Of a stretch of 40,531 bases of DNA, positions 1 through 40,531 are shown in pieces; positions within the stretch are counted from its first letter, which is position 1; every line of letters begins with the position of its first letter. A model generated the notes under the pieces. It was not told where the DNA came from. It saw only the letters and a list, made by a program, of their open reading frames with translations, and searched no databases. The translations under genes and the position numbers were made by a program. This DNA comes from an uncultured Bacteroidales bacterium. Its GTDB lineage: Bacteria; Bacteroidota; Bacteroidia; Bacteroidales; P3. Where the stretch lies: assembly GCA_947165345.1 (NCBI GenBank), contig CAMVAA010000004.1:1-40531 (forward strand). The letters are read 5' to 3'.

Positions 1-204
1 AAGCAGCACATGCGGCTTCTCAGATTCCAGCGGGTCGCTGAACTTTTCAAACACCGCCGCGGCGTAGCAGTTTTCTTTCGCGCTGATCCGGGCCAGTGCC
101 CGGTCCGCTTCCTCCACCCGCACGCCGAGCGCCCGGGCCAGCTCCGTCAGCCGGTCCACGCCCTCCCGGCCCGCCGCCGAGGAGTGCACCAGCACCCGCC
201 GCAC
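1..204 (-). CDS. TrmH-family RNA 2'-O-methyltransferase fragment, probably foreign (chimeric contig edge)
   Basis: Read on the minus strand from about 204 to 1, this is an open frame with no start and no end. It contains RRVLVHSS, then EEADRALARISAKENCYAA and FEKFSDPLESEKPHVLL. The KENCYA..VFEKF block followed by HVLL is characteristic of Firmicutes TrmH/SpoU-type rRNA or tRNA methyltransferases, just before their conserved NPSDMGNLGT segment, which would lie outside the window. Those enzymes add a 2'-O-methyl group from SAM to RNA. The fragment runs head-on into the dnaX 3' end, with no room for its own N-terminus. I infer it was joined artificially rather than being a Bacteroidota gene. Family recognition is by eye. 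Confidence 0.65.
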   Translation of the reverse strand, partial: MRRVLVHSSAAGREGVDRLTELARALGVRVEEADRALARISAKENCYAAAVFEKFSDPLESEKPHVLL

Positions 205-668
205 CCGCTCCCGCCCCGACGGTGCCCCCCAAGAAGGGCTCCCTCCTTTCAGGCTCCATCAGCATCCACGCCGCCCCGGTGCAGCAGAAGGAAAAGCCCA
301 CCCTGCCCACCGACGTCAAACCCCTCACGCAGGAGGCTCTGGAAGACTACTGGAAGCAGACCGCCGACACCCTCGGCCTCGCCGAGCTCATGTCCGGAGC
401 CACCGTCCGCCTCGGCGAGAAGACGGGCGTCTTCGAAATCGACGCCCAGAACACATGGTTCCACGACGACTTCAAACAGCACAAATACGACGTGCTCGGC
501 CAGATGCGCGCCCTCTCCGGCATGCCGATGCTGGACTGCAAGGTGATTCCCAAATTCGTGGAGAGCGAGGAACTTACCTACTCGCCCGACAAGAAATACA
601 ACGCCATGCTCGAACGCAACCGCGACCTCATGGCCCTCAGACGTTTGTTCCCAAATATCGACTACTGA
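186..668 (+). CDS. dnaX: DNA polymerase III gamma/tau subunit, C-terminal part (5' truncated)
   Basis: This is the tail of the clamp-loader subunit. A Pro/Ala-rich linker (codons 186-230) leads into a roughly 145-residue C-terminal domain with EALEDYWKQTADTLG, FEIDAQNTWFHDDF and RALSGMPMLDCKVIP, the arrangement seen at the end of Bacteroidota DnaX proteins. The ATPase and lid domains are missing. The same frame has a stop at 39-41, and the frame between there and about 186 is antisense to a methyltransferase, so the apparent ATG at 96 is not a real start. The TGA overlaps the dapF ATG (ATGA-type overlap at 666-670), so dnaX and dapF are probably cotranscribed. Moderately sure of the family, very sure that it is truncated. 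Confidence 0.7.
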   Translation, partial: APAPAAPAPAPTVPPKKGSLLSGSISIHAAPVQQKEKPTLPTDVKPLTQEALEDYWKQTADTLGLAELMSGATVRLGEKTGVFEIDAQNTWFHDDFKQHKYDVLGQMRALSGMPMLDCKVIPKFVESEELTYSPDKKYNAMLERNRDLMALRRLFPNIDY

Positions 669-1441
669 TGACGTTCACGTTCTACAAGTTTGACGGGGCC
701 GGCAACGACTTTGTCATGGTCGACAACCGGAGCCTGCTCTGGCAGCCCGCTGTCGACGAAGTCGCCCGCATCTGCCACCGCCGCTTCGGTGTCGGCGCCG
801 ACGGCCTCATCACCCTCGACCGCGCTGCCGACGGTTACGATTTCGCCATGAACTACTACAACAGTGACGGCCGCCTGGGCTCCATGTGCGGCAACGGGGG
901 GCGCTGCATCGCCGCCTTCGCCCACATGCTTGGCCTCGGTACGGAGCTGAACTTCACGGGCTTCGACGGGCCGCACCGCGCCTCGGTGCTCAGCTGGGAC
1001 GGCCGCGCCGGCGTCGTCGACCTCGGCATGCGCGAGGTGTCGAAACAGGGCGTCGCGGCCGTGGAGGGCGGATGGTTCCTCGACACCGGCTCGCCCCATT
1101 TCGTGCTGCCCGTGGCGGACCTCGACGACTACGACGTCGTGGGGCAGGGGAGACGTCTGCGCCAGCGCGCCGACCTCTTCCCCCAAGGCGCCAACATCGA
1201 CTTCGTGGAGCGGCGCCCGGACGGCCGCCTTGCCATCCGCACCTACGAGCGCGGCGTCGAGGACGAGACCTGGGCCTGCGGCACCGGCGTCACCGCCGCG
1301 GCCCTGGCCACCGGCTCGACCGGCATCGTGGCACGCGGCGGCAGCTTCGAAGTCCGTTACACCGACGCCCCCGCATCCTACTGCGACATCCACCTCATCG
1401 GCCCCGTCTCCCTCGACTTCGAAGGCCTCTGGACCACCAAA

Positions 1442-1444
<3 letters not shown>
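668..1444 (+). CDS. dapF: Diaminopimelate epimerase
   Basis: Interconverts LL- and meso-diaminopimelate in the cytoplasm, supplying meso-DAP for peptidoglycan and lysine. The protein has 258 residues, near the usual family length. It starts MTFTFYKFDGAGNDFV, the standard N-terminus. The two catalytic cysteines are visible: Cys74 in SMCGNGGR and Cys204 in WACGTG. The ATG at 668 overlaps the preceding dnaX stop; an earlier in-frame ATG at 455 lies inside dnaX and is rejected. The TAA stop at 1442-1444 is the first three bases of a 7-bp tandem array that fills the gap to ligA. Confidence 0.97.
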
Positions 1445-4650
<3,206 letters not shown>

Positions 4651-4670
4651 CCGGCAGCATGAGATACAAG

Positions 4671-4703
4671 AAGAGGCCGGGTCTCATGACTCGGCCTCTT
4701 TCA
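4671..4703 (+). terminator. Hairpin terminator between convergent genes
   Basis: A 9-bp perfect stem AAGAGGCCG / CGGCCTCTT (4671-4679 with 4692-4700) is followed by TTTC on the plus strand. It lies just after the PagL-like gene and overlaps the last codons of the minus-strand PPDK-like gene, so it probably serves the plus-strand transcript. The T-run is short, so termination may be weak. Confidence 0.55.
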
Positions 4704-7338
4704 GTTTCTGCTCGACCTGTGCCCGCTTCCACGGGGCGGAGAGGTCGAAGATTTCCTCTATGGGGTGGCTCAGCTTCTCGACCAGCAGGTGGGTGTTGTC
4801 CTGGTGGTCTATCTTCTCCAGCTCGAGCGAGACCTGCTGCCAGTCGTGCTGCGAGTAGAGCAGGGGGACGAAGTCCATCAGGTCGAAGCTTTTGAGCACC
4901 ATGTTGTCGATGCCTTCGGTCTCGATGCGGGAGTGGGCGCGTGCCAGTTTTATCTCGCCCACCTCCTGCAGCACCTGCTGGTATTTCTCGTAGAGGACGT
5001 ATTCGTTCAGGAGGAAGGCCACGACGGCGTCGGAGAGCTTGTTCCACAGCGACGTGGGCAGTGGGCGGGCCACGAAGCGGCCTATCATGAAGCTGCCCGC
5101 GGTGAGGCCCGAGATGGCGTGGGCGGTGCAGTGGCGGTGGACACGCTGGAAGAAGTCCACCTTGTTCTCGGTGAACAGCAGGTTGAAGAGGCGGCTCTGG
5201 TCGTTGTGGTCGCCCATGCGGCTTTGGAGCACCCCCTTCACGTAGTCGTCGGGGCGGGTGTCGTACCAGGTGTTCACTATTTCGGACGCCTGGCGCGGCT
5301 TGTCGTGCATGTCGAGCCGGATGAGGCGTGCCAGCTTGTTGATGTCGGTGATGTGGGCCACCTGCTGCGAGCCTATGATGCTCTGGTACTGCAGGTAGGC
5401 TTCCTTCATCTCTTCGAAGAAGGTGCGCTCCTCGTCGCTCAGCTCGACGGGGATGCCCTGGAGGTACTTGGTGAAGCGAGCGGGGCGGAAGTCGGCCTGG
5501 CCTTTGTAGAGGCTCTGGCGCCGCGAGCTGACGGTGACGGTGTCGCCTTCGGCGATGGAGAGGCCTTCGGCGTTGACGATGGTCTTGCCCACGATGCGGA
5601 TGCCGTAGCTCTGGAGGTCCATGAAGGCGGGTATGCCGTAGCCGCGACAGGCCGTCACCACGTGTATGGCGGCGGGCATCATGGAGAGGATGGCGTCGAC
5701 CTCGTTCAGGGTGATGGTGTCTTCGGGCACGAAGTGCTGCTGGCAGAGGCACACGTTGAAGCCCTTGGCTTTCAGCTCGCGGGCGTGGCCGATGCTGAAG
5801 CAGAGGCGGGCCGAGATGGCGGTGCGGGGAAGCACCGAGAGGCCGTGGCCGAAGAAGCGGAGCTTGCTCAGCGAGCGGTCGTCGATGGAGGCGGAGATGA
5901 TCTGGCGGAGGTGGTAGGGCTTGATGAGGTCCATCACGTCGGTGTCGTCCACGAAGCCCTGGTTGCGGAGGTCGATGGCCGAGACGAGGGCCGCGCGCCC
6001 GGTCATCTCGGAGGCGTTCAGCTGGAGGACCGAGAAGAGGCTCAGCTGGTGGGGGCGGCTTTCGACGGCGAATTCGATGGTGACGGGGGTGCGGTAGCGG
6101 CACTCGAGTTTCTTCAGCAGGGGGTCGAAGTGGTAGACGGCCGGGAACTGGGAGCGGATTTCGTTGCGGTCGCGGTAGGCGAGGTCTTCGGTGGTGACGT
6201 CGCCGGTCATGATTTCCTCGCCGAAGATGTTGCGGTAGCTCTCGACCTGCTTGCCGGTGCCGGTGCGTGAGTGGCGGCTGTAGAGCACGCCGGGGTAGCT
6301 CTCGTTGTTGCCGATGGTCCACACCATGCGCTGCAGGATGAGGCTCGGGAAGGCCTGTTTGCCCTGCATGAAGGTGAGGATGAGGTCTGAGTTGTTGATG
6401 TAGAAGTCGCGCACGTGCTGTGTGAGGCGCAGGGCCTGGTAGTGGGCGTCGGTGGTGAGGCGGGGGTCGATGCTGTTGATGCGCTCTTCGAGTTCGGCGA
6501 TGCGGAGCTGCTGTTCGCCGGTGCTGAGGCTGATGTCGGCGCGCTGGTAGCGGTGTTCGATGCCGAGCATTTCGGCAATGGAGTGCAGGGTGCTGAGGTA
6601 GACGCGGTTGGCCATGGCGTCGGCGTGCATCTGGCGCAGGGCTTCGTAGGCGGTGCGTGTGACGCCGATGTTGAGGAGGGTGGGCATGAGGCCGGGTATG
6701 TACTGCGGCATGGCGCAGCGGATGGCGAAGACGAGGGGGTTGTGCTTGTCGCCGAGGCGGCAGGCGGTCATTATCTCCAGGTCGCGGATGGCGTCGGCGA
6801 GGATGCCGGGTGTGAGGTCGGGCTTGTTGAAGGCTTTGGCGGTGACGATGCAGAAGTCGGGCACGGGGTAGCTGTTGCGCGTGAGGTCCATCAGCATGCG
6901 CCCTTTGTAGCTTATGCCTTCGTCGGTGAAGTCGCCCGGGGTGAGGGTGGTGATGAGGTATTCGCTGTCGGTGAGGGGGTGTGACTCGACATAGCGTCGG
7001 CACTCGTCGCGGAAGGCTTCGCGCATGGCGCGGAGGTCGGGCGGCGTGGCGCCGTCGGCCTGCTCGTCGAGCAGCATCTCGAGGTAGTGGCGGCGGCTGG
7101 CGCCAGAGAGTTTCAGCATGCGGTACATGTCGTACCACCGCGGCGGGAACTCGTGAGGGGAGCCGCCCTCTTCGCCTTCGAGGCGGTAGATGACGGTGCC
7201 GGGTTTGTTGCCCTCCAGGCGGTTGGAGGGGTCTTCGCTGTCATGGTTGAAAATCTCGGGGCCCTCGTTGGCGTAGAGACTGACCATGAAGAAGTTGGGG
7301 TAGCTCGCGCGGATGCGGAACGACGATACCTTCGTCAT
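4684..7338 (-). CDS. PPDK/PEP-synthase-like phosphotransfer protein lacking the PEP-binding barrel
   Basis: An 884-residue protein, degenerate but recognisably related to the nucleotide-binding and phosphohistidine parts of pyruvate phosphate dikinase. PVPDFCIVTAKAF (about 158-170) resembles the ATP-grasp entry motif VPxGFxITxxA. PGLMPTLLNIG (215-225) matches the PPDK motif P-G-M-M-D-T-V-L-N-L-G. YPGVLYSRHSRTGTG and IFGEEIMTGDVTTEDL (348-387) match the FTRNPSTG region. ILSMMPAAIHVVTACRGYGIP (550-570) aligns with ILTxxGGxTSHAAVVARxxGxP, keeping the phosphorylatable His (His559). The residues after about 620 form a helical tail with no visible TIM barrel. Its role is unknown; it may phosphorylate or bind something other than pyruvate. 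It is the last gene of a minus-strand run, 1 base after the TPR lipoprotein gene. Confidence 0.7.
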   Translation of the reverse strand: MTKVSSFRIRASYPNFFMVSLYANEGPEIFNHDSEDPSNRLEGNKPGTVIYRLEGEEGGSPHEFPPRWYDMYRMLKLSGASRRHYLEMLLDEQADGATPPDLRAMREAFRDECRRYVESHPLTDSEYLITTLTPGDFTDEGISYKGRMLMDLTRNSYPVPDFCIVTAKAFNKPDLTPGILADAIRDLEIMTACRLGDKHNPLVFAIRCAMPQYIPGLMPTLLNIGVTRTAYEALRQMHADAMANRVYLSTLHSIAEMLGIEHRYQRADISLSTGEQQLRIAELEERINSIDPRLTTDAHYQALRLTQHVRDFYINNSDLILTFMQGKQAFPSLILQRMVWTIGNNESYPGVLYSRHSRTGTGKQVESYRNIFGEEIMTGDVTTEDLAYRDRNEIRSQFPAVYHFDPLLKKLECRYRTPVTIEFAVESRPHQLSLFSVLQLNASEMTGRAALVSAIDLRNQGFVDDTDVMDLIKPYHLRQIISASIDDRSLSKLRFFGHGLSVLPRTAISARLCFSIGHARELKAKGFNVCLCQQHFVPEDTITLNEVDAILSMMPAAIHVVTACRGYGIPAFMDLQSYGIRIVGKTIVNAEGLSIAEGDTVTVSSRRQSLYKGQADFRPARFTKYLQGIPVELSDEERTFFEEMKEAYLQYQSIIGSQQVAHITDINKLARLIRLDMHDKPRQASEIVNTWYDTRPDDYVKGVLQSRMGDHNDQSRLFNLLFTENKVDFFQRVHRHCTAHAISGLTAGSFMIGRFVARPLPTSLWNKLSDAVVAFLLNEYVLYEKYQQVLQEVGEIKLARAHSRIETEGIDNMVLKSFDLMDFVPLLYSQHDWQQVSLELEKIDHQDNTHLLVEKLSHPIEEIFDLSAPWKRAQVEQKLKEAES

Positions 7339-7339
7339 G

Positions 7340-7888
7340 CTAACGGCGTGTTTGAGGGGCCGCTTCGGGGGCGGAGGCGAGGTCGTTGTTCGAGGCGTTC
7401 ATGATGGCGTCGAACATTTCCTCGGGGCTCATGCCGATGTAGGGGAGGCTCTTGCGTGCGTCGTCGGCCAGGTAGTGGTCGGGGTAGTTGTCGGCGAAGT
7501 AGGCGTAGGTCTCGCGGGCTTTGTCGTACATGGCGGCGGTCTCGTAGGCGTAGCCTTTCAGGAACCAGCAGCCGGCGACGTCTTCGAAGCCAGGGTAGAG
7601 GGTAATGACGCTGTCGAGCAGGAGGATGGCCTGGTCGGCCTGGCCGATGCCGATGCAGAGGTCGGCGGCGCGCTGCATGTAGACGGGCGCGAGGCTGTCG
7701 TCGGGAAAGTGGGCCGCGTACTGACGGTAGAGGGCCACGAGGTCGGTGGCCGCGCTGTCGGTGGCGGCGATGTCCATCATCGACAGGGACTCTTCGCTTT
7801 CTTCGATGCGCTGGATCTCTTTGTCGCGGTTGGGGCCGCAGGCCGCGAGCATGGCGACGCTGAGGATGAGCAAAAAGGCACGTTTCAT
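7340..7888 (-). CDS. TPR-containing lipoprotein
   Basis: A 182-residue protein. The N-terminus MKRAFLLILSVAMLAAC is a lipoprotein signal with Cys17 as the lipidation site. After a charged linker come helix pairs typical of tetratricopeptide repeats: LVALYRQYAAHFPDDSLAP, DQAILLLDSVITLYPG and DKARETYAYFADNYPDHYLAD (about 50-145). The YP.H/P.D spacing resembles YbgF/BamD-like repeats, which act as protein-docking scaffolds at the outer membrane, but the partner cannot be named. It lies 6 bases after def and 1 base before the PPDK-like gene, so all three are probably one transcript. Confidence 0.8.
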   Translation of the reverse strand: MKRAFLLILSVAMLAACGPNRDKEIQRIEESEESLSMMDIAATDSAATDLVALYRQYAAHFPDDSLAPVYMQRAADLCIGIGQADQAILLLDSVITLYPGFEDVAGCWFLKGYAYETAAMYDKARETYAYFADNYPDHYLADDARKSLPYIGMSPEEMFDAIMNASNNDLASAPEAAPQTRR

Positions 7889-7894
7889 TGCTTT

Positions 7895-8461
7895 TTATCT
7901 TTTGTTGTTGGGTTTCATACGGTAGCGTGTGCGCACGTGGCCGGCCGCGATTTCGTTGAGTCGGCGTTTCAGCATGGTGCGGCGGAGGCTGCTGAGGCGG
8001 TCGGTGAAGACTTTGCCGTCGAGGTGGTCGACTTCGTGCTGGACGACGCGGGCGTAGAGGCCGGTGGCGTCGTCGGTGTGCTCCTGCCAGTTCTCGTCCC
8101 AGTAGTGGACCTTGACGGTGGTGGGGCGCAGCACGTCCTCGTGGATGTCGGGCACCGAGAGGCACCCTTCGTTGAAGTAGTCTTTCTTGTCGCCGAATTC
8201 CAGTATTTCGGGGTTCACGAGCGTGTGCTGCTCGGTGGGTTCGCCGTAGGAGTCGGTCTTCTCGTCGTAGGGGCGGAAGCCGATGACGACGACGCGTATC
8301 GGGAGGTCGACCTGCGGGGCAGCCAGGCCGACGCCGTCGGCGGCATACATGGTCTCGTACATGTCCGACACCAGGGTTTTCAGGTCGGGGTAGTCTTTCG
8401 TGATGGGTTGCGCCACCTTGCGCAGGGTCGGGTGGCCGTAGCCGACTATTGGTAATATCAT
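7895..8461 (-). CDS. def: Peptide deformylase
   Basis: Removes the N-formyl group from nascent proteins; a cytoplasmic metal-dependent hydrolase. The length of 188 residues is normal. All three signature motifs are present: GVGLAAPQ (43-50), EGCLSV (98-103, with metal ligand Cys100) and QHEVDHLDG (141-149, with ligands His142 and His146 and catalytic Glu143). It starts MILPIVGYGHPTLRKVA as expected. It sits 63 bases downstream of ruvX on the same strand. Confidence 0.97.
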   Translation of the reverse strand: MILPIVGYGHPTLRKVAQPITKDYPDLKTLVSDMYETMYAADGVGLAAPQVDLPIRVVVIGFRPYDEKTDSYGEPTEQHTLVNPEILEFGDKKDYFNEGCLSVPDIHEDVLRPTTVKVHYWDENWQEHTDDATGLYARVVQHEVDHLDGKVFTDRLSSLRRTMLKRRLNEIAAGHVRTRYRMKPNNKR

Positions 8462-8524
8462 CGTGTGTTTGTGTTTGTTGTGACTGTCTTCTCTTTGTTG
8501 GGGACGTTGGCTGGGGCCGGCGGG

Positions 8525-8935
8525 TCAAACGCTTCGCATGTAGTCTTGTAGCATTATGGTGGCCGCGATGCGGTCTATCGTCCCTTTGTCGCGGCGGTCT
8601 TTCTTTTTCATGCCGCTGTCTATCATGGTGCGGAAGGCTATCTTCGAGGTGAAGCGCTCGTCGACGCGTGCCACCTCCTTGTCGGGGAACAGCTGGCGCA
8701 GCCGGGCCACGAAGGGCTCTATCAGCGCTGCCGACTCGGCCGGTGTTCCGTCCAGGTGCTTGGCCTCGCCCACCACGAAGACATCCACCGCCTCGCGACC
8801 GCAGTAGTCCTTGAGATACTGCTCGATAGACGGTGTGTCCACAGTAGCCAGCGCGGTGGCTATGATGCGCTGGGGGTCTGACACCGCCAGTCCCGTGCGC
8901 ACGCGTCCGTAGTCAATAGCCATTATGCGTCCCAT
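8525..8935 (-). CDS. ruvX: Holliday-junction resolvase-like / pre-16S rRNA nuclease RuvX (YqgF)
   Basis: A 136-residue RNase H-fold protein. The N-terminal motif IMAIDYGRVRTGLAVSD carries the first catalytic Asp. FVVGEAKHLDGTP and the ending RRDKGTIDRIAATIMLQDYM hold the other conserved segments, including the late Asp that completes the metal site. YqgF proteins mature the 5' end of 16S rRNA and were originally proposed as resolvases. An ATG four codons in (MAIDYG) is also possible. It heads the run ruvX-def-TPR-PPDK-like; a paired 7-bp repeat lies directly upstream. Confidence 0.93.
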   Translation of the reverse strand: MGRIMAIDYGRVRTGLAVSDPQRIIATALATVDTPSIEQYLKDYCGREAVDVFVVGEAKHLDGTPAESAALIEPFVARLRQLFPDKEVARVDERFTSKIAFRTMIDSGMKKKDRRDKGTIDRIAATIMLQDYMRSV

Positions 8936-8944
8936 ACCTTCCTA

Positions 8945-9025
8945 AACTGAAAATTGAAAACTGAAAGTTGAAAATCATAAGGCTTGTTACCCGGTACTGA
9001 ATTTTCAATTTTCAATTTTCAATTC
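8945..9025 (+). repeat. Inverted pair of 7-bp arrays
   Basis: Four A/G-rich units on the plus strand (AACTGAA, AATTGAA, AACTGAA, AGTTGAA; 8945-8972) face four complementary units (TGAATTT, TCAATTT twice, TCAATTC; 8998-9025), separated by about 25 bases. The arms could pair as a long A/T-rich hairpin. It lies between ruvX and the tRNA gene. Confidence 0.8.
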
Positions 9026-9031
9026 CCTTTG

Positions 9032-9105
9032 TGGCCCCTCTCGGGCTCGAACCAAGGACCCGCTGATTATGAGTCAGCTGCTCTAACCGACTGAGCTAAG
9101 GGGCC
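9032..9105 (-). tRNA. tRNA with CAU anticodon (Ile2 or elongator Met)
   Basis: Read on the minus strand it starts GGCCCCTTAGCTCAGTCGG and ends GAGGGGCCA, giving a 7-bp acceptor stem, a D arm, an anticodon loop CTCATAA (anticodon CAU) and a T arm GGTTCGAGCC. No CCA is encoded. The GGCCCCU acceptor with an AGGGGCC-type 3' side is like E. coli tRNA-Ile2, whose CAU is read as AUA after lysidine modification by TilS. Elongator tRNA-Met has the same anticodon, so identity is open. It is not the initiator type, judged by the fully paired first base pair. Confidence 0.93.
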
Positions 9106-9192
9106 GATTTGCGACTGCCGGATGCTTTGTCCTGTACACTCTGTGTTGTTTTACAGTGATTTCAGCATCCCAACTCTCGTCGAAACCGGATG

Positions 9193-9223
9193 CAAAGTTA
9201 CAACATATTTCCGATATGGCAAA
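9193..9223 (-). promoter_or_regulatory. Bacteroidota-type promoter for the tRNA
   Basis: On the minus strand TTTG (9223-9220), exactly 19 bases, then TAACTTTG (9200-9193) followed by C. This is a perfect match to the Bacteroidetes housekeeping consensus TTTG-N19-TAnnTTTG. Transcription would start near 9187 and run into the tRNA 80 bases on. Confidence 0.85.
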
Positions 9224-9312
9224 ACTTTTTTTCAAAAAATTGTCATCCTTGGAGTTTGAAATGGTGCAATAGGCTGTGTTTCTGTGGTTGTTTTGGGGGT
9301 GTAGAGCCGGAA

Positions 9313-9400
9313 TATTGACAGAATATAGGTAGAGTATTGATAGAGTATAGGTAGGATATAGGTAGAGTATCGGTGGAGTATTGGAAGGGTAGGGGAATGG
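9313..9400 (+). repeat. 11-bp tandem array
   Basis: Eight consecutive 11-base units: TATTGACAGAA, TATAGGTAGAG, TATTGATAGAG, TATAGGTAGGA, TATAGGTAGAG, TATCGGTGGAG, TATTGGAAGGG, TAGGGGAATGG. The GGTAGAG core resembles the GGGGGTAGAGA arrays near 27121 and 32654 but is richer in A/T. The period is close to one helical turn. Confidence 0.85.
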
Positions 9401-9554
9401 GGATTTTTGCGGCAGGAGGTTTGGCACCAAGGCACGTGCCGGGCGGGTGAGAAAGGCGGAAGAGCCTTGCCGGTGCGTTGTTTTGAAATAACGCTGCATT
9501 TTGGAATTGCCGTATGACAGGGAATACATTTTTAGATAAAAATAATCTGCCGAA

Positions 9555-9586
9555 TGTGCCTATGTTCAAAAAAAGATGTATCTTTG
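9555..9586 (+). promoter_or_regulatory. Promoter of ilvE
   Basis: TATCTTTG (9579-9586) followed by C is a perfect Bacteroidota -7 box. A weak -33 element TGTG lies at 9555-9558, 20 bases upstream. Transcription would begin near 9593, leaving a leader of about 38 bases before the ilvE ATG. Confidence 0.75.
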
Positions 9587-9630
9587 CAGGACAAAATATA
9601 AAGTAAAAACCTTATAAAAAACAGACTATC

Positions 9631-10644
9631 ATGAATATAGATTGGCAAAACCTTCCGTTTGGTTATGTGAAAACGGACTACAATGTGCGCTGCTGGTTCC
9701 GCAATGGCCAGTGGGGTGAAATCGAGACCTCCTCGTCCGAGCATATCGAGATGCATATGGCTGCCTCCAGCCTGCACTATGGCCAGGAAGCCTTCGAGGG
9801 CTTGAAAGCCTATCGCTGCAAAGACGGCAAGATCCGTATCTTCCGTCCCGAAGCCAACGCCGAGCGTCTTCAGAGCACCTGCCGCGGCATTATGATGCCC
9901 GAGCTGCCCACCGAGAAGTTCGTCGAGATGTGCAAGCGTGTCATCAAGCTGAACGAGAAGTTCATCCCGCCTTATGGCACCGGCGCCAGCCTCTACCTGC
10001 GTCCGCTGCTGATCGGTACCGGTATCACCGTGGGTGTGAAGCCCGCCGACGAGTACCTCTTCCTCATCTTTGTCACCCCCGTTGGACCTTACTTCAAGGG
10101 CGGTTTCAAAGCCAACCCCTATGTCATCACCCGCAAGTATGACCGCTCCGCCCCCCTCGGCACGGGTATCTACAAAGTGGGCGGCAACTATGCTGCCTCG
10201 CTCCGCGCGCACGTCGAAGCATGCCACGGTGGCCAGTATGCCTGTGAGTTCTATCTCGACGCCAAGGAGAAGAAGTATGTCGACGAAGCCGGCGCTGCCA
10301 ACTTCTTCGGCATCAAGGACGGTGTCTATGTCACCCCGAAGAGCACGTCCATCCTGCCCTCCATTACCAACAAGAGCCTCATGCAGCTCGCCGAGGATAT
10401 GGGCATGAAGGTCGAGCGTCGTCCCATCGACGTCGAAGAGCTTGCCTCGTTCCAGGAAGCCGGTGCCTGCGGCACTGCCGCCGTCATCAGCCCCATCGAG
10501 CGCCTCGACGACCCCGAGACCGGCAAGAGCTACGTCTTCGGCAAGGAGCCCGGCCCCGTCAGCACCAAGCTCTACAATGCCCTCCGCGCCATCCAGCTTG
10601 GCGAAGCCGAGGACAAGCACGGCTGGAACACCGTCATGGACTAA
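9631..10644 (+). CDS. ilvE: Branched-chain amino acid aminotransferase (class IV, PLP)
   Basis: Transfers the amino group between glutamate and branched-chain 2-oxo acids in the last step of Leu, Ile and Val synthesis and the first of their breakdown. The length of 337 residues is typical. SSLHYGQEAFEGLKAYR (47-62) and LYLRPLLIGTG (121-131) are family signatures; the PLP lysine is Lys182 in GIYKVGGNYAAS; EAGAANFF and CGTAAVISPI complete the fold-type IV motifs. It is monocistronic, with its own promoter and a strong terminator just downstream. Confidence 0.97.
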   Translation: MNIDWQNLPFGYVKTDYNVRCWFRNGQWGEIETSSSEHIEMHMAASSLHYGQEAFEGLKAYRCKDGKIRIFRPEANAERLQSTCRGIMMPELPTEKFVEMCKRVIKLNEKFIPPYGTGASLYLRPLLIGTGITVGVKPADEYLFLIFVTPVGPYFKGGFKANPYVITRKYDRSAPLGTGIYKVGGNYAASLRAHVEACHGGQYACEFYLDAKEKKYVDEAGAANFFGIKDGVYVTPKSTSILPSITNKSLMQLAEDMGMKVERRPIDVEELASFQEAGACGTAAVISPIERLDDPETGKSYVFGKEPGPVSTKLYNALRAIQLGEAEDKHGWNTVMD

Positions 10645-10684
10645 GAACGCAATGCTTCGAGACTGCAGTTCGACAAGCAATAGG

Positions 10685-10714
10685 AAAAACCGCTCGGCTG
10701 AGCGGTTTTTTTTT
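10685..10714 (+). terminator. Rho-independent terminator after ilvE
   Basis: Stem AAAACCGCTC / GAGCGGTTTT with a GGCT loop (10686-10709) runs straight into a T tract. A clear intrinsic terminator on the plus strand, separating ilvE from the ECF sigma operon. Confidence 0.92.
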
Positions 10715-10745
10715 ATACAGCGTGTAAGATTTTAGCTGTTTTTTA

Positions 10746-10752
10746 CGTCGTA
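10746..10752 (+). promoter_or_regulatory. Possible ECF-type -10 box (CGTC) upstream of the first sigma gene
   Basis: CGTCGTA lies 10 bases before the ATG of the sigma gene and is followed by TATATAG. It resembles the CGTCTA box in front of the second ECF gene (21940-21945) and the CGTC -10 consensus of ECF promoters. The expected GAAAC-like -35 is poor here (TAAGA near 10725). Suggests autoregulation, inferred. Confidence 0.4.
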
Positions 10753-10762
10753 TATATAGTGT

Positions 10763-11260
10763 ATGGGCAGACCAGTCAAGAAAAGCTACGCCGACTACGA
10801 GGCATTTATGTTGCGGCACCGCACCACGGTGTGGCGTACCTGCAGCCGCTTTGCCCACAACGACAAGGAGCGCGCCCGCGACCTTGTGCAGGAGGTCTAT
10901 CTGGCCCTCTGGCTCCGTTTCGACCAGCTCGGGGCCGGAGCCAACCAATGGCAGCAGCGGGTCTGGGCCTGGCGCACCACGCGGTCGGTGCTGGTCGACC
11001 TCTACCGCAAGCACGAGCCTGATACTGTGCCGCTCGACGCCATCCGCGACCTGCCCGACCTCCCGGCCTCGGCCGAGATGGCCGAACTCGTCGACGACCT
11101 GATGGCCCGGCTCGGCGACGAGGAGCGCCGTCTGCTGCAAATGCGCCTCGACGGCTACGACGCAGTCGAGATGGCGCAAGCGCTGGGTATCGAGCGCAAC
11201 GCTGTGTATCAACGTGTAAACCGAATCATTAAAAAACTGAGGAAAGAATATGGAAGATGA
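10763..11260 (+). CDS. ECF-family RNA polymerase sigma factor
   Basis: A 165-residue protein. Region 2 (about 10-75) has RHRTTVWRTCSRFAHNDKERARDLVQEVYLALWLRF, the core-binding and -10-recognition helices. Region 4 (about 108-162) has LGDEERRLLQMRLDGYDAVEMAQALGIERNAVYQRVNR, a helix-turn-helix for -35 recognition. No region 1 or 3 is present, as expected for ECF factors. It leads an operon with two small membrane proteins and a secreted BspA-like protein, all overlapping or closely spaced, so it probably controls them. Its signal is unknown. Confidence 0.9.
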   Translation: MGRPVKKSYADYEAFMLRHRTTVWRTCSRFAHNDKERARDLVQEVYLALWLRFDQLGAGANQWQQRVWAWRTTRSVLVDLYRKHEPDTVPLDAIRDLPDLPASAEMAELVDDLMARLGDEERRLLQMRLDGYDAVEMAQALGIERNAVYQRVNRIIKKLRKEYGR

Positions 11261-11495
11261 CATGAAGCGACAGTTGGATGCCATAATCGACGGCTACGAC
11301 GAGTGGTTCGAGCGCCGCCGGCGCCGTCGGACCAATGTCTTGCGGTCGGCAACCCGGATAGTGGCGGTGGCGCTCTGCGTCGGTTCGGCGGCATGGCTTA
11401 TGCCGCAGCGCAGCGACACATATGTGACCGGTAGCCTCAGCTGCTGCACCGCCGAAGCCTGCAATTATGTCAATGTTACGTTGGCAAGCCTATGA
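11250..11495 (+). CDS. Small single-pass membrane protein, possible anti-sigma partner
   Basis: An 81-residue protein that I do not recognise. It has about 30 cytoplasmic residues rich in acid then arginine (YDEWFERRRRRR), one transmembrane helix (about 33-50, RIVAVALCVGSAAWLM) and a short cysteine-containing outer segment (SCCTAEAC). Its ATG overlaps the sigma gene; a second ATG at 11262 just after the sigma stop is equally plausible. The position directly after an ECF gene and the N-in single-pass topology suggest an anti-sigma or sensor role, but the cytoplasmic part is much shorter than known anti-sigma domains. Confidence 0.6.
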   Translation: MEDDMKRQLDAIIDGYDEWFERRRRRRTNVLRSATRIVAVALCVGSAAWLMPQRSDTYVTGSLSCCTAEACNYVNVTLASL

Positions 11496-11962
11496 AAAAG
11501 TGGATTATAACCTTTGTGCTTTTGACGGCATTTGGGGTGGGGGGAGTCGCTGTGTGGCGCTACGTGCTCCCGTTGCGTCAGGTCGGCGACCTCTACCGCC
11601 GCTATGAGCATGCCGACGGCATCGCCGCCAGCTATATACACAACTTCCCCGTCAACGACACCCTGCTGCTCGATGTCACCCTGCTCGAGGCCACCACCGA
11701 CAGCGCCTTCCGGCGGCTGCTGGATGATCTCGCCATCCCTGAAAATGTGCAGACTGTCTATGATAATAATGAAGAGCGCGTTTTCTACAAAACGATTGCC
11801 CAAGGCGAGAATCCGAAAGCTGGGCACGACCCTGCGCAGGCTGACCTCGTCGCCGTCTCCATTCTCAGTCGCACAGCCACGGTGTTCCATGTCGCCAGTG
11901 TCGGCCAGCTGCAGGCAGTGTTGCGACATAACTACGATAAATCAACAGAATCTATAGAATAA
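11492..11962 (+). CDS. Membrane-anchored protein of unknown function
   Basis: A 156-residue protein that I do not recognise. An N-terminal membrane helix or uncleaved signal (MKKWIITFVLLTAFGVGGVAVWRYVL) is followed by about 130 residues predicted to lie in the periplasm, with a run of alternating hydrophobic and acidic stretches (DTLLLDVTLLEATTDSAF, DLVAVSILSRTATVF). It overlaps the preceding gene by ATGA, so it is translationally coupled to the sigma operon. A role in sensing or in handling the downstream secreted protein is a guess. Confidence 0.6.
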   Translation: MKKWIITFVLLTAFGVGGVAVWRYVLPLRQVGDLYRRYEHADGIAASYIHNFPVNDTLLLDVTLLEATTDSAFRRLLDDLAIPENVQTVYDNNEERVFYKTIAQGENPKAGHDPAQADLVAVSILSRTATVFHVASVGQLQAVLRHNYDKSTESIE

Positions 11963-11979
11963 AAAAACAATCAACAACA

Positions 11980-13230
11980 ATGAAAGACACAAAAGTATTC
12001 GCAATCCTATTGGTGATTTGCCTTACTGCGGCTCCGAAGCTGGCGGCGGCTTACGATTTCAGTTCCGTGTGCAGCACGGGACAGACACTCTACTACAACT
12101 ACGGCGGTGGGGTGAACGGTGTGACTGTCACCTATCCCGGCACCACTGCCGATTCGCCATGGAACGGTTACACAAGACCTACAGGCACGCTGATTATCCC
12201 CTCTACCGTCGTCCACGACGGGGTGACGTACAATGTTGTCGCCATCGGGGACTACGCCTTCTACAACTGCAGTTCCATTACTATGCTGACCATACCGAAC
12301 ACGGTGACCCAGATAGGGCAGGAATCGTTCTATCAGTGCCAGGGGATAGTGTGGCTGACGTTGCCCGACAGCCTGCTGCTCATGGGCAGCAAGGCCTTCT
12401 TGCGCTGCACGAGCCTGCTGTCGGTCACACTGCCCAATAGCTTGATTGCAGTGCCCAACGAGGCTTTCGAATATTGCAGTGCCATTACCTCGCTGACAGT
12501 GGGCAGCGGTGTGGCCTCGTTCGGCAGTCACGCATTCCATGGATGCACAAGTCTCACCTCCATCACATGCTATCGAAGCGTCGCTCCCGCGCTGGGCAGC
12601 TATGCAATGCCAATGCAGGTTAACCCCTCGTCGGTGGTGGTAACTGTTCCTTGCGGCAGTATGGCATCCTATCAGGCAGCGTGGAGCACCTTCAGCAACA
12701 TCGTAGAGATGGATGGCGCATCGTTCTCGGCCACCTCATCCGATGACAATATCGGGGTTGTGAATATCCTTACGCAGCCTACGTGTGCCGCCCCGGTGGC
12801 GGTGGTCGAGGCTGTGGCGGGAGCCGGTTACCGTTTCGACCATTGGAGCGACGGAAACACCCTCAACCCACGGACGGTGACGGTTGCAACGGACACTTCG
12901 CTGGTGGCGTTCTTTGTGCAGGACGAGCAGCGCGACACAGTGTATGTCCACGACACCGTGTATGTTCATGATACCGTGTACGTCCACGACACTGTCATTG
13001 TCGGCGTCGAAAGCGTGGACGCTCTGGATGCGAAAATATACTCCTCCAATGGGCAGATTATTGTCGACGGGGCTGCCCGGAACGAGGTGACGCTGTTCGA
13101 CATGAGCGGCCGTCCGCTTGCCACCCGGCAGCAGGAACAGGGGGCGGTGCGCTTCGATGTTCCCTGCACGGGCGCCTACCTTGTGAAGATAGGCCGCCAT
13201 GCAGCCCGGAAGGTGGTGGCAGTCCGGTAA
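11980..13230 (+). CDS. Secreted BspA-like leucine-rich-repeat protein with T9SS type A sorting domain
   Basis: A 416-residue protein. Signal peptide about 1-24. Residues 75-200 form LRR_5 (BspA) repeats of the pattern AF..C.S...L.LP.....I...AF..C, seen at YAFYNCSSI, SFYQCQGI, AFLRCTSL, AFEYCSAI and AFHGCTSL. A segment at about 265-315 (AGAGYRFDHWSDGNTLNPRTV) resembles the InlB/List-Bact repeat. A linker of near-identical DTVYVHD units (about 317-340, 21-base repeats) precedes a C-terminal domain (about 346-416) with TLFDMSGRPL and TGAYLVKI, the pattern of type A T9SS sorting domains. It is probably exported through T9SS and displayed on the surface. Last gene of the ECF operon, followed by a strong terminator. 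Confidence 0.85.
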   Translation: MKDTKVFAILLVICLTAAPKLAAAYDFSSVCSTGQTLYYNYGGGVNGVTVTYPGTTADSPWNGYTRPTGTLIIPSTVVHDGVTYNVVAIGDYAFYNCSSITMLTIPNTVTQIGQESFYQCQGIVWLTLPDSLLLMGSKAFLRCTSLLSVTLPNSLIAVPNEAFEYCSAITSLTVGSGVASFGSHAFHGCTSLTSITCYRSVAPALGSYAMPMQVNPSSVVVTVPCGSMASYQAAWSTFSNIVEMDGASFSATSSDDNIGVVNILTQPTCAAPVAVVEAVAGAGYRFDHWSDGNTLNPRTVTVATDTSLVAFFVQDEQRDTVYVHDTVYVHDTVYVHDTVIVGVESVDALDAKIYSSNGQIIVDGAARNEVTLFDMSGRPLATRQQEQGAVRFDVPCTGAYLVKIGRHAARKVVAVR

Positions 13231-13245
13231 GGGTATGCCCTACGC

Positions 13246-13289
13246 AAAAAAGCAGAAGCCGCTCATTCGAGCGGCTTCTGCTTTTTTTT
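13246..13289 (+). terminator. Strong bidirectional terminator after the BspA-like gene
   Basis: A-run plus stem GCAGAAGCCGCTC / GAGCGGCTTCTGC around ATTC, then eight T. Works as an intrinsic terminator on the plus strand and, by symmetry, on the minus strand. Confidence 0.93.
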
Positions 13290-13319
13290 CTGTCTTGTTG
13301 GACCATGCGGTCCGGCGAC

Positions 13320-13432
13320 ACACCCTCCTGCCCTGCGTAATCATAACCTCCTGCCCTGCGGGCAGAGATCTATAAATCTATTTAGATTTTATAGATTTAT
13401 GGATTACGCGAGCGGAGCGAGCGGGAGGGTGT
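13320..13432 (+). repeat. Nested inverted-repeat element
   Basis: Three sets of matching arms nest inside one another: ACACCCTC (13320-13327) with GAGGGTGT (13425-13432); GCGTAATC (13335-13342) with GATTACGC (13402-13409); and ATAAATCTAT (13372-13381) with ATAGATTTAT (13391-13400). A 14-base direct repeat CCTCCTGCCCTGCG occurs at 13324-13337 and 13347-13360. The right end runs into TTTTT. It could be a folded RNA, a degenerate miniature mobile element, or an extra terminator. Confidence 0.6.
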
Positions 13433-13447
13433 TTTTGCGATTACGTG

Positions 13448-13562
13448 GGCGGGGGGGGTAGGTGGGGGTATTGGGGTGGGGGGATTGGGGAGGAGGTATT
13501 AGGGTGGGGGGATTGGGGAGGGGGTATTATAGGGTGGGGGATTGGGGTGGGCTTATGGGGGT
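13448..13562 (+). repeat. G-rich tandem repeat, period about 14
   Basis: Units alternate between ATTGGGGTGGGGGG and ATTGGGGAGGAGGT forms (twice the 7-base period seen elsewhere). G runs of 4-8 at regular spacing could form G-quadruplexes on the plus strand. Confidence 0.75.
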
Positions 13563-13565
13563 GAG

Positions 13566-13609
13566 AAAAAAGGCAGAGCCGCTCTGGTGAAGGGCGGCTC
13601 TGCTTTTTT
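13566..13609 (-). terminator. Terminator of gcvH (bidirectional)
   Basis: Stem AGGCAGAGCCGC / GCGGCTCTGC, with A-run on the left and TTTTTT on the right. It lies 20 bases past the gcvH stop on the minus strand and resembles the terminator at 13246. Confidence 0.88.
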
Positions 13610-13629
13610 GTGATGTTTGTCGTTAGTGC

Positions 13630-14007
13630 TTAGGCACCGATTTTGGCGGTGTAGGCGGCGGCGTCCAGAAGGGCGTTGATGTCGGCCATGTTCTCGGGTT
13701 TGATCTTGATGATCCAGCCGGCGCCGTAGGGGTCGTTGTTGATGGCGCTGGCGTCTTCGAGGGCGGTGTTGAACTCGACCACCTCGCCTTTGACGGGCAT
13801 GAGGAGGTCGGCCACCGTCTTCACAGCCTCGACACTGCCGAAAGCCTCGCCGGCCTCGACGGTGTCACCTTCGCAAGTGACGTCCACAAAGACAATGTCG
13901 CCAAGCTCGTGCTGAGCATAGTCGGTAATGCCTACGAAAGCAAATTCGCCTTCTACACGCACCCATTCGTCGTCCTGGGTGTACTTCAGATTTGCAGGAA
14001 TGTTCAT
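13630..14007 (-). CDS. gcvH: Glycine cleavage system H protein
   Basis: The lipoyl-carrying shuttle of the glycine cleavage complex, which moves the aminomethyl group between the P, T and L proteins. The length of 125 residues is standard. It starts [20 protein letters not shown]; the lipoyl lysine is Lys63 in [25 protein letters not shown]-like [13 protein letters not shown] follows as usual. It is monocistronic, divergent from rho, with its own promoter and terminator. No gcvP or gcvT is nearby. Confidence 0.97.
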
Positions 14008-14052
14008 GTTTCTATGATGTTAAATGTTATTATACATTGTGATTTAACTCTG

Positions 14053-14060
14053 CAAAGATA
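14053..14060 (-). promoter_or_regulatory. -7 box of the gcvH promoter
   Basis: On the minus strand TATCTTTG followed by C, the Bacteroidota -7 consensus, about 46 bases before the gcvH ATG. The upstream DNA is A/T-rich, with no clear TTTG at 19 bases. Confidence 0.7.
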
Positions 14061-14111
14061 CAACTTTTTTTTTATTTGGTACTTTTTTTTCATCATATCC
14101 TGAAAAATGTG

Positions 14112-14119
14112 TATCTTTG
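14112..14119 (+). promoter_or_regulatory. -7 box of the rho promoter
   Basis: TATCTTTG followed by C, about 100 bases before the rho ATG. The -33 region is only T-rich. The resulting leader of about 95 bases is long for this window and could hold the rho autoregulatory site known in other bacteria; I see no specific structure beyond a GTTAACAC palindromic stretch near 14170. Confidence 0.7.
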
Positions 14120-14219
14120 CAATGTCAAACAAGAGAGCTTGGTTAGGGTAAAATCGCTGATAATGCGGTGTTAACACAACTTTATGATGATCCCGTCAGG
14201 TCTCTCGCCATTATAAAAT

Positions 14220-16232
14220 ATGTATAATAAATCGGAATTAGAGAACAAAGCCCATATAGAGCTAATAGGCATAGCGGAACAGATGGGCATTCAGCGCGCC
14301 AAGCGCCTCGATCAGCAAGAACTTATTTACAGTATTCTGGACCACCAGGCCTCCAACCCGACCGCCAGCGATGCGGCGGCAGAGGGGGACGAGAACCTGC
14401 ACCGTCGCCGTCAGCACCTGAAGCCTCAGCTCCTTGCGGAGTCTTCCATGAAAAACCCTGAGGTACACAAGCGTGCCGATCATCGTGCCGACAAACCTGC
14501 CAAGACCCTCTTGGACAATCCCGTCTTCAGCAGTCCGGCGCCCGAGCCTGATATCAACATTGCGGCCCTCGAGATGCCGGTTGTGCCGTCGGTGCCCCAG
14601 ATACTCAGTCCGGAAGGCCGTTTCCTTATGCGGCAGGACCGTCCCGAGAAGGTCTCGGAGCCGGCGCCGGCACCGGCTTCCGTAGCCCCCGCTGCCTCGG
14701 CAGCCGCTCCCGAGCAGCCGGCGAAGCGCAAGCGCGGCCGTCCCAAGAAGAACGCGCAGGCCCCCCAGGCTGCTGCACCCCAGGCCACGGCGGAGGCTGG
14801 AGAGGCCGCCCTCTACGGACCGAAGAACAACGGTAACGCGGAGGAGAAGGCGCAGCCCGTGCCCGCCGCCGCGGAGGCGGCCGGAGTGACAAACGCCGCC
14901 GCACAGGACGCATCCAACGATGCCGCCCCGGCCCCCAAGCGCCGCGGACGGAGAAAGAAGAACGCAGAACAGACTGTGGCCGAGCCGACTGCTGCCACGT
15001 CGCAGGACGGCGCGAAGGAGCAGCAGACAGAGGCGGAGCAGCAGCCGACGCGTGCCGAGTCTGACGCCGCTGTGGCGCAGCAGACGGGGAAGAAGAAGAC
15101 CTATGCCTTCGAGCAGGAGGGTGTCATCGAGGCCGAGGGTGTCCTCGAGATGGTCCCCGACGGCTATGGATTCCTCCGCTCGTCGGACTACAACTACCTT
15201 TCGTCGCCCGACGACATATATATCAGCCCGCAGCAGATACGCAACTATGGCCTCAAGACCGGCGACACGATCCGCGGCCGAGTGCGCCCGCCGCACGAGG
15301 GCGACAAGTTTTTCCCGATGGTGAAGTTCATAGAGATCAACGGTCTGGCGCCCGACCGCATACGCGACCGCATCCCGTTCGAGAGCATGACGCCGCTCTT
15401 CCCCAACGAGAAGTTCCGCCTTACGGGTCATCCGCAGGAGACCATGTCCACCCGCATCATAGACTTGTTCACCCCCATCGGAAAGGGCCAGCGTGGCCTC
15501 ATCGTGGCCCAGCCCAAGACCGGTAAGACGACGCTGCTCAAAGAGATCGCCAATGCCATCAGCTACAACCATCCCGAGGTGTACCTCATGGTGCTCCTCA
15601 TCGACGAGCGCCCCGAGGAGGTGACCGACATGCAGCGTTCCGTCAAGGCGGAGGTGATAGCCTCGACGTTCGACGAGCCGGCCGACCGCCATGTCCGAAT
15701 CGCCAATATCGTCCTCGAGAAGGCCAAGCGCCTCACCGAGTGCGGCCACGATGTCGTCATAGTCCTCGACTCGATCACCCGTCTGGCCAGGGCCTACAAC
15801 ACGGTGCAGCCAGCCAGCGGCAAGGTCCTCTCGGGCGGTGTGGAGGCCAACGCGCTGCAGAAGCCCAAGCGCTTCTTCGGTGCGGCCCGCAACATAGAGG
15901 GAGGCGGCTCGCTGACCATCATCGCCACGGCCCTTACGGACACGGGTTCGAAGATGGACGACGTCATCTTCGAGGAGTTCAAGGGCACCGGCAACATGGA
16001 GCTGCAGCTCGACCGCAGACTGGCGAACAAGCGTATCTATCCCGCCATCGACCTGACCGCGTCGTCCACGCGTCGCGACGACCTGCTTGTGGCGCCGGAC
16101 ATCCTGGCGCGCAGCGTGATACTGCGCAACCACCTCACCGACCTCACGCCGCAGGAGGCCATGGAGTTTCTGCAGAACGCCATGCGCAACACGCGCACCA
16201 ACCAGGAGTTCCTCTACACGATGGACAAGTGA
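14220..16232 (+). CDS. rho: Transcription termination factor Rho with long disordered insert
   Basis: A hexameric RNA helicase that ends transcription. The length is 670 residues, against about 420 in E. coli. Residues 1-45 are the Rho N-terminal helical domain ([27 protein letters not shown]). Residues about 48-290 are a low-complexity insert rich in Ala, Pro, Glu and Gln, with two basic AT-hook-like motifs (KRKRGRPKK near 175 and KRRGRRKK near 243). The RNA-binding cold-shock fold follows ([22 protein letters not shown]). The ATPase has Walker A with Lys436 (QPKTGKTT), the Walker B stretch [16 protein letters not shown], and the Q-loop region. Long inserts are typical of Bacteroidota Rho and are reported to drive condensate formation in gut Bacteroides. 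Confidence 0.96.
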
Positions 16233-16256
16233 TATATACGGTGCAGACCGTAAAAT

Positions 16257-16297
16257 AAGAGAGGGGCGCAGAGTGCTGCGCCCCTCTCTTGGTTTTT
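16257..16297 (+). terminator. Intrinsic terminator after rho
   Basis: A 15-bp perfect stem AAGAGAGGGGCGCAG / CTGCGCCCCTCTCTT with an AGTG loop, then GGTTTTT. Lies between the convergent rho and DUF6266 genes. Confidence 0.92.
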
Positions 16298-16308
16298 GGG
16301 TGGTGAGG

Positions 16309-16986
16309 TCAGATGATGCTCACGGAGCCCAGGTAGGAGGTTTTCGAGGTCTCGCCGGCGGAGTTCACCACCATGCCTTCGCTGGTGCTGTCGAGGACGG
16401 ACTGAGTGAAGCCGTAGACGTGGACGTCCATGCCGCTCCAGTCAGATGGCACCGTCACCGAGGCCATGCTGCTGCTGCGGGTGAAGGGAGAGGAGAGGAT
16501 TGCCAGCTCCATGTCGGGCTGGTAGACGACGATGTAGACCTTGTCGTCGTCGCGAGCGCCGGGCAGGTCGCTGTTGTCCGTCATGGGCACGTTGACCGTC
16601 AGTGCCTCGGTTGCCTTGGCCTGTCCGAGGCCGGCCTGTGGCAGTGTGCCTTCGGAGAGCTGCAGGGTGGTGATGTCGACGGTGACCTCCGAGGGGGTGC
16701 TACCGCCCACCTTGTCGAAGTTGCGCATCACGAACATGCTCAGTCCGGTCTGCAGAGGGGCCATGTGCTTCATGAAGCCGATGTTCACGGCCACCTTGAA
16801 CACGCTGCCGAGCTTGCCGAGGAGGCTGAACTTTTTGCGCTGCACCATCTGGCGCACGGTGCGTGGGTTCTTCACTCTCGAGTTGTAGGCCCGGTAGAAC
16901 TGGAAGCCGTCGATAACATATCCCACGGAGGGACCGAGTTTGCCTACTTGGTGGCCCATGAAGCCGCCGTTAGTGTTTGTTGCCAT
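16309..16986 (-). CDS. DUF6266-family protein
   Basis: A 225-residue protein. The N-terminal third (GGFMGHQVGKLGPSVGYVIDG, then NPRTVRQMVQRKKFSLLGKL) matches the pattern of DUF6266 proteins common in Bacteroidota: a G-x-x-G-K-x-G-x-x-V-G start, then N-P-x-T-x-x-Q-x-x-Q-R-x-K-F. The rest is beta-rich with no signal peptide. The function of the family is unknown to me; members often occur in multiple copies near mobile or variable regions. The stop lies close to the rho terminator; the gap of 127 bases to the HTH gene contains no gene. Confidence 0.7.
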   Translation of the reverse strand: MATNTNGGFMGHQVGKLGPSVGYVIDGFQFYRAYNSRVKNPRTVRQMVQRKKFSLLGKLGSVFKVAVNIGFMKHMAPLQTGLSMFVMRNFDKVGGSTPSEVTVDITTLQLSEGTLPQAGLGQAKATEALTVNVPMTDNSDLPGARDDDKVYIVVYQPDMELAILSSPFTRSSSMASVTVPSDWSGMDVHVYGFTQSVLDSTSEGMVVNSAGETSKTSYLGSVSII

Positions 16987-17113
16987 TTTTGATTCCTTTC
17001 TTTAATTTAATGGTTAGAAAAATGATTTAACTGTTGTCATCGTCGCGACCGTTGACACCAACCAATATAAGGCCGTTTTCGCGGAATGACTTTTTCTTGC
17101 CGCTTGTTGCCGC

Positions 17114-17605
17114 CTATTGCTGTTTGATGCCGCCTATTGCCGCGAGGGCCGTCTTGTCGGCGTAGCCGTCCTCGTTGCGGAAATTGGAGCGCAGCAGTGT
17201 GTCGACCTCGCCGCGGTCGAAGTAGAGCTTGCGGCCGAGGGAGTGCGGGTGGAGGTACCCTTTGCGTGACCAGTAGCGGACGGTGCGGGGGCTTATGTGC
17301 AGCATGCGGCAGAGGTCGGTGGTGTCGACCCATTCAGCAGGCGGTGTTGGCGGGGCGGCCTTGTAAGCCCCTTTCTTGGGGCGCTCCACGGACAGGACGG
17401 AGGCGTCGCGGGTGTCGGGGTATTCGCGGCGCATCAGCTCCACGACCTCGCGGTCGCTCATGGAGCGTCCCCGACTGATGCTGACGCTGAAATTGTCCAC
17501 CAGGCCGTCGGGCCTGACATAGAACACGTAGAGCAGGCTGGCCTCGGCCTCGTAGTCCAGATCCAGCGCATGCAGGATGTCTTCCAGTTCGTCTTTGGTA
17601 ATCAT
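17114..17605 (-). CDS. Helix-turn-helix DNA-binding protein (MerR/excisionase-like)
   Basis: A 163-residue protein from the ATG at 17605, chosen because AGGAG lies 8-12 bases upstream; a longer frame reaching 17791 crosses the promoter and is rejected. The N-terminal half (MITKDELEDILHALDLDYEAE, VFYVRPDGLVDNFSVSISRG) is unrecognised. Residues about 95-145 (WVDTTDLCRMLHISPRTVRYW, then GYLHPHSLGRKLYFDRGEVDTLL) form the winged HTH seen in Bacteroidota excisionase-like and element-borne regulators. Probably a transcriptional regulator or a relic of a mobile element. A 13-base direct repeat of TGCCGCCTATTGC flanks its stop. Confidence 0.75.
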   Translation of the reverse strand: MITKDELEDILHALDLDYEAEASLLYVFYVRPDGLVDNFSVSISRGRSMSDREVVELMRREYPDTRDASVLSVERPKKGAYKAAPPTPPAEWVDTTDLCRMLHISPRTVRYWSRKGYLHPHSLGRKLYFDRGEVDTLLRSNFRNEDGYADKTALAAIGGIKQQ

Positions 17606-17676
17606 TGTATGTCTCCTTTCATTCATTGTTTGGGTTGAACTTGATGTTTGATGACGTGTTTGATTGCAATCGGCTG

Positions 17677-17684
17677 CAAAAGTA
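17677..17684 (-). promoter_or_regulatory. -7 box of the HTH gene promoter
   Basis: TACTTTTG followed by C on the minus strand fits TAnnTTTG; it lies 72 bases upstream of the ATG at 17605. The -33 element is not clear. Confidence 0.55.
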
Positions 17685-17809
17685 GGCACAGGTAGGCGGC
17701 GACGAACTGGGAAACGTGGAGCGCCCGGTGAGCGCCCGAGGCGGGACCGAGGAGGATACGGCCGCTGCACGGGATTGCACGGGCTCTGCATATTCGGTGC
17801 ATATTATTA

Positions 17810-17841
17810 CTTGCAGAATCCAAAATAAGTGCTTACCTTTG
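17810..17841 (+). promoter_or_regulatory. Promoter of the unknown gene at 17867
   Basis: CTTG (17810-17813), 20 bases, then TACCTTTG (17834-17841) followed by C. Divergent from the HTH-gene promoter, with about 125 bases between the two -7 boxes, so the HTH protein could control both. Confidence 0.65.
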
Positions 17842-17866
17842 CCACATCAAACACGCAGTGGGAAAT

Positions 17867-18619
17867 ATGGCGGAAACGGCTGATATACAGCCGAGTGTTG
17901 GCTTCCAAGGCATATTGACGGAAGCCGATGTGGCCGCCGTGCGCCGCCGTCTAGCCGAGATGCGCATGACTCCCGAACGCCAGGTCGGCTACTGGTTAGA
18001 GCTGTGGCGGCGGTGGCCCGAGGCGGAATGCGGGGAGCTGTGTCTGGCGGAGGCGGAGCGGCTGATGGCGCTGCTGCGCCGCGAGAGAGAGGTGCGGGAC
18101 GCCCTCGGGAGCGTGGGAGAGGAGGCCCGCGAGGCCGTGCCCGCGGCGGGCAGCCTTGCGGAGCGCCACTTCGTGTGGCTCGGCGGCGAGAGCGGCGTCA
18201 GAGCGGAGCACCTGCGCGACGGCATAGCGCGGCTGTCCGCCGCGGGTCTCATAGACGCCGACCGCGAGCAGCAGGAAGCCCTGCGGCGCGGTCTGGGCCT
18301 GTGGGTCAACGACACGGAGCGCCACAGCGCGGCGCCGTGGGTGCGGTGGCTGGGACCGGTGGACATGCTGTGGCTGCTGGTGGAGGGGCTGTGGCAGATG
18401 GGGTTGGTCACCTGTGCGGGAGGGCGGCAGCAGAAGTGGCGCACCGCCCTCGGCGTCTTCCTGCGACCCGACGGCCGACGCCTCGGTGCCAACCTGCGCA
18501 ACTCGCGCTGCACCAACGCCGAGAAGAAGGCGGTGATGCGCGACTGCCTGTTCGGTGAGCTGCAGTTCATCAGCCGGCGTCCGTGTGCGCTCATGGCCGG
18601 GGAGAGCGAAAAAACATGA
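17867..18619 (+). CDS. Protein of unknown function in an accessory pocket
   Basis: A 250-residue protein that I do not recognise. No signal peptide or membrane segment; Arg- and Glu-rich helices dominate residues 10-150. The C-terminal third has conserved-looking aromatic blocks (WVRWLGPVDMLWLLVEGLWQMGLV, then WRTALGVFLRPDGRRLGANLR). The second block loosely recalls the C-terminal region of some element-borne Bacteroides regulators (RteC-like), but the match is too weak to name it. I prefer the ATG at 17867 over the GTG at 17858. It is divergent from the HTH gene and has its own promoter. Confidence 0.6.
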   Translation: MAETADIQPSVGFQGILTEADVAAVRRRLAEMRMTPERQVGYWLELWRRWPEAECGELCLAEAERLMALLRREREVRDALGSVGEEAREAVPAAGSLAERHFVWLGGESGVRAEHLRDGIARLSAAGLIDADREQQEALRRGLGLWVNDTERHSAAPWVRWLGPVDMLWLLVEGLWQMGLVTCAGGRQQKWRTALGVFLRPDGRRLGANLRNSRCTNAEKKAVMRDCLFGELQFISRRPCALMAGESEKT

Positions 18620-18626
18620 GGGTGGG

Positions 18627-18658
18627 TTTGGTCAGTTCGCGTCTTTTGTGTAAATTTG
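18627..18658 (+). promoter_or_regulatory. Promoter of the threonine aldolase operon
   Basis: TTTG (18627-18630), 20 bases, then TAAATTTG (18651-18658) followed by C. Gives a leader of about 55 bases before the ATG at 18720. Confidence 0.75.
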
Positions 18659-18719
18659 CAACATGGCAGAGAAGGCTCTGCTGTGTGTAACATGTTGTAA
18701 AAGAAACAATTCTCGATAA

Positions 18720-19964
18720 ATGAAACGCGGATTTGGAAGTGACAACCACTCGGGCTTCAGTCCCGAGGTGCTCGAGGCGCTGACCCGGGCCAACAGCGAG
18801 CATGCGCTCGCCTACGGAGACGACGAGGTGACGCGCCGCCTGGAGGGCTTGATAAGAGACACCTTCGGAGAGACGGCCAGGATTTACCTGGTCTTCAACG
18901 GCACGGGTGCCAACGTGCTCTGCATAGACGCCATGTGCCGCAGCCACGAGGCTGTGGTGTGTGCGGAGACGGCCCACATCAACGTGGACGAGTGCGGTGC
19001 CCCGCAGCGCGTGGTGGGCTGCAGGCTGCTCACCGTGGAGACGCCCGACGGCAAGCTCACGCCCGAGCTGGCTAAGAGCCGGTTGCACGGCTTCGGCTTC
19101 GAGCACCACTCGCAGCCGAAGGCCATCAGTATCAGCCAGGCCACGGAGTTGGGGACGCTGTATACGCTGGACGAGATACGTGCGCTGGCCGAGCTGGCCC
19201 ACGGACACGGCATGTACCTGCACATGGACGGTGCGCGGTTAGCCAATGCGGCCGTGGCCCTCGGGTGCACGTTCAAGGAGATGACCACCGACTGCGGCGT
19301 GGATGCTGTGAGCTTCGGCGGCACGAAGAACGGCCTGCTGATGGGCGAGAGCTGTGTGCTGCTCAACCCGGCGCTGGACGTCGACATGAAGTACCGCCGC
19401 AAGCAGATGACGCAGCTGGCCAGCAAGATGCGCTTCATGGCGGCGCAGATGGAATGTTATTTAGTGGAAAGTGGAAAGTGGAAAGTGGAAATTTGTGCTA
19501 CGCAGGACGGCGGCGGTCGGTGTTCGGCGCAGTGTTATGTGGGTGAAAATGGAAAATTGAAAATTGACAATTATGCTACGCAGGACGGCGGCGGTCGGTG
19601 TTCGGCGCAGTGTTATGTGGGTGAAAGTGGAAAGTGGAAAGTGGAGAGTTGTGCTACGCAGGACGGCGGCGGTCGGTGTTCGGCGCTGTGGTACCGGAAT
19701 GCGGAGCACAGCAACAGGATGGCGCAGGTGCTGCGGCGCGAGGTGGAAGGGATTGAGGGGGTGAAGATTATGTATCCGGTGCAGGTGAACAGCGTGTTTG
19801 CGCAGCTGCCGCGCGAGGTGTGGAAACGGCTGCAGGAGCGCTACTTCTTCTACGACTGGGACGAGGAGCAGGACGTGGTGCGGTGGATGTGCTCGTTCGA
19901 CACGACGGAAGAAGACATACATGAATTCGTTAACGCATTAAAAGAAGAGATATGCAGAAAGTAA
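18720..19964 (+). CDS. Low-specificity threonine aldolase with a repeat-encoded insertion
   Basis: A PLP enzyme splitting threonine and allo-threonine into glycine and acetaldehyde. FGSDNHSGFSPEVL (5-18), EHALAYGDDE, FNGTGANVL and LHMDGARLANAA (167-178, with the PLP-binding Asp) are family motifs; the PLP lysine is Lys203 in SFGGTKNGLL. Residues 249-321 are an insertion of three 26-residue copies (CATQDGGGRCSAQCYVGE plus a Lys/Trp-rich spacer), encoded by a 78-bp tandem repeat that carries 7-bp units. Without it the protein would be about 340 residues, the family norm. The insertion falls between MRFMAAQME and the NAEHSNRMAQ helix. It overlaps the next gene by 13 bases. Confidence 0.92.
   Translation: MKRGFGSDNHSGFSPEVLEALTRANSEHALAYGDDEVTRRLEGLIRDTFGETARIYLVFNGTGANVLCIDAMCRSHEAVVCAETAHINVDECGAPQRVVGCRLLTVETPDGKLTPELAKSRLHGFGFEHHSQPKAISISQATELGTLYTLDEIRALAELAHGHGMYLHMDGARLANAAVALGCTFKEMTTDCGVDAVSFGGTKNGLLMGESCVLLNPALDVDMKYRRKQMTQLASKMRFMAAQMECYLVESGKWKVEICATQDGGGRCSAQCYVGENGKLKIDNYATQDGGGRCSAQCYVGESGKWKVESCATQDGGGRCSALWYRNAEHSNRMAQVLRREVEGIEGVKIMYPVQVNSVFAQLPREVWKRLQERYFFYDWDEEQDVVRWMCSFDTTEEDIHEFVNALKEEICRK
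19464..19684 (+). repeat. 78-bp tandem repeat (three copies) with 7-bp units inside the aldolase gene
   Basis: The core GCTACGCAGGACGGCGGCGG recurs at 19497, 19575 and 19653, exactly 78 bases apart, so each copy adds 26 codons in frame. Each copy is joined by 7-base units: GTGGAAA-type before copies 1 and 3 (19464-19490 and 19624-19650), AAAATTG-type before copy 2. Two types of unit therefore alternate within one gene. Confidence 0.93.
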
Positions 19965-20983
19965 CATTGGGACGCACGGGCCTTGTGGTGCCGCGCAACG
20001 GATTCGGGGCGCTGCCTATACAGCGCATCAGTCACGAGGCTGCCGTGCGGCTGCTGCGTCGTGCCTTGGACGGCGGCATGTACTACTTCGACACCGCCCG
20101 CTTCTATACGGACAGCGAGGAGAAACTTGGGCTGGCCTTCGAGGGGCGTCGCAGCGACGTGATAATCAGCACGAAGACGGGCGCCACGACGGCCGAGGGC
20201 TTCTGGAAAGACCTGGAGACCAGCCTGCGGCTGCTGCGGACCGACTATGTGGACCTCTACCAGTTCCACAACCTGGCGTTCTGCCCGAAGCCCGGTGACG
20301 GGAGCGGGCTGTACGAAGCCATGGAAGAGGCTGTGCGCCAGGGCAAGGTGCGCCACATTGGCATCACCAACCACCGTCAGAAGGTGGCCATAGAAGCCAT
20401 AGAGAGCGGCCTTTACGAGACGTTGCAGTACCCCTTCAGCTACCTGGCCACGGAGGCCGACCACGACATCGTGCGCCGCACTTTGGAGGCTGGCATGGGC
20501 TTCATCTGCATGAAGGGCCTCAGCGGCGGCCTCATCACACGTTCCGACGCCGCCTACGCCTGGCTGGCGCAGTACGACGTGGCCCCCATCTGGGGCATAC
20601 AGAAAGAGAGCGAGTTGGACGAGTGGCTCTCGTACCAGGACAATCCGCCGGCCCTCACCGACGAGCTGCGCGCCGTCATAGAGCGCGACCGCCGCGAGCT
20701 CAGCGGCGAGTTCTGTCGCGGCTGCGGCTACTGCCAGCCGTGCACCGTGGGCATCAAGATACAGGACTGCAACAGGATGAGCCTCTTCCTGCAGCGTGCA
20801 CCGCACAGCGTGTACGTCACCGACGAGTGGCGCGCGGAGATGGACAGGATAGACGACTGCGTCCACTGCGACATCTGCAAGAGCCGCTGCCCGTATGGGC
20901 TCGACATACCCAACCTGCTGGTGCGCAACAAGGCCGACTTTGACCGCGTCTGGGCCGCTAGGAGCCAGGGGGCGGAGCGGTGA
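19952..20983 (+). CDS. Aldo/keto reductase with C-terminal 4Fe-4S ferredoxin domain
   Basis: A 343-residue protein. The AKR barrel (about 1-245) shows the catalytic tetrad: Asp47 and Tyr52 in YYFDTARFYTDSEEKLG, Lys75 in STKTG and His106 in YQFHN. The C-terminal part has two Cys clusters, CRGCGYCQPC (about 254-263) and CVHCDICKSRCPYGLDIP (about 307-324), as in ferredoxin-fused AKRs that are presumed redox enzymes. Substrate unknown. It overlaps the threonine aldolase by 13 bases and trmO follows directly, so all three are one operon; whether it acts on an aldehyde from the aldolase is a guess. Confidence 0.9.
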   Translation: MQKVTLGRTGLVVPRNGFGALPIQRISHEAAVRLLRRALDGGMYYFDTARFYTDSEEKLGLAFEGRRSDVIISTKTGATTAEGFWKDLETSLRLLRTDYVDLYQFHNLAFCPKPGDGSGLYEAMEEAVRQGKVRHIGITNHRQKVAIEAIESGLYETLQYPFSYLATEADHDIVRRTLEAGMGFICMKGLSGGLITRSDAAYAWLAQYDVAPIWGIQKESELDEWLSYQDNPPALTDELRAVIERDRRELSGEFCRGCGYCQPCTVGIKIQDCNRMSLFLQRAPHSVYVTDEWRAEMDRIDDCVHCDICKSRCPYGLDIPNLLVRNKADFDRVWAARSQGAER

Positions 20984-21015
20984 GCCAGAGGGGGGCAGTG
21001 CTGGCGGAGCAGCAG

Positions 21016-21693
21016 ATGAGGCCTATAGCACATATACAGAGCCCGTTCAGGGAGAAGTTCGGAGTGCCGCGTCAGGCCGGCCTTGCCGACTGCGAGGCGC
21101 GGATCGTCTTCGAGCCGGAGTACCGCACCGCCGAGGCCGTCCGCGGCCTCGAGGAGTTCGAATATATCTGGCTTGTGTGGCTCTTCCACCTTGTGGACGG
21201 CGGCGGCGAGTTCCGGCCCACCGTGCGTCCGCCACGCCTGGGTGGCAACAGCAGGGTGGGGGTGTTCGCGACGCGCAGCCCCTTCAGGCCCAACCCCATA
21301 GGCCTTTCGTCGGTGCGGCTGCTGAGGATAGACATCGAGGCCGGTCTCGGACCGGTGCTCTATGTGGCGGGTGCCGACCTTGTGGACGGCACCCCAATAC
21401 TCGACATCAAACCCTATATCCCATACGCCGACGCGCACCCCGACGTCCGCGCCGGCTTTGCGCAGCAGGAGCCGACGCCGCTGGCCGTCGCCGACCCGGA
21501 GCGCCACTTGGAGCGCTTGCCGGCCGAGCTGCGCCGCACCGCCGAGGGAGCCCTCGGTGCCGACCCGCGGCCGCACTACCACAACGACCCCGAGAGGGTG
21601 TATGCTATGAGCCTGGGGGAGTGGACGGTACGGTTCAGGGTGGAGGATGGAAGGGTGTGGGTTTCGGCGTGCGAGAAAGGCAATGTGAGTTAA
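21016..21693 (+). CDS. trmO: tRNA (N6-threonylcarbamoyladenosine37-N6)-methyltransferase TrmO
   Basis: SAM-dependent enzyme that methylates t6A37 of tRNA-Thr. The length is 225 residues from the ATG at 21016 (MRPIAHIQSPFREKFGVPRQ), the usual family start; a GTG at 20980 overlapping the reductase stop would add 12 unconserved residues. Motifs: LEEFEYIWLVWLFH, RLGGNSRVGVFATRSPFRPNPIGLS (the SAM-site segment), GADLVDGTPILDIKPYIPYADAH. The TAA stop lies inside the first unit of a 7-bp array. Confidence 0.95.
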   Translation: MRPIAHIQSPFREKFGVPRQAGLADCEARIVFEPEYRTAEAVRGLEEFEYIWLVWLFHLVDGGGEFRPTVRPPRLGGNSRVGVFATRSPFRPNPIGLSSVRLLRIDIEAGLGPVLYVAGADLVDGTPILDIKPYIPYADAHPDVRAGFAQQEPTPLAVADPERHLERLPAELRRTAEGALGADPRPHYHNDPERVYAMSLGEWTVRFRVEDGRVWVSACEKGNVS

Positions 21694-21840
21694 GAGTTAT
21701 GGGTTATTGGTTATGGGTTATGGGTTATGGGTTATGGGTTAAGAGTTATGAGTTAAGAGTTATGAGTTAAGAGTTAAGAGTTAAGAGTTAAGAGTTTAGA
21801 GTTAAAGTGTGGTAGAGAGGGGGTAGAGAAGGGTGGGGTG
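21687..21840 (+). repeat. 7-bp array followed by an 11-bp-like tract
   Basis: About seventeen 7-base units (GAGTTAA, GAGTTAT, GGGTTAT, TGGTTAT) run from 21687 to 21805. The trmO stop codon is within the first unit. Then comes AGTGTGGTAGAGAGGGGGTAG and a short GGGGGTAGAGA-type tract. The same order, including AGTTAAAGTGTGGTAG, is seen at 27032-27197. The next 90 bases to the ECF promoter are G/T-rich without a gene. Confidence 0.9.
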
Positions 21841-21918
21841 GTTTATGATGTTTGGGGGTGGAGGGTATGGGGTTTTATGTGAGATGGGGGGTGGTGGTGT
21901 TAAAAAATGTTAAGGGCT

Positions 21919-21945
21919 GAAACGTATTTGATTGTTGAACGTCTA
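21919..21945 (+). promoter_or_regulatory. ECF-type promoter of the second sigma gene
   Basis: GAAAC (21919-21923), 17 bases, then GTCTA (21941-21945), close to the ECF consensus of GGAAC about 17 bases before GTC. It is 7 bases before the ATG at 21953, so transcription would start at or next to the start codon. Suggests the sigma factor drives its own gene. Confidence 0.6.
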
Positions 21946-21952
21946 TAACGAT

Positions 21953-22465
21953 ATGGACAGCATGGGCTATGCAGAGATGGTGGAAGGCTGCCGACGCCAC
22001 GATGCGGCGGCGCAGCGCGCCCTCTACGACGCTACGGCGCCGATGGCAATGGGTGTCTGTATGCGATATGCCGCCTCGCGCGAGGATGCGCAGGACATGC
22101 TGCAGGACGGCTATGTGAAGGTCTTCGAGCGTGTGGGTCAGCTGAGGGACAGCAAGCGGCTGATGTCGTGGGTGTACAGTGTGATGGTCAACAACGCCAT
22201 ACAGACCTGCCGCCACAACCGCTTCGAGCGCCTGGCGTCCGACATGGAGCCCCTGACCAAGCCGTTGGACCTGGAGCCCTACCTGATGCAGGACATCGTG
22301 GCCGCCATGCAACAGCTGAGCCCGCGGGAGAGGCTGGTGTTCAACCTCTTCACGGTGGAGGGCTACAGTGTGGACGAGGTGGCGAAGCGCACGCGGACCA
22401 CCAACGTGGCGGTGAGGGTGATGCTGAGCAGGGCCAGGGAGAAGATGAGGGAGGCGCTGAGTTGA
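21953..22465 (+). CDS. ECF-family RNA polymerase sigma factor
   Basis: A 170-residue protein from the ATG at 21953; ATGs at 21962 and 21977 are alternatives, because the ECF promoter leaves almost no leader. Region 2: FEELVEGC-like AEMVEGCRRHDAAAQRALYDATAPMAMGVCMRYA, then EDAQDMLQDGYVKVFERV. Region 4: LSPRERLVFNLFTVEGYSVDEVAKRTRTTNVAVRVMLSRAREKM, a helix-turn-helix. It is followed 60 bases later by a membrane protein that looks like its anti-sigma factor. Confidence 0.92.
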   Translation: MDSMGYAEMVEGCRRHDAAAQRALYDATAPMAMGVCMRYAASREDAQDMLQDGYVKVFERVGQLRDSKRLMSWVYSVMVNNAIQTCRHNRFERLASDMEPLTKPLDLEPYLMQDIVAAMQQLSPRERLVFNLFTVEGYSVDEVAKRTRTTNVAVRVMLSRAREKMREALS

Positions 22466-22525
22466 AAACAATGGCGGACGAGCAGTCCGCGCGGCAAGGA
22501 AAGACAAAACACTAATATATTGGAT

Positions 22526-23371
22526 ATGAAGGACTGGAAGGAATATGAGGTAGAGCCCGACGAGGGAGTGTTCGAGAAGGTGGAGAGACGGCTGAAGATG
22601 CGCCGGCTGTGGCGTGTGGGCGGCTGGACGGCCGCCGCGGCGGTGGTAGTGGCCGTGGGGGTGCTGGTGGCGACGATGAGGCCGACGGTGCCGACGCAGG
22701 AGCGCGAGAGGGTGGCAGAGAAGGCGGTGGTGCCGACTATGCCGGCCGAGGTGCCCGTGGTGGCCGAGGCGACGGACGAGAGACCCGAAACGGCGACGCC
22801 GACGGCCGCCGTGCTGCCTACGACGGCGGTGCGTGAGACTGTGGCGCCCGTTGTGGCGGCGACGGCGGTGCAGAGCGCGACGTCCGAGCCCGCCAAGGCC
22901 GTCGCCGAGACGGCGGTGGCCGCAGCCCCGGTGGCGAAGCCTGCCCCGGCGCCGGCAGCGCCGAAAGCAGAGGCGGAGCCCGTGCGGACCGCTGGCGGCG
23001 AGGGTGAAGAGAACGCCGTGGCCGAGGGGACTGCCGAAGTGCATGCCGCCAAAGCCGGCGAGGGGGGGACGACCCCGACGGTCCACGAAGACAACGTGGT
23101 GTGGGTGCCCAACGCCATAGCCCCGCACAGCGACGTGGACGACGTGCGCACCTTCCGGATGGTCTTCACGTCGACGGTGGACAATTTCAACATACAGATC
23201 TTCAACCGAAGAGGCATGCGCGTGTACAGCAGCAGCGACCCGCAGTTCCAGTGGGACGGCACCTTCGACGGCAGCGATGTGCCGCAGGGAGCCTATGTGT
23301 GGGTGGCCACCTTCCGCGACACGAGCGGCCGTCTGCGCCAGGAGAAGGGCACCGTGACGGTGGTGCGGTGA
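22526..23371 (+). CDS. Putative anti-sigma membrane protein fused to a T9SS type B (gliding-associated) C-terminal domain
   Basis: A 281-residue protein. A short acidic/basic cytoplasmic start (MKDWKEYEVEPDEGVFEKVERRL) resembles the N-terminus of small anti-sigma factors. One membrane helix (about 33-51, WTAAAAVVVAVGVLVATM) has no cleavage site. Residues 55-190 are a Pro/Ala/Val/Glu-rich, probably extended periplasmic linker. Residues 192-281 (VWVPNAIAPHSDVDD, IQIFNRRGMRVYSS, QWDGTFDG, GAYVWVATFRDTSGR, GTVTVVR) match the gliding motility-associated C-terminal domain used as type B T9SS sorting signal. An inner-membrane protein carrying such a domain is unusual. It is cotranscribed with the ECF gene and followed by a terminator. 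Start is the ATG at 22526, not the TTG at 22520. Confidence 0.85.
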   Translation: MKDWKEYEVEPDEGVFEKVERRLKMRRLWRVGGWTAAAAVVVAVGVLVATMRPTVPTQERERVAEKAVVPTMPAEVPVVAEATDERPETATPTAAVLPTTAVRETVAPVVAATAVQSATSEPAKAVAETAVAAAPVAKPAPAPAAPKAEAEPVRTAGGEGEENAVAEGTAEVHAAKAGEGGTTPTVHEDNVVWVPNAIAPHSDVDDVRTFRMVFTSTVDNFNIQIFNRRGMRVYSSSDPQFQWDGTFDGSDVPQGAYVWVATFRDTSGRLRQEKGTVTVVR

Positions 23372-23404
23372 GAGAGGGAGACAGGCGCAGAAAGCCAGAG
23401 AATC

Positions 23405-23445
23405 AGCCCCGGGGTGTTACGATGCAACACCCCGGGGCTTTGTTT
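23405..23445 (+). terminator. Intrinsic terminator of the second ECF operon
   Basis: A 14-bp perfect stem AGCCCCGGGGTGTT / AACACCCCGGGGCT around ACGATGC, followed by TTTGTTT. Confidence 0.9.
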
Positions 23446-23539
23446 GTAGCTGGGGTTCGCGCCCGACGGCATACACAGGGGAGGGTGGCCTCGCGGGGCG
23501 GCCGACGGGGGCGATAGTACATTTTTTTAGCGCGGCGGC

Positions 23540-23569
23540 TTTGAAATCGGAAAAAAATGCGTATCTTTG
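23540..23569 (+). promoter_or_regulatory. Promoter of RNase P RNA
   Basis: TTTG (23540-23543), 18 bases, then TATCTTTG (23562-23569) followed by C; the RNA begins about 15 bases later. Confidence 0.8.
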
Positions 23570-23584
23570 CATTTTGGAGTAAAA

Positions 23585-23951
23585 GGGCATGGACTGTTCT
23601 ATCGCCGTATGTAGCAGTGCATAAGGAGGAAAGTCCGGGCAGCTCGAGCCACCATGCTTCCTAACGGGAAGTGGCTGCGGCTGTAAGGCCGCAGTCAAGG
23701 AGAGCGCCACAGAAAAGATACCGCCCCGCGAGGGGTAAGGGTGAAAACGCGGGGTAAGAGCCCACGACGCGACCCGGCGACGGGCGCGATGGCAAGCCCC
23801 ATGGGCTGAAAGACCAAGTATACCGGCACGCCTTCGGGCAGCGGACAGGCTCGTCTGCATTGCCGGGGGGTAGGTTGATAGAGGCTGTCGGCGACGGCAG
23901 CAGTAGATTGATGATAGAACACGACAGAACCCGGCTTACAGGTCCGTGCCC
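23585..23951 (+). ncRNA. rnpB: RNase P RNA (bacterial type A)
   Basis: The catalytic RNA that removes the 5' leader from pre-tRNAs. The first and last bases pair as P1 (GGGCATGGAC at 23585-23594 with GTCCGTGCCC at 23942-23951). Conserved blocks are present in order: GAGGAAAGTCCGGGC (P4 and CRI), GGAGAGCGCCACAGAAA (CRII-III), GGTAAGGGTGAAAACGCGGG, CCCCATGGGCTGAAAG-type P-loop region, and AGAACCCGGCTTACAGG near the 3' end. The length of 367 is typical. It is followed by TTTTTT and then a 7-bp array. Confidence 0.96.
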
Positions 23952-23960
23952 TTTTTTAGT

Positions 23961-24016
23961 GTTAAGTGAGAAGTGTTAAGTGTTAAGTGTTAAGTGTTAA
24001 GTGGGAAGTGTTAAGT
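23961..24016 (+). repeat. 7-bp array after RNase P RNA
   Basis: Eight units: GTTAAGT six times, with GAGAAGT and GGGAAGT interspersed. It starts right after the T-run of rnpB and ends 11 bases before the ATG of the DUF4810 lipoprotein. Confidence 0.9.
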
Positions 24017-24027
24017 TTTTGGAAAGT

Positions 24028-24846
24028 ATGTTGAAAGACAAGTCGATATATGTTATTGCAGTGGTTGTGGTGCTGCTGGCGGGCTGTACGGGCCGCTATG
24101 TGGGTGTGCCGTCGGACCGCGTGCTGGCGTACCAGACGCGGCCTACCTACGGGAGCCTCTACGAGCTGGCCCACGCCTATGCCGAGGCCATCAACAGTGC
24201 CGTGGCCGAGGACACGCTGCACCCCGGCATGCTGGCCGACTATGGAGTGGCGCTTGCGCTGATGGGTCATGACGGCGAGGCCTGCCGTATGCTCAACGCC
24301 GAGGCGCGAGCGTTCCCGCAGAGCAGCCGGATGGTGGCGCGCATCAAAGAGAGGCTGCTGCCCGGCATGGTGGAAGACACCACGGTCAACGGGACCGTGG
24401 GTGTGGACATGGGCAAGCTGGAGGGTTGGGCCTACGACAGCATCGCCGCCCTGATGCCGCTGCCGCGCATAGTCTCGGTGGTGGACAGCACGGACAGCGT
24501 GCGTGTGACGCAGCAGACGCCGACGGACTCGGTGGAGTACCCGATACGCCTCACCGCCAACCAGAAGCGGGAGCTGCTGGCCGCCGAGCAGGAGAAGGCT
24601 GAGAAGAGGAGACAGTTTGTGGCCGACTCGATAGCCGCCGCCAAGCAGGCCGTCATAGACGCCCGGAAGCAGGCCCAGATAGACCGTCGGAACGCCAAGA
24701 AAGAGAAGCAGCGGCTGAAGGAGGAGATGGACAAGCAGCGCAAGAAGGAGGCCAAGGAGAAGGCCTTGCAGCGCGAGAAGGAGAAGCAGCAGCGCGACGC
24801 TGAACGCCGCGAGCGCAACAAGAAGAAGAAAGGAGGTGCGAAATGA
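24028..24846 (+). CDS. DUF4810-family lipoprotein with charged coiled-coil tail
   Basis: A 272-residue protein from the ATG at 24028; earlier starts translate the repeat array. Lipoprotein signal MLKDKSIYVIAVVVVLLAGC with Cys20. Residues 25-120 (YGSLYELAHAYAEAINSAV, LADYGVALALMGHDGEACRMLNAEARAFPQSSRMV) match DUF4810, a TPR-like domain. Residues about 175-272 are a very charged Lys/Glu/Arg helix, probably a coiled coil. DUF4810 and GNA1162 (next gene, overlapping by 4 bases) normally form a three-gene set with a CsgG-like outer-membrane lipoprotein; no csgG is present here. Confidence 0.8.
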   Translation: MLKDKSIYVIAVVVVLLAGCTGRYVGVPSDRVLAYQTRPTYGSLYELAHAYAEAINSAVAEDTLHPGMLADYGVALALMGHDGEACRMLNAEARAFPQSSRMVARIKERLLPGMVEDTTVNGTVGVDMGKLEGWAYDSIAALMPLPRIVSVVDSTDSVRVTQQTPTDSVEYPIRLTANQKRELLAAEQEKAEKRRQFVADSIAAAKQAVIDARKQAQIDRRNAKKEKQRLKEEMDKQRKKEAKEKALQREKEKQQRDAERRERNKKKKGGAK

Positions 24847-25628
24847 GGAACCAGAGACTGTGGAAGGGAGTGGCGGTGTGCTGTGCGGTGCTGGCGACGG
24901 CGGCCGTGCTGGCGTCGTGCAAGGGCGAGAAGAAGATAGTGCAGTACAGCCAGATGTACAAGGAGACGCCGGCTGTGATATACATAGCGCCGATCAACGA
25001 CCTGTCGTCGCGCCGTGCCCTGCGCGAGCTGAACGACTCGGCCTACAACGCCTCGCTGAACACCGCCGTGAAGCACTGCTACCTGACGGCGGCGAGTCCG
25101 CTGGTGAACCGCGGATACTACGTCATGGGCCCCTTGGCGTCGGCCCAGCTGTCCGCCACCGAGAGCCGTACGGGCAAGCAGCTGCGGAACGAGAGCATCG
25201 AGGACCTGTATACGGGACTCGGGATTGACGCGGTGCTGTTTGTGGACATCGTGGAGTGGACGAACACCCACGCGGCGTGGACGGTGGAGGCGGAGTACTA
25301 TGTGCGGTCGGCGCGGACGGGGGGCGAGCTGCTTTTCGCCCACGTGAAGGCCACCAAGCTGCTGCCCACGGACCACAAGGGGAACCCCAAGCCGCTGAAG
25401 GCGGACCTGGACTTTGCGGAGCGCTACGGCTGCGACCTCGAGACGGCGCAGCGCTGCCGGCTGGTGGAGATACTGAACGAATATGTGCTGAGCGACCTGC
25501 CGTCGGGCAGCCGTGCGCGCGTCGACGAGAAGGAGCGATATGTGAAGTCGCACCCCGAGTATTTCAACCTGCGCATACACCGCGACGGGAGTGTGGAGAT
25601 GCTAAAGAGCACGGAGGAGGGGAGTTGA
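24843..25628 (+). CDS. DUF799 / GNA1162-family lipoprotein
   Basis: A 261-residue protein. Lipoprotein signal with Cys26 (AAVLASC). The core YKETPAVIYIAPINDLSSRRALREL, then GYYVMGPLA and GLGIDAVLFVDIVEWTNTHAAW, matches the DUF799/GNA1162 fold, related to the TolB N-domain and thought to work with CsgG-like pores. It is coupled to the DUF4810 gene by an ATGA-type overlap. The TGA stop is the end of the first unit of a 7-bp array. Confidence 0.8.
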   Translation: MRNQRLWKGVAVCCAVLATAAVLASCKGEKKIVQYSQMYKETPAVIYIAPINDLSSRRALRELNDSAYNASLNTAVKHCYLTAASPLVNRGYYVMGPLASAQLSATESRTGKQLRNESIEDLYTGLGIDAVLFVDIVEWTNTHAAWTVEAEYYVRSARTGGELLFAHVKATKLLPTDHKGNPKPLKADLDFAERYGCDLETAQRCRLVEILNEYVLSDLPSGSRARVDEKERYVKSHPEYFNLRIHRDGSVEMLKSTEEGS

Positions 25629-25677
25629 AAATTGAAAATTGAAAATTGAAAATTGAGAATTGAGAGTTTAGAGTTGT
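25622..25677 (+). repeat. 7-bp array at the 3' end of the GNA1162 gene
   Basis: Units GAGTTGA, AAATTGA (four times), GAATTGA, GAGTTTA, GAGTTGT. The stop codon of the gene is the last three bases of unit one. The array ends 8 bases before the comB ATG. Confidence 0.9.
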
Positions 25678-25684
25678 TGAGAGA

Positions 25685-26398
25685 ATGACAGATAAGATGA
25701 AAGTAGAGGTGTCTTTGAGTCCGGCGCTGTACGGGTACCGCACCATCAAGAGCCACCACACCACGGTGGCGATAGACCTGCTGCGGGCCACGACGGCAGT
25801 GTGTGCCGCCTTCGAGGCGGGCTGCGAGGCCGTGGTGCCGCTGGACACGCTGGAGGGCATAGAGCGCTACCGCGAGAGAGGCTACGCCATAGCCGCCGAG
25901 CGTGGCGGTCGCAAGGTGGGCGACGCCGAGTACGGCAACTCGCCCACGGAGTATTTGCGGCACGACATGCGAGGTGTGAGGCTGGCCTACAGCACGACCA
26001 ACGGCACGGTGTCGATGCTGCGCGGCGCCGACGCGGAGCTGACCGTGGCCGGTGCTTTCGCCAACATCACGGCCCTGTGCGAGCGGCTGCGAGGCGACGG
26101 TCGCGACGCGGTGCTTCTGTGCTCGGGGTGGGAGCAGGACTTCTGCATCGAGGACACGCTGGTGGCTGGCGCCATCATAGAGCGGCTTGGCGGCGACGCC
26201 ACGCCCCACGGCGACGCCGCCGCGATGGCCCTGGCGCTGTGGCAGGTGGCCAAGGACGACCCCTTCGGCTACTGCCAACGCTGCAGCCATGTGCACCGCC
26301 TCTACGGCCTCGGCGCCGAGCAGGACGTGCGGTTCGCCTTCAGGATGGACACATGTCCAGTGGTGCCGGTTTTGAAAGACGGAATACTGACGATATGA
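25685..26398 (+). CDS. comB: 2-phosphosulfolactate phosphatase family protein (ComB)
   Basis: A 237-residue protein. VAIDLLRATTAVCAAFEAGCEAVVPLDTLE (29-57), AERGGRKVGDAEYGNSPTEY, LAYSTTNGTVSML and LLCSGWEQDFCIEDTLVAG are the four blocks of the ComB family, Mg-dependent phosphatases acting on 2-phospho-3-sulfolactate in coenzyme M synthesis. Many bacteria that make no coenzyme M have homologues, so the actual substrate here is uncertain. An ATG four codons in is an alternative start. It is coupled to the PAP2 gene (ATGA at 26395). Confidence 0.88.
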   Translation: MTDKMKVEVSLSPALYGYRTIKSHHTTVAIDLLRATTAVCAAFEAGCEAVVPLDTLEGIERYRERGYAIAAERGGRKVGDAEYGNSPTEYLRHDMRGVRLAYSTTNGTVSMLRGADAELTVAGAFANITALCERLRGDGRDAVLLCSGWEQDFCIEDTLVAGAIIERLGGDATPHGDAAAMALALWQVAKDDPFGYCQRCSHVHRLYGLGAEQDVRFAFRMDTCPVVPVLKDGILTI

Positions 26399-27033
26399 GA
26401 CACGGATTGCTGATGATGGTGCTGGCGCTGCTGCCTGTGACCCATGCCGCCGGGCAGTGGGACACGGCGGGGCTGCGGCTGACCCATCTGCAGGCGGTGC
26501 CCGTGGTGACGGCGACGGTGCTGGCCGGTGCCGGGAGCGTGGTCACCTTCGTGCCTGCGGCGAAGGAGGTGGCGGTGGGACTGAGAGACGCCGTGGTGGC
26601 GGCCGAGCTGCCGCGACTGCATGTGGACGACTACGTGCAGTATGTGCCGCTGGCGGTGCCGCTTGCCCTCGACATCTGCGGTGTGAAAGGACGTCACAGC
26701 TTGGGCCGTATGGCCATGATAGAAGGGGGCAGCTACCTTCTCGGAGCGGGCTGGCTGCACGCCCTGAAGATGGGCATCGGTGTGTTGAGGCCTGACGGGA
26801 GCACCTACAACTCCTTCCCCAGCGGCCACACCTTCACGGCGTTCACCGGAGCGGAGATACTGAGACGCGAATACGGCGAGGAGTATCCGTGGGTGGCCGT
26901 GGCGGGCTATGCCGTGGCCGCGGCGGTGGGGATGATGAGGATATACAATAACCGCCACTGGGTGGGCGACGTGCTGGGAGGCGCCGGGCTGGCGCTGCTC
27001 AGCGTGACGATTGTGTATTGGGCGCTGGACTGA
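26395..27033 (+). CDS. PAP2-family phosphatase, exported
   Basis: A 212-residue protein. Signal or first membrane helix at 1-20, further hydrophobic helices at about 35-55, 82-95 and 165-182. The three motifs of acid phosphatase/PAP2 enzymes are complete: K-x6-R-P (Lys125 to Arg132-Pro133), PSGH (142-145, with His145) and R-x5-H-x3-D (Arg182, His188, Asp192). It probably dephosphorylates a lipid phosphate (undecaprenyl pyrophosphate or lipid A class) facing the periplasm; the substrate is inferred only from family. The TGA stop overlaps the start of a 7-bp array. Confidence 0.92.
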   Translation: MRHGLLMMVLALLPVTHAAGQWDTAGLRLTHLQAVPVVTATVLAGAGSVVTFVPAAKEVAVGLRDAVVAAELPRLHVDDYVQYVPLAVPLALDICGVKGRHSLGRMAMIEGGSYLLGAGWLHALKMGIGVLRPDGSTYNSFPSGHTFTAFTGAEILRREYGEEYPWVAVAGYAVAAAVGMMRIYNNRHWVGDVLGGAGLALLSVTIVYWALD

Positions 27034-27197
27034 GTTAAGAGTTATGAGTTAAGAGTTATGAGTTAAGAGTTATGAGTTAAGAGTTAAGAGTTATGAGTTA
27101 TGAGTTAAAGTGTGGTAGTAGGGGGTAGAGAGGGGGTAGAGAAGGGGTAGAGAGGCCCCAGAGAGGCCCCAGAGAGGCCCCAGAGAGGGGGTAGAGG
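27032..27197 (+). repeat. Composite 7-bp plus 11-bp array
   Basis: Eleven GAGTTAA/GAGTTAT units (27032-27108), then AGTGTGGTAGTA, then seven 11-base units (27121-27197): GGGGGTAGAGA twice, AGGGGTAGAGA, GGCCCCAGAGA three times, GGGGGTAGAGG. The PAP2 stop codon overlaps the first unit. The architecture is the same as at 21687-21840. Confidence 0.92.
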
Positions 27198-27248
27198 GGA
27201 TGGGTGAGTTTGTGAGGGGTGAGGAAGGGGAGGATGAGAGGGCGAACG

Positions 27249-28988
27249 ATGAAGAGCGAACAAAACTTAATGCAGAATATGAAACTGATAGACACACACA
27301 ACATTAAAGGCGACCTGTTCGGCGGAGTGACCGCCGGCATCGTAGCGCTACCGTTGGCGTTGGCCTTCGGCATACAGGCTTTCAGCGGAGTGAACGACCC
27401 CGAGGCGGCATCGATGGGTGCCTACGCGGGACTGGTCGGTGCCACGCTGCTGGGCTTCTTCGCCGCCCTCTTCGGCGGCACGCACAGCCAGATATCGGGA
27501 CCTACGGGGCCGATGACGGTGGTCACGGCGACCCTGGTGAGCGGCGCGTGGACCTCGAGCGGCGGCGCCGACTTCTCGGCGGTGCTGGTGAGCATGGCGC
27601 TGGCGGCCATCTTCTGCGGCCTGTTCCAGATACTCTTCGGCGTCATCAAGCTGGGCAAGTATGTCCGCTATATACCGTATCCGGTGCTGAGCGGCTTCAT
27701 GAGCGGTATCGGCGTCATCATCATCCTGCAGCAGCTCTACCCCTTGGTGGGGCAGAGCGGCAAGGGGTCGATGGTGGACCTGCTGACGGGGCTGCCCGCC
27801 GCCGTGGGCGACATGTCGCTCACGGCCTTGCTGTTGGGACTCGGCACGGTGGCCATCATCTACCTCTTCCCCCTGCTGACCAAGAAGGTGCCGTCGACGC
27901 TGGTGGCGCTGATAGTGATGACGGTGGTGTCGCTGTTCATTGACATGGAAGGAGTGTCCACCATCGGTGAGATACCGTCCGGCCTTCCGACCCCCTTCTT
28001 CGCCAACGGCAAGGTGAGCCTGGCGGGTCTGGACTGGGGGACGGTGATAGTGGCGGCCATCATACCGGGCCTCACGCTGGCCGGACTGGGAAGCATAGAC
28101 ACGCTGCTCACGTCGGTGGTGGCGGACAACATCACCAAGACGAAGCACAACAGCAACCGCGAGCTGATAGGGCAGGGCATAGGCAACGCCATGGCGGGCC
28201 TCTTCTGCGGCCTGCCGGGAGCCGGCGCCACGATGAGAACGGTGGTCAACGTCAAGAGTGGCGGCCGCACGCAGCTCAGCGGCATGGTGCACGCCTTGCT
28301 GCTGCTGGCCATCATGCTGGGGCTGGGGAGCCTGGTGAAATACGTGCCGCTGTCGGTGCTGGCGGGTATCCTCATCACCGTGGGCTGGGGCATCATAGAC
28401 TTCAAAGGGTTCAAGGACCTGCCCAAGATACCGCGTGCCGACGCGGTGGTGCTGGTGGTGGTGTTCCTGGTCACCGTCTTCGTGGACCTGCTGACCGCCG
28501 TAGGCATCGGCATGGTGATAGCCTGTGTGCTGTTTATGAAACGTGCGTCGGACCTGGTGGAGGGAGGCTACAGCAGCCAGGAGATGACCGGCTTCGACAA
28601 AGAGAGCCCGTGGGACGACGAGCACGGCATGCCGGACACGGTGGCCCACAAGATTTACATACAACGCCTGAACGGCCCCATCTTCTTCGGCACCATCAAC
28701 AAGTTCAAGGAGGTGATGCAGACGGTGCCGCAGGATGCGAAGATCGTCATCATCCGCATGCGGCTGGTGAGCTTCATGGACCAGAGCGGCCTGTACGCCA
28801 TGGAGGAAGCCATCAAAGACCTGCAGTCGCGCGGCACGGAGGTCCTGATGACCATCATACAGCCGCAGCCGATGTACATGCTCCGGACGCTGAACGTGAT
28901 ACCGGCCGTGGTGCCCGAGAACCACACCTTCAAGACCTTCGAGGAATGCACCGCTTATCTTAGCAACAAATTAGAAAACATACAATAA
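27249..28988 (+). CDS. SulP-family anion transporter with STAS domain
   Basis: A 579-residue protein from the ATG at 27249; a GTG at 27219 and an ATG at 27234 are weaker options because they encode Arg-rich leader. Inner-membrane transporter with 10-14 hydrophobic helices in residues 20-430: GDLFGGVTAGIVALPLALAFGIQ (TM1 motif), SQISGPTGPMTVV, SGFMSGIGVIIILQQL. The STAS domain (about 455-575) has RMRLVSFMDQSGLYAMEEAIKDLQSRG. Relatives carry sulfate, bicarbonate or dicarboxylates; the substrate cannot be read from sequence. The next gene starts 1 base after the stop. Confidence 0.92.
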   Translation: MKSEQNLMQNMKLIDTHNIKGDLFGGVTAGIVALPLALAFGIQAFSGVNDPEAASMGAYAGLVGATLLGFFAALFGGTHSQISGPTGPMTVVTATLVSGAWTSSGGADFSAVLVSMALAAIFCGLFQILFGVIKLGKYVRYIPYPVLSGFMSGIGVIIILQQLYPLVGQSGKGSMVDLLTGLPAAVGDMSLTALLLGLGTVAIIYLFPLLTKKVPSTLVALIVMTVVSLFIDMEGVSTIGEIPSGLPTPFFANGKVSLAGLDWGTVIVAAIIPGLTLAGLGSIDTLLTSVVADNITKTKHNSNRELIGQGIGNAMAGLFCGLPGAGATMRTVVNVKSGGRTQLSGMVHALLLLAIMLGLGSLVKYVPLSVLAGILITVGWGIIDFKGFKDLPKIPRADAVVLVVVFLVTVFVDLLTAVGIGMVIACVLFMKRASDLVEGGYSSQEMTGFDKESPWDDEHGMPDTVAHKIYIQRLNGPIFFGTINKFKEVMQTVPQDAKIVIIRMRLVSFMDQSGLYAMEEAIKDLQSRGTEVLMTIIQPQPMYMLRTLNVIPAVVPENHTFKTFEECTAYLSNKLENIQ

Positions 28989-28989
28989 A

Positions 28990-29700
28990 ATGGGAAGAGC
29001 ATTTGAATACCGCAAAGCGAGAAAACTGAAACGTTGGGGCCACATGGCCCGCACCTTCACCAAGATCGGCAAGGAGATAGAGCTGGCCGTGCTGGCCGGC
29101 GGTCCGGACCCGTCGAGCAACCTGAGGCTGAGGCTGCTGATACAGACCGCGAAGAGCGAGTCCATGCCGAAGGACAACGTGGAGCGCGCCATCAAACGCG
29201 CCACCGAGAAGGACCGTTCCGCATACAAGGAGGTGGTCTACGACGGCAAAGGCCCCCACGGCGTGGCCGTAGTGGTGGAGACCGCCACGGACAACCCCAC
29301 GCGGACGGTGGCCAACCTGCGCGCCGCCTTCGTGCGCGGCAAGGGCGAGCTGGGCACGATGGGGATGAACGACTTCCTCTTCGAGCGCAAGTGCTCGTTT
29401 GTGGTGGCCTGGCGCGACGACATCGACATGGACGAGCTGGAGCTGGAGCTGATAGACTGCGACATCGACGAGGTGTTCCGCGACGAAGACGAAATCATGA
29501 TCTATGCGGACTTCAGCAACTACGGCCCCATATCGAAGTATCTCGAGGACAAGGGGCTTGAAATCAAGAGCTTCAAGTTTGAGCGCATACCGCTGACCAT
29601 GCGCGAGCTGTCGGCCGAGGAGCAGGAGGACGTCAACGCCCTGATAGAGCGCCTCGAGAACGACGACGACGTGGTCAACGTGTTCCACAACATGGCATAA
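28990..29700 (+). CDS. yebC: YebC/PmpR-family protein (TACO1-type)
   Basis: A 236-residue protein. MGRAFEYRKARKLKRWGHMARTFTKIGKEIELAVLAGGPDPSSN and PKDNVERAIKRATEK are the signature N-terminal segments; GPHGVAVVVETATDNPTRTVANLRA and LGTMGMNDFLFERK follow. The family is annotated as a transcriptional regulator; more recent work links it to ribosome function on proline-rich stretches. The first residues (GRAFEYRKA in place of GHSKWANIKH) follow the variant common in Bacteroidota. Starts 1 base after the transporter stop, so the two are probably cotranscribed. Confidence 0.93.
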   Translation: MGRAFEYRKARKLKRWGHMARTFTKIGKEIELAVLAGGPDPSSNLRLRLLIQTAKSESMPKDNVERAIKRATEKDRSAYKEVVYDGKGPHGVAVVVETATDNPTRTVANLRAAFVRGKGELGTMGMNDFLFERKCSFVVAWRDDIDMDELELELIDCDIDEVFRDEDEIMIYADFSNYGPISKYLEDKGLEIKSFKFERIPLTMRELSAEEQEDVNALIERLENDDDVVNVFHNMA

Positions 29701-29723
29701 CAACAACAAACCTACATAGAGAC

Positions 29724-31631
29724 ATGCAAACAGTCAGACGTCTGGCAGTGCCGCTTCTTGTGGTGCTGATACTTGCAACGGCCTGCGGCCGGTCGGTCAC
29801 CGTGGGTGACGTGAGCGTAGTGCCGGAGCCGGTGTTCTGCGTACAGAAGGAGGGCACGTTCACGCTGCGCGGCAACCCGCGCCTGAGCGTGCAGGGCTTC
29901 GGGCAGAACTCGCCCACGGCCAAGTACATCATGAAATCGCTCCGTTCGGCGCACATGCACCCCTCGCTGGTGCCCACGTCGTCGGAGGCCGACATATCGC
30001 TGGTGCTCAACGACACCGTGAACTCCGAGATAGGCACGGAGGGCTACCTGCTGGAGGTGCGCAACGGCGGCATACGCATCAGCGCGAACAGCGAGACGGG
30101 CCTGCTGTACGGCTACCAGACGCTGGTGCAGCTGCTTCCGGCCGACGTGCTGAAGACCACCTACCGGAGCATCACCATGCCCGAGTGCACCATACTGGAC
30201 TATCCGCGGTTTGCGTGGCGCGGGGTGATGCTCGACGTGAGCCGCCACTTCTTCAACGTGAAGCACGTGAAGAAGGTGCTCGACGTGATGGCCACCTACA
30301 AGATGAACAAGCTGCACTGGCACCTCACCGACGACCACGGCTGGCGCCTGCCGAGCGAGAAATACCCGCAGCTGAACACGGTGGGCTCGTGGCGGGTGGA
30401 CCGCGACGACGTGCCGTGGGGCAAGGCCGAGCCGGCGCGGGAAGGGGAGCGCGCCACCTACGGCGGCTACTACTCGAAGGAGGAGATTGCCGACGTGATA
30501 CGCTACGCCGCCGACCGCGGCATCGAGGTCATCCCCGAGGTGGAGCTGCCCGGCCACGTGAGCGCCGTGCTGGCCGCCATGCCGCAGCTGGCGTGTGACG
30601 ACTACCCCTACGAGGTGGCCATAGGCCCCTACTGGCCTCCGAAGGCAATACTCTGCGCCGGCAACGACTCCACGCTGACCGTGCTCTACGACCTGCTGGA
30701 CGAGGTGTGCGACCTCTTCCCGTCGAAGTATATCCACATTGGCGGCGACGAGGCGTGGAAGGACAACTGGGAGGCCTGCGCCAAGTGCCAGCGCCGCATC
30801 AGGGCCGAGCACCTGGACGGCGAAGAGCAGCTGCAGAGCTGGCTTGTGGGCAAAGTGCAGCAGCACCTTGCCGAACGGGGCAAGACCATCATAGGATGGG
30901 ACGAAATCATGGGCCTCAAGAAAGAGGGCTGGAGCATGGACAACGGAGTGTCGGAGACCAATCCCTTTGTGACAGACGACGCCGTCGTGCTGTCGTGGCG
31001 CGGCTACGAGCCCGGCCTTGCGGCGGCCCGCGGCGGACACCCCGTCATCATGTGCCCGACGGAGTACTGCTACGTCGACTACTACCAGGCCGACCCGCGC
31101 TACCAGCCAGCCTCCATAGGCGGCCTTGTCACCCTCAGCAAAGCCTACGGCTTCGACCCCGTGCCCGAAGGGACGCCGGCCGCGGTGGCCCGCAACGTCA
31201 TCGGCGGGCAGTGCAACCTCTGGGCCGAGTACATCAACACCCCGCAGCATGCCGAGTATATGCTCCTGCCGCGCATGCTGGCCACGGCCGAGTGCCTGTG
31301 GACGCCGCGCGACAACAAAGACTGGAACCGCTTCCGCCGCAAGGTCGAGGTGCAGAAAGACAGGCTCCACGCCAAGGGCTACAACTACTGCGAGGGCTCG
31401 TTCACGCCGCACTTCACCGCCCGCCGCGTGGACGACAACACGATGAATATCAGTATCTCCACCGAGGTGCCGAACACCTATATCTTCTACACCACCGACC
31501 TCTCGACGCCCACGAGGGAGAGCCTGATATACATAGGCCCCATCAACCTCGAGCGCGGCACCCACATCAAGATACTGCCCGTGTACAAAGACATCGAGCG
31601 CGACTCAGTGTATGAATTTCTCATCAAGTGA
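29724..31631 (+). CDS. Beta-N-acetylhexosaminidase (GH20) lipoprotein
   Basis: A 635-residue protein. Lipoprotein-like signal ending LATAC (Cys21). Residues about 30-145 form the GH20b domain (VVPEPVFCVQKEG...GYLLEV). The catalytic barrel starts at DYPRFAWRGVMLDVSRHFF, with HLTDDHGWRLPSEKYP, and carries the Asp-Glu pair Asp342-Glu343 in HIGGDEAWK. NLWAEYI and LPRMLATAECLW end the barrel. Residues about 560-635 form a small beta domain (chitobiase C-terminal type). Releases terminal GlcNAc or GalNAc from glycans at the cell surface or periplasm. The 3' end overlaps hydE by 20 bases. Confidence 0.95.
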   Translation: MQTVRRLAVPLLVVLILATACGRSVTVGDVSVVPEPVFCVQKEGTFTLRGNPRLSVQGFGQNSPTAKYIMKSLRSAHMHPSLVPTSSEADISLVLNDTVNSEIGTEGYLLEVRNGGIRISANSETGLLYGYQTLVQLLPADVLKTTYRSITMPECTILDYPRFAWRGVMLDVSRHFFNVKHVKKVLDVMATYKMNKLHWHLTDDHGWRLPSEKYPQLNTVGSWRVDRDDVPWGKAEPAREGERATYGGYYSKEEIADVIRYAADRGIEVIPEVELPGHVSAVLAAMPQLACDDYPYEVAIGPYWPPKAILCAGNDSTLTVLYDLLDEVCDLFPSKYIHIGGDEAWKDNWEACAKCQRRIRAEHLDGEEQLQSWLVGKVQQHLAERGKTIIGWDEIMGLKKEGWSMDNGVSETNPFVTDDAVVLSWRGYEPGLAAARGGHPVIMCPTEYCYVDYYQADPRYQPASIGGLVTLSKAYGFDPVPEGTPAAVARNVIGGQCNLWAEYINTPQHAEYMLLPRMLATAECLWTPRDNKDWNRFRRKVEVQKDRLHAKGYNYCEGSFTPHFTARRVDDNTMNISISTEVPNTYIFYTTDLSTPTRESLIYIGPINLERGTHIKILPVYKDIERDSVYEFLIK

Positions 31632-32610
31632 CATAAAACACCTCCTCAGCACCAGCGACCCGCAGGCCGTGGACGCCCTGATGGAGGAGGCCTGCCGTCT
31701 GCGCGACGAAGTCTACGGGCGGCGCGTTTTCATGCGTGGCCTCATCGAGGTCAGCAGCCACTGCCGCAACAACTGTTTTTATTGCGGACTGCGGCGCGAT
31801 GTTCAGTGTCGGCGCTACCGCCTTGGCAAAGAGCAAATACTCGACTGCTGCCGCATCGGCCATGAGCTCGGCTTCCGCACCTTCGTGCTGCAGGGCGGCG
31901 AGGATGCCTGGTTCACCGACGAGCGCGTGTGCGACATCGTGAGCACCATCCGCTCCATGTTCCCCGACTGCGCCGTCACCCTGTCGCTCGGCGAACGCAG
32001 CCGCGAGAGCTACGCCGCCCTCCGCGCCGCCGGCGCCGACCGCTACCTCCTCCGCCACGAGACCGCCGATGCCGCCCACTATGCCCGTCTGCACCCTTCG
32101 GAGATGAGCTTCGACAACCGCATGCGGTGCCTCCAGGACCTGCGCCAGCTCGGCTTCCAGGTAGGGGCCGGCTTCATGGTCGGCTCGCCATACCAGACGC
32201 TGGACACCATCCTCGAAGACCTCGAATTCATAGACCGTTTCCGGCCCGAGATGGTCGGCATAGGCCCGTTCATACCCGCCTCCGGCACCCCCTTCGAAAA
32301 CCATCCCGCCGGAAGCGTCGAGCTCACCGTCCGGCTGCTCGCCATCATAAGGATAATACACCCGCATGTACTGCTGCCCGCCACCTCGGCCCTCGGCACC
32401 CTCCACCCACAGGGACGCGAACGCGCCATCGCCGCCGGCGCCAACGTCGTCATGCCCAACCTTTCGCCCCAGGACACCCGCGCCCTGTACTCCATCTATA
32501 ACAACAAACTCGCCACCGGCAGCGAAGCCGCCGAGAGCGCCGCCGACATCCGCGCCCGCTTGAAAGCCATCGGCATGGACGTCCCCACCGACCGCGGCGA
32601 CTACCGCTGA
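31612..32610 (+). CDS. hydE: [FeFe]-hydrogenase maturation radical-SAM enzyme HydE
   Basis: A 332-residue protein. The radical-SAM cluster motif is C-x3-C-x2-C (Cys51, Cys55, Cys58) in LIEVSSHCRNNCFYCGLRR, the wording typical of HydE. VLQGGEDAWFT, LSLGERSRESYAALRAAGADRYLLRHET and GFMVGSPYQT, then GIGPFIPASGTPF complete the match. HydE helps build the dithiomethylamine bridge of the [FeFe] H-cluster. No hydF, hydG or hydrogenase gene is in the window, so they must be elsewhere if the enzyme is functional. The start overlaps the hexosaminidase by 20 bases. Confidence 0.9.
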   Translation: MNFSSSDIKHLLSTSDPQAVDALMEEACRLRDEVYGRRVFMRGLIEVSSHCRNNCFYCGLRRDVQCRRYRLGKEQILDCCRIGHELGFRTFVLQGGEDAWFTDERVCDIVSTIRSMFPDCAVTLSLGERSRESYAALRAAGADRYLLRHETADAAHYARLHPSEMSFDNRMRCLQDLRQLGFQVGAGFMVGSPYQTLDTILEDLEFIDRFRPEMVGIGPFIPASGTPFENHPAGSVELTVRLLAIIRIIHPHVLLPATSALGTLHPQGRERAIAAGANVVMPNLSPQDTRALYSIYNNKLATGSEAAESAADIRARLKAIGMDVPTDRGDYR

Positions 32611-32612
32611 GG

Positions 32613-32730
32613 GAGTTGAAAAGTGATAATTGAGAGTTGAAAATTGAAAGTTGGGGGGTAGAGAGGGGGTAGAGAGGACCCAGAGAGGGGGTAGAGAGGA
32701 CCCAGAGAGGGGGTAGAGAGGGGGTAGAGA
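32613..32730 (+). repeat. Composite 7-bp plus 11-bp array
   Basis: Six 7-base units (GAGTTGA, AAAGTGA, TAATTGA, GAGTTGA, AAATTGA, AAGTTGG; 32613-32654) begin 2 bases after the hydE stop. Then seven 11-base units (32654-32730): GGGGGTAGAGA and GGACCCAGAGA in alternating runs. This is the third instance of the heptad-then-hendecad order. Confidence 0.9.
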
Positions 32731-32830
32731 GGCGTGGGGGTGGAAGGATGAAAAAAGTACGGCGGTTTGCTGCGGGGGGCGGTCACGTTGGCGGCAGAAG
32801 GGTGTTTGGGTGCAAAGTTCAAAAAAAGAT

Positions 32831-32861
32831 TTTGTCACGTGGAAAACATTTTGTACTTTTG
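32831..32861 (+). promoter_or_regulatory. Promoter of the acyl-CoA synthetase gene
   Basis: TTTG (32831-32834), exactly 19 bases, then TACTTTTG (32854-32861) followed by C. A perfect Bacteroidota housekeeping promoter; the leader is about 30 bases. Confidence 0.85.
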
Positions 32862-32897
32862 CAGTCTCAATCAGTATCAAAAATAAAACATATCGAT

Positions 32898-34970
32898 ATG
32901 ATAGCAAAAGAACTACTCAACCCCAAGAGCATCGTGGTGTGCGGTGCTTCGAGCGATGTACATAAGCCGGGCGGCAAGGCCCTGTGGAACCTGTTGCACA
33001 GCCCCTTCAAGGGACAGGTCTACGCTGTGAACCCCAAAGAGAGCGAGGTGCAGGGCGTGAAGTGCTATGCCAAGGTCGACGACCTGCCGCAGGTCGACTG
33101 CGCCATCCTCTGCATTGCCGCCAAGTTCTGCGCCCAGACCGTCGACGTGCTTGCCAAGGAGAAAGGCACGAAGGGCTTCATCATCGTCAGCGCCGGCTTC
33201 AGCGAGGAGAACGCCGAGGGCGCCGCCATCGAGAAGCACATCGTGGACACCATCAACTCTGTGGGTGGCTCGCTGATAGGCCCCAACTGCACCGGCTTCC
33301 TCAACACCAACTATAGCGGCTGCTTCGACGCACCTATCCCTCCGCTTGACCCCAAGGGTGTGGACTTCATCACCGGCAGCGGCGCCACGGCCGTGTTCAT
33401 CAAGGAGTACGGAATGAGCAACGGTCTGAAGTTCAATAGCGTGTGGGCTGTTGGCAACAGTGCACAGCTGGGCATCGAGGACGTGCTGGAGCACCTGGAC
33501 GAGACCTTCGACCCCGAGAAGTCGAGCCGCGTCATCATGCTTTATATGGAGAAGATTGGCGACCCGCAGCGGTTGCTCAAACATAGCCGCAGCCTGATCA
33601 ACAAGGGCTGCCATATTGCTGCCATCAAGAGCGGCGGCAGTGCCGCCGGCAGCCGTGCCGCCAGCAGCCACACCGGCGCCCTGGCCACCAACGACGCCGC
33701 CGTCGACGCCCTGTTCCGCAAGGCCGGCATCGTGCGCTGCCAGAACCGTCAGGAGCTGACCACCGTCTGCGCCGTCTTCATGCACCCCGAGCTGAAAGGC
33801 AAGCGCTGCGCCGTAATCACGCACGCCGGCGGTCCCGCCGTGATGCTGACCGACGTGCTGAGCAACGGCGGCATGGAGGTACCCTCGCTGAAGGAACACC
33901 CCGCCAGCCCCGCCCTGCTGGAGAAGCTTTTCGCCGGCAGCTCGGTTGGAAACCCCATCGACTTCCTGGCCACCGGCACCGCCGAGCAGCTGGGCTACAT
34001 CATTGACGCTGTGGAGAACGACTACGAGGACATCGACTTCTCCGTGGTCATCTTCGGCAGCCCCGGACTGTTCAGCAACAAGGAGGTCTACGACCTGCTC
34101 GACCAGAAGATGAAGACCTGCAAGAAACCTATCTTCCCCGTGTTGCCTTCGATTATCAATGTGAAGGAAGAAATTGAGGACTTCATTGCCAAGGGCCGCA
34201 TCAACTTCCCGGAGGAGTGTGTGCTCGGCAACGCCATTTGCAAGGTGTACAACACGCCCAAGCCGCAGCCTGAGCATGTGGAGCTGCCCCGGATTGACGT
34301 GGCACGCATCCGCAAGACCATCGACCGCTGCAAAGACGGCTATATGGAAATCAGCGACTACAACGAGCTGCTCGACGCTGCCGGCATCAGCCGCAAGAAG
34401 AGCGTCGAGGTGAGCAAGAAAGAAGACGCCCTGGCCTTCGCCAAGGAGGTGGGCTGCTCGAAGGATGTGCCGCTGGTGATGAAGGTTGTCGGCCCGCTGC
34501 ACAAGAGCGACGTGGGCGGTGTGACCCTCGGCGTGAAGGACCTCGACACCGTGGCCAAAGAGTTCGACCGCCTGATTGTCATCCCCGAGACCTACGCTGT
34601 GGAGATGTACCCGATGCTGGACGGTACCGACGTGTATATCGGCGCCATCCGCGATCCGAAGTTCGGCCACCAGATATTCTTCGGACTGGGCGGCATATTC
34701 ATAGAGGTGCTGAAAGACGTGCAGAGCGCGCTGGCACCCATCACCGCCGCCGAGGCTAAGGAGATGCTCAAGCAGCTCAAGGGCTACAAGATACTGCAAG
34801 GTGTGCGTGGGCAGGAGGGCGTCAACCTTGACCTCTATGCCGACCAGGTGGCCCGCGTGAGCGCCCTGGTGCAGGCCGCTCCCGAGATTGCCGAGATGGA
34901 CCTCAACCCGCTGCTTGGCAATCCGCGCTACGTCACTGCGGTTGATGCACGAATTCGTTTGGAAAAATGA
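32898..34970 (+). CDS. ADP-forming acyl-CoA (acetate-CoA) synthetase, fused alpha and beta subunits
   Basis: A 690-residue protein from the ATG at 32898; the open frame extends upstream through the promoter and is not coding there. Makes ATP from acetyl-CoA (or another acyl-CoA), ADP and phosphate. Domain order: CoA-binding (1-130, VVCGASSDVHKPGGKALWNLL), succinyl-CoA-ligase-like (about 145-300) with the phosphohistidine His258 in SSHTGALA, flavodoxin-like domain (about 300-460), and ATP-grasp (about 475-690, VVGPLHKSDVGGVTLGV and MDLNPLL). A key enzyme of substrate-level phosphorylation in anaerobes. The substrate acid is not decided by sequence. Confidence 0.93.
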   Translation: MIAKELLNPKSIVVCGASSDVHKPGGKALWNLLHSPFKGQVYAVNPKESEVQGVKCYAKVDDLPQVDCAILCIAAKFCAQTVDVLAKEKGTKGFIIVSAGFSEENAEGAAIEKHIVDTINSVGGSLIGPNCTGFLNTNYSGCFDAPIPPLDPKGVDFITGSGATAVFIKEYGMSNGLKFNSVWAVGNSAQLGIEDVLEHLDETFDPEKSSRVIMLYMEKIGDPQRLLKHSRSLINKGCHIAAIKSGGSAAGSRAASSHTGALATNDAAVDALFRKAGIVRCQNRQELTTVCAVFMHPELKGKRCAVITHAGGPAVMLTDVLSNGGMEVPSLKEHPASPALLEKLFAGSSVGNPIDFLATGTAEQLGYIIDAVENDYEDIDFSVVIFGSPGLFSNKEVYDLLDQKMKTCKKPIFPVLPSIINVKEEIEDFIAKGRINFPEECVLGNAICKVYNTPKPQPEHVELPRIDVARIRKTIDRCKDGYMEISDYNELLDAAGISRKKSVEVSKKEDALAFAKEVGCSKDVPLVMKVVGPLHKSDVGGVTLGVKDLDTVAKEFDRLIVIPETYAVEMYPMLDGTDVYIGAIRDPKFGHQIFFGLGGIFIEVLKDVQSALAPITAAEAKEMLKQLKGYKILQGVRGQEGVNLDLYADQVARVSALVQAAPEIAEMDLNPLLGNPRYVTAVDARIRLEK

Positions 34971-35092
34971 TACATTTAGTCCCAAACGTCTAAAACTGAC
35001 TCTGAAACGGTGACGTGGATGCAATAATCCGCGCCGCCGTTCGTTATTTTGCACGATAATTAAACTTAATGTCTAACTAAAACAATAGAAAG

Positions 35093-35764
35093 ATGAAAAA
35101 GATTTTCGCAATGGTGGCTGTGGCCGCCGGTCTGCTTTTCGCAGGCAACACCGCTAATGCTCAGCTGGGCATCAACGTGGGTTATGCTCCTCAGACGTAC
35201 ACCACCACGTACACTAACAATGTCACGCTGAACGACACCGCGAAGATGAACGGTTTCTTTGCCGGTGTGAACTACAACACCAACATTACGGGCGACCTCA
35301 ACGTCAGCGTTGGACTGCAGGTGCGCTACAACACCAAGACCTATGAGGATGGAGCCTCGATTGGTGGTGCTCTGCTTTCGACCAACCAGAAGCTCACCCG
35401 CACGCAGATGGTTCTCGATGTGCCCATCCTGTTCAACTATGGCCTGAGCCTCTCCAACGACCTCAAGCTGTCTGTCTTCCTCGGCCCCACGGTGAGCTAT
35501 GCTCTGAGCGGCAAGGACAAACTGGAAGGTGCTACCTCTGTTTTGGGCCTCACTTTCGGCAACGGTGGCGAGAGCAACTGGTATGACGAGAGCGAAGGCA
35601 ACCGCAGCGCCCTCGACATCAGCGGTACCGCCGGTCTGTGCCTCACCTTCAGCAGCTACCGTATCTATGGCGGCTACAACATGGGTCTGCTGAACACCAA
35701 CAAGAACGACAACACCACCACCAAGGGCAGCAACCTCTTCATTGGCCTTGGTCTGAACCTCTAA
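35093..35764 (+). CDS. Small outer-membrane beta-barrel protein
   Basis: A 223-residue protein. Signal peptide cleaved near ANA-QLG (about 23). Alternating beta-strands ending in aromatic or hydrophobic residues (FFAGVNYNTN, VSVGLQVRYNT, FLGPTVSYAL, RIYGGYNMGLL) and the C-terminal FIGLGLNL fit an OmpA/OmpW-size eight-stranded barrel. The promoter may be the imperfect TATTTTG at 35045. Ligand unknown. Codon use is A/T-richer than its neighbours, as expected for a highly expressed protein. Followed by a related barrel. Confidence 0.85.
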   Translation: MKKIFAMVAVAAGLLFAGNTANAQLGINVGYAPQTYTTTYTNNVTLNDTAKMNGFFAGVNYNTNITGDLNVSVGLQVRYNTKTYEDGASIGGALLSTNQKLTRTQMVLDVPILFNYGLSLSNDLKLSVFLGPTVSYALSGKDKLEGATSVLGLTFGNGGESNWYDESEGNRSALDISGTAGLCLTFSSYRIYGGYNMGLLNTNKNDNTTTKGSNLFIGLGLNL

Positions 35765-35779
35765 TCAACATTATTTAAG

Positions 35780-35834
35780 GGAAACGACGGATGACGGACA
35801 GCAACGTAGACACTGTTGGTCGTCCGTCGTTTCC
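35780..35834 (+). other. Long hairpin between the two barrel genes
   Basis: Arms GGAAACGACGGA (35780-35791) and TCCGTCGTTTCC (35823-35834) pair perfectly over 12 bases, with further pairing inside (CAGCAA/TTG-type). No T tract follows, so it may stabilise or partly terminate the first mRNA rather than end transcription. Confidence 0.7.
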
Positions 35835-35886
35835 ATACTTGATTAAGAATAACGGGATTGACAGAATGGCATACGGCGGTAGGAAT

Positions 35887-36540
35887 ATGAGACGGCAAAT
35901 GAGAGTGTTGTTGATGGCGGTTGTGGCTTTGGTAGCCATGGCCCCCAGGCACGCGGCGGCGCAGGTGAGCGTCAATGTGGCCTATGTCTATCAGGAGCAC
36001 ACGTTTGCCTACCGCAACGGTATGATTGACAGTCTGCGTCAGGACGGAGCCTGGATGAAGGGCGGAATGGCAGGTTTGTCGCTCACGGTGCCGTTCATAG
36101 GCCGTGTGGGCATCACTCCCGGTATATACCTCACATTCGCCCAGCTCAACGAGCAGATGGGCGACTCGCTGAGCGGCATTACCAATCCCACGACCTCGAA
36201 CCTGAACATCAAGATGCCGTTCTTCTTCAGCTACAGCCATCCTCTCAGCATGAGTACGGACCTGATAGTCTTTGGCGGTCCGGTATTCAATCTCGGGCTC
36301 TCGTCGTTGGCCAACTACCGCAATACGGGTACCCAGATAGATGCCCATTTCGACATGGGCGGCACGGTGGCCGTAGGTATTCAGTTCCACCGCGTGCGTG
36401 TCTTCTTGGGCTATAATGCGTCGCTTATAGATCGCGACGACTTCGACTTGGCCAACAAGCAGTCGCTGCAGAAGGCATGGGAGGGGAGCACCCTCTTTGT
36501 CGGGGCTGGTCTCAGCCTCGGCCGCAGAGCGAGGGAATAA
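35887..36540 (+). CDS. Small outer-membrane beta-barrel protein
   Basis: A 217-residue protein from the ATG at 35887 (MRRQMRVLLMAVVALVAMAP), where a normal signal peptide begins; earlier ATGs would place unstructured residues and the hairpin before it. Signal cleavage near AAA-QVS (about 26). Strand pattern GRVGITPGIYLTFAQL, NIKMPFFFSYSHPL, LIVFGGPVFNLGL, RVFLGYNASL, TLFVGAGLSLG is a porin-like barrel related in layout to the preceding gene. Probably cotranscribed with it. Confidence 0.82.
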   Translation: MRRQMRVLLMAVVALVAMAPRHAAAQVSVNVAYVYQEHTFAYRNGMIDSLRQDGAWMKGGMAGLSLTVPFIGRVGITPGIYLTFAQLNEQMGDSLSGITNPTTSNLNIKMPFFFSYSHPLSMSTDLIVFGGPVFNLGLSSLANYRNTGTQIDAHFDMGGTVAVGIQFHRVRVFLGYNASLIDRDDFDLANKQSLQKAWEGSTLFVGAGLSLGRRARE

Positions 36541-36555
36541 GCCGAAGGGTTTTCT

Positions 36556-37944
36556 TTATTTGTTGAATTGCAACGCTACGGCGCCGCCGTCGCGGTCGTT
36601 GCCGTTGACCCATACGTGCTCTATGCGAGTGTGGAAGGTCTGTCCGAGGAGCGGGCTCCAGCCGCATTTGTAGAGCAGACTCTCGCGGGTCACCGTCTCT
36701 TGCACACCGGGGCGTACCAGTACGAGATCGGCCTGGTAGCCGGGGCGAATGAAGCCGCGCCGTTCGATGCCGAAGAGCAGGGCGGGGTTGTGGCACATCT
36801 TCGTAATCAAAGTGGAAAGAGGAAAGTGGAAAGCGGAAAGCCTTTGGGTCAGCTCCTTCGAACTATCCACTTTCCACTTTTCACATTCCACTCCGAACAC
36901 GGTCTCCAGCATCATCTGCAGCGAGTGCTGTATGGAGGGTATGCCGCTCGGAGCGTCGAAGTAGGGACGCTGCTTGGCCTCGAGCGGGTGTGGGGCATGG
37001 TCGGTGGCGATGGTGTCTATGAGGCCGTCTTCGAGGGCAGCCCAGAGGGCCAGCCGGTCGTCGTTGGATTTGATGGCGGGGTTGCACTTGATGAGGTTGC
37101 CCAGCTCGGCATAGTCGCGGTCGTCGAACCAGAGGTGGTTCGGTGTCACCTCGGCGGTGATGTGCTTCTTGTCAATGTCGAAATTGGAGAGCAGCGAGAG
37201 TTCGGTGGCGGTGCTGATGTGCGCCAAGTGAAAGCGTGTGCCGTAGCGGCGGGCGCGCTCGATGGCATGGTAGGTGGAGAGGAAGCAGGCCTCGGAGTTG
37301 CGTATCTTGGGGTGGAGTGCGGCGGACTCGCCGTCGGTGCCTTGGTACTGCAGTTTGGCGTTGGCGAGGTTGGCCTGCACCACGCGCTCCTCTTCGCAGT
37401 GGGCCACGATGAGCTTGCGGGCATCGCGGAAGAGGTGGTCGAGCTGGTCTGGGTCGTTGACCAGCATGTTGCCTGTCGACGAGCCGAGGAAGAGTTTGAT
37501 GGCGGCATAGCGTGTGGGCTCGATGGCCAGCAGGTCGTCGATGTTGTCGTTTGTGGCACCGAGCATGAAGCCGTAGTTGACGGCGCTGTCGCGTGCGGCG
37601 AGGGCCTCTTTGGCTTCCAGTGCCTCGAGTGTGACGGTCTGCGGCTTGGTGTTGGGCATGTCGACCACCGAGGTGACGCCGCCGGCGCGTGCGGCGCGGC
37701 TTTCGCTGTAGAAGGTGCCGGCAGGGTTCTCGCTCTGTCCGCCGTCGCGGAAGTGGACATGGGTGTCGATGACGCCGGGTAGCAGCAAGAGGCCTTCGGC
37801 CTCTTGTAAGTGGAAAGTGGAAAGTGGAAAGTGGAAAGTATCGCCTTCCACAATCTCTTCTATAATATCATTGTTAATAATAACTGAACCACGAAATATA
37901 CTTCCCTCGTTTACAATCGTGGCGTTATGAATGAGCGTCTTCAT
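36556..37944 (-). CDS. pyrC: Dihydroorotase with repeat-encoded insertions
   Basis: Closes carbamoyl-aspartate to dihydroorotate in pyrimidine synthesis. The length of 462 residues is longer than usual. The metal-binding DTHVHFRDGG (60-69, with His62 and His64), Lys150 in AAIKLFLGSSTG, His182 in VAHCEEE, HLAHIST and the catalytic Asp in IATDHAPH are all present. Two insertions are made of 7-bp repeat units: residues about 35-46 (FHFPLSTFH, from 37808-37840) and about 350-378 (EKWKVDSS...AFHFPLSTLI, from 36810-36896). Both lie at loops outside the active site. The 5' end overlaps the four-helix-bundle gene by 4 bases. Confidence 0.93.
   Translation of the reverse strand: MKTLIHNATIVNEGSIFRGSVIINNDIIEEIVEGDTFHFPLSTFHLQEAEGLLLLPGVIDTHVHFRDGGQSENPAGTFYSESRAARAGGVTSVVDMPNTKPQTVTLEALEAKEALAARDSAVNYGFMLGATNDNIDDLLAIEPTRYAAIKLFLGSSTGNMLVNDPDQLDHLFRDARKLIVAHCEEERVVQANLANAKLQYQGTDGESAALHPKIRNSEACFLSTYHAIERARRYGTRFHLAHISTATELSLLSNFDIDKKHITAEVTPNHLWFDDRDYAELGNLIKCNPAIKSNDDRLALWAALEDGLIDTIATDHAPHPLEAKQRPYFDAPSGIPSIQHSLQMMLETVFGVECEKWKVDSSKELTQRLSAFHFPLSTLITKMCHNPALLFGIERRGFIRPGYQADLVLVRPGVQETVTRESLLYKCGWSPLLGQTFHTRIEHVWVNGNDRDGGAVALQFNK
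36812..36895. repeat. Inverted pair of 7-bp arrays inside pyrC
   Basis: GTGGAAA, GAGGAAA, GTGGAAA, GCGGAAA (36812-36839) face TATCCAC, TTTCCAC, TTTTCAC, ATTCCAC (36866-36893) across about 26 bases. The arms can pair. The architecture is the same as the intergenic pair at 8945-9025, but here it is translated. Confidence 0.85.
37809..37838. repeat. 7-bp array inside pyrC (5' region)
   Basis: AGTGGAA repeated four times, encoding FHFPLSTFH on the minus strand. It lies in a variable loop between the first beta-strands of the amidohydrolase fold. Confidence 0.88.
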
Positions 37945-38291
37945 GACCTGTTCTTCTTTGTTTTGATGGATGATACAAGCATTGCAATGAGTTCTCTGAG
38001 GTCCTTGTCGGCTGATTGATAGTCATTAGAAGTCATCATATCGGCCGCATGAATCAACTCGAGCCAATATTGGGTTTCATCGGATTCTTTCAATGCGATG
38101 GACATTTTGCTTATGAAGTCCGATGGACTCTGGGCGTTTTTCGCCTCCCTGATATTGGCTCCAATGCTGGTGCCGCTTTTCAGAATCTGCCGTGCGATGT
38201 CGTACTCATTATAGTCCTCTTTCAGGTGACGGGAGAGTTTGATGATTTGCAGTGCAAAGGCAAAGCTCTTGTCTTGTAGCGGACTATCCAT
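37941..38291 (-). CDS. Four-helix-bundle protein (23S rRNA intervening-sequence family)
   Basis: A 116-residue protein. SFAFALQIIKLSRHLKED, DIARQILKSGTSIGANIREAKNAQSPSDFISKMSIALKESDETQYWLELI match the small all-helical family first seen encoded in intervening sequences of bacterial 23S rRNA genes. GTSIGANIREA is the signature turn. The function of free-standing members is unknown. Its TGA overlaps the pyrC ATG by 4 bases (ATGA), so the two are translationally coupled, which is an odd pairing. A+T content is higher than in neighbouring genes, suggesting later acquisition. Confidence 0.9.
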   Translation of the reverse strand: MDSPLQDKSFAFALQIIKLSRHLKEDYNEYDIARQILKSGTSIGANIREAKNAQSPSDFISKMSIALKESDETQYWLELIHAADMMTSNDYQSADKDLRELIAMLVSSIKTKKNRS

Positions 38292-38331
38292 TGATTAGAG
38301 TACTTCCCACTTTCCGTTTCCCGTTTTCTAC

Positions 38332-39684
38332 TTAAAACTTCTTGCCTTCGGCCCAGCGTCGGCCGGCCATTTGGGCTTCGGCCGAGGTGGCGTATTGGTT
38401 CTTGACGACGAACTGTCCTGTGTGGTCGATGCAGCCCCATTTGCCGTCCATCTTGGCAGGTGCCACACGATTGTTCCAGACGTAGGTGAAGAGCTTGGCG
38501 CCCTCGAAGGTGGGTTTGATAACCCATTCGCCTTTGTAGTCGACATAGCCCCAGGCTTGGGTGCCTTGGTCCATGATGGGGTAGAGCCAGTGGCCCAGTT
38601 CCTCGCCGCGGTCCCACTGATCGCCGGCGAGCCAGGCTTCGCTGGAGAGTGTGAAGACGTTGCGCGAGAGGTAGTCGCCGGTGTCGCCGATGACCATCCA
38701 GAAGCCGTCGAGTTTGGCGGTGGCGAAGAGGCCGGTGTCGTTGGCGAAGTGCGAGGCGTCCTCGTAGATGGGCTGAATGCGCCATTCGCCGCTCCAGTCG
38801 ACCCAGCCCCACTTGTTGTTAGCGGGATTGGTGACGGGGAAGCGCCAGCCTTCGAGAGTGCGTCCGTGTTCGAACTGCATCAGGGCGTAGGCGGCGTCTT
38901 TCTGTTCGAAGAAGATGGGTGTGGTGACGATGTTGCCGTTGCGGTCGATGTTGCCCCAACGGCCTTCCTGCTTCACTTGGGTGTAGGGGTAGTTGTTGTC
39001 GTTGCCGAAGGGAGCGCGGTCCTCGTAGAGAGGCTGCACAGCCCAGCGGCCAAGGTAGTCCACGAAGCCCCAGAGGCCGGTCTTGGGATTGGTGACGGGG
39101 AGACGCCAGGTGTAGTAGTTGCGAGCGATGGCCCACTGCTGTCCGGCCTCCTCGGCCTGCTCGGCGGTGTGGAAGATGTTGTTTATGACGAGTACGCCGC
39201 GTCCGTCGATGCACCCCCAGCGGTCGTCTTTCTTGACGGCTGCATAACTCTTGGGGTCTTTGCCTTTGTGGATGTTGGCGGCCTGGTAGACAGGCTGGTA
39301 TTTCCAGCGGCCGTAGTAGTCGACATAGCCCCAGCGACCGTCGGCTTTGTTGCGGGCGGGGTAGACCCACTTGCCGGGTTCGCTCATGGCTTCCCACTCG
39401 CGACCTGCGTCCTCGGCCACAGACCTGTCGGGGAATATGTTGCGGCTGATCATGTTTCCGTCCTCGTCGATGTTGCCCCAGTAGCCGTCGACTTTGACGG
39501 AGGCCCATTTCCTGATGCTCCCGTTGAAGTCGCCGGCCCGTTGGAACCGAGGTGCAATCTTCCACGAACCGTCGGCGTTCTTGTAGCCGAAAGTCTGTGT
39601 GGCGCTCTCGTAGACAGGCTTCTGGGCCATGGCAACACCCATTGCCATCAGGGTTGAAACGAGCAGTAATATGGTATGTTTCAT
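38332..39684 (-). CDS. Exported WG-repeat protein
   Basis: A 450-residue protein from the ATG at 39684 (MKHTILLLVSTLMAMGVAMAQ, a signal peptide); a longer frame to 39744 crosses the promoter. The mature part is built of WG (WxG beta) repeats: VDGYWGNIDEDGN, ADGRWGYVDYYGRW, KDDRWGCIDGRG, KTGLWGFVDYLGRW, QEGRWGNIDRNGN, NNKWGWVDWSGEW, LDGFWMVIGDTGD, TQAWGYVDYKGEW and MDGKWGCIDHTGQ, about one per 45 residues. They alternate between two types, one ending W.I.P.(Y/F)E and one followed by a helix rich in Ala/Glu. WG repeats are thought to mediate binding; the target is unknown. A -7 box at 39712-39719 drives it. Confidence 0.9.
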   Translation of the reverse strand: MKHTILLLVSTLMAMGVAMAQKPVYESATQTFGYKNADGSWKIAPRFQRAGDFNGSIRKWASVKVDGYWGNIDEDGNMISRNIFPDRSVAEDAGREWEAMSEPGKWVYPARNKADGRWGYVDYYGRWKYQPVYQAANIHKGKDPKSYAAVKKDDRWGCIDGRGVLVINNIFHTAEQAEEAGQQWAIARNYYTWRLPVTNPKTGLWGFVDYLGRWAVQPLYEDRAPFGNDNNYPYTQVKQEGRWGNIDRNGNIVTTPIFFEQKDAAYALMQFEHGRTLEGWRFPVTNPANNKWGWVDWSGEWRIQPIYEDASHFANDTGLFATAKLDGFWMVIGDTGDYLSRNVFTLSSEAWLAGDQWDRGEELGHWLYPIMDQGTQAWGYVDYKGEWVIKPTFEGAKLFTYVWNNRVAPAKMDGKWGCIDHTGQFVVKNQYATSAEAQMAGRRWAEGKKF

Positions 39685-39711
39685 CTGTGCAGATTGTATT
39701 GTTTCGCGGTG

Positions 39712-39719
39712 CAAAGATA
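39712..39719 (-). promoter_or_regulatory. -7 box of the WG-repeat gene promoter
   Basis: TATCTTTG followed by C on the minus strand, about 28 bases before the ATG at 39684. A TTTG at 39745-39742 is 22 bases upstream, slightly longer than the ideal spacing. Confidence 0.7.
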
Positions 39720-39753
39720 CAAACTTTTTGTCAATGGGTGACAAAAATGTTTT

Positions 39754-40531
39754 CTACAGCAGCTCCTCGAGAGTCCAGAGGCGGTTTCCGTTGGACCCTT
39801 TGACGAGGATGGAGAGGCCTGTCACGGGGTGTGCGGAGAGTTCGGCGGCCACGGCCTCGGTGGTCTGGTAGGGCTCCATGCCCTGAGGCAGGGCGATGCC
39901 GTCGAACTCGTGGCCCACCAGCAGCACCCGTTTCAGCTTGCTGTCTTCGAGCATCTGCACCAGGTGTTCGTGTTCCTTGCGGCTCACGTCGCCCAGTTCC
40001 TTCATGCCGCCCACGATGGCCATGTCGCCGCCCATGGAGCGGAACGAGGCCACGGCGGCCGCCATCGACGAGGGGTTGGCGTTGTAGCAGTCGAGGTAGA
40101 GGCGGTTGCCGCGTGTGGTCTCGCGGTATTCGGAGCGCTGGTTGCGTGGGACGTACTGTTCGATGGCCTCTTTGATGTCGAACGGTTCGACGCCGAAATG
40201 CAGTCCCACGGCCACGGCGGCCATGCAGTTGGCGAAGTTGTAGTTGCCGAGGAGGTGAGTCTGCACGGTGTAGACGTTGTCGCCGACCTCGAAGTAGAAG
40301 CGCAGGTAGGGGTTGCCGTCGGCGGTGGTGACGGTGCCGCGGACGTCGGCTTCGGCGGCGGTGCCGTAGGTGACCACGCCGAGTGGTGTCTCGCGCAGCG
40401 CCTCCTCGCTCAGGACGGGGTTGGCGGGCACGTAGGCAGGCAGGAAGCTCTCGGTGGGCGGGATGGTGGCCAGACGCGAGGCTTCGTCCATGAGGCGCTG
40501 ATTGTCGGCGTCGACGAATACGAGGCCGTGT
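39754..40531 (-). CDS. murF: UDP-N-acetylmuramoyl-tripeptide--D-alanyl-D-alanine ligase MurF, C-terminal part
   Basis: Adds D-Ala-D-Ala to the muramyl tripeptide in the cytoplasm. Only the last ~259 residues are in the window; the 5' part runs off the right edge in an open frame (HGLVFVDADNQRLMDEASRLA). The Mur C-terminal signatures are visible: LLGNYNFANCMAAVAVGLHFG, RSEYRETTRGNRLYLDCYNANPSSMAAAVASF and GDMAIVGGMKELGDVSRKEH, ending VLVKGSNGNRLW-like SILVKGSNGNRLWTLEELL. A 69-base gap separates its stop from the WG-repeat start; the promoter of that gene lies partly within it. Confidence 0.96.
   Translation of the reverse strand, partial: HGLVFVDADNQRLMDEASRLATIPPTESFLPAYVPANPVLSEEALRETPLGVVTYGTAAEADVRGTVTTADGNPYLRFYFEVGDNVYTVQTHLLGNYNFANCMAAVAVGLHFGVEPFDIKEAIEQYVPRNQRSEYRETTRGNRLYLDCYNANPSSMAAAVASFRSMGGDMAIVGGMKELGDVSRKEHEHLVQMLEDSKLKRVLLVGHEFDGIALPQGMEPYQTTEAVAAELSAHPVTGLSILVKGSNGNRLWTLEELL

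Follow-up and report, generated by a model that had tools for sequence, protein, structure and literature searches.

A predicted ECF sigma factor and its membrane-tethered, T9SS-tagged anti-sigma-like partner in Bacteroidales

Two adjacent genes in the window, the whole 40,531-nucleotide stretch of DNA from an uncultured Bacteroidales bacterium that was analyzed, encode an ECF sigma factor and a single-helix membrane protein that ends in a T9SS type B (CHU_C) domain. The architecture of this pair is conserved, and its promoter motif is shared with genes for T9SS cargo. From homology and pattern, the membrane protein is predicted to act as an anti-sigma factor, and the sigma factor to transcribe its own operon together with a regulon of cargo genes. 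The pair is probably an autoregulated ECF sigma/membrane anti-sigma switch for T9SS cargo genes, in which docking of the tag would lead to release of the sigma factor. The positions of the features discussed are collected in Table 1.

Table 1. Features of the sigma factor/CHU_C locus (window positions)
Feature	Position	Strand	Remarks
Direct repeat GTTAA-N5-GTTAA	21899..21913	+	directly 5' of the -35 element
Predicted ECF-type promoter of the sigma operon, AAC-N17-GTCTAT	21921..21946	+	alignment of genus loci and motif test
ECF sigma factor gene	21953..22465	+	likely start ATG 21953; listed ORF opens at TTG 21932
Anti-sigma-like protein ending in a T9SS type B domain	22526..23371	+	281 aa
Cytoplasmic N-terminus, residues 1-30	22526..22615	+	contains PDEGVFEKV, the variant of a PxxxWxxI-like motif seen in the genus
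Single membrane helix, about residues 31-50	22616..22675	+	hydrophobic stretch and AlphaFold
Disordered tether, about residues 51-190	22676..23095	+	rich in Ala/Val/Pro/Glu/Thr; AlphaFold low confidence
CHU_C/T9SS type B domain, residues 191-281	23096..23368	+	Pfam, NCBIfam and predicted fold

The domain order put forward for the CHU_C protein in the first-pass annotation, a short N-terminus followed by one helix, a linker and a gliding-associated domain, was confirmed by Pfam, NCBIfam and AlphaFold. The Pfam profile CHU_C (PF13585) matched residues 194-278 over profile positions 3-85 of 86 (E 1.6e-12, 47.8 bits, cut-off 27), and the NCBIfam T9SS type B model TIGR04131 gave an E-value of 7.8e-8 and 32.4 bits, slightly under its cut-off of 35. 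Among related proteins, TIGR04131 was matched in 23/23 members of alignment A3 and CHU_C in 30/30 members of alignment A1 (E ≤ 0.001). The AlphaFold model, made with 24 sequences, contained a helix at residues 15-50 and a beta-sandwich at residues 191-281 (block pLDDT 90-97), separated by a tether of ~140 residues that was without secondary structure (block pLDDT 44-59). The median tether length of the 54 CHU-type proteins was 138; the lowest value was negative, owing to a miscalled helix.

Inspection of the polypeptide sequence revealed a lone hydrophobic stretch starting at residue 31, preceded by a segment with 9 K/R and 8 D/E in 31 residues; the membrane helix is oriented N-in. Judged from these features, the N-terminus is not expected to be a cleavable signal peptide, as the same annotation had held: its charged n-region of ~30 residues appears too long, the model helix spans residues 15-50, and a cleaved signal peptide was rejected on sequence grounds. 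In FecI/FecR surface signaling the partner is also TonB-dependent. A FecR-type anti-sigma factor was likewise rejected, since neither Pfam nor NCBIfam gave a FecR match at the thresholds applied. Matches of the window protein to PycTM and FlgD_ig (Pfam) and to GltJ and ZipA (NCBIfam) all fell below cut-off, and such hits were read as helix, Ig-like or low-complexity similarity, and a phmmer search of the partner protein against PDB sequences returned no match at E ≤ 1.

The gene immediately 5' of the CHU_C gene was identified as an ECF sigma factor gene by its match to TIGR02937 (NCBIfam, E 4.1e-25) and by regions 2 and 4 in Pfam, and 60 nt separate its stop codon from the ATG of the partner at 22526. 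Translation of the sigma factor more likely begins at ATG 21953 (or ATG 21962) than at TTG 21932, because the TTG falls within the conserved promoter. Repeats comparable to the GTTAA direct repeat were seen by eye at roughly the same position at many of the 30 genus loci described below; this element could be an UP element or an activator/binding site with its copies one helical turn apart.

Several other elements adjoin the pair. A complete class A RNase P RNA occupies positions 23586-23954 (Rfam RF00010, E 3.9e-75), directly 3' of the anti-sigma-like gene, and two neighboring genes at 24001-25628 gave weak, below-cut-off DUF4810 and GNA1162-like matches. The latter are perhaps a lipoprotein set, and relatives of the first of them were found 3' of the sigma/CHU_C pair at several genus loci. 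Intergenic runs of imperfect repeats, e.g. ttatgggttatgggt and gttaagtgttaagt, are present at 21690-21800 and 23955-24000.

A search with the sigma factor yielded matches in 150 of 190 genomes of the family at E ≤ 1e-10. At the best 30 sigma loci, which belong to one genus and to different genomes, a CHU_C relative was located 3' of the sigma gene on the same strand in 30/30 cases, and TrmO lay 5' of the sigma gene in 29. That the gene order was the same at all 30 of these best loci argues that the pairing is not due to chance. A search of 120 genomes of the genus with a profile built from these relatives gave at least 96 full-length partner hits. One of the partner sequences used (L021) begins at an in-frame codon that is no start codon. 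Among the matches listed, a sigma hit lay directly upstream of 94 of the 96, where, for genomes with several sigma matches, the one beside the partner was entered (e.g. the second best in G047); for the remaining two (G046 and G060), the sigma factor was not among the matches listed. Twenty-four of the 120 genomes had no full-length partner among the matches listed, two of them having partial ones, and CHU_C matches were present in all 120.

Six further genera of the family had pairs whose partner is 18-25% identical to the window protein. The pair was seen at 20/20 loci from other genera (L094-L113), a count biased by the fact that these loci were mostly picked for adjacent sigma and partner hits, and one of them, L111, belongs to a second, paralogous type. 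Eighteen further sigma loci were inspected; two stopped at contig ends, and at the other 16 the sigma gene was followed by a protein that shares the plan. Fifteen of these 16 were of the second, paralogous type (one coinciding with L111); L130 was of the first type. This second sigma/CHU_C pair (L115-L128, L131) occurs in the same family and has a divergent tag, e.g. with YRNDFC close to where WDG is usually found.

Of 20 loci picked by score and ORF size in other families of the order (L132-L151), 13 had a sigma gene and a protein with an N-in helix; at the other seven, the CHU_C protein had a signal-peptide-like start and no sigma hit was found nearby. A sample of 247 genomes from the phylum gave 25 matching genomes at E ≤ 1e-20, in which no match was full length except the window's own, one 300-aa ORF (G571) being borderline. 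The check suggested earlier, a search for the same domain order beside ECF genes in other Bacteroidota, found it in the genus, in other genera and in other families of the order, and gave no full-length member besides the window's own in the phylum sample at E ≤ 1e-20.

The plan of the window protein resembles that of the Dma1-3 proteins, which, in the available portion of the published account, consist of an N-terminal anti-sigma domain, a helix, a disordered tether and a C-terminal barrel and are associated with ECF21 sigma factors (PMC13088901). One membrane helix, a long disordered tether and an adjacent ECF sigma gene are all present in the window pair; an N-terminal sigma-binding region is predicted from a shared motif, and the C-terminal module would similarly be aimed at the outer membrane. 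By contrast, this module is a CHU_C/T9SS type B domain here and an outer-membrane beta-barrel in Dma, and the predicted regulon here comprises T9SS cargo, whereas the same portion of that account gives vesiculation and glycan loci for Dma (PMC13088901). The window protein was not filed as Dma because it has no barrel; it looks like a Dma-like anti-sigma factor in which the barrel has been swapped for a T9SS tag.

This relationship was also apparent when other families of Bacteroidales were sampled, 24 genomes in all, and the best sigma relatives were inspected at 30 loci. Nineteen of these had a barrel-like partner with the same N-terminal plan (classed by eye from the C-termini), one (L251) had a CHU_C partner, and 10 had partners that were other, truncated, unclassed or absent; the genomes had been selected for few CHU_C matches (1 to 3), which favors barrel-type partners. 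Pfam detected OMP_b-brl_2 in eight of the nine barrel-type proteins scanned (L250 gave no match). The tenth protein scanned, L251 from another family (L251:138-1415, minus strand), contained CHU_C, with PKD domains between tether and tag. The motif [PV]x1-4Wxx[IVLM] preceded the helix in 40/54 CHU-type proteins (shuffle mean 4.1) and in 18/19 barrel-type proteins (shuffle mean 2.5), the W being mostly replaced by F or Y in the window's genus.

The sigma factor of the window and those beside barrel-type proteins belong to the same sigma family. In a midpoint-rooted tree of 72 sigma factors (54 CHU and 18 barrel, one short sigma from the 19 barrel loci being omitted), the barrel-linked sigma factors branched among the CHU-type ones, and partner type required 2 changes (2-3 in bootstraps, 16.2 with shuffled labels), although a single change is also possible. 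At L269, in another family, a sigma-like ORF of 376 aa was observed, which is possibly a fusion of a sigma factor with its membrane partner, an arrangement described for Dma3.

The promoter motifs were first recognized by eye and then tested, and the shuffled controls leave relatedness in. The motif upstream of the sigma gene was found in its strict form at 14/30 genus loci (shuffle mean 0.09) and in a relaxed form at 21/30 (shuffle mean 1.47). A search of 24 genomes with the promoter motif gave three matches in the window's own genome, one of which lies 57 nt 5' of the ATG of a type B cargo gene of ~1000 residues. Within that genome, the tag of this cargo protein is the one most closely related to the anti-sigma tag; identities were compared for three of the five other CHU_C tags (those of L004 and L006 were left out). 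G080, in which the sigma promoter ends TTGTCTAT, gave seven matches in the same search: one before the sigma gene, three before type A or type B cargo genes (L206, L207, L221) and one at an ORF with a similar start that is cut by a contig end (L208), the other two being left out.

Loci L202-L221 were hand-picked as promoter-like, and the unselected tally is that of the stricter pattern AACAN{14,15}GCGTCTAT in 12 genomes, which gave 34 matches compared with 13 for the reversed control pattern. These consisted of seven sigma operons, 14 T9SS-tagged cargo genes, one unclear case, seven copies of one coding site and five others, such that T9SS cargo made up 14 of the 27 non-sigma matches (11 type B and 3 type A). 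In the window's own genome, 2/2 strict matches head type B cargo genes, and behind one of these lies another type B gene. At the sigma gene itself, the strict motif was found in only 7/12 genomes, the window's own being outside them (AACG..ACGTCTAT).

The assignment of the 34 matches was as follows. Cargo tags were scanned at G029:C55, G029:C64, G049:C139, G073:C14, G073:C22, G096:C8, G097:C9, G103:C11, G108:C16 and G000:C6, and those of G000:C8, G088:C129, G097:C2 and G029:C73 rest on a CHU_C profile match at the same ORF. The type A tag of G073:C14 scored under the Pfam cut-off and over that of NCBIfam, and the tag of G000:C6 over the Pfam cut-off and under that of NCBIfam. The recurrent match AACAGGCTGTTGAA.TCGGCGTCTAT and a close form of it (7/34) were rejected as promoters and attributed to one conserved coding site, with two copies inspected (L210, L234) and five assigned by the matched letters alone. 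Five further matches were rejected as sitting within or beside unrelated ORFs, and the unclear one (G088:C187) has a short secreted-like ORF 3' of it. On contig C6 of G000, two type B cargo genes from a single family (L222 and L223), both with CHU_C, lie in tandem behind one predicted ECF promoter.

The ~1000-residue type B cargo gene was then compared across 20 genomes, using presumed orthologues taken from the top CHU_C matches (L201 has a different N-terminus). The strict motif was present upstream in eight (shuffle mean 0) and absent in 12, and AAC..CGTCTA[TC] was found before the sigma gene in 8/8 genomes with the cargo motif versus 0/12 without it. A housekeeping-like TAnnTTTG box lies closer to the ATG in several cargo genes (upstream regions L183, L184, L191 and L195); its position beside the ECF-type motif suggests that such genes may have two promoters.

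The sigma and cargo promoters changed together in two other genera. In genus g10 (g1, g7 and g10 are genus labels assigned by the search), AAAC[AG]..GTGTTA was found in 6/6 sigma upstream regions, two of them near-identical, and in 5/6 type B cargo upstream regions, three of them near-identical. In genus g7, AACAA..GTGTC[AT] was found in 3/3 sigma regions and 3/9 cargo regions; the motif-bearing cargo genes encode 861-870 residues and are presumably orthologous, and the other six lack the g7 motif. Cross-tests were negative, with 0/6 g10 cargo regions matching the g1 motif and 0/20 g1 cargo regions matching either the g10 or the g7 motif. Such joint change is expected if one sigma factor reads both the sigma and the cargo genes.

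Of the secretion machinery, SprA was found in 180 of 189 genomes of the family. The search gave no SprA for the genome of the window, which is 74% complete, and given the presence of SprA in 180/189 family genomes this was put down to incompleteness. PorP/SprF-like matches numbered 2-4 per genome in 15 genomes and three in the window's genome; all three are on other contigs, and none adjoins the pair. Type B tags are described, in the accessible parts of two studies, as bound by PorP/SprF-like barrels and as having five conserved motifs required for secretion (PMC9143113, PMC12618676). The window protein shares the type B C-terminal domain with such substrates but has no signal-peptide-like start, and its helix should anchor it in the inner membrane. 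It also differs from them in having no adjacent shuttle gene in its own genome and in that its cytoplasmic partner is a predicted sigma factor.

FlgM, the soluble anti-sigma factor of sigma-28, is exported by the flagellar system. The likeness to the window pair lies in the coupling of an anti-sigma factor to a secretion line whose substrates are controlled by the sigma factor; the difference is that FlgM is soluble and uses flagellar export, so that both family and machine are distinct. A second comparison is provided by PorXY-SigP/PorA of Porphyromonas gingivalis, in which a protein with a T9SS tag provides input to an autoregulated ECF sigma factor controlling T9SS genes, and feedback of PorA on machine genes has been proposed (PMC7712824). 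PorA, however, is a surface protein that acts via the PorXY two-component pathway, and in the available text of that study the named SigP targets include machine genes and a tagged anti-sigma factor is not named (PMC7712824). In Flavobacterium psychrophilum SM6, T9SS genes and an ECF/anti-sigma pair are driven by promoters of the ECF type that have a CGT -10 box, but the T9SS targets named in the text available are machine parts, e.g. GldN and PorU (PMC9723704). No report of an anti-sigma factor bearing a gliding motility-associated C-terminal or T9SS domain was found among the matches listed from the open-access literature.

The following minimal scheme can be drawn from these comparisons. 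The short cytoplasmic N-terminus would hold the sigma factor at the inner membrane; the tether would span the periplasm, ~140 residues probably sufficing to reach the outer membrane; and the C-terminal domain would present a cargo-type export tag to the outer-membrane T9SS machinery, in the position that an outer-membrane barrel occupies in the barrel-type relatives that share this plan. The receptor of the tag would most likely be a PorP/SprF-like type B shuttle, or possibly the SprA translocon. Were shuttle sites free, the tag would be captured, and a pull or triggered cleavage could liberate the sigma factor, which would then transcribe its own operon and T9SS cargo genes; the cargo products would refill the shuttles and thereby restore repression. 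Docking and capture, like signal direction and the mode of release, are what we infer. With T9SS cargo as the predicted targets, a tag docked on cargo shuttles would indicate that export capacity is free. It is a tentative possibility, short of an even expectation, that the protein is a sensor of T9SS vacancy: its tag would compete for type B shuttles with the target cargo, and shuttles left empty would capture the anti-sigma factor, thereby freeing the sigma factor and switching on cargo synthesis.

The original suggestion that an anti-sigma factor reports on the T9SS is partly supported, by a start that does not resemble a cleavable signal peptide, the conserved pair and the N-terminal motif common to barrel-type proteins beside the same sigma family. 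The suspected link to the T9SS is strengthened by the predicted regulon, since T9SS cargo genes share the sigma promoter motif. The relationship to Dma, the promoter, the cargo regulon and the wide distribution of the pair go beyond that suggestion.

Structure comparison of the CHU_C domain with the PDB bears on a different interpretation, in which the protein is a Dma-like anti-sigma factor whose CHU_C domain serves as a periplasmic, ligand-binding Ig-like sensor with no T9SS contact, the cargo regulon reflecting general surface remodeling. The top matches were Ig-like folds outside the T9SS, in favor of this interpretation; the T9SS-bound substrate tags 8gl8_D (E 4e-4) and 8glk_D (E 3.5e-3) and PorU (6za2, E 1.4e-3) were among the weaker ones. 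The lack of a shuttle gene adjoining the pair and the existence of barrel-type relatives without a T9SS tag point the same way. An Ig-like sensor is nevertheless unlikely: every member scanned had a near full-length type B match, the predicted targets themselves carry T9SS tags, and the tag of the window protein is 43% identical to that of a predicted target, its closest relative elsewhere in the genome, whereas its identity to the partners examined from other genera does not exceed 36%.

Somewhat less likely still, by analogy with FlgM, is that the protein is a true T9SS substrate whose periplasmic part would be cut from its anchor and secreted, the loss serving as a measure of secretion flux. 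The type B domain and the identity of the predicted targets as T9SS substrates are consistent with such a route, but it is opposed by the lack of a known cleavage site and by an N-terminus unlike a signal peptide. In addition, the tag of the type B protein PG1035 apparently stays uncleaved and remains bound to PorP, according to the accessible part of the study concerned (PMC9143113). CHU_C proteins are common in these genomes, yet it is very improbable that this one is an ordinary surface protein with an uncleaved anchor, in a chance position after a sigma gene and without a regulatory role, because the order is kept in 94/96 genus hits (among the matches listed), in other genera down to 18-25% identity and in other families, the N-terminal motif is common to Dma-plan proteins, and promoters are shared with cargo.

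The preferred reading, a sigma/anti-sigma switch for cargo genes, provides a regulator whose export signal is of the cargo kind and whose predicted targets are cargo genes, which makes feedback from the T9SS to transcription testable. The promoter motifs offer a code with which T9SS cargo regulons of uncultured rumen Bacteroidales could be predicted. The comparison with barrel-type relatives suggests that tethered anti-sigma factors have an exchangeable module, either a barrel or a T9SS tag, at their outer-membrane end. Should the vacancy sensor prove true, the T9SS would have a feedback loop coupled to secretion, built on a Dma-type chassis with barrel and cargo tag as its exchangeable ends and present in many Bacteroidales families. 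The findings suggest that rumen bacteria may monitor the export of their own proteins and set their output of cargo accordingly.
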